From positions 62,001-126,000 of the forward strand of contig NZ_JAALJI010000020.1 of the NCBI RefSeq assembly GCF_011064595.1: 64,000 nucleotides of DNA. Direction: 5' to 3'. A program made the position numbers and the translations under genes. The notes under the pieces are model-generated. The model saw only the letters and a list, made by a program, of their open reading frames with translations. It did not search any database and was not told the origin of the DNA. This stretch comes from Paludisphaera soli (lineage in GTDB: Bacteria > Planctomycetota > Planctomycetia > Isosphaerales > Isosphaeraceae). Below, piece after piece: positions 1 to 64,000 of the stretch. Each line of letters starts with the position of its first letter. Position 1 is the stretch's first letter.

Positions 1-293
1 TCATCGCGATCCGATCGGGTGCCCCCGTGATCCCGGCGTTCCTCTCGGGCACGCCGCCGACGGTGGACATCGGCCCCTCGCTCTGGACGCCGACTCGTTC
101 GCGCGTGCGCTTCGGTGATCCCCTGGACCTTTCCGACTTCTCGCCTTCCCAGGCCGGCGACAAGGAGGTCCTCGCCGAGGTGTGCGATCGGTTCGATCGG
201 GCCCTTCGTCGATTGCAGGAGATCAGCTTGCGGGAGGCCGGCGAGCTGCCATCCGGAGTCGAGCACCCGGCCGGCGTGGGACCGGCCGAGTGA
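1..293 (+). CDS. PlsC-like 1-acylglycerol-3-phosphate acyltransferase, C-terminal fragment
   Basis: This is the 3' end of a gene that begins before the window; the reading frame is open from base 3. The visible ~96 residues carry the pattern typical of the distal part of PlsC-type acyltransferases: a GAPVIPAFLSGT strand followed by a RVRFGDPLDL strand and a terminal helix (DRFDRALRRLQEI). Such enzymes acylate lysophosphatidic acid in phospholipid synthesis at the inner membrane. The catalytic HX4D box lies outside the window, so the family call rests only on the C-terminal pattern. The stop overlaps the start of the next gene (GTGA), which suggests translational coupling. Confidence 0.7.
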   Translation, partial: IAIRSGAPVIPAFLSGTPPTVDIGPSLWTPTRSRVRFGDPLDLSDFSPSQAGDKEVLAEVCDRFDRALRRLQEISLREAGELPSGVEHPAGVGPAE

Positions 294-1294
294 CCTCGGA
301 GGAGCTTCGCACCGTCGTCGACCGCTATCCGGCCGCCGAGCGACCTCTGGCCCCTCCGGTGTCTCTGGGTGGAGCCGGCGGCCTGAGCGGGTCGCGGCTG
401 TGGCGTTACACGTCGCGGAGCGGCGATCGCCTGGTCCGCGCCTGGCCTTCGGCGATCGGGGTCGAACGCGTGAGCCGGATCCACGCCTGGCTCCGCCGCC
501 TCGCGGACCTGCCATTCGTCCCGCAGCCGATCGCGACTCGTGCTGGCGACACGATCGTGCGGCTTCACGATCGTTCCTGGGAGGTCGCCCCGTGGTTGCG
601 CGGGACTTCCGCGTCGATCGAGCGGGCCCACGTCGACCGGGTCCGAGCCGTCTTCGAAGCCCTCGCCAAGGTCCATGTGCGGCTCGCGGGCTCCGACGCC
701 CGACGCGGCCCGAGTCCCGGGCTCAGTGCCCGCTGCGATGAGGTGGCCGCACTCCGGCGTTCGGGATTCGACGAGATCGAGCGCTCTCTGGACCTGAAGG
801 CCGACGACCCCCTGGCGGGCTCGGCGACGACCTGGCTCAGGTCGGCGCGGCGGGCTGCGCCAGACGTCCTGGCGGCGGCCTCGCCGGTCGTCGAACGGGC
901 AGTCTGGTTGCAGCCGTGCCTCCGGGACGCGCGGCCGGGCCATTTCCTTTTCGATCAAGGTCGGCTGAGCGGCCTGGTGGACTTCGGGGCAATGGACGTC
1001 GAGTCGGTCTCCGCCGACCTGGCGAGGCTCGCGGGCGAGTGGTTCGGCCCGGATGACCTCTCGCTGCGATCCGAGGGGCTGGAGGCGTACGGTCGGATCC
1101 GCCCGCTGGAATCGGCGGAAGTCGAGGCGGCCCAGGCGTTCGAGACGCTGGCGGACCTGCTCATCGGCGAACGCTGGGTCCGCTGGCGGTTCCTCGAAGG
1201 TCGACGATTCGACGACCGCGTCTACCTTGACGGGATCGGACGGGGCCTCGCGCGGCTGGGACGTCTGGAGGTGGGGCGCCGATCGGAGCCCTGA
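290..1294 (+). CDS. APH-fold phosphotransferase-like protein with altered catalytic loop
   Basis: A 334-residue protein of the aminoglycoside phosphotransferase/choline kinase fold. The GTG at 290 is chosen because it overlaps the previous stop (GTGA) and because residues encoded upstream of it look like out-of-frame acyltransferase sequence. The C-terminal half has the expected order: a catalytic-loop-like stretch (CLRDARPGHFLF), then LVDFGAMDVE for the metal-binding DFG-type motif, then SADLARL. In the usual HGDxxxxN loop the Asp is kept here, but His is Leu and Asn is His, so activity is uncertain. No substrate can be named. Apparently co-transcribed with the acyltransferase; it ends one base before the convergent ymdB stop. 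Confidence 0.7.
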   Translation: MTSEELRTVVDRYPAAERPLAPPVSLGGAGGLSGSRLWRYTSRSGDRLVRAWPSAIGVERVSRIHAWLRRLADLPFVPQPIATRAGDTIVRLHDRSWEVAPWLRGTSASIERAHVDRVRAVFEALAKVHVRLAGSDARRGPSPGLSARCDEVAALRRSGFDEIERSLDLKADDPLAGSATTWLRSARRAAPDVLAAASPVVERAVWLQPCLRDARPGHFLFDQGRLSGLVDFGAMDVESVSADLARLAGEWFGPDDLSLRSEGLEAYGRIRPLESAEVEAAQAFETLADLLIGERWVRWRFLEGRRFDDRVYLDGIGRGLARLGRLEVGRRSEP

Positions 1295-1295
1295 T

Positions 1296-2156
1296 TCAAG
1301 GCCTCGCGCCGGGCGAGGAGGGGTCGGGCAGCTGGTCCGGCGCGCCGGTCAGGATGCGTCGAGCCTCGTCCTGGTCGATGCTCACCCTATGGATCGAGAG
1401 GGCCCGGCCGCTCTCAGGGTCGACGCTGACCAGCGCGCCGTTGAGGCGCGGGTCGCCGACGGCGACGTCGAAGTGGGTGGGGACGAAAGAGAGCGTCGCG
1501 TTCAGCACCCTGTCGTAGCGTCGGCCGAGGATGCCGTCGTGCGGGCCGGTCATCCCCACGTCGCTCTGGTAGGCCGTGCCGCCCGGCTGGATGCGTTCAT
1601 CGGCCGTTGCGACGTGGGTGTGCGTGCCGAGGACCGCGGAGACCCGGCCGTCCAGGTAGCGACCGAGGAGGTTCTTGTCGCTCGTGGCCTCGGCGTGGAC
1701 GTCGACCAGGACCACCCGGACTGAGGGGCCGATCCGATCGAGGATCCGATCGGCGGCGCGGAAGGGGCAGTCGACGGGCTTCATGAAGGTCCGGCCGATG
1801 ACCGAGAAGACGGCCGCCTGGGTGCCGTCGCGGGCCTCGACGAGGGCGAGGTCGGGCCCCGGGGCGTCGGCGGGGAAGTTGGCCGGCTTGAGGACGCGGT
1901 CCGAACGGTCGAAGACCTGATGGATGTCGTCCTTGCGGTAGACGTGGTCGCCCATCGTCAGCACGTCGGCGCCGGCGTCGGTCAGCTCTTCGAAGCAGCG
2001 CAAGGTCAGGCCCGAGCCACCGGCCGAGTTCTCCGCGTTGCAGACGACGAGCCCCAGCCCCCATCGGGGGATCAGCCGAGGCAGGAGCTGCGAGACGAGC
2101 TTCCGACCGGGGGAGCCGACGACGTCGCCGATGAAGAGGATCTTGAGGGGGGTCAA
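1296..2156 (-). CDS. ymdB: YmdB-family metallophosphoesterase (2',3'-cyclic nucleotide phosphodiesterase)
   Basis: A 286-residue TIGR00282/YmdB-type calcineurin-like phosphoesterase. Metal-binding motifs appear in family order: IGDVVGSPGR near the N-terminus, NAENSAGGSG, GDHVYRKDD, VDVHAEATSDK, GTHTHVATADE and DVGMTGPHDG. The usual GNH motif is GDH here. B. subtilis YmdB hydrolyses cyclic nucleotides and affects mRNA levels and biofilm choice. It follows rny by 28 bp on the same strand, the same order as in B. subtilis, so it is probably translated from the rny transcript and linked to RNA turnover. Length is slightly above the usual ~265 because of a short C-terminal tail rich in Pro and Ser. 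Confidence 0.9.
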   Translation of the reverse strand: MTPLKILFIGDVVGSPGRKLVSQLLPRLIPRWGLGLVVCNAENSAGGSGLTLRCFEELTDAGADVLTMGDHVYRKDDIHQVFDRSDRVLKPANFPADAPGPDLALVEARDGTQAAVFSVIGRTFMKPVDCPFRAADRILDRIGPSVRVVLVDVHAEATSDKNLLGRYLDGRVSAVLGTHTHVATADERIQPGGTAYQSDVGMTGPHDGILGRRYDRVLNATLSFVPTHFDVAVGDPRLNGALVSVDPESGRALSIHRVSIDQDEARRILTGAPDQLPDPSSPGARP

Positions 2157-2184
2157 CGCCTGGCTCGCTCTCGACGCGGGGGGG

Positions 2185-3729
2185 TCATCGGGCGTACTCG
2201 ACGGTTCGGGTCTCGCGGAGGACGGTCACCTTGACCTCGCCGGGGTACGTCAGCTGGGCTTGGATCGACTTGGCGATCTCGCGGCAGAGGGTCGCGGACG
2301 AGGCGTCGTCGAGCTGCCGGCTGTCGACCATGACGCGGACCTCGCGACCGGCCTGGATGGCGTAAGCCTGCTCCACGCCGGGGAAGCCCAGGGCGAGCGA
2401 TTCCAGCTCCTCCAGGCGGCGGACGTACTTCTCCAGCGTCTCGCGACGGGCCCCGGGACGGCTGGCGCTCACGGCGTCGGCCGCGGCGACGAGGACCGTG
2501 TAGGGGGCGTCGACCCGGAGGTCGTCGTGATGGCCGAGGGCCGCGTGGGCGACCTCCTTGCCCTCGCCGTAGCGCCGGAGCAGTTCCGCGCCCACCGCGG
2601 GGTGGCCCCCCTCCATCTCGTGATCCGCCGCCTTTCCGAGGTCGTGCAGGAGGCCGCATCGGCGGCCGAGCGCGCCGTCCAGGCCGATCTCCTCGGCCAT
2701 CATGCCGGTGAGGAAGGCCACCTCGATCGAGTGCCGCAGCACGTTCTGCGAGTAGCTGGTGCGGAACTTCAGCTTGCCCAGGTAGTCGAGGATCTTGTCG
2801 TTCAGGCCCACGACGTCGGCCTCTCGGGCGGCGTCGCGGCCGAGCTTGCGGATATGCTGATCCATCTCGTCGTGGGTGTCCTTGACGATCTCCTCGATGC
2901 GGGAGGGATGGATGCGGCCGTCCTGGATCAGCCGCTCCAGCGCCAGCTTGGCGACCTCGCGGCGGATGCTGTCGAAGCCGGTTACGATGACGACGCCGGG
3001 GGTGTCGTCGACGATCACGTCCACGCCCGTCGCCTTCTCGAAGGCCCGGATGTTCCGGCCCTCGCGGCCGATGATGCGGCCCTTCATCTCGTCGTTGGGG
3101 ATGTCCACGGTGCTGACGGTGATCTCCGCGGTGTGGGAGGCCGCGAACCGCTGGATCGCCACGGCCAGGATCTCGATCGCGCGTTCCCGGGCCGTCTCCC
3201 GGACCTGGGCCTCGTGGCGGAGGATGCGGTCGCCGACCTCGCCCCGCAGCTCCTCCTCGACGCGGGCCAGGAGCAGGCGTCGAGCCTCATCGCGGGCCAG
3301 CCCGCCGATCCGCTGGAGTTCCTCGGTGCGTCGAACCTCCAGGCGATCGACCTCGACCTGCCTGGCCTGGATTGCTGCCTCGCGCTCCGACTGCCGGTTC
3401 TGAGCATCCTCGAGTTGCCGCTCCTTGGAATTGAGCAGCTCGAGCCGCTGGTCGAGCAGGTCGCCGCGCTTCTCCAGGCGGCGTTCCTGCTCCCGCAGGG
3501 CCTTCCTCGTCTCGTCCATCTCGGCTTCCAGCGCCTGGCGGTTCCGGAGGGCCTCTTCCTGGGCGTCGACGGCGGCCTGCCTCCGGAGGGTCTCGGCCTC
3601 GCGGTGGGCGTTGCTGAGGATCTGGTCGACGAGGCCGCGCGCGGTGGTCGCCCGGTGGCGGGCGGAGATGTGGTAGGCCGCCCAGGCGCCGAGGAGTCCC
3701 AGGATCAGCCCGATCAGGCCTCCAGTCAT
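2185..3729 (-). CDS. rny: Ribonuclease Y
   Basis: A 514-residue endoribonuclease Y, close to the ~520 of B. subtilis. The ATG at 3729 is preferred over the upstream open frame because it starts directly with the single membrane helix ([20 protein letters not shown]). After this come a long charged coiled coil (about residues 25-190), a KH domain near 205-265 with [12 protein letters not shown], and an HD domain near 360 with [10 protein letters not shown] and [12 protein letters not shown]. RNase Y initiates mRNA decay at the membrane and organises the degradosome in bacteria that lack RNase E. It is the first gene of a two-gene unit with ymdB. The residues read upstream of this start are Arg-rich and not family-like. 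Confidence 0.95.
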
Positions 3730-4040
3730 CTGTCCGTACACGCCGGCCGGCCTTTCCAGGTCTGACTCTGCTGCGACTTCGGTCCGGTCGAGCCGGGGGC
3801 CGGGCCCCCGGCGGGCCCGGCGTTCGCTTGCGGTTCGTCGTCGATCCGCCGGGGGGAGCCGGGTCGGGGCGAGACGGCGACGCGCCCGATCGCCCTCGTC
3901 GCGGAGGCGCGAAGTGGGGGGTGCGGCTCGGCCCCCCGAGCTGCGCGAGGCCCGATCGGCGCGCGGAACTCGCACGCTACTCTAACAAAAGAGCCGGGCG
4001 GGTCAATCGCCCGCCGGCCCCCCCCCCAGCGGGGCCGAGG
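3730..4040. other. Non-coding stretch upstream of rny
   Basis: 311 bp between the DUF1579 stop and the rny start, both on the minus strand. An open frame continues upstream of rny to 3975, but it is Arg/Pro-rich and has no family features, so I treat it as leader. The only clear element is the terminator at 3984-4018. I see no convincing -35/-10 pair for rny. Confidence 0.5.
3984..4018 (-). terminator. Rho-independent terminator of the DUF1579 gene
   Basis: Read on the minus strand, a G+C-rich stem of about 9 bp with one bulged base (gcc/ggcggg pairing with cccgcc/ggc, 3993-4018, loop of about 7) is followed at once by TCTTTTGTTAG. It lies 23 bp after the DUF1579 stop and separates this gene from rny. 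Confidence 0.6.
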
Positions 4041-4610
4041 TCACTTGCTCCGGCGCTGATATGTCATCTGGAGGATCTTGAGATAGTCGTTCCCGGTGTC
4101 GTCCGACTTCAGGTAGAAGGTGAACTCACGCACGTCGTCGCTCTTGAGGACGGTCACGGTCTTGACGTCGTACGGCTTTCCCGTGCGAGGGTCGGTCGAC
4201 TTGCCGAGGCTCGTCAGGGTCTTGGAGGCCTCGTCGTAGTCTCCTTCCAGGATCATCATGTGAGGGTCCGTCGAGTCCACCCAGACGTCGACGAACTTCT
4301 TCTTGGCGGGGTCGTAACCGCTGATGCCCCGGCCGGTGAACGGGGTTCCGGCCATCCGACCGTCGAACTTGCTGGTCAGCCAGAGCCCGCCGGGCATGAG
4401 GGTGATCTCCTCGACCCCCTTCGAGATGTCGGGCGGGGCGTCGGGGCCCTGCATCCACACCTTCACCTCGGCGTCCCAGGTGCCGACCTCCTTCGCCATC
4501 TTCTCGTGCTGCGCGGTCGGCTTGGCCGCCTCCTGGGCCCGAGCGTCGACCCCGATTGCGACGACCAGCGTCAGGAGCGTCCCCGGGATGAAGCGGAACG
4601 TCGTCTTCAT
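4041..4610 (-). CDS. Secreted DUF1579 family protein
   Basis: A 189-residue protein with a Sec signal peptide (MKTTFRFIPGTLLTLVVAIG, cleavage probably after DARA). The mature part matches the DUF1579 pattern: EHEKMAKEVGTW-like opening (AQHEKMAKEVGTWDAEV), LMPGGLWLTSKFDG, GISGYDPAKKKFVDVWVDS and a closing strand LKILQMTYQRR. The family is a small beta-barrel common in planctomycetes; its function is not known, and binding of a hydrophobic ligand is only a guess from the fold. A strong ribosome site (GAGGAGG) lies just before the ATG. It looks monocistronic, with a candidate promoter upstream and a terminator downstream. Confidence 0.85.
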   Translation of the reverse strand: MKTTFRFIPGTLLTLVVAIGVDARAQEAAKPTAQHEKMAKEVGTWDAEVKVWMQGPDAPPDISKGVEEITLMPGGLWLTSKFDGRMAGTPFTGRGISGYDPAKKKFVDVWVDSTDPHMMILEGDYDEASKTLTSLGKSTDPRTGKPYDVKTVTVLKSDDVREFTFYLKSDDTGNDYLKILQMTYQRRSK

Positions 4611-4658
4611 GTCGCCTCCTCGTGATAGGTGTTCGAAAGAACAGGAATCGCGAGTGGG

Positions 4659-4687
4659 ACTATGGGGTCTTCGTGGCGGTTTGTCCA
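4659..4687 (-). promoter_or_regulatory. Candidate sigma70-type promoter of the DUF1579 gene
   Basis: On the minus strand TGGACA (4682-4687) and CATAGT (4659-4664) are separated by 17 bp, about 50 bp before the ATG at 4610. Five of six -35 bases and four of six -10 bases match the consensus. Sequence-only prediction. Confidence 0.35.
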
Positions 4688-4760
4688 GCGAAATCCGGTC
4701 TCGGCCGAGGTTTCGAACTCGCGGACTCGGCCTCGACGTCGGGTCGGGGCAGTCCGGCCG

Positions 4761-6710
4761 TCACCGGGGCAGGTCGGGCAGCTCGGCGCCGTCCTCCTCG
4801 ACGGCGGCCGGCCGGCTCGGGGCGGCTGACGACTCGACGGTCGATGGTGTGGGCTTGAGGCCGAGGTGCTCTTGGAGGATCCTGCGGACTTCGCGGACGG
4901 CGAGGGGGTCTTTCTGCACGCCGTGGTCGGAACGTACGATCTTCTCGGACGCCACGCCGTCGAGGTGGGAGCTGCGGTAGGGGACCACGCCGTCCGTGGT
5001 CTGGCGGCGGTTGTCGGCCCGGACCGAGCCGATGATCGAGTGGAAGACGACGTCGGCGGCGGGCTTCATGTCGAGGATCGCCATCAGGATCGGCGAGTCG
5101 GTCGCCAGGGTCTCGATGCTCGACGGGAACCGCTTGAAGCGGCGGTTGAAGGCGTCCGGGTTGTCCTTCACGAGCTGGCTGAGGAGCTTGTAGATGTAGT
5201 CCGGGTCCGAGATCAGGTTGGTGCTGACCCGGCCGATCATGCTCCGCGACAGGTCCGACCCCCGGTGCGGCGTCGCCAGGAAGACGACCCGCTTGATAAA
5301 GGGGAGGGGCTCGAAGAACAGGAGCCTCTTGAGCTGGGCGAGGACGTCGGGCGGGCCCAGGATGTCCTCGAAGGTCTGGTCGGAGTTGAGCTGCCAGAGC
5401 TGCTCGCCGCTGGAGACGACCATGCAGTGGCTGAGCAGGCCCCCCATCGAATGGCCGAGCAGGACCATGCGGTCGAAGGCCGGGTCGCGTCCGTCCGGGT
5501 CATAGGTGGACTTGGCCAGGCTCAGGGCGTCGCGCAGGTTGGCGGCGGCGATCGGCAAGGGGACCCCGGTCGGGTACATGTACAGGAAGAACTGGTAGCG
5601 GTCGCGGATGTCCGGGTCGCGCTGCAGTTCGTCGAGCATGGGGATCCAGGCGAGCGGGCTGCTGATCAGTCCGTGGACCATGACCACCGGGATCTTCCCC
5701 GGCTCGTAGGGGCGGATCATCAGGAGGTTGGCCCGCTCCAGGAGCTGTTCCGGCCGCATCAGCCCGGACCAGCGGAACTTCTCCAGGTCGGTGCGCGACC
5801 ACATGTAAGCGAGGGGGGTCGTCAGGTCGATCTCCAGGGCGATCTGATTGCCCGGCTCGCCGACGACCTGATACTGGATCGGGTCGACTAGCTGGAGCGT
5901 GCACTGGCGGACCTGATTCACCGCTTCGCCGGGCTCGCGCAGGCGGGAATTGGGGACGAGGAAGGCGGTCAGCGGAAAGGCCATCTCGGCGGGATAGAAC
6001 CGTTCGGTCGGCGGGCGTTCGGTCTGCTTCGGGTCGCTCTCGCGGACCGCGATCAGGGGGACGCCGATGCCGTACTGGTTGCGGCTGACCGCCAGGCCAC
6101 CGACTTCGAAGTCGCTGGTCGGCAGGAGCTTGTGGATGTCGCCGGCCTTCCAGGGCGAGTCGCGGAGGGAGACCTGCAACTCCTGCTCGCGGTCGCCGGC
6201 CTTGAGCTTGATCTTGCCCTGGGGGTCGATCGGGTCCTGGGACTGGGCCGCGCGGATGATCCGCTCCAGGCCGGCGTTGTAGATCTCGCAGGCCAGGCGG
6301 TAGCGGGGGTCGGCGGGGGCGCGGCCGGCGGCCAGCTCGGGGTCGAAGAGGTAGTCGTACGCGTAGGCGACGGCGTCCTGATAGCGGCCGACGGCCACGG
6401 CCTTGCGCCATCGATCGTTCTTGCAGCCGTCGACCCAGGACAGCTCGGCCAGGGCGTAGACGATCTCGGAGCTGGGCTGGGAGCGCGCGATCTTCTCCAG
6501 GCTCTCGAGCGTGTGCTCGACGTCCCGCCGATAGCGCTTCTCCAGGTCGTAGCGACGGAGGGTCTCCATCGTCCGGGGGCTGGGCCGGTCGATCCCGGAG
6601 AGGCTGAGCTGGAACGAGCTGAGGCCTCGATCCCCTTTGGAGGCCTGGATCGTGATGTCCGACCAGCCGAGCAGGGTGGACGCGGTCAGGACGAGATGGG
6701 CGATCGACAT
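4761..6710 (-). CDS. Alpha/beta hydrolase with extended N-terminal region (lipase/esterase-like)
   Basis: A 649-residue protein. The first ~320 residues are helical, then mixed, with no motif I recognise (possibly repeat-like helices around residues 40-150). From about 330 on there is a serine-hydrolase domain: VVMVHGLISSPLAW forms the oxyanion strand, VLLGHSMGGLLSH the nucleophile elbow (Ser near residue 419), and VVFLATPHRGSDL a strand seen in lipases and PGAP1-like proteins. The likely catalytic His is in VRSDHGVQKDP and an acid in TTDGVVPYRSS. Substrate unknown; a lipid or ester is likely. No clear signal peptide, although the first 15 residues are hydrophobic. It stands alone on the minus strand. 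Confidence 0.8.
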   Translation of the reverse strand: MSIAHLVLTASTLLGWSDITIQASKGDRGLSSFQLSLSGIDRPSPRTMETLRRYDLEKRYRRDVEHTLESLEKIARSQPSSEIVYALAELSWVDGCKNDRWRKAVAVGRYQDAVAYAYDYLFDPELAAGRAPADPRYRLACEIYNAGLERIIRAAQSQDPIDPQGKIKLKAGDREQELQVSLRDSPWKAGDIHKLLPTSDFEVGGLAVSRNQYGIGVPLIAVRESDPKQTERPPTERFYPAEMAFPLTAFLVPNSRLREPGEAVNQVRQCTLQLVDPIQYQVVGEPGNQIALEIDLTTPLAYMWSRTDLEKFRWSGLMRPEQLLERANLLMIRPYEPGKIPVVMVHGLISSPLAWIPMLDELQRDPDIRDRYQFFLYMYPTGVPLPIAAANLRDALSLAKSTYDPDGRDPAFDRMVLLGHSMGGLLSHCMVVSSGEQLWQLNSDQTFEDILGPPDVLAQLKRLLFFEPLPFIKRVVFLATPHRGSDLSRSMIGRVSTNLISDPDYIYKLLSQLVKDNPDAFNRRFKRFPSSIETLATDSPILMAILDMKPAADVVFHSIIGSVRADNRRQTTDGVVPYRSSHLDGVASEKIVRSDHGVQKDPLAVREVRRILQEHLGLKPTPSTVESSAAPSRPAAVEEDGAELPDLPR

Positions 6711-7344
6711 GGCGGGTCACTCCCTCGACCCCGGGACGGCGGCACGATTCGCGCGGCGGCCGACGACCGCTAGCCGGGGCCGGACGAGCCGATCCCGGAG
6801 GGCGGATCATGCCCGCCGAGCCCCCCGCGGTCAATGGCAGGTGCCCTCGCCGAAGGCCCCGGGCGGGTGAACTGATCGGCCCGCGGATCGGCTTCGATTG
6901 GGTTCGTTCGCGCGACCGTTCGCACCTGGAAAATTGGTTTAAGTCGATACCTTGGTGGGGTTTAGGAGTCCTCTGGAAATTGGCTTCGTTTGGCGCGGAT
7001 CGTACGCCTCGCGGCGTGCGATCTGGAACTCCGGGGATCCCCGTAACTCCCCCCTCGCCGATTTCCCTCGGGCTCGGATGGGATGACAGCGTGGTCCGAC
7101 CGAGGCCGGCTCGCTTCGAGCTTTCGGGGCGAATTGTCAAGGAGCCGCTTGGTCGGCGCGCAGGCCTCCCATCTGGATTCTACTATGAAACGGCGGGGTG
7201 CGGCCGCGGCCGTGCGCCCGAATCGGAGTTCGGAAACTCTCGACCTCGTTGTGTCTCCCCAGCGGCGGGTTGAGAATGAGAGGTCGCCGGATCCGTTCTC
7301 CGAGGCGAAGCCGCCTCGACGTCGGACACGCCCCGAGGGGACCC
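6711..7344. other. 634-bp intergenic region between hydrolase and HlyD gene
   Basis: Divergent intergenic space. Open frames cross it, but their translations have no domain character and their base composition is less GC-rich than the neighbours. It contains a cluster of short repeats and hairpins at 6889-7043 (separate entry). I could not find a convincing promoter for the HlyD gene; a GAGGGG ribosome site lies at 7335-7340. Confidence 0.5.
6889..7043. repeat. Cluster of short intergenic repeats and hairpins
   Basis: Two short motifs each occur twice: CTGGAAAATTGGTTT (6926-6940) against CTGGAAATTGGCTT (6973-6986), and GGCTTCGATTGG (6890-6901) against GGCTTCGTTTGG (6982-6993). They are followed by an 11-bp inverted repeat with one G-U pair and a 4-base loop (6998-7023) and a 12-bp perfect palindrome CGGGGATCCCCG (7032-7043). 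Read on the minus strand the units resemble the short interspersed intergenic repeats that produce spurious NEAN/TKPI-type peptides in planctomycete annotations; that comparison is from memory. Confidence 0.45.
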
Positions 7345-8472
7345 ATGAATACGAAGCTGGTACGCAGGCTGGTCGTGACCACGGTCGTGCTCCTGATGGG
7401 GGCGGCGGCCTGGGTCGGATATCAGGAGCGGCTCAAGAAGCAGCTGCCGACGGGCATCGTCTCGGGCAACGGCCGGATCGAATCGGTCCAGGTGGACGTC
7501 TCCGCCAAGTATCCGGGCCGGGTGCTCCGGATCTTCGCCGAGGAGGGCGACCTCGTGCGGCAGGGCAAGGTCCTCGCGCAGATGGACACCGCCGAGCTGG
7601 AGGCCGAGCTGGCCCGGGGCAAGGCGAAGATCGCCGAGGCCCAGGAGACCGAGAATCAGATCAAGGCGGAGATCCTGGAAAAGGAGAGCAACCTCCGGTA
7701 CGAGACGCAGGAGTTCGCCCGCAACCGCGAGCTGTTCGGCCGTCGCGTGATCTCGCGCGAGGAGATGGAGAAGTCGCAGACCAAACGCGACATCAGCCAG
7801 GCCGCGGTCGACTCGGTGAAGGCGAAGCTCCTCGTGAACCGGCGGACGATCGAGGCGGCGACGGCGGACGTGCAAAACACCCAGGTTAAGATCGTCGACT
7901 CGACGCTGGTGTCCCCCGTGAACGGTCGGGTGCTGTACCGGCTGGCGCAGGAGCGCGAGGTCCTCGGGGCGGGCGGCAAGGTCCTGACGCTCGTGAACCT
8001 CGACGACATCTTCATGGAGATCTTCCTCCCCTCCGACGAGGCGGCGCGGGTCGACATCGGCGCCGAGGCCCGGATCGTGATCGACGCCCGTCCCGAATAC
8101 GCCGCGCGGGCCAACGTCACGTTCGTATCCCCCGAGGCCCAGTTCACCCCGAAGCAGGTCGAGACTCGAACCGAGCGCGACAAGCTCATGTTCCGGGTGA
8201 AGCTCCGCGTGCCGCACGAGGTGATCCTCCCCTACATCGAGCGGGTCAAGACGGGCGTGCGGGGCGTGGGCTACGTCAAGATCGACCCCGCCACCCCGTG
8301 GCCCGAACGGCTCGAACGCCGCTTCCCGGAGATCGTCGCCGACGAGGCGGCGAAGAAGGCCGAGGCCGAGAAGGCCGCCGAGCCGCCGCCCCCCGCCGCG
8401 GCGCCCGCCGAAGCGGCCCCAGTCCCGAAGCCGGAAGCCGAAGCGGCCCCCGCGGCGAAACCTTCGATCTAG
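7345..8472 (+). CDS. HlyD-family periplasmic adaptor (YhiI/YbhG-like)
   Basis: A 375-residue membrane fusion protein. It begins with a signal anchor (LVRRLVVTTVVLLMGAAAWV). A biotinyl-lipoyl half-motif (SAKYPGRVLRIFAEEGDLV) comes next, then a coiled-coil hairpin near residues 75-175, the second lipoyl half (IVDSTLVSPVNGRVLY) and a beta-barrel. The last 40 residues are a low-complexity Ala/Pro/Glu tail. The ATG at 7345 is chosen for its GAGGGG site and because it opens on the membrane helix. It is the first gene of an operon with an RbbA-type double ATPase and a permease, the same order as yhiI-rbbA-yhhJ in E. coli, and would link that pump to the outer envelope. Confidence 0.9.
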   Translation: MNTKLVRRLVVTTVVLLMGAAAWVGYQERLKKQLPTGIVSGNGRIESVQVDVSAKYPGRVLRIFAEEGDLVRQGKVLAQMDTAELEAELARGKAKIAEAQETENQIKAEILEKESNLRYETQEFARNRELFGRRVISREEMEKSQTKRDISQAAVDSVKAKLLVNRRTIEAATADVQNTQVKIVDSTLVSPVNGRVLYRLAQEREVLGAGGKVLTLVNLDDIFMEIFLPSDEAARVDIGAEARIVIDARPEYAARANVTFVSPEAQFTPKQVETRTERDKLMFRVKLRVPHEVILPYIERVKTGVRGVGYVKIDPATPWPERLERRFPEIVADEAAKKAEAEKAAEPPPPAAAPAEAAPVPKPEAEAAPAAKPSI

Positions 8473-8493
8473 CCTCGGAGCAGGGGACCGCTC

Positions 8494-11265
8494 ATGGCCA
8501 TCGGGGTGACTCACGTCGCGACGGTCGACTCCGTCGTCCACGCTTACGGCCGCTCGTCGAAGGCCCTCGACGGCGTGACAGTCGATTTCCCGTCCGGCTG
8601 CATGATCGGCCTGATCGGCCCCGACGGCGTTGGCAAGTCGACGCTCATGGGGCTCGTGGCCGGGTCGAAGAAGATTCAGGAGGGTCGGGTCCACGTCCTT
8701 GGCGGCGACATGGCCGACCCGTCGCATCGCCGCGCGGTCTGCACGCGGATCGCCTACATGCCGCAGGGGCTCGGGAAGAACCTCTACCCGGAGCTGAGCG
8801 TCTACGAGAACATCGACTTCTTCGCCAGGCTGTTCGGCCTCTCGGCGGCGGAGCGGAAGTCGCGGATCCCGTCGCTGCTGGAGGCGACCGGGCTGGGGCC
8901 GTTCCCGGACCGGCCGGCGGGCAAGCTCTCGGGCGGCATGAAGCAGAAGGTGAGCCTCTGCGCCTCCTTGATCCACGACCCCGACCTGCTCATCCTCGAC
9001 GAGCCGACGACGGGCGTCGACCCGCTCTCGCGACGGCAGTTCTGGAGCCTGATCGACTCCATCCGCCAGACCCGGCCGGGGATGAGCGTCCTCGTCTCGA
9101 CCGCGTACATGGACGAGGCGCAGGGGTTCGACTGGCTGATCGCCATGAACGCCGGCCGCGTCCTGTCCACGGGGACCGTGCCCGATGTGCTGGAGCGAAC
9201 CGGCTCGGCCGACCTCGAAGCGGCGTTCGTGGCCCTCCTGCCCGAAGCCCAGCGCGGGAATCGCGCGCGATTGACGATCCCGCCGAGGGTCGACGCGGGG
9301 GGCGGGCCGGCGATCGTGGCGAAGGACCTCACCAAGAAGTTCGGCGACTTCACGGCGGTGTCCGACGTCAACTTCACGATCCCGAAGGGGGAGATCTTCG
9401 GCTTCCTGGGCTCGAACGGCTGCGGCAAGTCGACCACGATGAAGATGCTCACCGGGCTCCTGCCGGCGACCTCGGGCGAGGCCCTGTTGTTCGGGGAGAC
9501 CGTGGAGGCGGGGAGCGTCGCGGTCCGCAAGCGGGTCGGCTACATGTCGCAGGCGTTCTCGCTCTACGGCGAGCTGACCGTCTCGCAGAACCTCTGGCTG
9601 CACGCGAGGCTCTTCCACCTGCCGCCGGGCGAGATGGCCGGCCGCATCGACGGCCTGGTCGACCGCTTCGGGCTGCGGTCCTACCTCGACGATTCATCGG
9701 AGGCGCTCCCGCTGGGCCTCCGCCAGCGACTGTCGCTGGCCGTGGCGGTGATCCACGAGCCCGAGATCCTGATCCTCGACGAGCCGACCTCGGGCGTCGA
9801 CCCGGTGGCGCGCGACGAGTTCTGGGAGATGCTGATCGAGCTGTCGCGGGGCGAGGCGATCACCATCTTCATCACGACCCACTTCATGAACGAGGCGCTC
9901 CGGTGCGACCGGATCTCGCTCATGCACGCGGGGAAGGTGCTCGCCTGCGACGCGCCGGCGCGGCTGATCGAGGCCCGGGGCTCGCCGGACCTGGAGACGG
10001 CGTTCATCGCCTACATCGAGGACGCCATCGGCGAAGGCGGCGGGGAGGGGGGCGATGAGAAGGCCCGCGACGCGCTGGCCGCGGCCTTCGGCGCCGAGGC
10101 TTCCCGCGCGGCCGCGGGCCGCGGCTCCGGCTCGGAGTGGATCAACGCGACGCGGGTGCTGGCCTACAGCCGCCGGGAGACTCTGGAGATCCTCCGCGAC
10201 CCGGTCCGGCTGGCCTTCGCGTTCGTCGGGTCGATCCTCCTGATGCTGATCTTCGGGTACGGCATCACGACCGACGTGGAGCACGTCCGCTACGCCGTCC
10301 TGGACGACGACCGCTCGCCGGCGAGCCGGGGGCTGGACGAGGCCTTCGCCAACTCGCGATCCTTCCGCCGGCTTTCCCCGGTTCAGTCGCCGGACTCGGG
10401 CGACGAGCGGCTCCGCGCCGACGACGTGTCGATGGTCCTGGAGATCATGCCCAACTTCGGCCGCAACCTGGAGCAGGGCCACTCGCCCGAGGCCCGCGCG
10501 ACCATCGACGGCTCGAACCCCTTCCGCGCCGAGACGATCCGCCAGTACGCCGACGGCACGCACCTGTCCCACATGGAGGACGTCTTCCGGACCGAGCACG
10601 CCGGCGAGACCTTCGCGGCCTCGTCGAGCGTGCAGCCCCGGTTCCGCTACAATCCCACGTTCGAGAGCATCTACGCCATCGCCCCGAGCGTGCCGCCGAT
10701 GCTCCTGGTGCTGATTCCGGCGATCCTGATGGCCGTGAGCGTGGCCCGCGAGAAGGAGCTGGGCTCGATCGTCAATTTCTACGTCTCGCCGACCTCGCGG
10801 CTCGACTTCCTGATCGGCAAGCAGCTCCCGTACGTCGCCATCGGGATGCTGAACTTCGTGCTCCTCTCGGGCGTGGCGAGCTTCGTCTTCGGCGTGCCGA
10901 TCAAGGGGAGCGCCACCGCGCTGGTGGTCTGCTCGATCCTTTACGTCGCGGCGACGACCTCGCTGGGGCTGGCGATCTCGGGGATCACCGGGTCTCAGGT
11001 CGCGGCGGTCTTCGTCACGACGATCGTCACGATGGTCCCCACGACGCAGTTCTCGGGGATGCTCCAGCCCGTCTCCACCCTCGCCGGCGCGGCGCGAGTG
11101 GTCGGCTCGCTCTGGCCGACAACCTATTACATGCACGCCAGCGTCGGGGCCTACACGAAGGGGCTGGAGCCCCGGCTGCTGCTCCAGGACGCGACGATCC
11201 TGGCGGCGTTCGTCCCGATCTTGCTCCTGATCGCCGTGGCTGCGCTGAGGCCTCAGGAGGTATAA
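8494..11265 (+). CDS. RbbA-type ABC transporter: two ATPase domains fused to an ABC-2 permease
   Basis: A 923-residue fusion, similar to the 911 of E. coli RbbA. ATPase 1 (about residues 10-240) has Walker A GPDGVGKST, signature LSGGMKQK and Walker B LLILDEPTTGVDP. ATPase 2 (about 270-500) has GSNGCGKST, a degenerate signature LPLGLRQR and ILILDEPTSGVDP. After a charged linker, an ABC-2 permease half (about 550-920) shows one N-terminal membrane helix, a large external loop and at least five C-terminal helices. E. coli RbbA was described as a ribosome-associated ATPase, but here the HlyD and permease neighbours favour export. The altered second signature also occurs in family members, so it does not mean a broken gene. 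Confidence 0.9.
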   Translation: MAIGVTHVATVDSVVHAYGRSSKALDGVTVDFPSGCMIGLIGPDGVGKSTLMGLVAGSKKIQEGRVHVLGGDMADPSHRRAVCTRIAYMPQGLGKNLYPELSVYENIDFFARLFGLSAAERKSRIPSLLEATGLGPFPDRPAGKLSGGMKQKVSLCASLIHDPDLLILDEPTTGVDPLSRRQFWSLIDSIRQTRPGMSVLVSTAYMDEAQGFDWLIAMNAGRVLSTGTVPDVLERTGSADLEAAFVALLPEAQRGNRARLTIPPRVDAGGGPAIVAKDLTKKFGDFTAVSDVNFTIPKGEIFGFLGSNGCGKSTTMKMLTGLLPATSGEALLFGETVEAGSVAVRKRVGYMSQAFSLYGELTVSQNLWLHARLFHLPPGEMAGRIDGLVDRFGLRSYLDDSSEALPLGLRQRLSLAVAVIHEPEILILDEPTSGVDPVARDEFWEMLIELSRGEAITIFITTHFMNEALRCDRISLMHAGKVLACDAPARLIEARGSPDLETAFIAYIEDAIGEGGGEGGDEKARDALAAAFGAEASRAAAGRGSGSEWINATRVLAYSRRETLEILRDPVRLAFAFVGSILLMLIFGYGITTDVEHVRYAVLDDDRSPASRGLDEAFANSRSFRRLSPVQSPDSGDERLRADDVSMVLEIMPNFGRNLEQGHSPEARATIDGSNPFRAETIRQYADGTHLSHMEDVFRTEHAGETFAASSSVQPRFRYNPTFESIYAIAPSVPPMLLVLIPAILMAVSVAREKELGSIVNFYVSPTSRLDFLIGKQLPYVAIGMLNFVLLSGVASFVFGVPIKGSATALVVCSILYVAATTSLGLAISGITGSQVAAVFVTTIVTMVPTTQFSGMLQPVSTLAGAARVVGSLWPTTYYMHASVGAYTKGLEPRLLLQDATILAAFVPILLLIAVAALRPQEV

Positions 11266-11340
11266 GCTGGATTAGCTGAATGGTCGCATTCATGTGTGAA
11301 CGAATTCTATAGGCCAAGTCGTTCAACAGCGAGCCCACCG

Positions 11341-11835
11341 ATGCCGAGCAGCGACCGACAGCCGATGAGCCGGGGCCCCATGCGGTCGTGGCTGAAGGCG
11401 ACGGTTCAGTCGGAGTTCCTCGCGGAGCTGCGGCCGTCGCCGGCCAGCGAGGGCGAGGAGCCCGAGGTCTTCGCCCGCTCGCTCCTGTCACGGCTTCAGG
11501 GAGGCGACGGCGGATTGGGGCCGGACGATCGGCTGGCAATCGCATTCCGGGAGTTTCGCCGGTGGGTGGAGGCGGAGCGGCGAACGCGGCGTCTCGCTCG
11601 GCTGGGCGAGAAACCGGGTCGCAAGAGGCTGTACGAGCCGTGGCCGGCTCCCTTGCCCGCCACCCAGCCCCACGCGGCGAAGAAGGACGCGGGTCTCGGG
11701 AAACCGTCGGCGGGAGAGGGCCGGGGCGGCGTCGGCGGGTGGCTGTCGCGGATCCGGGCCGCCCTCGCGGCCCGGCGGGGGGCTCGGGCCGCCGATCTCT
11801 CGCACCCGATGTGGGACGAATGGCTGGATGCGTAG
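11341..11835 (+). CDS. Hypothetical protein inserted in the RbbA-type exporter operon
   Basis: I do not recognise this protein. The ATG at 11341 gives 164 residues; a GTG at 11296 in frame would add 15. It is basic, without membrane segments, and seems to have two parts: a helical segment (SRLQGG, LAIAFREFRRWVEAERRTRR), a Pro/Gly/Lys-rich linker and a second helix (WLSRIRAALAARRGARAA) ending in LSHPMWDEWLDA. The third codon positions are strongly GC-rich like those of its neighbours, which supports real coding. It lies between the RbbA-type gene and the permease, a place where E. coli has no gene. No strong ribosome site is visible before either start. Confidence 0.55.
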   Translation: MPSSDRQPMSRGPMRSWLKATVQSEFLAELRPSPASEGEEPEVFARSLLSRLQGGDGGLGPDDRLAIAFREFRRWVEAERRTRRLARLGEKPGRKRLYEPWPAPLPATQPHAAKKDAGLGKPSAGEGRGGVGGWLSRIRAALAARRGARAADLSHPMWDEWLDA

Positions 11836-11901
11836 TCGAGGATCACGCCCCGGACCGGCCGGGTCGCGATCGCAATCAAACCGAGTCAGGTCAGGCCCAT
11901 C

Positions 11902-13026
11902 GTGGAATCGCTCGCCAACATCTTCTGGCTCGGCGTCAAGGAGCTGCGGAGCCTTCGCAGCGACAAGGTGCTGGTGCTGTTCGTCGTCTACGCCTTCACG
12001 CTGGCGATCTACACGCAGGCGCGGGGGACTTCGTCCGAGGTGTTCAACGCCTCCATCGGGTTCGTGGACGAGGACGGCTCGGCGCTCTCGCGCAAGCTCT
12101 TCCAGGCGTTCTACCCGCCCCGCTTCCAGGCGCCGGTCGAGATCCGGGCTGACGAGGTGGACGAGGCGATGGACTCCGGCCGGCTGATGTTCGTGGTCCA
12201 GATCCCGCCCCGGTATGAGCTGAACCTCCGGGCGGGACGGTCGGCCGAAGCCCTGGTGGTCATCGACGCCACCGCGATGCTGCAGGCGAGCATCGGCGCG
12301 TCGTACATCCAGAACATCATCACCGATCAGGTCGCGGAGTTCCTGAGCCGATCCGACCCGAACTTCCGCTACCCCGCGCGGCTGGTGACGCGGAAGGCGT
12401 TCAACCCCAACGGCGACACCTCGTGGTTCAACAGCATCGTGGCGATGATCAACCAGGTGACGCTGCTGACCACGGTGCTGACGGGAGCGGCGCTGATCCG
12501 CGAGCGCGAGCACGGCACGATCGAGCACCTGCTCGTCATGCCGCTGACGGCCTTCGAGATCGCCGCCGCCAAGATCTGGTCGAACGCGCTGGTGATCCTG
12601 GCCGCGGTGACGGCGTCGCTGGTGTTCATGATCCAGGGGGTCTTGCAGGTGCCGATCGCGGGGTCGATCGGGCTCTTCCTGGCGGGCGTCGTGCTTTACC
12701 TGTTCTTCGCCACGGCGCTCGGCGTGTTCCTGGGGACCGTCGCGCGGACGATGGCCCAGTTCGCGCTTCTGATCATCCTGATCCTGATCGTCCTGCAGTT
12801 GCTCTCGGGGGGCCAGACTCCCGTGGAGAGCCAGCCGGAGTTTCTCCAGAGGCTGACGTTCCTGCTGCCGTCGCGGCACTTCGTCGCGTTCTCGCAGGCG
12901 ATCATCTATCGGGGGGCGGGGATCGAGGCCGTCTGGCCGAACTTCCTGGTCGTCGCCCTGGTTGGGGCGGGATTCCTGGCGTTCAGCCTGCAACGCTTCC
13001 GGCAGTCGATCGCGATCAGCCGCTGA
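11902..13026 (+). CDS. ABC-2 type permease (YhhJ-like)
   Basis: A 374-residue inner-membrane permease. It has one N-terminal helix (VLVLFVVYAFTLAIYTQA), a ~170-residue extracytoplasmic domain and five or six C-terminal helices starting near TLLTTVLTGAALIREREHGT, where the ABC-2 signature region EHGTIEHLLVMPLTAFEI lies. The start is a GTG at 11902. Together with the adaptor and the RbbA-like ATPase/permease it would complete a heterodimeric exporter; the substrate is unknown. Its 3' end overlaps by 11 bp the 3' end of the convergent Wzt-like ATPase gene. Confidence 0.9.
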   Translation: MESLANIFWLGVKELRSLRSDKVLVLFVVYAFTLAIYTQARGTSSEVFNASIGFVDEDGSALSRKLFQAFYPPRFQAPVEIRADEVDEAMDSGRLMFVVQIPPRYELNLRAGRSAEALVVIDATAMLQASIGASYIQNIITDQVAEFLSRSDPNFRYPARLVTRKAFNPNGDTSWFNSIVAMINQVTLLTTVLTGAALIREREHGTIEHLLVMPLTAFEIAAAKIWSNALVILAAVTASLVFMIQGVLQVPIAGSIGLFLAGVVLYLFFATALGVFLGTVARTMAQFALLIILILIVLQLLSGGQTPVESQPEFLQRLTFLLPSRHFVAFSQAIIYRGAGIEAVWPNFLVVALVGAGFLAFSLQRFRQSIAISR

Positions 13027-13891
13027 CCTCGGCCGGGTCGGGCTCGGCGGCGGGCGCCGGGGCGTTCACCGACTGGATGTAGGCGTCGAGGACCTCGTCG
13101 ATGGGGCCGTCGGCGACGAGCCGGCCCTTTTGCATCCAGAGCCCGCGGTCGCAAAGCTCGCGCAGGGTGTTCAGCTCGTGGGAGACCAGGATCACGGCGT
13201 GGGAGCGGTCCATCACGCGGCGGATTCGCTCCTTCGCCTTGGCGCGGAACGCGGCGTCGCCGACGCCGAGCGACTCGTCGACCAGGAGGATCTCCGGGTC
13301 GATCTCGGTCGCCACGCCGAAGGCCAGGCGGGAATACATGCCGCTGGAGTAGTACTTGAGCGGCAGATGGGCGAACTCGCGGAGCCCGGTGAACTCGTGG
13401 ATGCCCTCGACCTTCGCCAGCATCTGCTTGCGGGTGAAGCCGAGCATCGCCCCGTTGAGGAGGATGTTGTCGAAGCCGGTCAGCTCGGAGTTGAACCCCG
13501 CGCCCATCTCGATCAAGGGCGCGACCATGCCGCGGACGTCGAGCACGCCGTGCGTCGGCGGGTAGATCCGGGCGAGGAGCCGCAGCAGTGTGCTCTTGCC
13601 CGCGCCGTTGGAGCCGACGATGCCGATGCGCTCGCCGCGCCGGATCCGCAGGTTGATGTCGCGCAGGGCCCAGAACTCGGAATTGGGGACCTGGCGGTCG
13701 CGGCGGAGCAACAGCTCCAGGAACGCGCGCTTGAGGGTGTACGACTTGTCGGAGTAGTTGACGAACTTGAGCGACACGTCGCGCAGCTCGATGAGGGGTT
13801 CGGCGGCCTTATTGCGGTCCTTCCGAAGACCCCGGCTCCGGCCCTCAGAGTCGGAAAACCATCTTGTCTTCGTTGGACTTGAACGTGACAT
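13016..13891 (-). CDS. Polysaccharide ABC exporter ATPase (Wzt/TagH-like)
   Basis: A 291-residue ATPase of the polysaccharide/teichoic-acid export type. Visible motifs are Walker A GSNGAGKSTL, the signature region KYYSSGMYSRLAFG (SSGM in place of LSGG, typical for this subfamily), Walker B ILLVDESLGVGD and the switch HE in ILVSHEL. It lacks the C-terminal carbohydrate-binding domain of long Wzt proteins. The ATG at 13891 overlaps the upstream permease gene by 47 bp; no other start lies before the first conserved strand LIELRDVSLKF, so the overlap is probably real. It pairs with the permease encoded just upstream. Confidence 0.9.
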   Translation of the reverse strand: MSRSSPTKTRWFSDSEGRSRGLRKDRNKAAEPLIELRDVSLKFVNYSDKSYTLKRAFLELLLRRDRQVPNSEFWALRDINLRIRRGERIGIVGSNGAGKSTLLRLLARIYPPTHGVLDVRGMVAPLIEMGAGFNSELTGFDNILLNGAMLGFTRKQMLAKVEGIHEFTGLREFAHLPLKYYSSGMYSRLAFGVATEIDPEILLVDESLGVGDAAFRAKAKERIRRVMDRSHAVILVSHELNTLRELCDRGLWMQKGRLVADGPIDEVLDAYIQSVNAPAPAAEPDPAEVSG

Positions 13892-14723
13892 AGCCGATCC
13901 CCAGACTGGCGGTCGCCAGGGCGGCGGCGGTCAGCACCAGGCTGAGCGGCGGCCAGGCCCCTTTGCACAGGATGTCGTGGAAAATCTCGATGAAATAGAA
14001 GGCCGGGTTGAGCCAGAACCGCCAGCGCTGCGACTCCTCGAACTGCGTCACCGGGTAGATGATCGGGGTGGCGAAGTACCAGGCCTGGATGAACACGCCG
14101 ACGAGGTGCCCACAGTCGCGAAAGAAGGTGTTCGCGGTCGCCACCAGGAGCCCCAGCCCCAGGGTGAAGGCGAAGATGAGCCCGACCGCCACCGGCAGGA
14201 AGAGCATCGCCGCCGACGGCCGAGCGCCCAGCGGCACGAGCAGCAGGAACAGGGCGGCGAGCGAGAGCATCCCGGTGATCAGGTTGATCAGCACCCGGAC
14301 CAGGGGGAAGATCAGCTTGGGGACGTAGATCTTCCGGATCAGGGATTCGTTCATGATGATGCAGACGGACGATTCCGTGACCGCCCCGGCCATGAACGTC
14401 CAGGGGACCATCCCGGCGAGCAGATACAGCGTGTAGCTGCCCCCGCCCCCCTCGATCCGCATCAGGCTGGAGAAGACGACCGAGAGCACCAGCATCATCA
14501 GCAGCGGGTTGATGAGCGTCCAGAGGAAGCCCATGAACGACCGCTGGTAGCGGACGCGAAGCTCCGTCACGACCATGTTCTGGACGACCGGCCAGAAACG
14601 GACGAGCTCGGCCCGGTCGTTCGCCAGGCGGCGTCGCCACACCTCGGACAGGCGTACGGACGGGGGCGCGGGGAAGGACTCCACGGCCTCGGTCGTCGTT
14701 TCGTTGCAGACGTCCATGTTCAC
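13845..14723 (-). CDS. Polysaccharide ABC exporter permease (Wzm/TagG-like)
   Basis: A 292-residue inner-membrane protein of the ABC-2 polysaccharide-export type with six predicted helices. Family marks are VTELRVRYQRSFMGFLW before the first helix, LYLLAGMVPWTFM, ESLIRKIYVPK in the cytoplasmic loop, FFRDCGHLVGV and FYFIEIFHDI near the end. It would move lipid-linked polysaccharide or O-antigen across the inner membrane using the ATPase encoded downstream. No glycosyltransferase genes lie next to the pair here, so the glycan cannot be named. Confidence 0.9.
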   Translation of the reverse strand: MNMDVCNETTTEAVESFPAPPSVRLSEVWRRRLANDRAELVRFWPVVQNMVVTELRVRYQRSFMGFLWTLINPLLMMLVLSVVFSSLMRIEGGGGSYTLYLLAGMVPWTFMAGAVTESSVCIIMNESLIRKIYVPKLIFPLVRVLINLITGMLSLAALFLLLVPLGARPSAAMLFLPVAVGLIFAFTLGLGLLVATANTFFRDCGHLVGVFIQAWYFATPIIYPVTQFEESQRWRFWLNPAFYFIEIFHDILCKGAWPPLSLVLTAAALATASLGIGYVTFKSNEDKMVFRL

Positions 14724-14859
14724 GAGAGAACCGTCTCCCTGCGACGGGCCGCGACGAGGCCCGATCGTCCCCTGGCCCGACGGGCGGGATCTTACGAGGA
14801 AGGCCGGAATCGCGGAAGGGCAACCGCCGAGGTGCGGCCGGCCCCGCCGCGACGCGCGC

Positions 14860-16728
14860 TCAGTCGTCGTCCCGGCGCGGGGTGATCGCGCGGACCCCGA
14901 CCCGCGAGGCGAGCCGGACCTTCTCGCGGTTCGACATGTCGCCGATGTACTTGGTGCGCAGGGCGTTCAGCCAGCGGATGTCGCGGCCGTCGTAGCTGAC
15001 GATCACGTGGGTCAGGATCGGCCCGGCCAGGCCTAACGTCCGCTGGATGCCGGGGCCCACGTCGGCGTTGCTGGCGATCTGGTTGTATCCCACGCCCATG
15101 GCCGAGGCGAACGCCGCGTAGTCGATTCGGGCGATCTCGGTCGCCGTGGTGCGGCGGAAGACCGGCTCTTGGAGCATCTGCATGTAGTGGTACGCGCCGT
15201 CGTCGAAGACGAAGAACTTGACGGGAAGCCCCAGCCGGGCGGCCGTGGACATCTCCATGGCCGACATCAGAAAGCAGCCGTCGCCGGTGACGCAGACCAC
15301 CTGCCGGTCGGGGCGGACCCGCTGCGCCCCGATCGCAGCCGGGATCGCCCATCCCATGCTCTGGTTGTCGGCCGGCGTGAAGTACCGGCGCGTCCCCTGG
15401 ACCTCGACCGTCTCGGACGCCCAGTGGGTCGACGCGGTGACGTCGACGAAGATCAGCTCCTCGGGGCCGAGCGTGCAGCGGAGCTGGCTCAGGAAGAACA
15501 TCGGGTCGACGCACTGGGTGATTTGCTGCGTCCGGGCGATGCAGCGGTCGACCTGGCGGAGCTTGTCGATCTTCCCCCAGAGGGCCGGGTCCGCGGGCCG
15601 GCGGACGGCCGCGGCGTCGCCGAGCAGGCGGTCGAGGAAGACGCGGGAGTCCGACGCCAGGCAGTGGCTCGTCGGCACGTTCTTCCCCAGGTTCTGGGGG
15701 TTGATGTCGACATGGACGACGTCGGTCTTGGGGATCGCGTAGTTGGCCGTCGAGACCTCGCTGTAGCGGACCCCCACGGCCAGCACGAGGTCGACGTCCT
15801 TGAAGACCCTCTCGGCCGCGCGGGTGCCTTGCTTGCCGTAACCCCAGCCGACTGCCAACGGGTGAGCGTCGGCGATCGCTCCTTTTCCGCTGACGGACGT
15901 CGCCACCGGGGCCTGGAGCATCTCGGCCACGGCCGTCAGCGACGGCCCCGCGTCCACGCAGCCGAGCCCGGCGTAGATGCCGATGCGCTTCGACTTGTCC
16001 TGCAGGTGGCAGACGATCTTGCGGTACGCCGCCTCATCGAACGGCGAGGGCATCGGGGGAGGGGGGGCCTGGTCGTAGTCCCAGACCTCCATGAAGAACG
16101 GGTACGGGATCACCACCCCCACCGGGCCGGGCTCGCCCGCCTGCGCCAGGCGGAAGGCGTGGAAGAGGGTGCCGGGGATCTCGGCCTGGTGGCGGACGAC
16201 GAACATCGCCTTCACCAGCGGCCGGAGCAGGGCCTCGTTCGCGAGCCCGTGCACCTGGCCGATGGGGGCGTTCGCCGAGCGGTCGATGTCGGTGATGATC
16301 GCGACCAGGGGGATGCCGTCGTAGAGGGCCTCGCCCAGGCCCGTCAGGCAGTTGGTCAGGCCGGGCCCGGGGACCACCGAGAACGCGCCGGGGCGGCCGG
16401 TGGCGCGAGCCGAGGCGTCGGCCATGACGCTGGCGGAGGCCTCGTGCGCCACCAGCATGTACGGGACCTCGTACTGCTTGAATGCGTCCCAAAGCTCGTT
16501 GTTCTGCGCGCCGGGGATGCCGAAGACGCAGGGCGTGCCCTCGCAACGGATCGTCGCCGCGGCGGCCTGGGCGCCGGTCATGCGGCCCCGGACGCCCTCG
16601 CGGTGCGCGGTCCGTCCCAACTCCACGCGGCCGGCCGCGGTTGCCTCGGGCGTCTGGGTGGCGACGACCGCGCCCGCCGCCACGGCCGCGGTCCCCATCG
16701 CCTGGCGACGATTGAGCTTCGGCGTCAT
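14860..16728 (-). CDS. Tat-exported thiamine-diphosphate-dependent enzyme (acetolactate synthase-like)
   Basis: A 622-residue ThDP enzyme with the three-domain acetolactate synthase/pyruvate oxidase plan. The PYR domain (from about residue 50) has the proton-relay Glu in VAHEASASVMADASARATGR and VVPGPGLTNCLTG. The PP domain has VTGDGCFLMSAMEMSTAARL followed by VFDDGAYHY, where the usual NN of the ThDP-binding motif is DD. The ATG at 16728 is chosen because it has AGGGAG upstream and opens with a twin-arginine signal (NRRQAMGTAAVAAGAVVA). Folding with cofactor before Tat export would make sense. The reaction is unknown: it could be a decarboxylase or an oxalyl-CoA-decarboxylase-like enzyme. 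An exported ThDP enzyme is unusual. Confidence 0.8.
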   Translation of the reverse strand: MTPKLNRRQAMGTAAVAAGAVVATQTPEATAAGRVELGRTAHREGVRGRMTGAQAAAATIRCEGTPCVFGIPGAQNNELWDAFKQYEVPYMLVAHEASASVMADASARATGRPGAFSVVPGPGLTNCLTGLGEALYDGIPLVAIITDIDRSANAPIGQVHGLANEALLRPLVKAMFVVRHQAEIPGTLFHAFRLAQAGEPGPVGVVIPYPFFMEVWDYDQAPPPPMPSPFDEAAYRKIVCHLQDKSKRIGIYAGLGCVDAGPSLTAVAEMLQAPVATSVSGKGAIADAHPLAVGWGYGKQGTRAAERVFKDVDLVLAVGVRYSEVSTANYAIPKTDVVHVDINPQNLGKNVPTSHCLASDSRVFLDRLLGDAAAVRRPADPALWGKIDKLRQVDRCIARTQQITQCVDPMFFLSQLRCTLGPEELIFVDVTASTHWASETVEVQGTRRYFTPADNQSMGWAIPAAIGAQRVRPDRQVVCVTGDGCFLMSAMEMSTAARLGLPVKFFVFDDGAYHYMQMLQEPVFRRTTATEIARIDYAAFASAMGVGYNQIASNADVGPGIQRTLGLAGPILTHVIVSYDGRDIRWLNALRTKYIGDMSNREKVRLASRVGVRAITPRRDDD

Positions 16729-16902
16729 GCTCCGACTCCCTTCGGAAGATTCCCATCCTCGACGTGGCGCCCCCCGAGTCCCCGGGACCCACGCCACGCG
16801 CATTCCTACAAAGGGATGTATCGGCGCGATCGGCGTGTCGCCTCGTCCGCCGACGCGCCGTATTCGAGGCTTCTGGCGCACGACCGGCAGGACCCGTCCA
16901 GT

Positions 16903-17733
16903 TTACCGGCGCTTGGGGCGGATGTAAGGAGCGAGGACTTCGGGCAGGTACGACGACCGGTCCTCGCGGATCCGACGGATGCATTCCAGTACGATCGGCC
17001 CTCCGTATTCGATCGCGTCCAGGGCCTCGATCCAGGACGACCAGTCGATCGTCCCGCGCCCCGGCGGCAGGTGCGAGTCCAGTCGTCCGTCGTTGTCGTG
17101 GACGTGGGTGGTCGTCAGCAGCGCTCCGGCGGCCAGGGTTTCGGTGGCGGCGTCGGCGGAGAGGTGCGCGTGGGCGACGTCCAGCGTCAGGCCCAGTTCC
17201 GGGCGCCCCAGTTCGCGGACCAGCGCCGCGAGATCAGCCATCCGGCTGCCGGGGTGGACGCCCGGGGGCATGTTCTCGACGGCGACGACGACGGGCGTCC
17301 CCCGGGCGTGGTCGGCCAGGGACGACAGCCCCCGCGCTAGGGCGTCGCGCCGGGCCTCGCGGTCGGCCTCGTCGGAAAGGCCGCCGGGATGGACCACCAG
17401 GACCCGGCCCCCGGCTGCCGCCAGCCAGTCGACGCAGAGCTTGAGGTCGTCCACGGACGCCTCATGGACGGCCGGCGAGAGGGAGCCGAGGTCCACTCGG
17501 TCGGCCCGGATCGACTGGCCTCCCCAGCAGCCGTGGGCGCTGTGGACGGCGAGGCCGCGGTCACCGGTCCATCGTCCGAGAAGCGCCGGGTCGGGCAGGG
17601 CTTTCCAGAGCGGGAGGATCTCCAGGACCTTGGCGCCGATCCACGCGGCGAGGTCCAGCTCGGCGTCGAAGGGGGCCTTCGGGTAGCCGTAAACGACCAT
17701 CGTCCCCAGCACGCGCTCGGCCACTTTCACCAT
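16903..17733 (-). CDS. Sugar phosphate isomerase/epimerase-like TIM barrel (AP endonuclease 2 fold)
   Basis: A 276-residue protein of the xylose isomerase-like TIM-barrel superfamily. The metal ligands typical of the family are visible in order: Glu in VVVAVENMPPG, Asp and His in LTLDVAHAHLSA, His in THVHDNDGRLDSH, and Glu in PIVLECIRRI. There is no signal peptide, so it is likely cytosolic. The ATG at 17733 begins directly after GAAGG, too close for a normal ribosome site; a GTG at the second or fourth codon would be equally possible. Substrate unknown. It lies 174 bp upstream of the ThDP enzyme gene on the same strand, so a shared pathway is possible but not shown. Confidence 0.8.
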   Translation of the reverse strand: MVKVAERVLGTMVVYGYPKAPFDAELDLAAWIGAKVLEILPLWKALPDPALLGRWTGDRGLAVHSAHGCWGGQSIRADRVDLGSLSPAVHEASVDDLKLCVDWLAAAGGRVLVVHPGGLSDEADREARRDALARGLSSLADHARGTPVVVAVENMPPGVHPGSRMADLAALVRELGRPELGLTLDVAHAHLSADAATETLAAGALLTTTHVHDNDGRLDSHLPPGRGTIDWSSWIEALDAIEYGGPIVLECIRRIREDRSSYLPEVLAPYIRPKRR

Positions 17734-18001
17734 CCTTCGCGGACGCTTCGACCCCCGGCGTGGGTCGCTTCCGGGGCGCGGTGATCCCTCTTGTCGAAGC
17801 GTCCCCCGCGAGTCATGATAGCAGCGAAACGACCCCGGACCACCGCTTCGCTCTTTGCCGACCACGCCGAAAGGGGCTGGAGGGGCCTTCGACGGACCCG
17901 AGAGCGGCCGACGAGCCCGGCGACGTCGCCCCCCGACGCCCGCCGCCGCCGCGTCGTCCGGGTTCGACGCCGTTTAGAGCCAGAGAAAGGAAAGCCGCGC
18001 A

Positions 18002-18499
18002 ATGCCTCCCGCGCCCCTGCTCGACCCTGAATCGATCGACACCGCGAAAGTCCTCCTCGACAGGGATCAGCTCCGCCAGGTCAACCCCCAGCGGTTCGAG
18101 ATGGAGCAGCTTTCCGCCATCGTTCTCATCGACGAGGAAAACAAGCTGATCGTCGGCTACAAGGACGTCCTCGCCGACGAGTTCTGGGTCCGCGGCCACA
18201 TGCCCGGCTACCCGCTCCTCCCCGGCGTCCTGATGTGCGAGGCCGCGGCCCAGCTCGCGAGCTGCTACTGCGTGAGCACGCACCTCATCAAGGAAGGCTT
18301 CGTCGGCTTCGGCGGCATGGAGGACGTGCGCTTTCGGGGCCAGGTGAGGCCGGGCGACCGCCTGCTGCTGATCGGCAAGGCGACGCGGCTGCACCGTCGC
18401 CAGACCATCTTCGACGTCCAGGGTTTCGTCGCCGGCAACATGGTGTTCCACGGCCGGATGATCGGCGTGAACATGTCGCAGCAGGATCCCGCCAGCTGA
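18002..18499 (+). CDS. FabA/FabZ-like (3R)-hydroxyacyl-ACP dehydratase
   Basis: A 165-residue hot-dog fold protein. The active-site motif HMPGYPLLPGVLMCEAAAQ contains the catalytic His and, eleven residues on, the Glu, as in FabZ. The closing strands FRGQVRPGDRLLL and GNMVFHGRMIGV also fit. FabZ removes water from 3-hydroxyacyl-ACP in fatty acid elongation. The protein is somewhat longer than FabZ (~150) because of an N-terminal extension, and planctomycetes often carry several paralogues, so the exact acyl substrate is open. An AAGGAAA ribosome site precedes the ATG. First gene of a small operon with trmB. Confidence 0.85.
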   Translation: MPPAPLLDPESIDTAKVLLDRDQLRQVNPQRFEMEQLSAIVLIDEENKLIVGYKDVLADEFWVRGHMPGYPLLPGVLMCEAAAQLASCYCVSTHLIKEGFVGFGGMEDVRFRGQVRPGDRLLLIGKATRLHRRQTIFDVQGFVAGNMVFHGRMIGVNMSQQDPAS

Positions 18500-18548
18500 C
18501 GGCCCCGCCGCCACCCCTCCCCCCGTCGCCGATCGAAGATCCCCACCC

Positions 18549-19193
18549 ATGACACGCCCTCGCGCCGACCTCGACGTCTCCTCCACGTTCCTCGAACCCG
18601 AGCGTTTCCCGCCCGACGAGCCCCTTCGCTGGGCCGAGCTGTTCGGCGACGACCGCCCGGTGGTGCTGGAGATCGGCTCGGGCAAGGGACTCTTCCTGGC
18701 GAACGCCGCGTCGAAGCGGCCCGCCCACGGCTTCTTCGGGATCGAGATCGCCAAGAAGTACGCTCGCCTCGCGGCCGAGCGTGTGGTCAAGGCCGGGTTG
18801 ACCAACGTCCGGATGTGGCCCGGCGACGCGGGCCACCTGATGGCGCGCCGGGTCGTCCCCGCCAGCCTGCGCGAGGTGCACGTCTACTTCCCCGACCCCT
18901 GGTGGAAGAAGCGGCACAAGAAGCGACGGGTCTTCAACGAGACGCTCGTCGACTCGATCGCCAGGGCCCTCGCTCCCGAGGGCGAGCTGCACGTCGCCAC
19001 CGACGTTGAGGAGTACTTCGGCGTCATCCGCGAACTGGTCGGGAACGACCCTCGGTTCGTCCAGATCGACCCGCCCCCCCTGGGCGAGCCCGAGAGCGAC
19101 TCCGATTACCTGACAAACTTCGAGCGCAAGTATCGCATCGAGGGGCGGCCCGTCTATCGGTCGAGCTACCGGCTGGCGTCGGCCCCCCGCTGA
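18549..19193 (+). CDS. trmB: tRNA (guanine-46-N7)-methyltransferase
   Basis: A 214-residue class I SAM-dependent methyltransferase, normal length for TrmB. The SAM-binding loop is LEIGSGKGLFL, and the family signature YFPDPWWKKRHKKRRVF contains the conserved DPWxKxRHxKRR core. The distal part SDYLTNFERKYRIEGRPVY carries the T-N-F-E pattern expected near the C-terminus. It makes m7G46 in the variable loop of tRNAs. It lies 49 bp after the FabZ-like gene and 15 bp before the next gene, so all three are probably one transcript. Confidence 0.95.
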   Translation: MTRPRADLDVSSTFLEPERFPPDEPLRWAELFGDDRPVVLEIGSGKGLFLANAASKRPAHGFFGIEIAKKYARLAAERVVKAGLTNVRMWPGDAGHLMARRVVPASLREVHVYFPDPWWKKRHKKRRVFNETLVDSIARALAPEGELHVATDVEEYFGVIRELVGNDPRFVQIDPPPLGEPESDSDYLTNFERKYRIEGRPVYRSSYRLASAPR

Positions 19194-19208
19194 TCGAGGG
19201 GCCGAGGC

Positions 19209-19721
19209 ATGGGCAGGTTCGCCGGGTGGCTCCTCCGACTTCGGCTCCTCCGCGCCGGGTGGCGCCCTCGGCGGGAGGTCTGGGGAGAGCTTCGGCTACC
19301 AACGGGGCTCGAGGTCTTTCCCGAGGCTCGCCGGATCCTCGCGCAGTACGGTGGCCTCCGGTTCTCGACCGTGCCGTTCGAGGTCGTCATCCTGGATCCT
19401 TGCCGGGACCAAGACGAGGTGTCCCGGATACGGGATGCGTCTCGTCTCCTTAATAAGCGGCTTTATCGCGTGGGGTATCAGGAAGTTCAGGACCGATTGT
19501 ATCTTTTATTGGACGAAACGGGATGGATCTATACGCTTGAGGGGGGCGTAGGGCCCGACGAGCATGGGAATTGGGTGGTCGAAGCCGCGGTCCGGATTCA
19601 GGCCTCGTCGTTCGAACGAGCCCTTCCCTACCTGACGCGGGGGGAGGTCGATGTGGCGCAGGGGGAGGCGGATCTGCGAGCCGCGGGCATCACTTCGCAG
19701 GCCTGGACCGTCGGGCCCTGA
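19209..19721 (+). CDS. SUKH-3-like protein (immunity-type fold)
   Basis: A 170-residue protein resembling the SUKH-3 family. Matching points are LLRAGWRPRREVW near the N-terminus, VFPEARRILAQYGGLRF, a central strand pair around RLYRVGYQ, YLLLDETGWIYTLEG and SSFERALPYLTRGE at the end. SUKH proteins are best known as immunity proteins for polymorphic toxins, though many stand alone. No toxin gene is adjacent. Codon use is unlike the neighbours, with TTA, ATA-free but AT-ending runs such as AAT AAG CGG CTT TAT around 19450-19540, which suggests recent acquisition. It is translated 15 bp after trmB. Family call is from pattern memory. Confidence 0.65.
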   Translation: MGRFAGWLLRLRLLRAGWRPRREVWGELRLPTGLEVFPEARRILAQYGGLRFSTVPFEVVILDPCRDQDEVSRIRDASRLLNKRLYRVGYQEVQDRLYLLLDETGWIYTLEGGVGPDEHGNWVVEAAVRIQASSFERALPYLTRGEVDVAQGEADLRAAGITSQAWTVGP

Positions 19722-19771
19722 AGTCGATTTCAGGAACTCGTTCGGCATCGCCTGCACCCGCGACGCGCGCG

Positions 19772-19806
19772 GAAGCGGGCCCGAGGGTTTGCCCCGGGCC
19801 CGCTTC
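19772..19806. terminator. Strong hairpin between convergent SUKH-3-like and purF genes
   Basis: A perfect 12-bp stem (GAAGCGGGCCCG, 19772-19783, pairing with 19795-19806) with an 11-base loop lies in the 129-bp gap between two converging genes. No T-run follows on either strand, so it may be a bidirectional stop for transcription or only an mRNA 3'-end stabiliser. Confidence 0.5.
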
Positions 19807-19850
19807 GTGGGCGGCGAAAAATCAATCTCGGCGACTCGCCGATCGGGTGA

Positions 19851-21446
19851 TCAGGAGGTCGCGCCGGCAGCCTCGTAGGCGCGCTTGCGGGCGGAGGCGC
19901 CGGCCTCGGCGGGGTTGCACTCGATCTGGTAGAGGTCGCGGCCGGTCTCGGTCGGGTAGTCGCCGGTGATGCAGGCGCGGCAGAGGCGGTCGGGCGCCAG
20001 GCTGACCGAGCGGGCGATCGAGTCGACCGGGAGGTAGCGGAGGCTGTCGGCCCCCAACTCGCGGGCCATCTCGGCCTGGGCTTCCTCGGAGACGACGTAG
20101 CGTTCGCCGTCGAACTCGGCGTACTTGGTGGCGAACAGCTCGTCGCGCGTCGACATGTCGATGCCGTAATAGCAGGGCGCGATGATCGGCGGGCAGGCGA
20201 CCCGCAGGTGGATCTCGCGGGCGCGGCCGCGGTCGCGGATCTCGTGCACCAGGGCCCGCATCGTGGTCGAGCGGACGATGCTGTCTTCCACCAGGAGGAC
20301 CCGCTTGCCGGCGAGCACCTCGGGCAGGGGGGTGTACTTGAGCCGGGCCTTGGCGGCGCGGTCGGCCGTCCCCTCGATGAACGTCCGGCCCACATAGCGG
20401 TTCCGCATCAGGCCCTCGACCGAGGGGACGCCCAGGGCGAAGGCCATCGCGTCGGCCGCGGCCTTGGCGGTGTCGGGGACGGGCACGACGATGGTCCCCT
20501 CGTCGAGCGGGACCGTCTCCAGCCGGGCCATCTCCTTGCCCAGCCCGGCGCGGCTGAGGTACACGGAGCGGTCGTCGAGCGTGCTGGCGACGTTGGCGAA
20601 GTAGATCCACTCGAAGAAGCAGTGGGCCTGGCGGGGGGAGGGGGCGTAGCGCTCGATCCGCACGCCTTCGGCGTTGGCAACGGCGATCGTCCCCGGCTCC
20701 AGCGAGTGGATCTTCTGGAAGCCCAGGTTGGAGAGCGGCGAGCTTTCGCTGGCGACGGCGAACAGCGGGCCGTTCTCGGCGATGCAGAGGGGGCGGAAGC
20801 CGAGCGGGTCGCGGGCGACGACCAGCTCTCCGTGGGCCGTGATCAAGACGATGTTGTACGCCCCGTCGAACCACTCCGAGAGCCGTCGGAAGATGCCGAC
20901 CCAGTCGGGGTCGACGTCCTCGTTCTGCAGCTCGTAGGCCAGGGCGTGCATGATGATCTCGGTGTCGGTGTCCCGCTTGAGGTGGTAGTCCCCCTTCGAG
21001 AGCAACTCTTCTTTGAGCTGCTTGTAGTTCGCCAGCTGGCCGTTGAAGGCGAAGGCGAACCACTTGGTGCGACGACCGTGGTCACGCTCGAACGGCTGGG
21101 CGTTGTAGCGGTCGTCGCCGCCGCAGGTGGCGTAGCGGACGTGGCCGATGGCCGAGTGGCCGTCGACGCCTTTCATGATCGTCTCGAACTCGGACTTGTG
21201 GTTGAGGCGGAAGGCCTCGGCCACGGTCCCCAGCTCCTTGTGGACCCGGATCAGCGCGTTGCGGTCCGGCCGGAAGCTGGCCATGCCGGCGGCGAGCTGG
21301 CCCCGGTTTTGCATGTCCAGGAGCATCCGCGGCACCAGCCGGGCGACGCTGTTGACGTCCCCCGGTATGGGGGCCAGCGGCGACACGGCCGCTCCCGGAG
21401 CATGGAACACCGCCGCAACGCCGCACTCATGGTGAAGCTCACCCAT
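19851..21446 (-). CDS. purF: Amidophosphoribosyltransferase
   Basis: A 531-residue first enzyme of purine synthesis, which makes phosphoribosylamine from PRPP and glutamine. The glutaminase nucleophile is Cys8 in [10 protein letters not shown], implying removal of a short propeptide. The PRPP loop is [18 protein letters not shown]. Four cysteines at the places used for the Fe-S cluster of the B. subtilis-type enzyme are present: [22 protein letters not shown] and [12 protein letters not shown] (two). There is no good ribosome site before the ATG. A candidate promoter lies ~120 bp upstream. The gene is alone on its strand; its gene order relative to other pur genes is not informative. Confidence 0.95.
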
Positions 21447-21779
21447 AGAGGTGGGTTTCCTGTTCCCGGTCCCTCAAAGGGAGGACCGTCGAGTTCGAGT
21501 GGTGGAGGGGGACGGTTCCCGAGGAGCCGACGGATTGAGTTTCGTCTAGGCCGTCGCCGTCTCGTGATTATAATGGGATCGGCGGCTTCCTACAACCTTC
21601 ACGAATCGGGTCGTTGGGAATTCAGGCGTTACGACGAGGGGAAACGGACGACTCCTCCCAGCCTGTCGATCGAGGCCGCGGTCCCGTTGCGAGGACGCAC
21701 GTCGAAGGTGCGTGAAGAGAACCTTCCCTTGAAAATCGAGACCGAAGCCGGGCGGACGTCCCGGCCCTGGACCACGCGC
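21447..21779. other. Divergent purF/proB intergenic region
   Basis: 333 bp between the two divergent starts. It holds a minus-strand promoter candidate for purF (separate entry). The octamer ATTATAAT at 21567-21574 contains a TATAAT on both strands, but on the plus strand I see no -35 at proper spacing for proB. No other structure was seen. Confidence 0.5.
21567..21595 (-). promoter_or_regulatory. Candidate purF promoter
   Basis: On the minus strand a perfect TATAAT (21567-21572) lies 17 bp after TTGTAG (21590-21595), about 120 bp before the purF ATG. The -35 matches only three of six bases. The AT-rich box stands out in GC-rich surroundings. Confidence 0.4.
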
Positions 21780-22955
21780 ATGGTCGACGACGCCCCCTCC
21801 GCCCCCAAGCCGCCTCCCGCGCGCGACCTCGTGCGCGACGAGGTGGTGCTCTCGGCCCACACCTGGGTCGTCAAGGTGGGGACCAGCGTCCTCGCCGGGC
21901 GCGACGGTCGGCTGGACCTGGACCGCATCGACCACCTGGCCGAGCAGATCTGCAAGGTGATGGACACCGGCCGCAAGGTCGCCCTGGTCAGCTCGGGCGC
22001 GGTCGGAGCGGGCATCGGTCGGCTCGGGCTCAAGGGTAGGCCGGACAACCTCCGCCAGCTCCAGGCCGCCGCCGCCATCGGCCAGTCCTACCTCATGCGC
22101 TGCTACGACGAGGGCATGCGCAAGCGCGGCCGCAACGCGGCCCAGCTCCTGCTCACCCATGAGGACTTCGACGGCCGGGCGCGCTACCTCAACATGAGGA
22201 ACACGCTCAACGCGCTCTTCGAATGGAACGCGGTCCCGATCATCAACGAGAACGACACGATCAGCGTCGACGAGATCAAGTTCGGCGACAACGACCGTCT
22301 CGCCGCGATGGTCGCCAACCTGATCCAGGCCCCTCTGCTGGTGATCCTCAGCGTGGTCGACGGTCTCTACCTGACCGATCCCGCCAAGCCGGGCCCGGCC
22401 GAGGTGGTCTCGCGCGTCCCCCAGATCGACGACCAGGTCCTGAGCCTCGCCTGCGGCGGCCGCAGCGCGCTGGGGACAGGTGGGATGCAGAGCAAGCTCG
22501 CCTCGGCCAGGCTCGTCACCCAGGCCGGCGGCTCGGTCGTCATCGCCTCGGGGACCCGGCCCGAGCCCCTGACCCGGATCCTGGCCGGCGAGGAGGTGGG
22601 CACCATGTTCCTCGCCCACGGCAACCACCACCCGGCCCGCAAGCGCTGGATCGGCCTGGCGGCGCGACCGCGAGGCCGATTCGTGGTCGACGCCGGCGCC
22701 CGCAAGGCGCTGGAGACAGGAATGCGGAGCTTGCTGGCGATCGGCGTGATCGAGGTGGTTGGCGACTTCGAGAAGGGGGATGTCGTCGCCCTCTGCGACC
22801 CCGACGGCTGCGAGTTCGCCCGCGGCCTCACCAACTACGGGGCGGACGACGCCCGCGCGGTGCAGGGGAGACATTCGCTGGAGGCTCGCGCCCTGCTCGG
22901 CCCCTCCATCTACGACGAACTCGTCCACCGAGACAACCTGCTCCTGATCCTCTGA
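21780..22955 (+). CDS. proB: Glutamate 5-kinase with PUA domain
   Basis: A 391-residue enzyme that phosphorylates glutamate in the first step of proline synthesis. The amino-acid kinase domain starts with TWVVKVGTSVLAGRDG, then VALVSSGAVGAGIGRLGL, PIINENDTISVDEI with FGDNDRLAAMVA, and GTGGMQSKLASARL. A C-terminal PUA domain (about residues 290-385, AGARKALETGMRSLLAIGV) is present, as in E. coli ProB. The ATG at 21780 is the last one before the conserved region and gives a ~35-residue N-terminal tail; the frame is open further upstream, and there is no clear ribosome site, so the start is uncertain. proA is not adjacent. Confidence 0.9.
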   Translation: MVDDAPSAPKPPPARDLVRDEVVLSAHTWVVKVGTSVLAGRDGRLDLDRIDHLAEQICKVMDTGRKVALVSSGAVGAGIGRLGLKGRPDNLRQLQAAAAIGQSYLMRCYDEGMRKRGRNAAQLLLTHEDFDGRARYLNMRNTLNALFEWNAVPIINENDTISVDEIKFGDNDRLAAMVANLIQAPLLVILSVVDGLYLTDPAKPGPAEVVSRVPQIDDQVLSLACGGRSALGTGGMQSKLASARLVTQAGGSVVIASGTRPEPLTRILAGEEVGTMFLAHGNHHPARKRWIGLAARPRGRFVVDAGARKALETGMRSLLAIGVIEVVGDFEKGDVVALCDPDGCEFARGLTNYGADDARAVQGRHSLEARALLGPSIYDELVHRDNLLLIL

Positions 22956-23212
22956 GAGCCCCGAACGACCGCGCCGATCGCGGCGACCGGCGGGACCCGC
23001 CGACGTGGTCGCCGAATCGGGGCGGGCCGCTTCACCCCGCCGGCGCGGCCGGCCGATCTTCTCGACGGGTCTGGAACGTCCGGCTCCGGCGGCTGACGCA
23101 TGGAGCCGGCGCGGTCGGCGTCTTCTCCGAGGGATCGGCGAGGCGTATGATGATGGCAGCGTCGCTGCGATCCAGCCCGTCCCCGGCGAACCGATCGGTG
23201 GTGAGGCCCGTC

Positions 23213-23989
23213 ATGATCTGGACACGACTGCAAGAACTCGTCGGCCGGCGTCTCGGGACGCGACTCGTCCTCCTCGCCCTGCTCGCGCCGGCCGCCCCGC
23301 CGGCGTCCGCCCTGGCTCAGGGCTTCGGGCCCGACCCGTTTCGCCCCTACAATTCCCAGTACGACCCCTACGTCTTCGGCGTGGCCCCTGGCGCCCTCGA
23401 TCCCGTCGGCAACCCCACCCTGAATCGCGCCGGCGTCCGGAACGCCAACCAGTTCCAGAACTTCCTGGAAGGCGCCGCGGATCGGGGCAACCGCTACGAT
23501 CAGGCGAATCGGGCCTACGACCGCGAGTACAACCGCGTGTACCGGCCCAATTCCAAGGCCGACGCGCGATTCGAGGCGAGACGGACCGAGATCAGCGACG
23601 TATATTTCCGGTATCTCCGGGAGACGGACCCTCGCAAGCGGGCCGCGCTGTTCAAGGAATACACCCAGGCCCAGAACCGCTCCGCACGCGACCTGGCCGA
23701 GGATCCCAACGCCCGGGGCGCGCGTCGGGGCCGCAGGGCCGAGACCGGCACGCCCCCGCCCCCGTCGCTGGATCACGGGGACGGTCGGGAAGCGGCCGCC
23801 GCCCCCCCGCCGGCCCTCCCCGGCGATCGGGCCTCGCGGGTCGGGCCCAGTCGCCGACGCCTGGCCCCCGCGGCCGGCGCCGGCACGCCGCCCCCGCCCT
23901 CGACCGCACCCGCCCCTTCCGAGGTCCTCGACCGCGCGCTGCGGTCCAACGACGCGTCGATCCCGCCGCCGCCCAGCCTGACCCCCTGA
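23213..23989 (+). CDS. Secreted proline-rich hypothetical protein
   Basis: A 258-residue protein I do not recognise. From the ATG at 23213 it begins with a good Sec signal (LGTRLVLLALLAPAAPPASALAQG). The mature N-terminus is Tyr/Asn/Pro-rich (DPFRPYNSQYDPYVFG), followed by a charged helical region with many Arg and Tyr (RYDQANRAYDREYNRVYR). The C-terminal 100 residues are low-complexity and contain three copies of a PPPPS motif. It may be an envelope structural protein; this is only a guess. Another in-frame ATG at 23149 would place 21 extra residues before the signal. It is a single gene between proB and nuoA. Confidence 0.65.
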   Translation: MIWTRLQELVGRRLGTRLVLLALLAPAAPPASALAQGFGPDPFRPYNSQYDPYVFGVAPGALDPVGNPTLNRAGVRNANQFQNFLEGAADRGNRYDQANRAYDREYNRVYRPNSKADARFEARRTEISDVYFRYLRETDPRKRAALFKEYTQAQNRSARDLAEDPNARGARRGRRAETGTPPPPSLDHGDGREAAAAPPPALPGDRASRVGPSRRRLAPAAGAGTPPPPSTAPAPSEVLDRALRSNDASIPPPPSLTP

Positions 23990-24057
23990 CGGCCCGCAAT
24001 CCCAGCCCGGGAAGGCCCGCACCGCCTCCCGGACCGCCGCCGGAAATCGCTAGAGCG

Positions 24058-24085
24058 TTGACGGTGGCGAAACGGGCCTTACAAT
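24058..24085 (+). promoter_or_regulatory. Candidate sigma70-type promoter of the nuo operon
   Basis: TTGACG (24058-24063) and TACAAT (24080-24085) are separated by 16 bp. Five of six bases match the consensus in each box. Transcription would start near 24092, giving a ~220-base leader before nuoA. The lysS promoter candidate has almost the same boxes and spacing. Confidence 0.55.
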
Positions 24086-24253
24086 TGGGACCGAGACATC
24101 AAGACGCGGCCCACGCGGGACGCACCCCTTCGCCTCCCGTCGGACTCCTCCATCCAGTCCGTCCGACGCTTGAATCGAGGGTGCGGCTTCGGCGACGTCC
24201 CGATCGGGGACGGCCGATTTCCACGGCTTCCGCGTCTTTTTTCGGCGGGGACT

Positions 24254-24271
24254 TTGTGAAACCCTTCACAA
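24254..24271. promoter_or_regulatory. Putative Rex operator upstream of nuoA
   Basis: The 18-mer TTGTGAAACCCTTCACAA consists of TTGTGA and TCACAA separated by six bases and is a perfect inverted repeat in its arms. This is the known consensus for the NADH-sensing repressor Rex (TTGTGAn6TCACAA). It ends 43 bp before the nuoA ATG and lies downstream of the upstream promoter candidate, so bound Rex could act as a roadblock or cover a nearer promoter that I cannot see. No rex gene lies in the window. Confidence 0.7.
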
Positions 24272-24314
24272 GGTCGGCCGCCGATCCATCGTGCGGGGGG
24301 TCCTTCCAGAGACG

Positions 24315-24737
24315 ATGAGCACCGACTTCACGCCGATCTTCCTGTTCCTGGCGATCGCCGTCGGCACGGGCCTGAGCATGCTGGCTCTCAGCGCCTTGCT
24401 GGGGCCCCGCAAGGAGACGCGGGTCAAGCAGATGCCCTACGAATCGGGCATGGATCCGATCGGGGACGCCCGCCAGCGGTTCGACGTCCGCTTCTACCTC
24501 GTCGCGATCGCCTTCCTGCTCTTCGACGTCGAACTGCTTTACCTGTACCCGTGGGCCGTCGCCCAGTGGAGCGCGGAGCCGGCCCTGGCCGTCGCGAACT
24601 CCGCCGGCGTCGTGCTGACCGCGGGAGTGCCGCCGATCTTCCGGGCGATGGTCTTCTGGGAGATCATGGTCTTCGTGGCGATCCTCACGGCGGCCTTCGC
24701 CTACGCGTGGAAGAAGGGGGTCTTCGAATGGCGATGA
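24315..24737 (+). CDS. nuoA: NADH-quinone oxidoreductase subunit A
   Basis: A 140-residue membrane subunit of complex I with three helices. The conserved stretch [20 protein letters not shown] is followed by [20 protein letters not shown], which carries the D and E residues of the ND3-type loop and helix. The ATG at 24315 is chosen over a GTG eight codons upstream because family members begin shortly before the first helix. First gene of the operon; its stop overlaps the start region of nuoB. Confidence 0.95.
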
Positions 24738-25429
24738 ATCCGCCGACGTCTCCGGCGTTCGGCCAGCGGGCCGGCTCCGACCTGATCATCACGCCCTCCG
24801 GCCAGCCCGAGGTCCCCGAGAACGTCTTCCTGACGACGATGGACTCGGTGGTGAGCTGGTGCCGGAAGTACAGCCTCTGGCCGATGCCGTTCGCGACCGC
24901 CTGCTGCGGGATCGAGCTGATGGCCGTCGGCGCCAGCCGGTTCGACATCGCCCGGTTCGGGGCCGAGGTCATGCGGTTCAGCCCCCGCCAGTGCGACCTG
25001 ATGATCGTCGCCGGCCGGGTGGCGATGAAGATGATGCCCGTCCTCCAGCGGATCTGGCTGCAGATGCCCGAGCCCAAGTGGTGCATCAGCATGGGCGCCT
25101 GCGCCAGCACCGGCGGGATCTTCGACACCTACGCGGTGGTGCAGGGCGTGGACCGGTTCATCCCGGTCGACGTCTACATCCCCGGCTGCCCCCCCCGGCC
25201 GGAGCAGATCCTCCGGGCCATCATGGACATCCAGGAGAAGGTCCAGAAGGGCGGGACGACCTTCGGCAACGAAGGGCTCCCCGAACTCCGGGCCCGCGAG
25301 CGGTACATGATCGCCCAGCGCGACACCGCGCCCGGCGCCGGGATCGCCGACGAGCGCGGCGACGAGGCCCGCTTCGGCTACAGGATCCCGGGCGGGCCCG
25401 GCCGGCTCGGCCTGGAGGAAACGCGATGA
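24728..25429 (+). CDS. nuoB: NADH-quinone oxidoreductase subunit B
   Basis: A 233-residue peripheral subunit that holds Fe-S cluster N2, the last electron carrier before quinone. The ligands are visible: the tandem Cys in [12 protein letters not shown], Cys in [11 protein letters not shown] and Cys in [15 protein letters not shown]-terminal extension of about 40 residues is variable. The ATG at 24728 has AGGGGG at good spacing; an ATG two codons later would form an ATGA overlap with the nuoA stop. Both imply translational coupling. Confidence 0.95.
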
Positions 25430-25956
25430 GCGCCGCTACGGCCCCCCACGCAGCGCAGGCGCAGATCCTGGCGACGCTCGCCGCCCATTTCGGCGACGGC
25501 GTCTTCAGCATCTCGCGATTCCGCGGCAATCTCCGGCTGTTCGTCCCCAAGTCGCGGCTGGTCGAACTGCTGACCGCACTCAAGCAACAGTGCGGCTGCA
25601 CATACCTGGCGGAGCTGGGCGCCGCCGACTATCTCGGATATCCCGGACGCACCCGGAACCGGTTCGAGGTCCACTACGTTCTCCGCAACTTCGACACCGG
25701 CGGCTCGGTGATCGTCAAGGCGGGGGTCGACGATCCCGATCCCTCGCTCCCCTCCGCGTACCCCCTCTGGCCGGGCGCCGACTGGATGGAGCGCGAGGTT
25801 TTCGACATGTACGGCATCCGATTCGAGGGCCATCCCGACCTCCGCCGGATCCTGATGCCCGACGAGTTCACCGCCTTCCCGCTCCGCAAGGACTATCCCC
25901 TGCGGGGCCGCGGCGAGCGGCACAACTTCCCCAAGCTGACCCGCGCCGAGTCCTGA
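25426..25956 (+). CDS. nuoC: NADH-quinone oxidoreductase subunit C
   Basis: A 176-residue 30-kDa subunit of the peripheral arm, separate from NuoD (not fused as in E. coli). The conserved part is [19 protein letters not shown], followed by [14 protein letters not shown] and [14 protein letters not shown]. The start overlaps the nuoB stop as ATGA. It has no cofactor and stabilises the quinone-reducing module. Confidence 0.95.
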
Positions 25957-26029
25957 CCGGAAGCCCGCGGCCCGCGTCGCGGCCGCATCGAGTCGACGAC
26001 CTTCCCCAGCGAGGCCCGAGAGAGACGTC

Positions 26030-27250
26030 ATGCCGGTCCACTTGCTCGACGAGCCCGAATTGGAATCCGAGGCCAGGCAGGCGACCTGGACCCTGAACTT
26101 CGGCCCCCAGCATCCCGCGACGCACACCACACTGCGGCTGATCCTGGAACTGGACGGCGAGCGGATCGTCAAGGCGACGCCGCACATCGGGTACCTCCAC
26201 TCGGGCTTCGAGAAGCTCGGCGAGCACCTGAACTACAACCAGTACGTCACGATCGTCGACCGCAAGAACTACATCAGCCCGCCGATGAACGAGGTGGCCT
26301 GGCACCACGCGGTCGAGACGCTCCTCGGCGTCGAACTGACGCCGCGCTGCCAGTACATCCGGGTGATCATCGGCGAGCTGGCGAGGATCTCCGACCACCT
26401 GCTGTGCACGGGGGCGGCCGCCCTCGACCTGGGGGCGTTCACCGCCTTCCTGTTCGCGTTCAACCTCCGCGAGCAGATCTACGACGTGTACGAGGAGATG
26501 TCGGGCTACCGCTTCCACCCCGGCTACACCCGGGTCGGGGGCGTGCTCTACGACTTCAACGACCGCGTGCTGGACAAGATCCGCAAGGTCCTCCACTCCT
26601 TCCCGAAGGTTTACGCGGACATGAGCAAGCTGCTCTTCCGCAATCGGATCTTCCTGGACCGCATGCGTGGGGTCGGCAAGCTGAGCAAGGCCGATGCGAT
26701 CGCCCATTCCTGCTCGGGCCCGGTGGCCCGCGCCAGCGGGGTGCACGTCGACCTGCGTAAGGATTCGCCGTACCTGGCCTACCCGGAGCTGGACTTCGAG
26801 GTCCCCTACTGCGAGGAAGGCGACTGCTGGGCCCGCTTTATGGTCCGCATGGAGGAGATGAAGCAGAGCGTCCGGATCCTCGAGCAGGCGATGGCCAAGC
26901 TCCCCTCGGGGCCGGTCAACCTGCCCATCGCCGAGAAGCTCAACCTGCCCGACAAGGCGACGACCTACAACAGCATGGAGGGCCTGATCCAGCACTTCGA
27001 GCTGATCATGCCCAACCGGGGCTTCGAGACGCCGGTCGACGAGGTGTACGCGGCGATCGAGGGCCCCAACGGCGAGCTGGGCTACTACCTCGTGGCCGAC
27101 GGGACGGAGTTCGCCTGGAGGGTCCGCACCCGGCCCCCTTCGTTCATCCACTTCTCGGTCTTCCCGCACATCATCAAGGGCCACATGCTCGCCGACGTCG
27201 TGGCCGTGCTGGGGAGCCTGAGTATCATCGCCGCCGAGCTCGACCGCTGA
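26030..27250 (+). CDS. nuoD: NADH-quinone oxidoreductase subunit D
   Basis: A 406-residue 49-kDa subunit that forms the quinone-binding pocket with NuoB. Family marks are NFGPQHPATHTTLRL at the N-terminus (the His that contacts quinone), PHIGYLHSGFEKLGE, YISPPMNEVAWHHAVE and a C-terminal SFIHFSVFPHIIKGHMLADV. A 73-bp spacer separates it from nuoC. Length is usual for a free-standing NuoD. Confidence 0.96.
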   Translation: MPVHLLDEPELESEARQATWTLNFGPQHPATHTTLRLILELDGERIVKATPHIGYLHSGFEKLGEHLNYNQYVTIVDRKNYISPPMNEVAWHHAVETLLGVELTPRCQYIRVIIGELARISDHLLCTGAAALDLGAFTAFLFAFNLREQIYDVYEEMSGYRFHPGYTRVGGVLYDFNDRVLDKIRKVLHSFPKVYADMSKLLFRNRIFLDRMRGVGKLSKADAIAHSCSGPVARASGVHVDLRKDSPYLAYPELDFEVPYCEEGDCWARFMVRMEEMKQSVRILEQAMAKLPSGPVNLPIAEKLNLPDKATTYNSMEGLIQHFELIMPNRGFETPVDEVYAAIEGPNGELGYYLVADGTEFAWRVRTRPPSFIHFSVFPHIIKGHMLADVVAVLGSLSIIAAELDR

Positions 27251-27327
27251 ACCAGCGGGCCGGCCCGCGTGGGAATGGAGCCAGATCGAACCCGGCGACG
27301 ACCGCCGCCTGCAAGGAACACCGACCG

Positions 27328-27867
27328 ATGTCAGCCGAAGCCCCCGCCCGCCCGCCGCAGCGGATTGCCCTCCTCACGGAGCCCCTCCGCGAGCAGATCC
27401 GCGCCCTGTTCCCGCGCTATCCCAGCAAGCGGGCCGTGACGCTGCCGGCCCTGCACCTGGTGCACGAGCACCTGCGCTGCGTGCCGCTCCAGGCCATGTC
27501 GGAGATCGCCGAGCTGCTGGAGATCGCGCCGGCGGAAGTCCACGACACGATGAGCTTCTACGGCTTCTTCCCCCAGGCGCCGATCGGCGACGTCCGGGTC
27601 TGGGTCTGCCGATCGCTCTCGTGCATGCTCCGGGGCGGTGACGAGTTGCTGGGGCACGCCTGCCGCAAGCTGGGGATCCACCCCGGCGAGACGACGCCCG
27701 ACGGCAAGCTGACCGTCGAGTTCGCGGAGTGCCTGGGGATCTGCGACCACGCCCCGGCGGCCCTCGCGGACGACGGCCGCGTCTACGGCCCGCTCGACGA
27801 GGCGGGGGTCGAGGCCATGCTCGACGAGTTGAAGAGGGGTCGCAAGGACGGCCCGACCCGCGCGTGA
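27328..27867 (+). CDS. nuoE: NADH-quinone oxidoreductase subunit E
   Basis: A 179-residue thioredoxin-like subunit with a [2Fe-2S] cluster (N1a). The four cysteines appear as VCRSLSC and ECLGIC. The N-terminal helical part (HLVHEHLRCVPLQAMSEIAELL) and AEVHDTMSFYGFF fit the family. It forms the NADH-oxidising module with NuoF and NuoG encoded next. Confidence 0.95.
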   Translation: MSAEAPARPPQRIALLTEPLREQIRALFPRYPSKRAVTLPALHLVHEHLRCVPLQAMSEIAELLEIAPAEVHDTMSFYGFFPQAPIGDVRVWVCRSLSCMLRGGDELLGHACRKLGIHPGETTPDGKLTVEFAECLGICDHAPAALADDGRVYGPLDEAGVEAMLDELKRGRKDGPTRA

Positions 27868-27934
27868 ATCGGCCGGGGACCCCCGACCGCCCTCGAATCG
27901 CCCGCTCGCCGACGACCCTGGAGAATCCAAACCC

Positions 27935-29338
27935 GTGGCCACGTTTGAACCCGTCCTGACCCGCAACTGGAACGTCCCCGACGCCCGCTCGCTCAAGGTC
28001 TACGAGTCGCGCGGGGGATACCAGGCCGCGCGCAAGGCGCTTACGACGATGGACCCCGACGCCGTCGTCAACCTCGTCAAGGACTCGGAGCTTCGCGGCC
28101 GCGGCGGCGCGGGGTTTCCCTGCGGGCTCAAGTGGACCTTCCTGCCGAAGGACCGCAAAGAGACGCTGATGTGCGTCAACGGCGACGAGAGCGAGCCGGC
28201 GACGTTCAACAACCGCTATCTGCTTGAACGCGATCCCCACATGTTCCTCGAGGGGATCCTGATCTCCTGCTTCGCGACCCGGGCGTCGACGTCCTACGTC
28301 TACCTCCGGTTCGAGTACATCGAGGCGACCCGGATCATTGAAGAGGCGATCGCCGAGGCCCGCGCCGCGGGTCACCTGGGCAAGAACATCTACGGCACCG
28401 GGTTCAACCTGGACGTCTGGGTGCACCGGGGCGCGGGGGCCTACATCTGCGGCGAGGAGACGGGGCTGATCGAGAGCCTGGAGGGCAAGCGGGGCTGGCC
28501 CCGCATCAAGCCGCCGTTCCCGGCCATCGAGGGCGCGTTCCGCAAGCCGACGGTCGTCAACAACATCGAGACCCTCTGCTGCGTGCCGCACATCGTGGAG
28601 CGGGGGGCGGCCTGGTTCAAGTCGATCGGCACCCCCAAGAGCTACGGGCCGAAGTTGTACACCGTCTCGGGGCACGTCGAGAAGCAGGTGTGCGTCGAGC
28701 TGCCCCTGGGCGTCACCTGCCGCGAGCTGATCGACGACCACGCCGGCGGCGTCTGGAAGGGCCGCAAGGCCAAGGCGGCGGTCCCCGGCGGCATCAGCAT
28801 GGGCCTGCTCTCGGCCGACGAGCTGGACACGCCGCTCGACTTCGAGAGCCTCCGCAAGCCGGGCTGCCTCGGCCTGGGGACGGCGGCCGTGACCGTGATC
28901 GACGACCACACGCCGATCATCGACTACCTGGTCAACACCTCGCGTTTCTTCGCCCACGAGAGCTGCGGCCAGTGCACCCCCTGCCGCGAGGGGACCGGCT
29001 GGATGAGCAAGACGATCCACCGGATCAAGAACGGCGGCGGGCGGATCGAGGACCTGGACGTGATGCTCCACCTCGCGGAGAATCTGGGGATCATCCCGGG
29101 CACGACGATCTGCGGCCTCGCGGACGGCGCCGCCTGGCCGATCAAGAACGCCCTGGCCAAGTTCCGACCCGAGCTGGAAGAGTACATCCGGACCCACCAG
29201 ACCCCGGGCGCCGGGCCGACCCCCCTTCAGCTCGACGTCGCCGCCGGTCGCCGGGTCGACCTCTTCCAGGTCGGGAACGCGATCGCCGCGCCCCCGCCGG
29301 CCGCCGCCCTCCACTCCCCGGGGCGGCCGGACGCCTGA
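27935..29338 (+). CDS. nuoF: NADH-quinone oxidoreductase subunit F
   Basis: A 467-residue NADH/FMN-binding subunit. The glycine-rich site LRGRGGAGFPCGLKW and VNGDESEPATFNN bind FMN and NADH, and GAYICGEETGLIESLEGKR is strongly conserved. The N3 [4Fe-4S] cluster ligands lie in ESCGQCTPCREGTGW and TTICGLADGAAWP. The start is GTG at 27935. The last ~30 residues are a Pro/Ala-rich tail not seen in most homologues. Confidence 0.96.
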   Translation: MATFEPVLTRNWNVPDARSLKVYESRGGYQAARKALTTMDPDAVVNLVKDSELRGRGGAGFPCGLKWTFLPKDRKETLMCVNGDESEPATFNNRYLLERDPHMFLEGILISCFATRASTSYVYLRFEYIEATRIIEEAIAEARAAGHLGKNIYGTGFNLDVWVHRGAGAYICGEETGLIESLEGKRGWPRIKPPFPAIEGAFRKPTVVNNIETLCCVPHIVERGAAWFKSIGTPKSYGPKLYTVSGHVEKQVCVELPLGVTCRELIDDHAGGVWKGRKAKAAVPGGISMGLLSADELDTPLDFESLRKPGCLGLGTAAVTVIDDHTPIIDYLVNTSRFFAHESCGQCTPCREGTGWMSKTIHRIKNGGGRIEDLDVMLHLAENLGIIPGTTICGLADGAAWPIKNALAKFRPELEEYIRTHQTPGAGPTPLQLDVAAGRRVDLFQVGNAIAAPPPAAALHSPGRPDA

Positions 29339-29395
29339 GGACCGACGGACAGCGGCGAGCCTTCCCCCCACGAGCCCCTTGGACCGGAACGAACG

Positions 29396-31147
29396 ATGGC
29401 CACGATCCTCATCAACGGCACCGAATACCCGATCCCCGAGGGGGAGAAGCTCAACGCCATCCAGATGGCGAAGCGGGTCGGCGTCGAGATCCCGTACTAC
29501 TGCTGGCACCCTTCGCTGTCGGTCGTGGCCAACTGCCGGATGTGCGAGGTCGAGGTCGGGTCCAAGGATCCGAAGACCGGCGAGGTCAAGATGATGCCCA
29601 AGCTCGTCCCCGGCTGCCAGACGCCGGCCAAGGACGGGACGGTCCTCGTCACCGACAGCGCCAAGGTGCAGGAGCACCAGCGGATGATCATGGAGCTGCT
29701 GCTCCTGAACCACCCGCTGGACTGTCCGGTCTGCGACCAGGCCGGCGAGTGCGGCCTGCAGGACTACAGCTACGAGCACGGCCAGTCGAATCACCGCTTC
29801 GTCGAGGAGCGGATCGTCAACCCCCGCAAGGACGTCTCCGACCTGATCCAGCTGAACCAGGACCGGTGCATCATGTGCACCCGCTGCGTCCGGTTCACCC
29901 GCGAGATCACCCAGACGGCCGAACTGCAGGTGATGCGCCGGGGCAACCACGCGGAGATCGCCACATTCCCGGGCGTGAGCCTGGACGACAACCCGCTCGC
30001 GGGCAACGTGGTCGACCTCTGCCCGGTCGGCGCGCTGCTCGACAAGGACTTCCTGCACAAGCAGCGCGTCTGGTTCCTGGCCAAGCACGACTCGGTCTGC
30101 ACCCACTGCTCGACCGGCTGCAACATCAGCGTCGAGGAGAACAAGGGGAAGATCTGGCGGGTCAAGCCCCGGAACAACCCCCACGTCAACGACTACTGGA
30201 TCTGCGACGAGGGCCGCTACGGGTATAAAGACGACTCCGCGCCCGATGACCTCCTGGAGGCGATGTACGTCCTCAAGGGGGACGACCACGTGGCCGTGGC
30301 GATCGACGAGGCGGTCCGGCTCGTCGATCGGGGCCTCAAGCAGGCCGTGATCGGGGGCAGGACGGTGGCCGGCGTCCTCTCGCCGTTCCTGACGGTCGAG
30401 GAAGCCTACCTGATGGCGACCTACTTGAAGGGGATGACCTCCGACGCCGTGCTGGCCGTGGGCCCGGTCCCGGCCCGGGGCGAGGATCGCACCTTCTCCC
30501 CCGACAAGAGCGCGGGCCGCTCGGGCGACACCAGCTTCCTGGCCCCCCGGCCGTTCACGATCCACGCCGAGAAGGCCCCCAACGCCCGCGGCGTCCGTGC
30601 GGTGATCGAGCACGTCCAGGGCGCGGTCGTCGAGTATGACGAGCTGCTCCGGAAGGTCGAGGCGGGAGAGGTTGGGGCCCTCTACGTCGCGTCGGGCTCG
30701 CCGACCGACTGGATCGACGAGCCGACCGCCGCGAAGGTCCGCGAGAAGGTCGCGTTCCTGGTCGTCCAGGACTCCCGCGTCGGGGCGCTGGCCCACAAGG
30801 CCGACGTCGTGCTGGCGGGGGGGACCTATGCCGAGAAGGCCGGATCCTACGTCAACGCGGATGGCCGGATCCAGTACGCGGGGGCCTCGCTGCCGCCGCG
30901 CGACGGCTCGCTCCCGGACCTCGACCTGTTCGCGGTCCTGCTGGACCGCCCCGGGGGGCCGGCGCGGTCGAGCGACGTGCTGGCCGAGCTGGCCGAGGCC
31001 GCCCCGGCGTTCGCCGCGGCGAAGGGAGGCACGCTCCCCTTATACGGCGCGACGCTCGAGGCCTCAGCGTCGAGTCCTCGCGAGAACGGGCCGCCGCCGT
31101 TCGTCGACGCCTGGTACGCGGCGATGGGCGCGGCCAAGGCCCGCTGA
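29396..31147 (+). CDS. nuoG: NADH-quinone oxidoreductase subunit G (short form)
   Basis: A 583-residue protein, much shorter than E. coli NuoG (~900). The N-terminal half carries the usual clusters: a ferredoxin domain with YYCWHP and CRMCEVEV, the HPLDCPVCDQAGECGLQD motif (His ligand), and CIMCTRCVRF with LCPVGALL. A fourth set, VCTHCSTGCNISV with a Cys in YWICDEGRYGY, fits cluster N7. The molybdopterin-oxidoreductase-like C-terminal part is reduced to ~300 residues, and the Mo cofactor site is not expected to work, as in all complex I. Stable, in-frame and in operon context, so not a truncation artefact. Confidence 0.93.
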   Translation: MATILINGTEYPIPEGEKLNAIQMAKRVGVEIPYYCWHPSLSVVANCRMCEVEVGSKDPKTGEVKMMPKLVPGCQTPAKDGTVLVTDSAKVQEHQRMIMELLLLNHPLDCPVCDQAGECGLQDYSYEHGQSNHRFVEERIVNPRKDVSDLIQLNQDRCIMCTRCVRFTREITQTAELQVMRRGNHAEIATFPGVSLDDNPLAGNVVDLCPVGALLDKDFLHKQRVWFLAKHDSVCTHCSTGCNISVEENKGKIWRVKPRNNPHVNDYWICDEGRYGYKDDSAPDDLLEAMYVLKGDDHVAVAIDEAVRLVDRGLKQAVIGGRTVAGVLSPFLTVEEAYLMATYLKGMTSDAVLAVGPVPARGEDRTFSPDKSAGRSGDTSFLAPRPFTIHAEKAPNARGVRAVIEHVQGAVVEYDELLRKVEAGEVGALYVASGSPTDWIDEPTAAKVREKVAFLVVQDSRVGALAHKADVVLAGGTYAEKAGSYVNADGRIQYAGASLPPRDGSLPDLDLFAVLLDRPGGPARSSDVLAELAEAAPAFAAAKGGTLPLYGATLEASASSPRENGPPPFVDAWYAAMGAAKAR

Positions 31148-31209
31148 TTCGAAGTGAGGTCGGGTGATCGAGACGGACGGCTCCGGGATGTTGCGGCAAG
31201 GGTGAACTT

Positions 31210-32262
31210 ATGACGCTTTGGGTTTTGATCGGGATCGTCATCAAGATCCTGATGATCGTCGGGATTACTCAGGGGACGGTCGCGTACCTGATCCTGGTCG
31301 AGCGGAAGATCGCCGCGTACGCCCAGGACCGGATCGGCCCCAACCGCTGCGGCGCCCAGTTCGGGCTGCCGGCCGCCCTGCTGCAGCCCCTGGCCGACGG
31401 CGCCAAGATGCTGCTCAAGGAGGACGTGGTCCCCAAGTACGTGACCAAGCCGCTGTACATCCTGGCGCCCTGGATCGCGATCGTGACGGCCATGATCGGC
31501 TTCGCCGTGGTCCCCTTCGGCCCGGTCGGCCCGAACCAGCTCATCGACTTCCAGATCGCCCCCAACGTCGACATGGGCCTGCTCTACGTCCTCGCGGTCG
31601 GCAGCCTGGCGGTGTACGGCGTGATCCTGGCGGGCTGGGCGTCGAACAACAAATACGCGTTCATCGGCGGCCTGCGGTCCAGCGCCCAGCTGATCAGCTA
31701 TGAGCTCCCGCTCGGCATGTCGATCCTGGGCATGTTGCTCCTGGCCGGGTCGCTCGACATGAACCAGGTGATCGCCTGGCAGAGCCAGAACGCCTGGGGC
31801 GTGCTGGTGCAGCCCCTGGGGTTCATCCTCTTCTTCACGAGCGCGTTCGCCGAGACCAACCGCCTGCCGTTCGACCTCCCGGAGTCGGAGCAGGAGCTGG
31901 TCGGCGGGTTCCACACCGAATACTCGGCCATGAAGTTCGGCATGTTCTTCCTCGGCGAATACCTGCACATCATCACCGTGAGCTTCATCACCGTGATCCT
32001 GTTCTGGGGCGGTTGGCACCTGCCGTTCCTCGGGCTTACCCCGGAGTCGTCGGGCCTGATCGACACGCTGCTCAAGGTGGGGATCATCACCGGGAAGGTG
32101 TTCCTGGCGATCCTCTTCATCATGTGGATCCGCTGGACGCTGCCGCGGTTCCGTTACGACCAGCTGATGGACCTGGCCTGGAAGTCGATGATCCCCCTGG
32201 CGCTCATCAACCTGGTGGCGACCGCCGGGATCGTTCAGCTCGTCCGGACCTACTGGAACTGA
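31210..32262 (+). CDS. nuoH: NADH-quinone oxidoreductase subunit H
   Basis: A 350-residue membrane subunit at the junction of the two arms, with about eight helices. Conserved loops are VERKIAAYAQDRIGPNRCG, GSLAVYGVILAGWASNNKYA and ETNRLPFDLPESEQELVGGF, which line the quinone channel. The length is typical. It follows nuoG by 62 bp. Confidence 0.96.
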   Translation: MTLWVLIGIVIKILMIVGITQGTVAYLILVERKIAAYAQDRIGPNRCGAQFGLPAALLQPLADGAKMLLKEDVVPKYVTKPLYILAPWIAIVTAMIGFAVVPFGPVGPNQLIDFQIAPNVDMGLLYVLAVGSLAVYGVILAGWASNNKYAFIGGLRSSAQLISYELPLGMSILGMLLLAGSLDMNQVIAWQSQNAWGVLVQPLGFILFFTSAFAETNRLPFDLPESEQELVGGFHTEYSAMKFGMFFLGEYLHIITVSFITVILFWGGWHLPFLGLTPESSGLIDTLLKVGIITGKVFLAILFIMWIRWTLPRFRYDQLMDLAWKSMIPLALINLVATAGIVQLVRTYWN

Positions 32263-32328
32263 CCGGCCGGGCCCGTCCCGCTGAATTCGAAGGCCCCGCC
32301 CCGGCGGGTCCGCAAGGAGCCTAGCAAC

Positions 32329-32913
32329 GTGCGAGTCGACGACCCCCAACTCAAGAAGATCGAACCGCCGAAGATGACCCTGGCGGACCGGTTCTTCCTC
32401 CCGCAGGTGGCCGCCGGCCTGGTGGTGACCGGCAAGCACATCTTCGGCGTCGCCTTCCAGGACACGGCGATCACCGTCGAATATCCCGAGGTCCAGCACG
32501 TCCCGAGCCCGGTCTACCGCGGCGTCCACCGGCTCAACAAGGACGAGGAAGGGCGGCCCAAGTGCGTCGCCTGCATGCTCTGCGCCACGGCCTGCCCGGC
32601 GCACTGCATCGACATCGTGGGGGCGACCGCCCCGGCCTCCTGGCCCGACCGCGAGAAATACCCCGAGAGCTTCGTCATCGACGAGCTGCGGTGCATCTAC
32701 TGCGGGATGTGCGAGGAAGCCTGCCCGGTCGAGGCCATCGAGCTGACGGGCCTGTACGACCTCACCGGCCTGTCGCGGGAGGAGATGATCTTCGACAAGA
32801 CGAAGCTCCTCTCCGTCTTCGACGTCACCCGCGACGCCGAGCCGATGAGGTTCACGACCCCCCCGCCGGAAGCCTCGTCGGCGACGCAGGCCCTGGAATC
32901 CCCGGTGAGCTGA
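32329..32913 (+). CDS. nuoI: NADH-quinone oxidoreductase subunit I
   Basis: A 194-residue ferredoxin-like subunit with two [4Fe-4S] clusters (N6a and N6b). The two motifs are CVACMLCATACPAHCI and CIYCGMCEEACPVEAIEL. The start is GTG at 32329. The N-terminal helix (LPQVAAGLVVTGKHIFG) lies along the membrane. The C-terminus has a short extra tail. Confidence 0.96.
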   Translation: MRVDDPQLKKIEPPKMTLADRFFLPQVAAGLVVTGKHIFGVAFQDTAITVEYPEVQHVPSPVYRGVHRLNKDEEGRPKCVACMLCATACPAHCIDIVGATAPASWPDREKYPESFVIDELRCIYCGMCEEACPVEAIELTGLYDLTGLSREEMIFDKTKLLSVFDVTRDAEPMRFTTPPPEASSATQALESPVS

Positions 32914-32995
32914 CCCGACCGACCGGACCGGACGACGCATCTCGAAGGCGCGGCGAAAGCCCCACCCGACCCCCAAGACCAGGCGACGAAGTCCC

Positions 32996-33874
32996 ATGAC
33001 GACCGGCTCCTTGATCCTCGCGACGATCGGCATCCTCTTCGGGGCGACCGGGACCTACCTCCTGCTCCCGCACCGCCTCGGCGCGGCCAAGACCCGGACG
33101 ATCTACATCCTGGGGGCGGTCTTCGCGAGCCTCGGGCTGGTCGGCTTCCTGGCCCTCCTGTCGCCGCCCGCCCTCTCGCCGCTGGGCGATTTCATCGCCG
33201 GCTCGTTCTTCTACGTCTTCGCGGGGGGCGCCATCGGCTGCGGGGTGATGACCGTCACCAGCCGGAACCCGGTGTACAGCGCGCTCTGGTTCGCGGCCGT
33301 CGTGGTCTCGGTCGCCGGCCTGTTCCTGCTGGCCGACGCCCAGTTCCTCGCCGCCGGATCGGTCATCGTCTACGCCGGGGCCATCATCGTGACGTTCCTG
33401 TTCGTCATCATGCTGGCCCAGATGGAAGGCCGGGCGGTCTACGACCGCGCCGCGCGTTCGCCGGGACGGGCCGTCTTCACCAGCTTCCTGCTCCTCTGGT
33501 CGCTCACCTACTGCCTGGCGAGCGTGCGGGGCAAGCCCGACGGCCCGCCGCCCGCCGGCGAACTCGCCGGCCCGGAGGCCCGCCTGCTCCGTGGCCGGGA
33601 GATCGCCGGGTTCTATCAGCTCGCGGAAACGAACGAAGGGCGGAAGGCCCTGGAGCACAGCCTTCGGCCGACCTCCTCGCTGTACGTCGAAGCCGACCCT
33701 TCGAAGCCGAAGCCGAACGTGGCCGGCCTGGGCGAGGCCCTTTACGCGGACCACCTCTTGACGGTCGAGCTGGCGGGGTCGATCCTGTTCGCGGCCCTCG
33801 TCGCCGCGGTGCTGATCGCCAACCCCAAGCGGGCCGGCGTGCCGCCGACCCCGGCCGCCGCCGTCGAGGTTTGA
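32996..33874 (+). CDS. nuoJ: NADH-quinone oxidoreductase subunit J (long form)
   Basis: A 292-residue membrane subunit, longer than the usual 165-200. It has two extra N-terminal helices (LILATIGILFGATGTYLLL and AVFASLGLVGFLALL) before the normal ND6-like start FFYVFAGGAIGCGVMTVTSR. The family core SALWFAAVVVSVAGLFLLA and AGAIIVTFLFVIMLAQMEG is intact. A ~100-residue soluble insert comes before the last helix (SILFAALVAAVLIA). Identity is also supported by its place before nuoK. Confidence 0.92.
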   Translation: MTTGSLILATIGILFGATGTYLLLPHRLGAAKTRTIYILGAVFASLGLVGFLALLSPPALSPLGDFIAGSFFYVFAGGAIGCGVMTVTSRNPVYSALWFAAVVVSVAGLFLLADAQFLAAGSVIVYAGAIIVTFLFVIMLAQMEGRAVYDRAARSPGRAVFTSFLLLWSLTYCLASVRGKPDGPPPAGELAGPEARLLRGREIAGFYQLAETNEGRKALEHSLRPTSSLYVEADPSKPKPNVAGLGEALYADHLLTVELAGSILFAALVAAVLIANPKRAGVPPTPAAAVEV

Positions 33875-33956
33875 GATCGACCGCCGCCGGACCGGACATC
33901 CCCCGTTCATCGACGCCCCGCGCCGCCCCTCACCCTGGAACCCGCTGGAAGAAGCC

Positions 33957-34424
33957 ATGACCGACCCGTTCACGATCGACCTGCTGAGGAACTACCTCCT
34001 GGTGGGCGCGGCGCTCTTCGCGTTGGGGATGCTGGGCTTCATCGCCCGCCGCAACCTCATCGTCATGTTCCTTTCGGCCGAGATGATGCTGCAGGGCGTG
34101 GCGCTTTCGCTGGTGGCGTTCGGCCGCTACCACGGCAATTGGAGCGGCCAGGTCTTCACGATCGTCATCCTGACGGTGGCGGCGTGCGAGGCGTCCATCG
34201 CGATGGCGTTGGTGGTCGTGCTGTTCAACAGGCGTTCGTCGCTCGACGTCACCCTCTGGCAGGACGTCCGCGAGCCCGGGGTCGAGACGACCGACCTGGC
34301 CGACGAGGCCGGCGAGGCCGCGCCGATGGAGCCGATCGAGGGGGTCGAGTCGTATCCCCACCTGACCCCGGCCGGCGTCGAGCCGGCCCATCCGATCCAA
34401 CCCTGGACCGAGCGCCGTCGCTGA
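33957..34424 (+). CDS. nuoK: NADH-quinone oxidoreductase subunit K with C-terminal tail
   Basis: A 155-residue ND4L-type subunit. The three-helix core (residues ~10-95) has LFALGMLGFIARRNLIVMFL, SAEMMLQGVALSLVAF and VAACEASIAMALVVVLFNRR with the conserved Glu residues of the proton path. The remaining ~55 residues are an acidic, Pro-rich soluble tail not present in typical 100-residue NuoK. Confidence 0.93.
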   Translation: MTDPFTIDLLRNYLLVGAALFALGMLGFIARRNLIVMFLSAEMMLQGVALSLVAFGRYHGNWSGQVFTIVILTVAACEASIAMALVVVLFNRRSSLDVTLWQDVREPGVETTDLADEAGEAAPMEPIEGVESYPHLTPAGVEPAHPIQPWTERRR

Positions 34425-34499
34425 GGCTGAGGCCGGGCGCCGCGGGCGTCCATCGACGATTGCGAGACTCGCGAGGCGATACCAAAGAGGAGCGGCGAC

Positions 34500-36530
34500 G
34501 TGTCGGGTTTCTTCGTGCAGAACGTCTGGCTGATACCCTTCCTCCCGCTGCTGGGCGGGCTGATCGCGGCGCTCGCCGCGCGTCGGTTCCGGTTCGACGC
34601 GGCGATCCCGGTCGCAGCGGGCGTCGCCCTGGCTTTCCTGGTCTCGCTGGGGGCCTGGGCCTCGTCGGGGGCGGAGACGACGGTCCTGGTCTCCAAGTGG
34701 ATCACGGCCGGCTCGCTGGTCGTGCCGCTGGAGTTCCGGGTCGACGGCCTGACGACCCTGATGCTCTCGATGGTGACGTTCGTCTCCACCCTGGTCATCG
34801 TCTTCGCATCGGGCTACATGCACGGCGACCCGGGCTATCCCCGATTCTTCGCACTGATCGGCCTGTTCGTCTTCGCCATGACCGGCCTGGTCCTCTCGAA
34901 CAACTTCCTGCTGACCTACGCCTTCTGGGAGGGCGTCGGCGTCTGCAGCTACCTGCTGATCGGGTTCTGGTACACGAAGCCCTCGGCCGCCGCCGCCGCG
35001 ATGAAGGCGTTCATGATCAACCGCGTGGGCGACGTCGGCTTTGCGCTGGCGATCTTCTGGATGTGGACGATCGTCCCCAACCATGACCTGAGCTACCAGA
35101 ACGTGCTGGCCGAGGGGACGCTCCACAACTTCTCCGACGCCGCCCGCATCGGCATCCCGCTCTTGCTCTTCTGGGCGGCCACCGCCAAGAGCGCCCAGGT
35201 GCCGCTGTACGTGTGGCTGCCGGACGCGATGGAAGGCCCGACGCCCGTCTCGGCCCTGATCCACGCGGCGACGATGGTGACGGCCGGCGTCTACCTGATC
35301 GCCCGGTCCACCCCGCTGGTCGCCCTGGCCCCCGAGGTTCAACTCGTGGTCGCGATCACCGGCTGCGCGACGGCCCTGCTCGCCGCCCTGATCGCCCTGA
35401 CCCAGAACGACCTGAAGCGAGTGATGGCGTACTCGACGGTCAGCCAGCTGGGCTACATGTTCATGGCCCTGGGCTCGGGCGTCGGTTCGGTCGCCCGGCT
35501 GGCGATGGTCGCGGCCATGTTCCACCTGTTCACCCACGCCTTCTTCAAGGCCTTGCTCTTCCTCGCGTCCGGCAGCGTCATGCACGCCATGGGCGACGTG
35601 ATCGACATGAGGCGGTTCGGCGGCCTCCGGCGTCGCCTGCCGTACACCTGCGGGACCTTCGCGATCGGCGGCCTGGCTCTGGCCGGCGTCTTCCCGATGG
35701 CCGGGTTCTGGAGCAAGGACGAGATCCTGCTCGCGCTGGAGTCCGCTCCCCACGCGGCTCACGACCTGCACCTGACCTTCGGCTGGGTCTATCAGGTGAT
35801 CTACTGGCTGGCGATCCTGACCGCCTTCCTCACCGCCTTCTATACGTTCCGCGCCTTTTTCATGACCTTCTTCGGTCCGGAGAAGCTGCCCAGCGCCGAC
35901 GATCCGGAAGCCCCGCCGGTCGACGACCACGGCCACGCTCACGATTCGCATGGGCACGGCCACGACGACGCCCACGGCCACGGCGGCCACCACGTCGGCG
36001 AGGAGTCGGCCCCGATCATGACGATCCCGCTCATGATCCTGGCCGGATGCGCCGTGCTGGTCGGCCTGGCGTTCGGCCCGACGGGATGGTTCGAGCACCA
36101 CCTGGAGGGGACCCTGGGCTTCGAAGGCCTCCCCCACGGCGAGCATGCGTTCAGCTGGGGCACGGCGCTCATCAGCACCATCGCCGCGCTCGCCGGGATC
36201 GCCCTGGCGTACACCATGTACGCCGCGCCCAGCACCGTGCCTTCGCGGGTCGCGGGCTCGATCAGGCCCCTGTATCGGGCCTCGCTCGGCAAGTTCTACA
36301 TCGACGAGTTCTACCACGCGACGATCATGAAGCTCGTGCAGGGGCTCGCGGCGGTCTGCCGCGTCCTGGACGTCCAGCTCGTCGATCGGCTGGTGCAGGG
36401 GGTGGCGATGGTGCCCCGGCTGGCCGCCCGCGACGTGCTGTCGAAGTATCAAAACGGCCTGATCCAGTTCTATGCGGCGGCGTCGGCGCTCAGCGTCGCG
36501 GTGCTGCTCCTGGTGCTGCTCTTTTCCTGA
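34500..36530 (+). CDS. nuoL: NADH-quinone oxidoreductase subunit L with His-rich loop
   Basis: A 676-residue antiporter-like subunit (usual ~610). The start is GTG. Conserved parts are YAFWEGVGVCSYLLIGFWY, SAQVPLYVWLPDAMEGPTPV (key Lys helix), HAATMVTAGVYL and HLFTHAFFKALLFL. After the 12th helix a loop near residues 475-499 contains ten His in 24 residues. The long lateral helix and last membrane helix follow. NuoL forms the distal proton pump of complex I. Confidence 0.96.
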   Translation: MSGFFVQNVWLIPFLPLLGGLIAALAARRFRFDAAIPVAAGVALAFLVSLGAWASSGAETTVLVSKWITAGSLVVPLEFRVDGLTTLMLSMVTFVSTLVIVFASGYMHGDPGYPRFFALIGLFVFAMTGLVLSNNFLLTYAFWEGVGVCSYLLIGFWYTKPSAAAAAMKAFMINRVGDVGFALAIFWMWTIVPNHDLSYQNVLAEGTLHNFSDAARIGIPLLLFWAATAKSAQVPLYVWLPDAMEGPTPVSALIHAATMVTAGVYLIARSTPLVALAPEVQLVVAITGCATALLAALIALTQNDLKRVMAYSTVSQLGYMFMALGSGVGSVARLAMVAAMFHLFTHAFFKALLFLASGSVMHAMGDVIDMRRFGGLRRRLPYTCGTFAIGGLALAGVFPMAGFWSKDEILLALESAPHAAHDLHLTFGWVYQVIYWLAILTAFLTAFYTFRAFFMTFFGPEKLPSADDPEAPPVDDHGHAHDSHGHGHDDAHGHGGHHVGEESAPIMTIPLMILAGCAVLVGLAFGPTGWFEHHLEGTLGFEGLPHGEHAFSWGTALISTIAALAGIALAYTMYAAPSTVPSRVAGSIRPLYRASLGKFYIDEFYHATIMKLVQGLAAVCRVLDVQLVDRLVQGVAMVPRLAARDVLSKYQNGLIQFYAAASALSVAVLLLVLLFS

Positions 36531-36592
36531 GGACTCACGACCGACCCGCGAGGGCCCCGGCCGAGCGGCGAAGGCTTCCGAGGATGGTTCCG

Positions 36593-38257
36593 ATGGCGAC
36601 ACTGTTGGCGGTCACCGTTTTCCTCCCCCTGATCGGGGCGCTCGTGCTCGTGCTGACGCCCGGGCTGGACAAGGCGTCGTCGCGAAGGATCGCGCTGGGC
36701 GCGAGCCTGGCGACGTTCGGCGCGTGCCTGGTCCTGCTGGCGGGTTTCGAGCCTGCCGTGACGACGCCCCAGTTCGCCTACGGGCCGGACGCCGGGCCGT
36801 ACGGCCTGAGCTGGCTCTCGCGGCCGGACGTCCGGTTCGCGCTGGGGCTGGACGGCCTGTCGATCTGGCTGTTCGTCCTCACCGGGGTGTTGATGATCAC
36901 GGCGGTGCTGTCGTCCTGGGAGTCGATCTCGGACCGGGCTCCGATGTACTACGCCTTCCTGCTGGCGCTCGAGACGGGCCTGCTGGGGCTGTTCGGGGCG
37001 CTGGACGTGGTGCTCTTCTACATCTTCTTCGAGTTCACCCTGATCCCGCTGTTCTTCCTGATCGGTCTCTGGGGCGGCCCGGAGCGGCAGCGGGCGTCCA
37101 TCTACTTCTTCCTGTACACGCTGGCCGGCAGCCTCCTGACGCTGCTGGGCGTCATCGCCCTCGTCGTGGTCCACATGCAGTATTCGCCGGACCACCGCCT
37201 GACCTTCTCCATCCCCGAGCTGACGCGGGGGCTGGCGACCTTGCCGTGGCCGGCCTGGTACCAGGTGGACTCGTGGACCAGCCCGCAGGTGTTCATCTTC
37301 CTGCTGCTGCTGGCGGGATTCGCGGTCAAGGTGCCGCTCTTCCCGTTCCACACCTGGCTCCCGCTGGCCCACGTCGAGGCACCCACGGCCGGCTCGATCG
37401 TGCTGGCCGGCGTTTTGCTGAAGGTCGGCAGCTACGGCCTGATCCGGTTCAACATGGCGATGACCCCGCTGGGGGCGGCCGCCCTGTTCCCGCTCCTGGC
37501 GACGATGGCCGTCGTCGGGATCATCTACGGGGCCCTCGCCGCTCTCGCGCAGACCGACATGAAGCGGCTGGTCGCGTACAGCTCGGTCAGCCACATGGGG
37601 TTCATCGTCCTGGGCATGCTGGCGATGAACGACACCGGGATGAACGGCTCGATCATCCAGATGGTCAACCACGGCCTGACGACGGGGGCGCTCTTCGCCT
37701 GCGTGGGCGTGCTCTACGACCGCTACCACACCCGCGAGATGAACGCAATCGGCGGCATCTGGAACCGCTTCCCGCTGCTGGCGTTCTTCTTCGTCTTCTC
37801 GTCGATGGGCGCGGCGGCGTTGCCGGGCCTGAACGGGTTCGTCGGCGAGTTCCCGATCCTGGTCGGCATGTTCGCCGAGAGCTGGGTCGCGGCCTCGCTG
37901 GCGACGATCGGCATGATCCTCGGCGCCTTCTACCTCCTCTTGATGATCCGCCGTGTAGTCTTCGGCCCGCTGGTGGAGCCGGGCTCGCACGACGACCACG
38001 AGGGCCACGGGCACGAGGAGCCCCGCCCCCTGGGGTGGTACGAGATCGCCGCTCTGGCCCCGCTGGCGGCCTTGATCCTCTACATCGGGCTTTTCCCCGA
38101 GCCCTTCTTCTCGCGGATCCGGCCGGCGGCCGCGGACATCGTCCAGATCATGAATTTGGAGCGAGACGCGAACGCGAGGGCGATCGCGGCGAAGGCCCCG
38201 ATCGCCCCCGAGCCCATCGAGGCCTCCGTCTCGATGCGGACGCTCGAATCGCGCTGA
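36593..38257 (+). CDS. nuoM: NADH-quinone oxidoreductase subunit M
   Basis: A 554-residue antiporter-like subunit. Conserved segments are EFTLIPLFFLIGLWGG (with the key Glu), GFAVKVPLFPFHTWLPLAHVEAPTAGS and SSVSHMGFIVLGM. The ATG at 36593 has GAGG nine bases upstream; an in-frame ATG at 36584 is almost as good. Near residue 466 a shorter His/Asp/Glu loop (HDDHEGHGHEE) occurs between the last two helices. Confidence 0.96.
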   Translation: MATLLAVTVFLPLIGALVLVLTPGLDKASSRRIALGASLATFGACLVLLAGFEPAVTTPQFAYGPDAGPYGLSWLSRPDVRFALGLDGLSIWLFVLTGVLMITAVLSSWESISDRAPMYYAFLLALETGLLGLFGALDVVLFYIFFEFTLIPLFFLIGLWGGPERQRASIYFFLYTLAGSLLTLLGVIALVVVHMQYSPDHRLTFSIPELTRGLATLPWPAWYQVDSWTSPQVFIFLLLLAGFAVKVPLFPFHTWLPLAHVEAPTAGSIVLAGVLLKVGSYGLIRFNMAMTPLGAAALFPLLATMAVVGIIYGALAALAQTDMKRLVAYSSVSHMGFIVLGMLAMNDTGMNGSIIQMVNHGLTTGALFACVGVLYDRYHTREMNAIGGIWNRFPLLAFFFVFSSMGAAALPGLNGFVGEFPILVGMFAESWVAASLATIGMILGAFYLLLMIRRVVFGPLVEPGSHDDHEGHGHEEPRPLGWYEIAALAPLAALILYIGLFPEPFFSRIRPAAADIVQIMNLERDANARAIAAKAPIAPEPIEASVSMRTLESR

Positions 38258-38305
38258 TACGCTGATCCCGACACCCGACGCACACGCTTACACGGAAAGC
38301 CGGAG

Positions 38306-39925
38306 ATGACCCTTCAGCTCGCCTATCAGACCGTCCAGCAGACGCTCCTGGTCCTCTCGCCCGAGATCCTCCTGCTGGCGGCGGCCCTCGTCATGATGAC
38401 GGCCGCGCCGTTCGTCCGCGTCTCGCGAAGCGGCTGGTGCGGCGCGTCCGCCGTGGCCCTGGTCGCGAGCCTGCTGGCGCTCCTGGCCTCGCGGGACGTC
38501 CACCCGGACGCCTATGCCGGTTCGGCGGTGAACGACGCGCTGTCCTTTTACGTCCGACTCTTCGTGATCCTGACCGGGCTGGTGCTGCTCGGCCTGGCCC
38601 ACCGCGAGCCCCCCGAGGATCGGGCCGCCGAATTCTTCGGCTCCTTCCTGATGATCCAGGCAGGCGCGATGCTGGTGGCCTCCTCGAACGACCTGATCCT
38701 GCTGTTCGTGGGCCTGGAGCTGGTCAGCATCCCCACCTATCTCCTGCTCTACCTGTCCCGAAGGACGGCGACCACCCAGGAAGCGGCGACCAAGTATTTC
38801 TTCCTGAGCATCTTCGCCTCGGCCTTGCTGCTGTACGGCCTGACCTTCCTCTACGGCCTCACCGGGACGACGAACCTGCGGGCCCTTTCGGTCCTGACCG
38901 AGTTGCCGTACGTCCCGCACCTCTCCCTCGGGCTCCTGGCCGTCGTGTTCATCATGGCGGGGCTCTGCTTCCGCGTGGCGGCGGTCCCGCTGCACTTCTA
39001 CGCGCCCGACGTCTACCAGGCCTCGCCCGTCGTGATCGCGGCGTTGCTCTCCTGGATCCCGAAGGTGGTCGGCTTCGTCGCCATGATCCGGGCGTTGACG
39101 TCGGTGCTGGCGTTCAAGGGGCCGCAGGACGAGCTGGTCCACAAGACCGTGTTGCTGTGCTGGATCATCGCGCTCGCCACCATGACGCTCGGCAACGCGG
39201 TGGCCTTGCTCCAGTCCGACCTCAAGCGGCTGTTCGCCTACTCCTCGATCGCCCATGCCGGATATCTGATGGTCGGGATCACGGCGGCCTTCGCCGGGGG
39301 CTCGAATGCGTCCGGGTTTTATTACGGAACCGAGGCCGTCCTTTTCTACCTGGCGGCCTATGCCTTCATGACCCTGGGCGCGTTCGGGATCGTCCTGGCC
39401 CTCCGCAAGGCGGACGGGCACCCGGTAGCGACGATCGACGAACTCTCGGGCCTGGGGTGGAGCCAGCCGGTCGTGGCCCTGGGGATGACGCTCTGCCTCC
39501 TGAGCCTCAGCGGCATCCCGCCGCTCGTCGGCTTCTTCGGGAAGCTCCAGATCTTCGCGTCGGCCTTCGCCGCGACCACCGGCGACGACGCCCGCTCGCT
39601 CCAGCTCCTGGCGGTCCTGGGCGTGCTCAACGCCGCGGTGGGGGCGTTCTACTACCTGCGGATCATCGTGCTGATGTACTTCAAGCAGCCTTCCGAGCCG
39701 GTCCAGGTCGTCGGCGGCTGGCCGGTCGCTGCGGCGACGGGCACCTGCGCCACGCTCTCGATCGTGACGGGGCTCTACTCGACGCCGATCTCCCGCGCCT
39801 GCCGGGAAGCCGCCATCGCCGCCAATGTGCGTCCCGCTGCGGATGGGGAAGCAGCGTCCCCGGCCGTCGCACTGCAAACAAGGGTGGAGGCCGTCTCGAC
39901 AGCCCCGACTCCGACGGCGGAGTGA
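38306..39925 (+). CDS. nuoN: NADH-quinone oxidoreductase subunit N
   Basis: A 539-residue antiporter-like subunit and the last gene of the operon. Conserved parts are LFVGLELVSIPTYLLLYLSR, TTQEAATKYFFLSIFASALL, VPLHFYAPDVYQASPVVIAA and LFAYSSIAHAGYLMVGI. The final ~35 residues are a soluble tail with many Ala and Thr. With it all fourteen subunits nuoA-N are present in canonical order. Confidence 0.96.
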   Translation: MTLQLAYQTVQQTLLVLSPEILLLAAALVMMTAAPFVRVSRSGWCGASAVALVASLLALLASRDVHPDAYAGSAVNDALSFYVRLFVILTGLVLLGLAHREPPEDRAAEFFGSFLMIQAGAMLVASSNDLILLFVGLELVSIPTYLLLYLSRRTATTQEAATKYFFLSIFASALLLYGLTFLYGLTGTTNLRALSVLTELPYVPHLSLGLLAVVFIMAGLCFRVAAVPLHFYAPDVYQASPVVIAALLSWIPKVVGFVAMIRALTSVLAFKGPQDELVHKTVLLCWIIALATMTLGNAVALLQSDLKRLFAYSSIAHAGYLMVGITAAFAGGSNASGFYYGTEAVLFYLAAYAFMTLGAFGIVLALRKADGHPVATIDELSGLGWSQPVVALGMTLCLLSLSGIPPLVGFFGKLQIFASAFAATTGDDARSLQLLAVLGVLNAAVGAFYYLRIIVLMYFKQPSEPVQVVGGWPVAAATGTCATLSIVTGLYSTPISRACREAAIAANVRPAADGEAASPAVALQTRVEAVSTAPTPTAE

Positions 39926-39964
39926 CGAAGTCCGCACGGCCTCGCCCCAACTCAAATCGACGCC

Positions 39965-39996
39965 GACCCTGGGGGCCGTATCAGGCCCCCTCGGTC
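39965..39996. terminator. Hairpin between convergent nuoN and VanZ-like gene
   Basis: GGGGGCC (39971-39977) pairs with GGCCCCC (39984-39990) over a 6-base loop, and GACC/GGTC extends the stem after a small internal loop. It lies 40 bp after the nuoN stop and includes the stop codon of the VanZ-like gene on the other strand. No T-run follows, so the call is tentative. Confidence 0.4.
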
Positions 39997-40379
39997 AGCG
40001 CGAGGTAGTCGGCTTCGTCCCGGCGTCCTCCCGCGACCCAATAAAAGAGCGCCCCGCCCAGGCCGACGCCGATCATGTCGAACAGGCCGTCGTCGAGGCC
40101 GCCGTCGCGATTCACGAAGCTCGACATCTGACCGAGCTCGGTGATCACCGCGAGGGCCAATCCGCCCAGAACCACCGGCGCAAACCGCCTCGGGGCCGGC
40201 GACGCCTTCAGCCAAAGGAAGGCGAGCCCGAGGAACAGACCCGTGTGGGCGATCTTATCCGCATGGGGAACCCGGACGCTTCGCTCTCCGCCCGCCTGCG
40301 TCACCACCGATTTCGGCATCCAGCACAGTCCCAGGATCAACAGGGTCCAGCCGATCGCCGCATAGAGCCAAGGTCGCAT
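39981..40379 (-). CDS. VanZ-like small membrane protein
   Basis: A 132-residue protein with four predicted helices and VanZ-like pattern: LYAAIGWTLLILGLCWMP, then DKIAHTGLFLGLAFLWL, then VLGGLALAVITELGQ and DDGLFDMIGVGLGGALFYW. The short DKIAHxxxF and ExxQ...DxxxN/GxxG pattern is typical of the family. VanZ gives low-level teicoplanin resistance in enterococci, but most homologues have no known role. The ATG at 40379 starts just before the first helix. No operon partner. Confidence 0.75.
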   Translation of the reverse strand: MRPWLYAAIGWTLLILGLCWMPKSVVTQAGGERSVRVPHADKIAHTGLFLGLAFLWLKASPAPRRFAPVVLGGLALAVITELGQMSSFVNRDGGLDDGLFDMIGVGLGGALFYWVAGGRRDEADYLALTEGA

Positions 40380-40500
40380 GGTCCATCCCCTCCACCGAGT
40401 CGGTCGTCGCGCCGAACGGCTTCGGCGTCGCCTCGGAGAGTCGCCACGGCCCCATCTCCGACGTGGCCACATTGTAAGCGATCGCGCCGATTTCTCGACT

Positions 40501-40695
40501 TCAACTTCGTCGAGGCCCGCCGCGACGTCGCCTGGATTTGACGTGATCGGTCCTCCTCAGGGAATCTCCGGCTAGCCGTCGAGCGACTTCGAGAGCCTCG
40601 CCAAGCCAGGCGAAATCCCCGTTCGGGTCCCCCTCGACGACCGATTCGCGGCACCATCTCGCATACCGGACCGCGACGGGCCCTGGTATCCTCAC
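40501..40695 (-). CDS. Possible small protein of 64 residues
   Basis: A short open frame with a GTG start lies in the 360-bp gap between the VanZ-like gene and the signal peptidase gene. The N-terminal 47 residues read like a helical protein (PVAVRYARWCRESV, DFAWLGEALEVARRLAG), while the last 17 are Arg-rich. I do not recognise a family and see no ribosome site. It could be a real small gene, a gene remnant or chance. The rest of the gap (40380-40500 and 40696-40739) holds a TACAAT box on the minus strand at 40471-40476 without a good -35. Confidence 0.3.
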   Translation of the reverse strand: MRIPGPVAVRYARWCRESVVEGDPNGDFAWLGEALEVARRLAGDSLRRTDHVKSRRRRGGPRRS

Positions 40696-40739
40696 AAGAT
40701 CGCCCGAAATCCGGACGAGAATCCGACGAAGGACTTCTC

Positions 40740-42500
40740 ATGAAGCGATCAAGCACCGAGACGTCCGGGTCGACGTCGACCGCTCCCCAGCGGTCGGATG
40801 ATCTCGCGCGGAGCGAACGCAGGAGGAATCGGCGCGAGTCGATCGAATCGTTCGTCGTCGTCGTCGTGGGGTTCCTCGTCTGGAGCCTCGAGGCGGAAGG
40901 CTTCGTGATCCCGACCGGCTCGATGGCCCCGACCCTTCTCGGTCGTCACAAGGAAGTCGTCTGCCCCGAGTGCGGCTGGATCTATCGCGTCAACGCCGAC
41001 TGCGAGGTCGACGCCGGCGGCTCCGGGGGCAGGACCGGGCTCCGGGTGACGTGGGGCGTCTGCGAGAATTGCCGATTCACCACGCGGATCGACGACCTGC
41101 CCAGCTTCGCCGGCGACCGGATCTACACCCTGAAGACCGACGCCGCGATCCCGCTCCTCCCCACGCTCGGGCGTCAGGAGCCGCGACGCTGGGATGTGAC
41201 GGTCTTCAAGCTGCCGGAGGATCCCGGCGTCCGCTACATCAAGCGGCTCGTCGGCTTGCCCGGCGACGTGCTGCGGATTCGTCGCGGCGACGTCTGGCGG
41301 AGCGACCTGGAGGACGGCGAGAACTTCGCGATCCTCCGCCGCCCCGCCGAACAGTCGCGGCAGGTCGACGTCCCGGTCTACGATGACGCGCATCGGCCGC
41401 GACGGCTGGCCGACGATCCACGATGGCGTCGCTGGTCGCCCTCGGACGGCTGGACGGAGCCGAGGCCCGGCGTTTATCGAGCCGCCGCCGGCGAAGGCTG
41501 GAGGGAGCTTCGTTACCGGCACCTCGTCCCCTCGCCGGAGCAGTGGGAAGCCCTGGCGGCGGGCCGCGAGCCCCAGGATCCGCCCCGGCCGACGCTCGTC
41601 ACCGATTTCTGCTCGTTCAACACCGACCTGGCCCCCCAGAACCTCCCCCAGGTGCGATTCGTCACGCGTCCCTGGTTCCAGCCCCACTGGGTCGGCGATC
41701 TCGCGCTGTCGCTCCGGCTCGACGTGATCGAGCGCGCCGGGCGAGTCCGGATCGAGCTGATCGAGGGGGGCGCGTCCTACCGCTGCGAAATCGACCTGTC
41801 GACCGGCCAGGCCCGCCTTTTGCGCGACGACGAACCGCTCGGCGAGCCTCGGACGACGGCCGTCAAGGCCCGGGGCTCTTACCGGCTGACCTTCGCCAAC
41901 ATCGACGATCGGCTGACCCTCTGGGTCGACGGCGACAGGCCGTTCGGGGACGGCCTGGGGTATGACTCGGGAGGCGTCGACGCGGAGCCGACGCCGACCG
42001 TCGAGGATCTCGAACCGGCGAGGATCGCCGTCGACGGGGCGTCGGTGGAGGCGACCGACCTCGTCCTCAAGCGGGACGTGTACTACACGCAGGATCCCGG
42101 CGACCCGGACTCGGACGAATTGCTCGACTACCGCGGCCGTCCGCCTCGCGACCTCTTCGAACTGCTGGGCGATCCGGCGCGCTACTCCCGGCTCCGGTGG
42201 CGGACGCCGCGCGACTATCCGATTGAAGAAGGCCGATACATGATGCTGGGGGACAACAGCTCGTGGAGCCGCGACGGACGCGCCTGGACCCGGATCGACC
42301 AGACCACCCCCACCGCGCCGGATCGGGGCTGGGACGAGTCGGGGCGGGAGAGCTGGGAGGTGCCCAGGGCCCTGGTGATCGGTCGGGCGTTCTGCGTGTA
42401 CTGGCCGCATTTCCGGCCCGTCTGGCCGGGCTTCCGACTCGGTCTCGATCTCGTGCTGCCGGCGAGACCTAACTTCGAGGACGTCCGCTGGATATACTAA
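40740..42500 (+). CDS. lepB: Signal peptidase I, large form with zinc-ribbon and beta-sandwich-like inserts
   Basis: A 586-residue protein, about twice the usual SPase I. One N-terminal helix (SFVVVVVGFLVWSLEAEGF) precedes the catalytic Ser61 in FVIPTGSMAPTLLG. Then CPECG (Cys75, Cys78), Cys88 and CENC (Cys108, Cys111) suggest an inserted zinc ribbon. The general base Lys168 is in GVRYIKRLVGLPGDVLRIR. A ~250-residue insert (about 240-460) with many strands (SLRLDVIERAGRVRIELIEG, LTLWVDGDRPFG) resembles a LamG/concanavalin-like domain. The last conserved box is YMMLGDNSSWSRDGR near residue 500. It cleaves signal peptides at the outer face of the inner membrane. Confidence 0.9.
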   Translation: MKRSSTETSGSTSTAPQRSDDLARSERRRNRRESIESFVVVVVGFLVWSLEAEGFVIPTGSMAPTLLGRHKEVVCPECGWIYRVNADCEVDAGGSGGRTGLRVTWGVCENCRFTTRIDDLPSFAGDRIYTLKTDAAIPLLPTLGRQEPRRWDVTVFKLPEDPGVRYIKRLVGLPGDVLRIRRGDVWRSDLEDGENFAILRRPAEQSRQVDVPVYDDAHRPRRLADDPRWRRWSPSDGWTEPRPGVYRAAAGEGWRELRYRHLVPSPEQWEALAAGREPQDPPRPTLVTDFCSFNTDLAPQNLPQVRFVTRPWFQPHWVGDLALSLRLDVIERAGRVRIELIEGGASYRCEIDLSTGQARLLRDDEPLGEPRTTAVKARGSYRLTFANIDDRLTLWVDGDRPFGDGLGYDSGGVDAEPTPTVEDLEPARIAVDGASVEATDLVLKRDVYYTQDPGDPDSDELLDYRGRPPRDLFELLGDPARYSRLRWRTPRDYPIEEGRYMMLGDNSSWSRDGRAWTRIDQTTPTAPDRGWDESGRESWEVPRALVIGRAFCVYWPHFRPVWPGFRLGLDLVLPARPNFEDVRWIY

Positions 42501-42666
42501 CGCATCCCTCGGGACGGGTCGCCGACGCGACCGGGGGCAGACGGTCCCGAGTCGGCGGTCGGCGATCCTCGAACTCCCTCGCCTTGCCTCCCCGAAACGG
42601 GTCGAGGCGCGGCGCGAGACGTTCTCGGGACGGATATTGAACCTTCGGGCGCGACGGTGCGTAACT

Positions 42667-43311
42667 ATGGTCAAGGTCATCGGGTCGGATTCGGCGGAAA
42701 GCCTCGCCCAGAAGGCGGACGAGGAGCTGATGCGCCGGTATCGCGAGCACGGTGACGAAGCCGTCTACAACGAGCTGGTCCACCGCTACGAACGGGAGCT
42801 TTACCGCTACCTGGCGCGTTACATGGGCGATACCTCGATGGCGGAGGACGTGTTCCAGAATACGTTCCTCCAGATCCACCTGAAGCGTGGGCTGTACGAG
42901 GACGGTCGCCCGTTTCGACCCTGGCTTTATGCGATCGCCACGCATCAGGCCGTCGACGCGCTCCGAAAGGCGGGACGGCATCCGACGGTGAGCCTGGATC
43001 AGCGACTGAGCCCCGCGCAAGGCGAGGCCGACGCCGGGTCGCTGCTGGACATGCTCGTCAACGACGACTCCGGGCCGCTGGCCGACCTGCAGGATCAGGA
43101 GCGGCGGGACTGGGTCCGCGAGAGCGTGGAACGCCTCCCCGACGCCCTTCGTCAGACTCTGATCCTCGCCTACCATCAAGATTTGAAGTATCGGGAAATC
43201 GCCGATATCCTCAAAATTCCCGTAGGAACCGTGAAATCGCGACTTCATGCGGCCCTCGCCAAGCTCCAGCAGATGGCGAAGGCCGCCAAGCGGGACGGGA
43301 AAGAAGACTGA
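42667..43311 (+). CDS. ECF-type RNA polymerase sigma factor
   Basis: A 214-residue sigma-70 family factor with ECF layout. Region 2 spans about residues 25-105 (YNELVHRYERELYRYLARYM, AEDVFQNTFLQIH, RPWLYAIATHQAVDALRK) and region 4 about 155-205 (LPDALRQTLILAYHQDLKYR, IADILKIPVGTVKSRLHAAL). No region 1.1 or 3. The ATG at 42667 is used; a TTG ten codons upstream is also in frame. The next gene starts 5 bp after the stop and looks like its anti-sigma partner. Confidence 0.9.
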   Translation: MVKVIGSDSAESLAQKADEELMRRYREHGDEAVYNELVHRYERELYRYLARYMGDTSMAEDVFQNTFLQIHLKRGLYEDGRPFRPWLYAIATHQAVDALRKAGRHPTVSLDQRLSPAQGEADAGSLLDMLVNDDSGPLADLQDQERRDWVRESVERLPDALRQTLILAYHQDLKYREIADILKIPVGTVKSRLHAALAKLQQMAKAAKRDGKED

Positions 43312-43315
43312 TGCC

Positions 43316-44287
43316 ATGAAACCCGACGAACTGCTAGATTTCGCACTCGGCCAGCTCGACGACCCGCGGCGACGAGCCGTGGAAGAGGCCTGTCGGGCCG
43401 ACCCGGAAGTCGCGGCCATGGTCGAGCGAGCCCGGCGTGCGTTCCACGCCCTCCTCGACGACGGAATCTCCCACGCCCCCCCGCCCGGCCTCGCCGAGAA
43501 GACCCTCGCCCTCGTCGCCCAGGGTCGCAACCCGGCCCCCTCGATCCTCGACTACGCCCCCGCTCGCGTCCCTTTTCGTTGGGCGGACTTCGCGGTCGCC
43601 GCCAGCATCTTCATCGCCGGCGTCGTCACCCTGATGCCGGCCGTGCAGCGGTCTCGCGAGCGGATGAACCAGGCCGGCTGCGTCTTCAACCTCAGCCAGA
43701 TCGGCAAGAGCCTGGGCCAGTACGTCTCCACCCACCAGTCCTATCCGGCGCCCCCCAACGACCGCGGCGACGCGAAGAGCGGCCTCTTCGCGGCGCTGTT
43801 GCAGGACGGCGGATTCCTCCAGGACGTCTCGCTGCTCGACTGCCCGTACAACGGCCGATGCGACATGCAGCACGCCCGGCGGATGGCGTCGTTCGAGCAG
43901 GCGGACGAGCTGAGCAAGCGCGACCCGGCCCAGTTCCAGAAGATGGTCTGCTGGGACTACGGCTACAATCCGGGCTATCGCCACGCCTCGGGGCAGCTCG
44001 GGCCGATCTCCGCCCGCCCCGCCTCGCTCATCCCCGTCGTGGCCGACCAGCCCCCCGCCGACCGGCTCCTCGGCGACGTCGATCGCAACAGCCCCAACCA
44101 CTTCGGCGCCGGCCAGAACGTCCTCTACAGCGATGGAGCGGTCCGATGGCACCGGAGTCGCCACGTGGGCCCGGAAGACAGCGACGTCTACCTCAACAAC
44201 GACCGCAGGATCGAGCCCGGCGTTCATGAGCGCGACTCCGTGATCCTCCCCCGCGACCACCCGTTCGGCATCTCGTCCGGCCGCTGA
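43316..44287 (+). CDS. Putative anti-sigma factor with DUF1559-like periplasmic domain
   Basis: A 323-residue membrane protein. The first ~55 residues look like a cytoplasmic anti-sigma segment (DELLDFALGQLDDPRRRAVE), although the zinc-binding HxxxCxxC motif is absent. One helix near 95-115 (FAVAASIFIAGVVTLMPAV) follows. The outer part begins with CVFNLSQIGKSLGQYVSTH and ends with NHFGAGQNVLYSDGAVRWH, both typical of the DUF1559 prepilin-like proteins that are abundant in planctomycetes. Its position right behind the sigma gene, with the start 5 bp after the stop, supports the regulatory role, which remains an inference. Confidence 0.7.
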   Translation: MKPDELLDFALGQLDDPRRRAVEEACRADPEVAAMVERARRAFHALLDDGISHAPPPGLAEKTLALVAQGRNPAPSILDYAPARVPFRWADFAVAASIFIAGVVTLMPAVQRSRERMNQAGCVFNLSQIGKSLGQYVSTHQSYPAPPNDRGDAKSGLFAALLQDGGFLQDVSLLDCPYNGRCDMQHARRMASFEQADELSKRDPAQFQKMVCWDYGYNPGYRHASGQLGPISARPASLIPVVADQPPADRLLGDVDRNSPNHFGAGQNVLYSDGAVRWHRSRHVGPEDSDVYLNNDRRIEPGVHERDSVILPRDHPFGISSGR

Positions 44288-44327
44288 GCCCCAAGCCTCG
44301 GGCTTGATCGAACAGCTCATGATGCTG

Positions 44328-44352
44328 CGACGCGGCCCACCCGGCCGCGTCG
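44328..44352 (+). terminator. Hairpin after the sigma/anti-sigma operon
   Basis: CGACGCGGCC (44328-44337) pairs perfectly with GGCCGCGTCG (44343-44352) over a 5-base loop, 40 bp after the anti-sigma stop. Only a weak T-rich tract (TTCGCGTTCG) follows. It separates this unit from the sulfatase gene. Confidence 0.45.
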
Positions 44353-44484
44353 TTCGCGTTCGAAGGTACGCCGACGGCGATCGTCGGGCCCTTGAGCAAC
44401 GCCGGCACTCGGTTTATCGTCGACCTTTCATCCCTTCGTGCTCAGCATGCTCGGGGCCGGCGCCGCCGTCGGGGAGGTCGATCG

Positions 44485-45900
44485 ATGCGAGTTCGCTCGT
44501 GGCTCGTCATGGGATTCGCGATCATGGGAGCGACGGCGTCCGCGACGTCGGGGGCGGATCGGCCCAACGTCGTCGTGGTCATGCCGGATGATATCGGCTA
44601 CGGGGACTTCTCCTTCCTCGGCAGCCCGATCGTCCGCACGCCGCACGTCGACGCCCTGGCACGCGAGAGCCTGCGGTTCACCGGCTTCCACGTCAGCCCG
44701 ACCTGCGCCCCCACCCGCGCCGCGCTGCTGACCGGCCGTCACGAGTTCAAGTCCGGGGTGACCCACACGATCAGCGAGCGAGAGCGACTGAGCCTCAAGG
44801 CGACGACGCTGGCGCAGGTGCTCCAGGCGAACGGTTATGCGACGGGGATCTTCGGCAAGTGGCACCTCGGCGATGAGGCGGCCTACCAGCCCGAGCGTCG
44901 CGGCTTCGACGAGACGTTCGTCCACGGCGGCGGCGGGATCGGCCAGACGTATGAGGGGAGCTGCGGCGACGCCCCCGGCAACACCTACTTCGACCCCGCG
45001 ATCCGTCACAACGGCGTCTTCGAAAAGACCCAGGGCTACTGCACCGACGTCTTCTTCGCCCGCGCCCTGGCCTGGATGGACGAACGTCGCAAGGCCGACG
45101 TTCCGTTCTTCGCCTACATCACTCCAAACGCGGCCCACGTCCCGCTGCAATGCCCGGAGGACTACGCGAAGCGGCACGCCGGCGAGGTGTCCGCGGACGT
45201 CGCCAAGTTCTACGGCATGATCGAGAACATCGACGACAACTTCGGCCGCCTGATCGCGGCGCTCAAGGAGTGGGGGATCGTGGAGAACACGCTCGTCGTC
45301 TTCCTGACCGACAACGGCGGCACGCTGGGCGTCCCCATCTTCAACGCCGGCATGCGGGGTCAGAAGGTTGGCCCTTACGAGGGGGGGACGCGCGTCCCTT
45401 CGCTCTGGCGATGGCCGGCGAAGATCCAGGGCGGGCGGGACGTTTCGGCCCTCACCGCCCATGTCGACGTCTTCCCGACGCTCCTGGAGGCGCTCGGGAT
45501 CGAGCCGACCGAGGAAGTCCGCCGTCAGGTCGAGGGCCGGAGCCTCGTCCCGTTCTTCCAGGACCGGCCGGCCGATTGGCCGCGACGGACGCTCGTGACC
45601 CACGTCGGCCGCTGGCCCCGGGGTCAGGTGGAGTCGTTCAAGGACAAGGGCGTGTCGATCCGGGACGATCGTTTCGCCCTGGTGAACAACGTCGAGCTTT
45701 ACGACCTCCAGGCCGACCCGGCCCAGGCGACGAACGTCATCGCCGACCATCCCGAAGTTCGGGACCGGCTCCGGGCGGAATACGAGGCGTGGTGGGCCTC
45801 GATCCAGCCCTGCCTGGAGAACGAGGACGCCGTCGGCCCGAAGTTGAACCCGTACAAGGAGTGGTACTGGAAGCAGTTCGGCGGCGGGCCGACTTCCTGA
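44485..45900 (+). CDS. Secreted sulfatase
   Basis: A 471-residue type I sulfatase. A signal peptide (SWLVMGFAIMGATASATSGA) precedes RPNVVVVMPDDIGYGDFSFL, which gives the calcium-binding Asp pair. The active-site motif CAPTRAALLTGRH starts at about residue 74; its Cys would become formylglycine. GIFGKWHLGDEA and VVFLTDNGGT supply more catalytic and metal residues. It probably acts in the periplasm on a sulfated ester or polysaccharide; planctomycetes have many such genes, and the substrate cannot be told. The ATG at 44485 has GGGGAGG upstream. The stop is adjacent to the convergent nudix stop. Confidence 0.92.
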   Translation: MRVRSWLVMGFAIMGATASATSGADRPNVVVVMPDDIGYGDFSFLGSPIVRTPHVDALARESLRFTGFHVSPTCAPTRAALLTGRHEFKSGVTHTISERERLSLKATTLAQVLQANGYATGIFGKWHLGDEAAYQPERRGFDETFVHGGGGIGQTYEGSCGDAPGNTYFDPAIRHNGVFEKTQGYCTDVFFARALAWMDERRKADVPFFAYITPNAAHVPLQCPEDYAKRHAGEVSADVAKFYGMIENIDDNFGRLIAALKEWGIVENTLVVFLTDNGGTLGVPIFNAGMRGQKVGPYEGGTRVPSLWRWPAKIQGGRDVSALTAHVDVFPTLLEALGIEPTEEVRRQVEGRSLVPFFQDRPADWPRRTLVTHVGRWPRGQVESFKDKGVSIRDDRFALVNNVELYDLQADPAQATNVIADHPEVRDRLRAEYEAWWASIQPCLENEDAVGPKLNPYKEWYWKQFGGGPTS

Positions 45901-45901
45901 C

Positions 45902-46456
45902 CTAGGGGCGAGCCCGGCGGAGATGGTCGCAGAACAGGATGGCGAGCATCGACTTGGCGTCCCGAATCCGGCCGTCGTGGACCATCGCCACGGCGTCCTC
46001 CCAGGCGACGATCTTCGTCTCCAGCCGCTCGTCGGGCTGGTGGTCGGTCGGGCCGGGGGTGAGATCCTCGCAGAGGTACAGGAACATCCGCTCGGTCATC
46101 ACGCCGGGGGTGACGTGCCACCAGCGGAGGAACGTGACCTTGCCGGCGCGGAAGCCGGTCTCCTCGGCCAGCTCGCGGGGGGCGGTCTGGTCGGGAGCCT
46201 CGCCCTCGTCGATCGTGCCGGCGGGGACCTCCAGGAGCGTCTCGCCGATGGCGTGGCGGTAGTTGTACACGAGGCAGACGTGATCGACGTCGACCATCGG
46301 CACGAGCGCCACGGCGCCCCGATGGAGGACGACCTCGCGCTCGGCGAGGCCGCCGTCGGCCAGCCGCACCGGCTGGACCGCCAGGTCGAGCTTCGTCCCC
46401 CGATAGATGACCCGGCGCGGGGGGAGGGGATCGGACGAGGGATCGACGTCGGTCAC
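45902..46456 (-). CDS. Nudix hydrolase (ADP-ribose pyrophosphatase-like)
   Basis: A 184-residue Nudix enzyme. The Nudix box GTIDEGEAPDQTAPRELAEE continues into TGF and keeps the G-x5-E-x7-REUxEE pattern. The upstream strand VCLVYNYRHAIGETLLEVPAG is typical of the ADP-ribose/ADP-sugar pyrophosphatase group, where the Q/N-Y-R motif binds substrate. It is the last gene of a minus-strand run and starts 1 bp after the universal stress protein gene. Confidence 0.88.
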   Translation of the reverse strand: MTDVDPSSDPLPPRRVIYRGTKLDLAVQPVRLADGGLAEREVVLHRGAVALVPMVDVDHVCLVYNYRHAIGETLLEVPAGTIDEGEAPDQTAPRELAEETGFRAGKVTFLRWWHVTPGVMTERMFLYLCEDLTPGPTDHQPDERLETKIVAWEDAVAMVHDGRIRDAKSMLAILFCDHLRRARP

Positions 46457-46457
46457 G

Positions 46458-46919
46458 TCAGGCGGTCCTCGCCGGGGCGGTCCGGACCGTGAGGACGGGG
46501 CAGGGTGCCTCGCGCACGATCCGCTCGGCCACCGAGCCGAGCAGGACGTGGCTCAGCCCGGTGCGGCCGTGGGTGGCGATGACGATCAGGTCGACGTGGT
46601 TTGCCGCGGCGTAGTCGACGATCGCTTCGGTTGGCGCGCCCCAGCAGACGGCGGTGGCGAAGCCCGCGGGCGTCCCCCATTCGGGCTTGATCGCGGTCAA
46701 TAGCGACTCCCTGGCCCGCCGCTCGTCCTCCTCATAGAACTGAGGGGGCATGACCGGCATCAGGAGGGGGTCCGGACTGGCCGGGATCATCTCCGACAGG
46801 ACGTGGACGACGTGCAGCTCCGCCTGGAAACGCTCCGCCAGCCCGCAGGCGTACCGGAGCGCGTCCTCGGAGTGGGTGCTGAAGTCGGTCGGCGCGAGGA
46901 TGCGTGCGAAGGAGATCAT
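46458..46919 (-). CDS. Universal stress protein (UspA family)
   Basis: A 153-residue UspA domain protein. It opens with ARILAPTDFSTHSEDALRYA, and the ATP-binding pattern G-x2-G-x9-G-S is seen in THGRTGLSHVLLGSVAERIV, ending in EAPCPVLTVR. Such proteins bind ATP and help survival under stress; the precise role is open. It lies between ilvE (27 bp) and the nudix gene (1 bp), so it is almost surely co-transcribed with the latter. Confidence 0.9.
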   Translation of the reverse strand: MISFARILAPTDFSTHSEDALRYACGLAERFQAELHVVHVLSEMIPASPDPLLMPVMPPQFYEEDERRARESLLTAIKPEWGTPAGFATAVCWGAPTEAIVDYAAANHVDLIVIATHGRTGLSHVLLGSVAERIVREAPCPVLTVRTAPARTA

Positions 46920-46946
46920 GAGACTGCCCCTGGCCGACGGTTTGGA

Positions 46947-47813
46947 TCAGGCTCGGCCTTCGTGCACCAGCCGCCCGAAGCGCTGCCGAAGGTCTTTCGT
47001 GATCGGCCCGGGCTTGCCGGAGCCGAGGGTGCGGCCGTCGCACTCGACGACCGGGATCAGCTCGGCGGCCGACCCGGTCAGGAAGCACTCGTCGGCCGTG
47101 TAGACGTCGTAGCGGTCCATCGTCCGCTCGAAGACCTTGTAGCCGGCCTCCTTCGCCAGGTCGATGACCGCGTTGCGGGTGATGCCCTCCAGGATGCCCG
47201 AGTCGACCGAGGGCGTGTGGAGCTCGCCCTTATGGACGACGAAGATGTTGTCGCCGGTGCACTCGGCCACCTCGCCCTTGTGATTCAGCATCAGGGCTTC
47301 GAGGCAGCCGGCCAGCGCGCCTTCCATCTTGGCGAGGATGTTGTTCAGGTAGTTCAGCGACTTCACCCGGGGGTTCACCGTGTTCGGATGGCTGCGGATC
47401 GTCGCCGCGGTGACGATCTTCAGGCCGTGCTCGTACAGCTCCTCGGGATAGAGGCTGATGGCGTCGGTGATGATGATGATCTGGGGGTCGCTCGTCTTGC
47501 GAGGGTCCAGGCCCAGGCTCCCCGCCCCTCGGGTGACGATGACGCGGATGTAGGCGTTGGTCAGCTTGTTGGCGGCCAGGGTGTCGACGATCGCGGCGGC
47601 CATCTCCGGCCGGCTGATCGGGATCCGCAGGTTGATCGCCACGGCCGACGCGTAAAGTCGGTCGACGTGCTCCTCCAGCTTGAAGACCCGCCCGGAGTAC
47701 GAGCGGATCCCCTCGAAGACCCCGTCGCCATAGAGGAGGCCGTGATCGAAGACGCTGATCTTCGCGTCCGACTTCTCGTAAAGCTTGCCGCCGATGTAGA
47801 CCTTGGGGCTCAT
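46947..47813 (-). CDS. ilvE: Branched-chain amino acid aminotransferase
   Basis: A 288-residue class IV PLP aminotransferase. The N-terminal VYIGGKLYEKSDAKISVFDH, GLLYGDGVFEGIRSYSGRVF and the Lys-containing VNPRVKSLNYLNNILAK region are typical, as is EVAECTGDNIFVVHKG. It interconverts leucine, isoleucine and valine with their keto acids. D-amino acid transaminase and aminodeoxychorismate lyase have the same fold, but the sequence pattern favours IlvE. The ATG at 47813 is the last before the conserved first strand. Confidence 0.85.
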   Translation of the reverse strand: MSPKVYIGGKLYEKSDAKISVFDHGLLYGDGVFEGIRSYSGRVFKLEEHVDRLYASAVAINLRIPISRPEMAAAIVDTLAANKLTNAYIRVIVTRGAGSLGLDPRKTSDPQIIIITDAISLYPEELYEHGLKIVTAATIRSHPNTVNPRVKSLNYLNNILAKMEGALAGCLEALMLNHKGEVAECTGDNIFVVHKGELHTPSVDSGILEGITRNAVIDLAKEAGYKVFERTMDRYDVYTADECFLTGSAAELIPVVECDGRTLGSGKPGPITKDLRQRFGRLVHEGRA

Positions 47814-47877
47814 ACGGCCCTCCCGGCCCCGCGCCGAATAAGGGCCGCGACATCCACGCACCCGGTATCGGTTGGAC

Positions 47878-48588
47878 TCAGACCAGCGCGGGAACCCATT
47901 CCTCGATTCGCCCTTCAGCAAGCCTCACGACCCGGTCGGCCTGGTTGGCGATCTGTTGATCATGCGTGACCAGTATCATAGTCAGCCCGCGTTCGCGGTT
48001 CAAGTCGCGGAGCAGTTCGAGCACCCCCTGCCCGGTGGCGGCGTCGAGGTTGCCCGTCGGCTCGTCGGCCAGCAGGACCTCGGGTCGGCCGACCAGGGCC
48101 CGGGCGATGGCCGCTCGCTGCATCTCACCGCCGGAGAGCTCGGACGGCTGATGGGTCAGGCGATGGCCCAGGCCCACCCGCTCCAGCATCTCCTCGGCGT
48201 CGCGGCGGATGGCCTTCCGTTCCTTGATGTAGGCGAAGAGGCCGGACCGGATCAGGTGCGGCATCATCACGTTCTCCAGCGCGGTCAGCTCCGGGAGGAG
48301 GTGATAGAACTGGAAGATGAAGCCGAAGGTCCGGTTGCGCATCAGGTCGCGCTCGCGGTCGGGGCGGTCGTCGATACGACGGCCGTCCAGCTCCACCCGG
48401 CCGCCGTCGGGCTGATCGAGCAGCCCGAGGAGGTGGAGCATCGTGCTCTTGCCGGATCCGCTCGCGCCGATGACCGCCACCAGCTCGCCGCGCGAGGCTT
48501 CCATGTCGACGCCGTGGAGGACGGGGACCTCGATCTTCCCCTTCCGGTAACTCTTGCAGAGGCCGAGGGCCGCGATATGAGTCGTCAT
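47878..48588 (-). CDS. lolD: Lipoprotein-releasing ABC transporter ATPase (LolD-like)
   Basis: A 236-residue ATPase of the MacB/LolD group. Walker A is GASGSGKST, the signature LSGGEMQR, Walker [13 protein letters not shown] and the switch His in LVTHDQQ. Q-loop [19 protein letters not shown] is characteristic. It follows the LolC/E-like permease gene by 76 bp, which supports the lipoprotein-sorting role over a general MacB-type one. Confidence 0.88.
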
Positions 48589-48664
48589 CGTCCTGGTCTT
48601 CCGTGAGGTTCCGGTTCCGAGAAATGGGAGGCGACGCGGCCCGCGAGGGACCCCGCTGGGGCGA

Positions 48665-50086
48665 TCATTCGTAGCGGAGGGCCCTGACCGGATGCATCTT
48701 GGCGGCGCGTCGGGCGGGCCAGACGCTGGCCATGACGGCGATGAAGAGGGCGCCCGCGACGATCGCGACGACCGTCCGGGGCTCGACCAGGGTCGGGATG
48801 CGGTCGAAGTAGTAGATCGAGTCGTCGAACACCTTGTGCTTGAGGATGACGCTCAAGACTTTCTCGATCTCGTTGATGTACCGGACGAACAGGAGCCCGC
48901 CGATCATCCCCACCCCGCTCCCCACCGCCCCCAGGAGCAGTCCGTAGCCGAGGAAAATGTTGCGGACGCCGGCGGTCGACGCCCCGAGGGCCTTCATGAT
49001 GCCGATGTCGCGTGTCTTCTCGACCACGATCATCGAGAAGATCGCCAGGATCCCGAAGCCCGCGACGGCGATGATGAAGAAGAGCAAGATGTTGAGGATG
49101 CTCTGCTCGATCGCCACGGCGGCCAGCAGCGGCCCCTGCTTCTGCTCCCACGTCCAGACCCGGAAACGCTTCTCGGCCAGTTTCTCCATGCCGAGCTGAA
49201 GTTTGTCGGCGAGCACATCCAGGTCGGCGCCCTCGCGCACCTTGATCTGGATCTGATTTACGGCCCCCTTGCCGCTCTCGGGATCGATCAGGTTCCGCGC
49301 CCGCTGGAGCTGTTCCAGGGGGACGTAGACGTGGGTGGAGTCGTACTCGCTCATCCCGCTCTTGAAGTAGCCGACCACGGTGAAGGCGTCGAGGCCCGCC
49401 TCGGGGGTGCGGCCGTGCTTCGGGAAGGCCAGCGAGATTTTCGACCCCATCCCCGCCAGGAATAGGTCCGGCTTGTCGTTGCCCAGGTGATAGGTCGCGA
49501 TGGCGTAGCCGACGATCGCGCCGTGCGTGGGGACCTGGTCGTCCTGCTGCTTCTCCAGATACTCGCGGGTCGCGTCCAGGAAGGCGTCGGGCTCCTCCTG
49601 CCGGAGTTCGCGAAGTCGCTGGCCGGCGGGCGACCGTGCCTTCAGCTCGTCCGAGACGGCGAACGAGGGGGGGATCGGATTCCCTTGCTCATCGAACAGG
49701 TGCTCGGCGAAGTCGCCGGTCTTGGCCCGATCCTCGGGATGCACGCCGATGATCTGGACGGGCTGCGTCCGGTACTCGGGGCCGACCTTGAAGCGGATGA
49801 TGCCCGGCGTTTCCATCGTCGGCGCCATTGCCAGGATGTCGTCGCCGCCGACGTCCTTGATCCGGGCCATCACCTCCTCGTAGTTGATGAAGCCCTCGAA
49901 GGAGCTCGACTCGACGATCAAGTCGGCGAGGACCCCGTGGAGCCGGTCGCGCATCTTGTCGGCGAACCCGGCCATGACCGAGTTGACGACGATCATCGTG
50001 GCGACGCCCAGCATGACGCTGATGACGCTCGCCAGAGCGATGTAGCGGGTGCGGAGATACCGCCAGCAGAGCAGGTACTTGTACAC
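48665..50086 (-). CDS. Lipoprotein-releasing ABC permease (LolC/LolE-like)
   Basis: A 473-residue inner-membrane protein with the four-helix FtsX/MacB layout: an N-terminal helix (LASVISVMLGVATMIVVNSV), a ~300-residue periplasmic domain and three C-terminal helices (LLFFIIAVAGFGILAIFSMI and two more) that end in WPARRAAKMHPVRALRYE. Start is GTG at 50086 with AAGGAG upstream. Only one permease gene is present, so the pump is likely a homodimer (LolF-like) with LolD. It takes lipoproteins from the inner membrane to a carrier. Confidence 0.88.
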   Translation of the reverse strand: MYKYLLCWRYLRTRYIALASVISVMLGVATMIVVNSVMAGFADKMRDRLHGVLADLIVESSSFEGFINYEEVMARIKDVGGDDILAMAPTMETPGIIRFKVGPEYRTQPVQIIGVHPEDRAKTGDFAEHLFDEQGNPIPPSFAVSDELKARSPAGQRLRELRQEEPDAFLDATREYLEKQQDDQVPTHGAIVGYAIATYHLGNDKPDLFLAGMGSKISLAFPKHGRTPEAGLDAFTVVGYFKSGMSEYDSTHVYVPLEQLQRARNLIDPESGKGAVNQIQIKVREGADLDVLADKLQLGMEKLAEKRFRVWTWEQKQGPLLAAVAIEQSILNILLFFIIAVAGFGILAIFSMIVVEKTRDIGIMKALGASTAGVRNIFLGYGLLLGAVGSGVGMIGGLLFVRYINEIEKVLSVILKHKVFDDSIYYFDRIPTLVEPRTVVAIVAGALFIAVMASVWPARRAAKMHPVRALRYE

Positions 50087-50172
50087 GAGGCCACTCCTTC
50101 CCTGGAACCAGCCTTCGGTGCGGTGCGGACCGGCGACCCTCGCCCGCCCGTTTCGACGTTCGGACGGTCGGA

Positions 50173-51708
50173 TCAGATCTCGGACTCGTCGTCCTCGGCC
50201 GTCGCCGCCTCGCCCACGCCGACGGCGCGGGCCGCCTGGGGACGCATCAGCGGGAACAGGACGACGTCGCGGATGCTCGACTTGTTCAGTAGCAGCATGC
50301 AGAGACGGTCGATGCCGATGCCCAGGCCGCCGGCCGGGGGCATCGCGTTCTTGAGGGCCATGACGAAGTCCTCGTCCATCTTGGCCATCGAGTCTTCCTC
50401 GGCCTGGCCCGCGAGCTGGCTCCGGAAGAGTTCCTCCTGCAGATACGGGTCGTTCAGCTCGGTGTAGGCGTTGGCCAGCTCGATGCCGTCGACGAACAGC
50501 TCGAACCGCTCGGCGAGCTTCGGGTTCGACGCCTTCCGCTTGGTGAGCGGGCAGATCGCCGCCGGGTAGTCGATGACGAAGACGGGGCCGGAGAGCGCGT
50601 CCTCAACGGTGGCCTCGAACAGGTCGCTGACCACGACGTCGTGGTCGCGACCCTTGGTCGCGATCCCGGCCGCCTCGGCGCGGGCCTTGACGGCCTCGTA
50701 ATCGTCGGGCTCGACGCCCGCGTACTCGCGGAGCAGGTCGAGGTAGGCACGCCGCGGCCAGGGGGGGGTGAAGTCGATCGTCTTCTCGCCCCAGGGACGC
50801 TGGTAGCCGCCGCCGATCGCCTGGATCGAGGCGCAGATGAGCCCCTCGGTCAGGTCCATCATCGAGTGGTAGTCGCCGTAGGCCTGGTAGGCCTCCAGCA
50901 TCGTGAACTCGGGGTTGTGCTTGGGGCTGATCCCCTCGTTGCGGTACACCCGGCCGATCTCGAAGACCCGCTCCATCCCGCCGACCAGCAGCCGCTTGAG
51001 ATACAGCTCCGGGGCGATCCGCAGGAACAGGTCGATGTCGAGCGTGTTGTGGTGGGTGACGAACGGGCGGGCCGCGGCCCCGCCGGCGATCGACTGCATC
51101 GTGGGGGTCTCGACCTCCACGAACCCGCGCTCCTCCATCACCTTGCGGAACGTCCGGACGATCGTCGAACGGCCGAGGAAGGTCTGGAGCGATTCGGGAT
51201 TGGCGAAGAGGTCGACGTAGCGGCGGCGATACCGCGTCTCCTGGTCGGTGAGGCCGTGCCACTTCTCGGGAGGGGGCGTCAGGCTCTTGCCCAGGAAGGT
51301 CAGCGCGGTGGCGAAGACGGTCAGCTCGCCGGTCTTGGTGTAGCCGAGCGTCCCGTCGACGCCGATCAGGTCGCCGAGGTCGAGCAGGTCGACCAGGCTC
51401 CAGGCGAGGTCGCCGACCTGCTTCTTGCCGATGAAGATCTGGATCCGCTCGGTCCAGTCGCGCACTTCGAGGAAGACGACCTTGCCCTGGCCACGCCGGA
51501 GCATGATCCGGCCGGCGATCCGGACGGTCGGTCCGGGTTCGGCGGCGACCTCGCCTTCGGCCGGCTTCGGGACGTCGACGGCGCGCACCGAGGCAATGGC
51601 CCGATGGTCGTCGAACCGGTGGCCCCAGGGATCGAACCCCAGGTCGGCGATCTTCTTCAGCTTCTCGGCCCGCACCGCTTCCAGGCCGTCTCGCGACTCT
51701 TCGGACAT
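50173..51708 (-). CDS. lysS: Lysyl-tRNA synthetase, class II
   Basis: A 511-residue class II synthetase of usual length. The OB-fold anticodon domain (about residues 60-165) has VRIAGRIMLRRGQGKVVFLE. Motif 1 is FRKVMEERGFVEVETP, motif 2 GRVYRNEGISPKHNPEFTML and motif 3 GLGIGIDRLCMLLLNKSSIR. It charges tRNA-Lys. It has its own promoter candidate and heads the minus-strand run; the gap to the LolC/E-like gene is 86 bp. Confidence 0.96.
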   Translation of the reverse strand: MSEESRDGLEAVRAEKLKKIADLGFDPWGHRFDDHRAIASVRAVDVPKPAEGEVAAEPGPTVRIAGRIMLRRGQGKVVFLEVRDWTERIQIFIGKKQVGDLAWSLVDLLDLGDLIGVDGTLGYTKTGELTVFATALTFLGKSLTPPPEKWHGLTDQETRYRRRYVDLFANPESLQTFLGRSTIVRTFRKVMEERGFVEVETPTMQSIAGGAAARPFVTHHNTLDIDLFLRIAPELYLKRLLVGGMERVFEIGRVYRNEGISPKHNPEFTMLEAYQAYGDYHSMMDLTEGLICASIQAIGGGYQRPWGEKTIDFTPPWPRRAYLDLLREYAGVEPDDYEAVKARAEAAGIATKGRDHDVVVSDLFEATVEDALSGPVFVIDYPAAICPLTKRKASNPKLAERFELFVDGIELANAYTELNDPYLQEELFRSQLAGQAEEDSMAKMDEDFVMALKNAMPPAGGLGIGIDRLCMLLLNKSSIRDVVLFPLMRPQAARAVGVGEAATAEDDESEI

Positions 51709-51758
51709 CTCGCCGCCTTAATCCTTCACTTTTTTCGACTTCGGGAAACTTGAGGCAA

Positions 51759-51786
51759 ATTGTAGTGATTGGGACGAGCCGGTCAA
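51759..51786 (-). promoter_or_regulatory. Candidate sigma70-type promoter of lysS
   Basis: On the minus strand TTGACC (51781-51786) and TACAAT (51759-51764) are spaced by 16 bp, 50 bp before the lysS ATG. The boxes and spacing are nearly the same as in the nuo promoter candidate. Confidence 0.55.
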
Positions 51787-51946
51787 CGGCAACAGGACGG
51801 CGATCGCCGACGGACTCCCGCGAAAACCGGTTCGCGGCCGGGGCGAACGCCCGATAGACTTGATTTCCGCACAGCCGCCGTCAAGCTAGGCGGAAACTCC
51901 GCCCGAACTCCTCCTTCCGATCCTCCCCCGCGACGGAGCGTCCTTC

Positions 51947-54900
51947 ATGCAGCGTCCCCGAGTCGTCCTCTCGATCCTGGGCCTGGCGAGCCTCTGCCTC
52001 GCCGCGACGGTCCCCCTCCTCGGCCAGCAGCCCGCCCCGGTCGAGAACGTCTCCACGTTCGAGCCGCGCTCCCCCGAGGACGAACGCAAGGCGCTCCACG
52101 TCCCGCCGGGGTTCGAGGTCCAGCTCGTCGCGGCCGATCCCGACATCCAGAAGCCGCTGAACCTGGCGTTCGACGACAAGGGGCGTCTCTGGATCACCGA
52201 CACCGTCGAGTATCCCTACCCGGCCGCCGAGGGCACCAGGCCCCGCGACACGGTCAAGATCCTCTCCGACTTCGGCCCCGACGGCCGGGCGCGGAAGATC
52301 GAGACCTTCGCCGACGGGCTGAACATCCCGATCGGCCTCCTCCCCAGGCCTTCCGCCAAGGAGGCGCTGGTCCACAGCATGCCGAACATCTGGCTCCTGA
52401 AGGACACCGACGACGACGGCAAGGCCGACGTGAAGGAGCCGCTCTACGGGATCTTCGGCAACCGCGACACCCACGGCATGACGAACGCGTTCACCTGGGG
52501 ATACGACGGCTGGATCTACGCCTGCCACGGCTTCTCGAACGACTCCGAGGTCGCCGGCGGGGACAAGCAGGCGATCAAGATGAACTCGGGCAACACCTAC
52601 CGGATGCGGCCCGACGGCTCGCACGCCGAATACGTCACCCACGGCCAGGTGAACCCCTTCGGCCTGGCGTTCGACGAGTTGGGCTACCTCTACTCGTGCG
52701 ACTGCCACAGCAAGCCGCTGTATCAGCTCATCCGGGGGGGCTACTATCCGAGCTTCGGCAAGCCCCACGACGGCCTGAACTACGCGCCGGAGATGGTGAC
52801 GCACGACCACGGCTCGACGGCCATCTCGGGGATCGTCTCCTACCAGTCGGACCAGTTCCCGGAGGAGTACCGCAAGACGGTCTTCATCGGCAACGTGGTG
52901 ACGAACCGGATCAACCACGACAAGCTCGAATGGACCGGGGCCACGCCCAGGGGGGTCGAGCAGCCCGACTTCGTCTGGAGCGAGGACAACTGGTTCCGCC
53001 CGGTCGACCTGGAGCTGGGCCCCGACGGCGCGCTCTACGTCGCTGACTTCTACAACCGGATCATCGGCCATTACGAGGTCCCGCTCACGCATCCCGGCCG
53101 CGACCGGACCAGCGGGCGGATCTGGCGGATCGTCTACAAGGGGGACGGTTCGAAGCCGGTCCCCTCGCCCGAGGCCGTCGACCGCACGAAGGCCGGCGTC
53201 GACGCCCTGATCGCCGACCTGGCGAGCCCGACCCTCCCCGTCCGGATCGCGTCGGCCAACCAGCTCTTCGAACGCGGCGGGGCCGAGGCCGTCGAGAAGC
53301 TCCGCAGCCTTGTCGGACCTGCCGCCGCCGGACCCGAGGCGACCGTCCACGCCCTCTGGGTGCTCGAACGCCTGGGGGCGCTCGACGACGCGACGCTGCT
53401 CCGCGTCGCGGCCGCCGACAGCTCGCCGATCCGCGTCCATGCCCTGCGGATCCTGATCGACCGGCCGTCGCTCTCGCCCGCGACCCGCGCCTTCGCCCTC
53501 CGCGAGATCGAAGGGGCCGACCCGCACGCCCGCCGGGTCGCGGCCGAGGTCCTCGGCGCGCACGCCGAGGCGGCGTTCATCAGGCCGCTGTTGAAGCTCC
53601 GGCAGGAGACCTCGCCCGGCGACACGCACCTCGTGCACGTCGCCCGCATGGCGCTCCGGGATCAATTGAAGCCGCCGACGGCCTGGCCGATGATCGCGGC
53701 CCTGCCGCTGAGCGACCAGGACCGCGCCGACCTGGCCGACGTCGCGGTCGCCGTACCCGACCATCGGGCGGCGGCCTTCCTGCTGGCCCACGTCCAGAAC
53801 TTCCCGGAGAGCCCCGAGAACGTCGCGCGATACCTGCACCACGTCGCCCGTCACGGCGACGAGGCGTTCTTCCCCACGCTGACGGCCTACGTCGCGGGAG
53901 GGGACGGCGACCCGCGAGGCCGGCTGGGGCTCATCAAGGAGATCCAGCAGGGATTGCAGGAGCGCGGCGTCGCGACGCCGGACCATCTCCGGGCCGCCGC
54001 CGTGGGCCTGGTCACGGGTTTCCTGGAATCGAAGAACGGCGACGAGGTCAACCAGGGCATCGAGGCCGTCGCCGAGTTCCAGCTCAAGGAGGCGATCCCG
54101 GGCCTTGAGGGCGTGTTCGCCCGGGCCGACCTGCCGGAGGGCCGCCGCGCGGCGGCGCTGGCGGGGATCGCGGCGCTCGACATGCCGCTCGGGCTGGCGA
54201 GGCTCAAGGCGGCCCTCGACGACGGCGCCCTGCCGCTGCCGCTCCGCGAGGCGGCGGCCATCGCGCTGGCGAACATCGAGAAGCCCGAGGCCCGCGACGC
54301 CGTGCTGGCCTCGCTGGCGACGGCCCCCGAGCGGGTCCAGTCCACGGCCGCCGCGGCGCTCGTCCGCCGCAAGGACGGGGCCGAGGCGCTGCTGAACGCC
54401 GTCGCGACCGGCAAGGCCTCGGTCCGGCTCCTCCAGCAGCGGCCGATCGTGATCGGCCTGGAGAACGCCGGAATCCCCGACGTCGCGGCGCGGATCTCCT
54501 CGCTGCTGGCCGGCCTCCCGCCCGCGGACGAGCAGCTCCGGGCCTTCCTCGACCAGCGTCGCGAGGGCTTCCAGAAGGCGACGTGCGACTCGACGGCCGG
54601 TGCCAAGGTCTTCGAGGTCCGCTGCGGCGTCTGCCACCAGATGGAGGGGAAAGGGGCCCGCGTCGGTCCTCAGCTCGACGGCGTCGGGGCGCGGGGCCTC
54701 GAACGGCTCCTGGAAGACGTGCTCGATCCGAATCGGAACGTCGACCAGATGTTCCGCACGACGATCCTGGCCCTGGCCGACGGCCGGGTGGTCAGCGGCC
54801 TGCTGCTCCGCGAGGAGGGTCAGGTCCTCGTCCTCGCGGACGCCCAGGGGAAGGAAGTCCGCGTCTCCAAGGACGAGGTCGAGGAGCGCAAGGTGGTCCA

Positions 54901-55006
54901 GCTTTCCCCCATGCCCGCCGACCTGGCCCAGCAGATCCCCGACGCCGAGTTCTACGACCTGATGTCTTACCTGCTGAGCCGCACGGAGCCGAAGCCGACG
55001 CCGTGA
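51947..55006 (+). CDS. Secreted membrane-bound-dehydrogenase-like protein with HEAT region and c-type heme site
   Basis: A 1019-residue protein of a planctomycete-type family. It has a signal peptide (LSILGLASLCLAATVPLLG). Residues ~45-400 form an NHL/PQQ-like beta-propeller (GFEVQLVAADPDIQKPLNLA, DGWIYACHGFSNDSEVAGG, GPDGALYVADFYNRIIGHYE). Residues ~420-870 are helical HEAT-like repeats. A C-terminal cytochrome c domain carries CGVCH with Cys893, Cys896 and His897 and a late Met (LSPMPADLAQQ). It may oxidise sugars or other compounds in the periplasm; no substrate can be given. It starts a plus-strand group with the next two genes (28 and 94 bp). Confidence 0.85.
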   Translation: MQRPRVVLSILGLASLCLAATVPLLGQQPAPVENVSTFEPRSPEDERKALHVPPGFEVQLVAADPDIQKPLNLAFDDKGRLWITDTVEYPYPAAEGTRPRDTVKILSDFGPDGRARKIETFADGLNIPIGLLPRPSAKEALVHSMPNIWLLKDTDDDGKADVKEPLYGIFGNRDTHGMTNAFTWGYDGWIYACHGFSNDSEVAGGDKQAIKMNSGNTYRMRPDGSHAEYVTHGQVNPFGLAFDELGYLYSCDCHSKPLYQLIRGGYYPSFGKPHDGLNYAPEMVTHDHGSTAISGIVSYQSDQFPEEYRKTVFIGNVVTNRINHDKLEWTGATPRGVEQPDFVWSEDNWFRPVDLELGPDGALYVADFYNRIIGHYEVPLTHPGRDRTSGRIWRIVYKGDGSKPVPSPEAVDRTKAGVDALIADLASPTLPVRIASANQLFERGGAEAVEKLRSLVGPAAAGPEATVHALWVLERLGALDDATLLRVAAADSSPIRVHALRILIDRPSLSPATRAFALREIEGADPHARRVAAEVLGAHAEAAFIRPLLKLRQETSPGDTHLVHVARMALRDQLKPPTAWPMIAALPLSDQDRADLADVAVAVPDHRAAAFLLAHVQNFPESPENVARYLHHVARHGDEAFFPTLTAYVAGGDGDPRGRLGLIKEIQQGLQERGVATPDHLRAAAVGLVTGFLESKNGDEVNQGIEAVAEFQLKEAIPGLEGVFARADLPEGRRAAALAGIAALDMPLGLARLKAALDDGALPLPLREAAAIALANIEKPEARDAVLASLATAPERVQSTAAAALVRRKDGAEALLNAVATGKASVRLLQQRPIVIGLENAGIPDVAARISSLLAGLPPADEQLRAFLDQRREGFQKATCDSTAGAKVFEVRCGVCHQMEGKGARVGPQLDGVGARGLERLLEDVLDPNRNVDQMFRTTILALADGRVVSGLLLREEGQVLVLADAQGKEVRVSKDEVEERKVVQLSPMPADLAQQIPDAEFYDLMSYLLSRTEPKPTP

Positions 55007-55034
55007 TGAGCGGCTCGGACCTGGGGGAACGTCG

Positions 55035-57407
55035 ATGAAACTTCCGCGATCGTGGCGACTCCTCCTGGCCGGGCTGTTGACGACGGCCTGCCCGCCGCCG
55101 TCGCGGGCCGATTCGTCGCTCGAAAGGTTCGAGGCCCGGCTCGACGCCCTGCCGGTTGTCGATGAAATCGACGTGGCGGTCCTGCCGCCGGCTCACGAGT
55201 TCCCCGCCGCCGGCAGCAGGGTCGAGACGATCCTCGGCCGGCCGGCGCGGGTGCTCCCGATGGGCGACGGGCCAATGGTCGCCGCCTGGGTGATCGGCAA
55301 GGGGAAGGGCCTGAAACCCGGCGCGGCGTATCTGTTGGAGGTCGAGTACCCCGACGACGTCCCTCGCACGATCTTCCTCGCGAACCGGGGGGCCGACCAC
55401 GTCCGGGGGTTCGCTACGGGAAGCGCGACCGGCGACGCCCGCCAGCAATACGTCCAGCCCTCGCTGGAATCGCTCGCTTATCCCCAGTCGGGAGGCTGGC
55501 GACGCTATCGAAGCCTCTTTTTCCTCCACGACCGCTTCCAGGGGCTCTACGCTCAGCGCGACCCGAAGCCGGGGGGGCGTCCGTTCGTCCCCGACGACGG
55601 TTTCCACGTCCTGGTCTTCCAGACGAAGCGGCTCAACGACCCCCGTTCCGAAGGGGCGGCCGTCGGCCGCATCCGGCTGCGGGCGGTCCCGGACCTCGCT
55701 TCGCTCGACGCGGACATCGAGTACCCGCCCGAGGGTCTGCCTCGCCGTCGCGTGTTCTACCGCGAGGAGATGGCCGACGAGTCCGTCTCGGCGCGCGAGC
55801 CGGTCGATCGCGGCGTCGCCGATCCGCTCGACTGGTTCGTCGCCAAGGCGAAGCTCAACCGCGTGCTGGGCATCAACACGTTCCCCAAGGACCTGCTGGA
55901 ATTCGGCTTCAATCAGGGCTGGGAGAGCGGCGACCCGGACTGGTACATGAACGCCCAGCCGCCGCTCGTCGACGTCTGGGACCGGCTCGTCCCCCGGATC
56001 GCGGCCGAGGGTCTCGAACTGCTCCCGTACTACGAATACAAGGGGGGGATCGGCCTGGAGTCGGCCCGTCCTCAGAGCCTGGGCTGGCAGCGACGCGCCG
56101 AGAAGCTCTACCATGACCGGCCCAACCCCCGGTACACCGGCGTCTGGTGGACCGAGCCCCACAACGCGGACCTGACCGACCCCGGGACGCTGGCCGACGC
56201 CAAGCGGCTGCTCGACCGCACCATGATCGCCCACAAAGGCCGCGCGGGATTCGCAGGGGCCTGGTTTCGGGTCCGCGACAACCATCTCCCGATCAGCTTC
56301 TCGGACGCCGCGGTCGGCCGCTTCCGGGACGAGCACCCGGACGACCCCGAGGCCAAGGCCGCCTCGCGGGAAAGCCTGATCGCGTCCTATGAGGGGGATC
56401 GGCGGCTCTACGACCGATACATCGCCTGGTGGCTGAGGCGCCGTGCGGCGTTCCTCGAAGCCCTCGCCGAACACCTGGCGGAGGGGCTCGGCGACCGGGC
56501 GGGATCGCTGATCTTCACCCCCTGGACGAGCGAGCAGATCCCCATGCTGCGCGATCCCGCGTCCGGCGCCAGCGGCCACCCCGTCCAGATCACGACCGAC
56601 GAACCCGCGTGGTGGGACGGATTCGCTCGAACCCAGCCTGATTCGAGCTGGTTCCGATGGGCGCTGGCCCCGACCGCCTACGACAAGGTGGTCGCCGAAG
56701 ACGCGTATGCGAAGAGTCTGGCCTTTCGCGAGGCGATCACGGCGCCCGACCGCACGGAGTCGTACCACTCGGCCCCCCCCGCCGACCCGGAGAACTTTCG
56801 AGCGAGCCGTCGCGTCATGATGAGCTTCCCGATGGGCCGGCTTTTCACGGTCGAGTCGGCGGCGCTGCTGGAGACCTATCGGAGCGGGGCCGGGCTGACG
56901 GCGATCCGGCATTACACGCTGAATGAGGACGACCACGACCGCCTGAAAGGGACGTCTTCGCTGCCGTTCGACGGCCAGATGGGCTACGTCTCGACAGACG
57001 TCGACCGCGAGGGGCCCTACGTCCGGCTGCTGGAGGCGCGGGCGGTCGCCAAGGGCGATCCGACGAATCTCGGGATGCTCTGCGCCTCCAGCTTCTCCAG
57101 CGGGTTCCCGGGGTACATGAGACGCTTCAACCAGGCGTACCTGGCCGTGCCGGCGCTTCCCTCGAAGGTGCTGCCGGACGCCGCCGACGACCCCTCCGTC
57201 GTCGTGCGGGAGATCCCGGCGGGGCCTCACGGGACCTACTACCTGGTGGTGAACCCTTCCATGCAGCCCCGGGCCGGGGTGACGGTCACCTTCCCCGCCG
57301 ATGGCGAGCCGCGGGATCTGGTCGAGCGTCGAGAACTCTCCGGGAAGTCGATCCGGCTCGACCTCGATCCGGGCGAGTTGCGGAGCTACCGCGTGCGACC
57401 CCGGTGA
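55035..57407 (+). CDS. Large secreted protein of unknown function, possibly glycosidase-like
   Basis: A 790-residue protein I do not recognise. A signal peptide (LLLAGLLTTACPPPSRA) is present; the LTTAC stretch is only a poor lipobox. About residues 20-230 seem beta-rich. The middle, residues ~260-560, has a TIM-barrel-like feel with LEFGFNQGWESGDPDWYM, LELLPYYEYKGGIGL and IFTPWTSEQIPML. The last ~80 residues form a beta-sandwich-like end (TYYLVVNPSMQPRAGVTVTF, RELSGKSIRLDLDPGELRSY) as in many glycoside hydrolases. The glycosidase idea is a guess from shape, without a catalytic pair I can point to. It lies 28 bp after the dehydrogenase-like gene. Confidence 0.7.
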   Translation: MKLPRSWRLLLAGLLTTACPPPSRADSSLERFEARLDALPVVDEIDVAVLPPAHEFPAAGSRVETILGRPARVLPMGDGPMVAAWVIGKGKGLKPGAAYLLEVEYPDDVPRTIFLANRGADHVRGFATGSATGDARQQYVQPSLESLAYPQSGGWRRYRSLFFLHDRFQGLYAQRDPKPGGRPFVPDDGFHVLVFQTKRLNDPRSEGAAVGRIRLRAVPDLASLDADIEYPPEGLPRRRVFYREEMADESVSAREPVDRGVADPLDWFVAKAKLNRVLGINTFPKDLLEFGFNQGWESGDPDWYMNAQPPLVDVWDRLVPRIAAEGLELLPYYEYKGGIGLESARPQSLGWQRRAEKLYHDRPNPRYTGVWWTEPHNADLTDPGTLADAKRLLDRTMIAHKGRAGFAGAWFRVRDNHLPISFSDAAVGRFRDEHPDDPEAKAASRESLIASYEGDRRLYDRYIAWWLRRRAAFLEALAEHLAEGLGDRAGSLIFTPWTSEQIPMLRDPASGASGHPVQITTDEPAWWDGFARTQPDSSWFRWALAPTAYDKVVAEDAYAKSLAFREAITAPDRTESYHSAPPADPENFRASRRVMMSFPMGRLFTVESAALLETYRSGAGLTAIRHYTLNEDDHDRLKGTSSLPFDGQMGYVSTDVDREGPYVRLLEARAVAKGDPTNLGMLCASSFSSGFPGYMRRFNQAYLAVPALPSKVLPDAADDPSVVVREIPAGPHGTYYLVVNPSMQPRAGVTVTFPADGEPRDLVERRELSGKSIRLDLDPGELRSYRVRPR

Positions 57408-57501
57408 GCCCTCGTTCGGTCCATGGTCCGTGATTTGCTCGTTTCGTGACGGAAAGCGGCGTGCTCGTCGCGTCGCCCTCGATTTCTCAGGAGATTTCCC
57501 A

Positions 57502-58512
57502 ATGAATTCCCCGCAAGGCTCCAGCCCGAGTCGCCGAGACGTCCTCCAGGCCGGCGCCGTCGGGCTCACGGCGCTCTCGATCGGCCCGAACCTCGTCGCC
57601 TCCGAGGAGACGAACCAGCAAGGCGTGCCGATGCGGCCGCTCGGCAAGACGGGCGAGAAGGTCTCGCTCCTGGCCCTCGGCGGCCACCACTCCACCCGCG
57701 CCAGGGAGGAGAAGGACTCACTCCGACTCATCCAGCGCGCGGTCGAGGAAGGGGTGACGTTCCTCGACAACGCCTGGGACTATCACATGGGCGTGGGCGA
57801 GGAGCGGATGGGCAAGGCCCTGGAGGAGGGCAAGCTCCGCGACAAGGTCTTCCTGATGACCAAGGTCTGCGGGCGGACCGCCGAGGAGGCCCAGTCGAAC
57901 CTGGACGACAGCCTGAAGCGGCTGCGGACCGATCGCATCGACCTCTGGCAGTTCCACGAGATCAACTACGACAAGGACCCGGATCGCGTCTTCGCGGGCG
58001 CCATCAAGGTCGCGCTCAAGGCGGTGGAGCAGGGGAAGGTCCGCTACGTCGGCTTCACCGGCCACCGCGACCCGGACGTCCACCTGAAGATGCTGGAGAT
58101 GCCCTACGACTGGGCCACCGTCCAGATGCCGCTGAACGTCCTCGACGGCACGTTCCGCAGCTTCCAGAAGAAGGTCCTGCCCAAGCTCGTCGAGCGCGGC
58201 ATCGGCGCGATCGGGATGAAGAGCCTGGGAGGCAACGGCGGCGTCGTCAGCGGCGTGAAGGTCCCGGTCGAGCAGGCGCTCCGCTACGTCTTCTCGCTGC
58301 CGATCGCGGCGCTCGTCTCGGGCATGGATTCCGAGGCGATCCTGGAGCAGAACCTCAAGATCGTCCGCAACCTCAAGGCGATGGCCCAGGACGAGATGGC
58401 CTCCCTCGAAGAGAAGTACAAGGCCGCCGCCAGCGACGGCCGGTACGAGGGCTTCAAGACCACCAAGAATTACGACGGCCCCGTCCACCAGAAGCAGCAG
58501 CTGACGGGCTGA
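57502..58512 (+). CDS. Tat-exported aldo/keto reductase
   Basis: A 336-residue aldo/keto reductase with a twin-arginine signal (SRRDVLQAGAVGLTALSI). The tetrad positions are visible: Asp and Tyr in FLDNAWDYHMGVGEERMG, Lys in VFLMTKVCGR and His in LWQFHEINYD. The C-terminal NADP-binding part includes GIGAIGMKSLGGNGG and ALVSGMDSEAILEQNL. A good AGGAG site lies before the ATG at 57502. Such Tat-AKRs are frequent in planctomycetes; the physiological substrate is unknown, and a periplasmic source of NAD(P)H would be needed unless the cofactor is bound tightly. Confidence 0.85.
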   Translation: MNSPQGSSPSRRDVLQAGAVGLTALSIGPNLVASEETNQQGVPMRPLGKTGEKVSLLALGGHHSTRAREEKDSLRLIQRAVEEGVTFLDNAWDYHMGVGEERMGKALEEGKLRDKVFLMTKVCGRTAEEAQSNLDDSLKRLRTDRIDLWQFHEINYDKDPDRVFAGAIKVALKAVEQGKVRYVGFTGHRDPDVHLKMLEMPYDWATVQMPLNVLDGTFRSFQKKVLPKLVERGIGAIGMKSLGGNGGVVSGVKVPVEQALRYVFSLPIAALVSGMDSEAILEQNLKIVRNLKAMAQDEMASLEEKYKAAASDGRYEGFKTTKNYDGPVHQKQQLTG

Positions 58513-58548
58513 TCGGAGCGAGGGGACATCCGTCGTGGCCGGCCGGGA

Positions 58549-60009
58549 TCAGGCGATCAACTTCGTTAGGACCCGGCCGGCGACGTCGGTGAGCCTTTCG
58601 TCCCGGCCGCTGTGCAGGTGCGTCAGCTTCAGGTGATCGATCCCCATCAGGTGGAGGATCGTCGCGTGGAGGTCGTTGATGTGGGCGCGGTCGGCGATCT
58701 GATTGAGGCCGATCTCGTCGGTCTCCCCGAGGATCGTCCCCCCCTTCACGCCGCCGCCCGCCATCCACATGGTGAAGCCGGTGGCGTTGTGGTCGCGGCC
58801 CCGACCGCCCCCCTGGCGGACCGGGGTCCGGCCGAACTCGCCCCCCCAGACGACGAGCGTCTCGTCGAGCAGCCCGCGCTGCTTGAGGTCGGTCAGCAGG
58901 GCGGCGACGGGCTGATCGGTCAGGCCGCACATCTTCTCGTGATTGGCGTCGATGTCGTCGTGGGCGTCCCACTGCATCGCCACCGGCCCGCCGCCCGAAT
59001 AGAGCTGCACGAACCGCACCCCGCGCTCGACCAGCCGGCGGGCCAGGAGGCAACGCGTGCCGAACTCAGCCGTGCGGGCGTCGTCGAGCCCGTACATCGC
59101 CCGGGTCCGCGGCGACTCCGTCGCCAGGTCCACGGCCTCGGGGGCGGCGCTCTGCATCCGATACGCCAGCTCGTACGATGCGATCCGGGCGGATAGCTCG
59201 GAGTCCGCCGGGTCCAGGTCCCGCTCGTTCATGTCGCGCAGCAGGTCGAGCACGCGACGCTGCCGCGAGGCGTCGGACCCGCGCGAGGGCTTGAGGTTGA
59301 CGATCGGGGCCGGGCCGCTGCGGAAGAGGGTCCCCTGATGGTGGGCGGGCAGGAATCCCGCGCCCCAGCAAGGCGCGCCCCCTTCGGGAGTCCCCTCGGG
59401 CTGGGTCATGACGACGTACGACGGCAGGTCGTCGCTCTCGGAGCCCAGGCCGTAGGTCACCCAGCTCCCGAGGCTGGGATAACCCATCAACACCCGCCCG
59501 GTCATCATCTGGTACATGGCCGGGGCGTGGATCACGCTGTCGGCCACGCACGAGCGGATCAGGGCGATGTCGTCGGCGTGCTTGTGGAGGCCGGGGACGA
59601 GGTCGGACATGTCCATCCCGGACTGGCCGTAGCGTCCCCATTTCCGCTTCGAGGCCAGGCAGAGCGGGTCGTTCTCCAGGAACTGGCTGTGGATCTTGCC
59701 GAAGCTGGGGGGCAGCGGCTGGCCGTCCAGCTTCGCCAGCAGCGGCTTGGGGTCGAACAGGTCCATCTGGCTCGGGCCGCCGGTCATGAAGAGGAAGATG
59801 CAGCGCTTGGCCGTGGCCGGATGATGCCCGGCCTTCGCCGCCAGCGGGTTCGCCGAGCCGTCGGCCTTCGTCGACCGCTCCAGCAGCGACGCCAGCGCCA
59901 GCAGGCCGAATCCGTTCCCGGTCCGCTTCAGCCACTGGCGGCGGTTCAGCGGATCGAAGCCCGGCGGCGTCGCGGAGGGCCCGGGGCACTGGTTCGCGTG
60001 GCTGGGCAT
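58549..60009 (-). CDS. DUF1501 protein with Tat signal
   Basis: A 486-residue DUF1501 protein, related to the alkaline phosphatase/sulfatase superfamily. The Tat signal is [20 protein letters not shown]. The body shows [67 protein letters not shown] and [20 protein letters not shown], all family marks. In planctomycetes it usually lies next to a DUF1549/DUF1553 gene; the pair is thought to act outside the cytoplasm, but its reaction is unknown. Here an Uma2 gene separates the two. Confidence 0.9.
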
Positions 60010-60071
60010 GGATGAAGGCCTTTCTTCGGAGGGTTCGAGCCGGTGAACGTCGACGGACCGCGAAGGCGGCT

Positions 60072-60749
60072 TCAGGCGGGCCCTCGCTTGCGATCGAGCT
60101 TTCCAAAAAGCTCCTGGAGCGGAAGCTCGAAGCCCGGCAGGAGCTCCGGCTCAGACAAGCTGTCGGATTCGCCGAGCGTCCGCGGCTCCATGTCGCGTCG
60201 ATGGACTACGAGCGTCCTGGAACGCGGGTCCACCTCCCAGACGACGAGGACCCCGGCGTTGAAGTAATCGTCCCGCTTTCGCTCCATTTCGCGGTCGGTG
60301 TTGCTGCGGCTGAGGATCTCCACGGCCAGTTCCGGAGCGATGTCGGGGACGCTCGTCTGCCGGGAGAGGGTGGACTCGGGGATTCGATCCCAGGAGGCGA
60401 AGGCGATGTCCGGCGCCCGCATCATCCCCGGGAAGAGTCGGATCAGGCCGTCCGCCCCCGTGACCACACCCAGGTTATGCTCGTCCACGAATCGCTGGAG
60501 GAGCCCGGCAAGGAAGATCGCCAGCATCGACTCGACGTATCCCATGCCCTTCTCCACCAGCACGCCGTCGACCAGCTCGCAGAGGACGCGCTTCTTCTCG
60601 TGGATCCGGATCGCGTCCGCCTCTGTGGCCTCGCCCGGCGCGGGCCGGAGCAGGATGCGCGATGCGGGGACGCCGCCCAGGCGGTCGATGACGTCCTGGA
60701 AGGTCGTGATGTCGGCGTCGATCTCGACGGACATGGGGCGGACCCTCAT
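60072..60749 (-). CDS. Uma2-family protein (PD-(D/E)XK nuclease fold)
   Basis: A 225-residue member of the Uma2/DUF820 family. The nuclease-fold core is visible as [14 protein letters not shown] (Asp), [13 protein letters not shown] (Glu) and [20 protein letters not shown] with the conserved Lys and Tyr. No DNA target or role is known for most of these proteins, which are strongly multiplied in planctomycetes and cyanobacteria. Its ATG overlaps the stop of the upstream DUF1549/DUF1553 gene as ATGA, so translation is probably coupled. An alternative ATG lies five codons later. Confidence 0.85.
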
Positions 60750-63055
60750 GGGATGTACAGGAACTCGTTGCTGTTGATGAGGGCCATGGCGAGGTCGTCC
60801 CAGGCGGCGGCCTCACCATGAGCCGCGCGCTGGTCGTCCAGGAAGCTCGCGGCGAGGGCCACTTCGTCCTCGGCGGGGGGGCGTGCGAGGACGAGGGAGT
60901 AGGCCCTGCGGACGCGCGAGGCCATGTCGGGCTCGGCTTCGCGGAGCACCCGCTCGGCCAGGGCGTGGGCCCGTTCGAGGGCCAGGTCGCCGTTCAGGAG
61001 ATTCAGCGCCTGGAGGGCGTGGGTGCTGGTCTCGCGGCGGGGGCAGGCCGTCTGGTTGTCGGGCGCGTCGAACGACTCCAGGAGCGGGTAGCGGACGTTC
61101 CGCTTCTTGAAAAGGTAGATAGAGCGGCGGCGATGCTCGGCCGGGTCGGGGTCGATCGGCCAGAGGTCGACCTCCTCGGCCTCGGTGAAGATCAGGTCCT
61201 TGATCTCCTTCTCCAGCGGGGCGAGCACGCCCGGCCCGCCCGACTTAAGGTTCAGCTCGCCCGAGACGGCGAGCAGGGCGTCGCGCAGGCCCTCGGCGTC
61301 CAGGCGGCGGCGGTTCATGCGGCCGAGCAGGGAGTTCTCCTCGTCCAGCTCCGTCAGCTTCGCGATCGGGCGACTCGACTGGCGGTAGGCGGCGGACTCG
61401 ACCATCAGGCGATGGATCGGCTTGAGCCGCCAGCCGCCGGCGATCAGCCGCTCGGCCAGCCAGTCCAGCAGCTCGGGGTGCGAGGGGGGCTCGCCCCGGA
61501 CGCCGAAGTCGCTGGGGGTAGAGACCAGCCCGCGGCCGAAATGGCCCTGCCAGAGGCGGTTCACGATCACCCGCGCGACGAGCGGATTGCCCGAGTCGGC
61601 CAGCCATCGGGCGAGTGCGGCGCGTCGTCCTGTCGAGCCTCGTTCGGCCCGGATCGACTCGTCCGTGAAAGCCCCGGCTCTCTGCGACGCCAGGATGACG
61701 CCCGGCGGTCGGGGCTCGACGCGGGGCCCCTTGCTCATGGGGTCGCCGCGACGGTGCACGAAGCTCTCCGGCGCCGCGTCCGAGCCGTCGGTCAATGCCA
61801 TCGCATGGGCGGGAGGCCGGGGGAGGGTCTTGGCGATCTCGTGGATCTGGATCTTGAGGGACTCGCGGCGGGCGTGGTCGTCGGCGTTGCGGGCGACGGC
61901 CTCGGCGACGTCCTCCCAGGTCACGCGGATCGAGTTCGCCAGGCCGTTGGCGATCCGGGTCTGCTCGGGCGTCCGCTCCTTCTCGGGGATCGCCAGCAAG
62001 GCGCGTTCCTCGGCGGAGAGCATGGCCTGACGCTCGGCGGCGATGGCCTCGCGGTACGGGCCTTCAAGGGCGGCCATCTCCTGCTTGAGAGGTGCGCACT
62101 TCTCGTCGATCGCCTTCTTCGCGGCCTCGAAGGCCTCGACCTCGGCCTGGTCGGCGAGGGAGGGCTCGGTCAGCTCGCTCGCGGCGAAGAAGGCCTGGAG
62201 CCTGTAGTAGTCGGTGGTGGGGATGGCGTCGAACTTGTGGTCGTGGCAGCGGGCGCAGCCGATGGTCAGGCCGAGGAAGACCGAGCCGACCGTGGCCGTG
62301 ATCTCCGTCAGTTCGTTCTGACGCTTGACCTCGGGGATGACGTTCCCGCCGACGACTTCGCGTGGGCCGGAGCGGCAGAAGCCCGTGGCGATGAGGGCGT
62401 CTCGGTCCCCCCGGGCGATCTCGTCGCCGGCGACCTGGAGGGCGATGAAGCGGTCGTAAGGCATGTCGGCGTTGAACGCCGCGATGACCCAGTCGCGGTA
62501 GCGCCAGGCGTCGGGGCGCTCGGCGTCCAGCTCGAAACCGTTGGTGTCCGCGTAATGGGCCAGGTCCAGCCAGTGCTGGGCCCAACGCTCGCCGAAGCGG
62601 GGGCTCTCCAGCAGCCGGTCGACGAGCCGCTCATAGGCGTCCGCGCGGTCGTCCCCCAGGAAGGCGGCGAGCTCGTCGGGCGTGGGTGGGAGGCCGGTCA
62701 GGTCGAACGTCACGCGGCGGAGCAGGGCGGTGCGGTCGGCCTCGGGCGAGTGCGGCAGCTCGACCGTCTCCAGGTCGGCGAGGATGTAGCGGTCGATGGG
62801 ATTCTTGACCCAATCGGCTTCTTTCACCTCGGGCGGCTCGCCGGGCTCCAGCGGAAGGTACGCCCAGTGCTCGCGCTGGTCGGCGGAGAACTTCTCCAAC
62901 TTCGCGAGCGGGGCGGGGGCCGGGGCGTCCGTTTCGCCCTTGGGCTCGTCCCCTGGCGCGGCGACGCCGGCGGCGACGAGGGCGAGCCAGGCCGTCGCGT
63001 ACGCGGCGAGGCGTCGCGGGTTCGCGATCCGGGGGCCGGGGCAAGGCGAACGCAT
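60746..63055 (-). CDS. DUF1549/DUF1553 (PSCyt2-PSD1) secreted protein
   Basis: A 769-residue planctomycete-type protein. After a signal segment (LAAYATAWLALVAAGVAA), residues ~55-275 match DUF1549 (PIDRYILADLE, RRVTFDLTGLPPTPDELAAF, WAQHWLDLAHYADTNGF) and include GCARCHDHKFDAI with a CxxCH at about 267-271. Residues ~440-740 match DUF1553 (RRAALARWLADSGNPLVARV, NRLWQGHFGRGLV, SAAYRQSSR, RRSIYLFKKRN, ALQALNLLNGD). The N-terminal PSCyt1 cytochrome domain of long homologues is missing. Function not established. It heads a minus-strand unit with Uma2 and DUF1501. Confidence 0.9.
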   Translation of the reverse strand: MRSPCPGPRIANPRRLAAYATAWLALVAAGVAAPGDEPKGETDAPAPAPLAKLEKFSADQREHWAYLPLEPGEPPEVKEADWVKNPIDRYILADLETVELPHSPEADRTALLRRVTFDLTGLPPTPDELAAFLGDDRADAYERLVDRLLESPRFGERWAQHWLDLAHYADTNGFELDAERPDAWRYRDWVIAAFNADMPYDRFIALQVAGDEIARGDRDALIATGFCRSGPREVVGGNVIPEVKRQNELTEITATVGSVFLGLTIGCARCHDHKFDAIPTTDYYRLQAFFAASELTEPSLADQAEVEAFEAAKKAIDEKCAPLKQEMAALEGPYREAIAAERQAMLSAEERALLAIPEKERTPEQTRIANGLANSIRVTWEDVAEAVARNADDHARRESLKIQIHEIAKTLPRPPAHAMALTDGSDAAPESFVHRRGDPMSKGPRVEPRPPGVILASQRAGAFTDESIRAERGSTGRRAALARWLADSGNPLVARVIVNRLWQGHFGRGLVSTPSDFGVRGEPPSHPELLDWLAERLIAGGWRLKPIHRLMVESAAYRQSSRPIAKLTELDEENSLLGRMNRRRLDAEGLRDALLAVSGELNLKSGGPGVLAPLEKEIKDLIFTEAEEVDLWPIDPDPAEHRRRSIYLFKKRNVRYPLLESFDAPDNQTACPRRETSTHALQALNLLNGDLALERAHALAERVLREAEPDMASRVRRAYSLVLARPPAEDEVALAASFLDDQRAAHGEAAAWDDLAMALINSNEFLYIP

Positions 63056-63139
63056 GACGCTCTATCCTCCCGTACGATGCAGGCGCGGACTTTCGCGGGA
63101 CACGATGGTATTGTGCGGAACGACCGCCGAACCGGCAAG

Positions 63140-63151
63140 CAACAATTGTTG
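63140..63151. promoter_or_regulatory. Palindrome in a divergent intergenic region
   Basis: CAACAATTGTTG is a perfect 12-bp palindrome in the 136-bp space between the DUF1549/DUF1553 gene and the ABC ATPase gene, 40 bp before the latter's ATG. It stands out as AT-richer than its surroundings and may be an operator. No regulator gene is next to it. Confidence 0.35.
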
Positions 63152-63191
63152 GACAGCATGCGGGACGGGGCGGCGCCGGGCGGGTTATTCC

Positions 63192-64000
63192 ATGGCATCG
63201 ATCGCGCTTCGTGGGGTCTCGAGACGATTCGGGCCCGATGCCCCGGCGCTGGACGGGCTGGACCTGTCGATCCCCTCGGGGGAGCGGCTCGCGGTGCTCG
63301 GCCCCTCGGGCTCGGGGAAATCGACGCTCCTGCGGCTGCTCGCCGGGCTCGACCGGCCGACGGGGGGCGAGATCTGGTTTGACGGCAAGCAAGTCGACGA
63401 CGTGCCGGCGCATCGCCGCGACGTCGGCATGGTCTTCCAGAACCCGACCTTGCACCCCCATCTCGACGTGACCGGAAACGTGGAGTTCGGCCTCCGGGCG
63501 CGGGGCGTCCAGCGGGCGGAGCGTCGCCGCCGCGTCGAGGAGGTGGCCGAACTGCTGGGCCTTCGCGACCTGCTCGGCCGTTCGCCGGGGACCCTGTCCG
63601 GGGGCGAGCGTCAGCGCGCGGCCATCGGTCGGGCGATCGCCCGCCGGCCCGCCGTGCTGCTGCTTGATGAGCCGTTCTCCAGCCTCGACCTGCCGCTTCG
63701 CACGGCCCTCCGTCGCGACCTCGTGGAACTGCACGAGCGTTTCCGTTCGACCCTGATCCACGTCACCCATGATCAAGGGGAGGCCCTCGCCCTGGGCGAG
63801 CGCGTGGCGATCCTGGACCGCGGTCGTCTCGTCCAGGTGGGCAGCCCCCGCGAGGTTTACGACCGGCCCGCCACCCCGTTCGCGGCCCGATTCGTGGGCA
63901 GCCCCCCCATGAACCTGATCCCCGGAGAAGTATCCTGGGCCGACGACGGGCGGGCTCGATGCATCTTGGATTCCGGGAAGATCCTCGGGGCGGCCGCTGA
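63192..64000 (+). CDS. MalK/UgpC-type ABC transporter ATPase, incomplete at the window end
   Basis: The first 269 residues of an ATPase whose frame stays open to the last base. Motifs are Walker A GPSGSGKSTLLRLLAG, Q-loop VFQNPTLHPHLDV, signature LSGGERQR, Walker B VLLLDEPFSSLD and switch LIHVTHDQGEAL. The following RPATPFAARFVGSPPMNLIPG is typical for the start of the TOBE region in sugar and glycerol-phosphate importers. Substrate unknown, since the permease genes lie beyond the window. The ATG at 63192 is the first in frame after a stop and begins with the usual first strand ASIALRGVSRRFG. Confidence 0.85.
   Translation, partial: MASIALRGVSRRFGPDAPALDGLDLSIPSGERLAVLGPSGSGKSTLLRLLAGLDRPTGGEIWFDGKQVDDVPAHRRDVGMVFQNPTLHPHLDVTGNVEFGLRARGVQRAERRRRVEEVAELLGLRDLLGRSPGTLSGGERQRAAIGRAIARRPAVLLLDEPFSSLDLPLRTALRRDLVELHERFRSTLIHVTHDQGEALALGERVAILDRGRLVQVGSPREVYDRPATPFAARFVGSPPMNLIPGEVSWADDGRARCILDSGKILGAAA

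Follow-up and report, generated by a model that had tools for sequence, protein, structure and literature searches.

The complex I (nuo) operon of Paludisphaera soli appears to be preceded by a composite control element, in which an operator for the NADH-sensing repressor Rex stands shortly behind an intrinsic terminator. That the 18-mer TTGTGAAACCCTTCACAA at positions 24254–24271 (forward strand) of the window, i.e., the whole 64,000-nucleotide stretch of DNA that was analysed, is a genuine Rex operator before complex I genes is well supported by its match to the consensus, its conservation, and its link with rex, and the composite architecture of operator plus terminator is likewise well supported by sequence comparison. 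It is probable that the two elements constitute a composite leader control, with roadblock-assisted termination regulating the complex I operon. The further claim that DNA-bound Rex gates the intrinsic terminator, such that a DNA-operator-controlled attenuator has been kept for complex I across most rex-bearing Planctomycetia, is given an even chance; we infer the gating step from the arrangement of the elements.

The operator matches the Rex consensus TTGTGAn6TCACAA at 12 of 12 arm positions and the longer pattern TTGTGAAn4TTCACAA at 14 of 14, and it ends 43 bp before the ATG (24315) of nuoA (24315–24737, forward strand), the first gene of an operon whose nuo genes run to about position 39925. 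Within the window, it is alone in having fewer than three mismatches to TTGTGAn6TCACAA, and in genome-wide site searches, which were made with consensus patterns, it is the single exact occurrence of this motif in 7,970,334 bases (7.97 Mb). NuoA was assigned through PF00507 (E = 1.3e-32), and Pfam identified NuoB, D, E, F, G, H, I, J, K, L, and N among the genes that follow. According to base frequencies over 99 loci, the palindrome found across the class extends beyond the published 18-mer: its consensus is ACT-TTGTGAA..TTCACAA-AGT, with the ACT/AGT flanks found in about two thirds of the loci, and the extended site in the window (24251–24274, forward strand) is flanked by ACT...GGT. Such flanks are also found at Rex targets that have no terminator. 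Positions 7 and 12 of the operator are mostly A and T (TTGTGAA..TTCACAA), matching the published Rex consensus.

The genome codes for one Rex, a full-length protein of 240 amino acids (P0002) that comprises a winged-helix and an NAD(H)-binding domain (PF06971 and PF02629) and whose gene is located elsewhere in the genome. Its closest PDB match is Rex 3ikv (E = 3e-49, residues 30–229). The contact residues of T. maritima Rex are Gln46, Arg48, Lys49, Gly58, Arg60, Gly61, and Tyr64 (PMC8836258). In the encoded Rex, Q-V-R-K of the recognition helix and F-G-R-P-G-I-G-Y of the glycine wing are kept, and in a by-eye alignment these stretches appear to correspond to the T. maritima contact residues; binding of the 18-mer by this protein is predicted. 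Among the Isosphaeraceae, rex was detected in 42 of 45 genomes, and the three genomes with no match are assemblies that are 92%, 68%, and 64% complete and consist of hundreds of contigs. Autoregulation of rex found no support, as its 3.1-kb locus contains no site with three or fewer mismatches.

The sequence-only reading had described the 18-mer as a Rex site that fits the consensus in all twelve arm positions and lies 43 bp before a complex I operon, and the coordinates, the Pfam assignments from NuoA onward, and the absence of any other exact match in the genome agree with this description. It had also expected a rex homologue in the genome, which was found, and conservation of the site among relatives. 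When nuoA upstream regions were aligned, the operator proved to be common to related genera and families. All 45 Isosphaeraceae genomes, a set that includes Singulisphaera acidiphila DSM 18658 and Aquisphaera insulae, have nuoA, and 44 are testable (in one, the contig ends too early); the MAG Planctomycetales bacterium 71-10 is a member of the window's genus. The operator precedes nuoA with at most two mismatches in 41 of the 44, and the three genomes that do not have it all belong to one genus (g14). In that genus (L047, L054, L055), rex and the nuo promoter are kept, and the operator and the T-tract are both lost. The exact pattern TTGTGAAn4TTCACAA occurs in 32 of the 45 genomes, with a single copy per genome that invariably lies at nuoA, and in none of the other 13, while its reversed control pattern yields one match across all 45. 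Outside the family, the operator is present at 50 of 52 tabulated nuoA loci, which come from rex-bearing genomes in 14 further families of the class; the additional loci had been gathered from 80 rex-positive genomes.

The operator also follows rex across genomes. In 43 non-Isosphaeraceae genomes reached through NuoA, with a sub-threshold rex match counted as absent, a nuoA operator (at most two mismatches to TTGTGAn6TCACAA) was found in 14 of 16 rex-positive versus 1 of 27 rex-negative genomes (p = 2e-8), and in a class sample outside the family, the exact TTGTGAAn4TTCACAA was found in 64 of 127 versus 13 of 126 (p = 2e-12); both p values concern genomes that share ancestry and are not independent. 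The large family f2 has no member among these rex-positive genomes, and the exact site is rare there. Discordant cases comprise Lacipirellula (L200) and two genomes of family f7, in which rex is present and the nuoA operator is absent, as well as one locus (L164) with an operator and no rex found in its assembly. Many of the compared genomes are metagenome assemblies, and the phylum-wide pattern scan reached few rex-bearing families. In the plasmid collection, nothing similar was found.

The range of Rex targets appears to differ between families. In the Isosphaeraceae, the exact motif is found at nuo only, and sites matching a relaxed pattern elsewhere in these genomes have no consistent downstream gene. 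In a Gemmataceae-like family (f3), exact sites are also located before an ActA-like multihaem cytochrome gene (L219, L222, L223, L227, L231), an atpZ-like ATP synthase gene (L230, L232), and the type II NADH dehydrogenase gene ndh2 (L233). The names ActA and AtpZ are partly read from sequence, Pfam giving cytochrome c7/c3 domains for the former and a sub-threshold match for the latter, and are thus putative. The actA, atp, and ndh2 sites have no T-tract, and several carry a -10-like box directly before the operator; hence, the T-tract is not part of the Rex site itself. The P. soli genome also contains a second, divergent nuoA (about 40% identical) at G000:C2:89494-89727 (L062, L251), which apparently marks a second complex I locus, and second copies occur in most Isosphaeraceae. 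This locus was considered as a further Rex target and rejected, since the best site in 12 kb has four mismatches. A palindrome close to the Rex motif, TCGTGAAATCATTCAC[GA]A, is shared by two Singulisphaera species (L242, L243) and in both overlaps the start of the corresponding glycosyltransferase-like gene.

The nuo promoter is predicted well upstream of the operator. A sigma-70-type element, TTGACG-N16-TACAAT, is located at 24058–24085 (forward strand) with 10 of 12 matches (0.0 expected in shuffles), and transcription would be expected to start near 24092. Its -10 box ends 168 bp before the operator, in agreement with the best candidate of the sequence-only reading, which had been placed about 170 bp upstream of the site. 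Sister species carry this element 151–168 bp ahead of the operator, and it is present also in the operator-less genus g14. Across the predicted promoters, the distance from the end of the -10 box to the operator is most often 44–67 bp; it reaches 120–168 bp in the genus of the window and in certain relatives, and a small group has only 10–18 bp. At 0 of 99 loci was there an acceptable predicted promoter whose -10 box falls within or beyond the operator. Of the two modes of repression that had been suggested, a roadblock fits the arrangement, whereas a second promoter is unsupported.

Between this sole recognisable promoter and the operator lies an element that resembles an intrinsic terminator. 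A U-tract at -17 to -10 from the operator, usually after a hairpin, is present at 78 of the 91 operator loci of the two main sets (40 of 41 in the Isosphaeraceae and 38 of 50 in other families); as it is absent from 13, it is not obligatory. Over 99 non-redundant operator loci (redundancy removed at 80% identity over 80 bp, the sets sharing ancestry), the frequency of T is 75–81% at -17 to -11, 22% at -18, and 2% at -8. This positional profile is free of any search window and is better evidence than the standard deviation of the T-tract position (1.28), which was measured inside a limited search range. Whereas the start of the T-tract is fixed near -17, the distance from the operator to the ATG is widely spread (sd 26).

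The hairpin is supported by counts and by pairing. Terminator-like hairpins were identified at 75 of the 99 loci versus 16% of shuffles, and the stem ends at -13 to -23 in 72 of the 75. Moreover, complementarity of the 3' arm is higher for its own leader than for the leaders of other loci (12.3 versus 8.0, p = 2e-10), and no comparable excess for the own leader is seen with control arms taken 40 or 60 nt upstream; thus, the stems vary in sequence yet stay paired within each locus. The U-tracts are often interrupted (e.g., TTCTTTT, TGTTTTTT), which would fit leaky terminators. At two loci (L234, L238), the neighbouring genes are divergent (aminotransferase, YbjN-like) and the terminator is still present; insulation against an upstream gene was rejected as a sufficient reason for the element, because it is kept beside these divergent genes.

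The window's own short local hairpin is decayed. The T6 tract occupies 24237–24242 (forward strand), its first base lying 17 bp before the operator in line with the T profile of the 99 loci, and the segment that runs into it, CCGCGTCTT (24230–24238, forward strand), is predicted by RNA folding to pair over a long range with AAGACGCGG (24101–24109, forward strand) near the predicted transcript start. These segments form the 3' and 5' arms of a closing (terminator) stem, and their pairing would join promoter and terminator in a single unit. Five of five species retain the closing stem, which is nearly invariant and thus without covariation support; a few inner pairs covary. The fold of the whole leader has an energy of -71 kcal/mol (z -3.4), and the four sister species have z values of -3.6 to -5.9. 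In the window's genus, the leader (24092–24244) is a long, closed multibranch structure ending in the U-tract, and it could contain an additional RNA signal; a search of Rfam gave no family match for it.

The presence of the terminator varies with where the operator lies with respect to the promoter. Among loci with a promoter score of at least 9 (78 of the 99), the T-tract is found at 0 of 8 proximal operators (10–18 bp behind the -10 box) versus 69 of 70 distal ones (Fisher p = 4e-10). The bimodal distances suggest that the operator stands either where initiation can be blocked or far downstream together with a terminator. Since proximal operators occur in families f1, f3, f4, and f5, the arrangement has probably been altered at least twice. 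Where the nuo genes of one genome are split (G012; L240, L060), the operator of nuoA is proximal, immediately following the -10 box, and a second Rex operator, accompanied by a hairpin and a T-rich tract, precedes the separate nuoF operon. Proximal operators without a terminator and distal operators with one provide natural pairs for comparison.

According to the proposed mechanism, transcription would start at the single upstream promoter, and the leader RNA would form the hairpin, followed by the U-tract. When NAD+ is high, Rex would occupy the operator, 17 bp past the start of the U-tract, and block RNA polymerase; the blocked enzyme would dwell in the U-tract with the hairpin behind it, which would lead to release of the transcript (roadblock-assisted termination). 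When NADH rises, Rex would leave, polymerase would pass the leaky terminator, and complex I would be made and re-oxidise NADH. A protein roadblock halts the RNA 3' end some 10–15 bp short of the site it occupies. In Streptomyces avermitilis, Rex leaves a footprint of 27–29 bp (PMC5355995), which implies that Rex covers about 5 bp past each end of the 18-mer. Given this footprint and stopping distance, the RNA end would be held between about -19 and -10, within the U-tract or just as it is entered, which is where intrinsic termination would take place. If termination proceeds by forward translocation, a tight block could hinder release, and repression would still result from stalling. The roadblock first suggested for this site was a plain one, lacking the conserved terminator directly before the operator; when this terminator is taken into account, the likely mechanism becomes roadblock-coupled termination.

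A plain roadblock is nevertheless compatible with most of the sequence observations. Polymerase would be stopped by Rex and removed by Mfd or through backtracking, and the terminator, itself unresponsive to Rex, would merely lower the flux of polymerases and so prevent them from jointly displacing Rex. CcpA, CodY, PurR, GalR, and LacI are known to act as roadblocks, which a polymerase passes more readily when others trail behind it (reviewed in PMC10310618). However, a plain roadblock alone leaves the sharp edges of the T-tract and its start at -17 unexplained, all the more as the operator-to-ATG distance varies with an sd of 26, and this explanation is considered possible but rather unlikely. 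It is improbable that the terminator is an independent attenuator for some other signal (RNA structure, translation, or a ligand), with Rex acting separately on the same leader. Such a device would suit the window's genus, whose leader is long and strongly folded (z -3.4 to -5.9 in five species), but the predicted leader upstream of the hairpin leaves too little room for a sensor in most families, where the -10 box ends 44–67 bp before the operator; moreover, the spacing is locked to a DNA site, and a match in Rfam is absent.

Alternatively, the hairpin and T-tract might serve to terminate transcription of the upstream gene, with an unrecognised nuo promoter at the operator being subject to classical Rex repression. 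Insulating terminators are common and promoters in high-GC genomes can escape recognition; yet a well-formed promoter stands between the upstream gene and the terminator, 0 of 99 loci have one in or after the operator, the element is kept beside divergent genes and absent at proximal-operator loci, and, in the window's genus, the predicted start of the leader pairs with a terminator arm. This reading is accordingly held to be very improbable. A last alternative concerns the protein rather than the terminator, as CRP-type sites share TGTGAn6TCACA and the palindrome might be bound by a CRP/FNR-type protein (e.g., HcpR-like) instead of Rex. The presence of the site follows that of rex across genomes, and positions 7 and 12 are mostly A/T, as in the published Rex consensus, both of which make a CRP/FNR-type binder scarcely credible. 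Roadblock-assisted termination by Rex is the reading preferred here.

Attenuators are normally read at the level of RNA, by a ribosome, a riboswitch, or an RNA-binding protein, and the usual place of action of a repressor is the promoter. If a terminator and an operator are held at fixed spacing across many families, attenuation and repression would be joined in a simple switch, in that a DNA-bound protein would set termination. Leader attenuators such as trp/TRAP resemble the nuo leader, since a terminator between the promoter and the first gene decides expression; they differ in being controlled through RNA, whereas the partner conserved in the nuo leader is an operator in the DNA. The findings also give a picture of planctomycete complex I as tied to the NADH/NAD+ ratio, together with ATP synthase, alternative complex III, and NDH-2 in some families. 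The Rex operator and the link between Rex and nuo are of kinds that are already known. In the literature found, no paper joins Rex, planctomycetes, NADH, and regulon, and an earlier description of the planctomycete operator alone is possible; likewise, no description was found of a repressor whose operator keeps a constant distance from an intrinsic terminator.

The nearest case in that literature is Bacillus subtilis sivA-rocG, in which a leaky intrinsic terminator is followed by a CcpA site that has been proposed as a roadblock to read-through (PMC4348106). It differs from the nuo leader in being a single locus with a SigL promoter between terminator and operator, and neither fixed spacing nor joint conservation is reported for it (PMC4348106). 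The roadblocks formed by CcpA, CodY, PurR, GalR, and LacI are similar in that a repressor bound downstream of the start halts an elongating polymerase, but the passages considered from that review describe no intrinsic terminator at fixed spacing (PMC10310618). The Rex operator of Staphylococcus aureus, TTGTGAAW4TTCACAA, has arms identical to those of the site in the window; the Rex targets there are anaerobically induced genes rather than a complex I leader, and a coupled terminator goes unmentioned in the available part of the source (PMC2883068). A likeness in target kinds is seen with S. avermitilis, whose Rex regulon comprises nuoA1-N1, atp, cyd, ndh2, and rex-hem, with nuo, atp, and ndh2 experimentally shown (PMC5355995): the operator motif, TTGTGAANNNNTTCACAA, is alike, and so are the targets, namely, nuo and, in the Gemmataceae-like family, atp and ndh2. 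The two systems differ in that the exact sites of the Isosphaeraceae are confined to nuo and also in position, as the nuoA1 operator was footprinted at -42 to -16, over the promoter (PMC5355995), whereas the operator described here is located downstream of both promoter and terminator.
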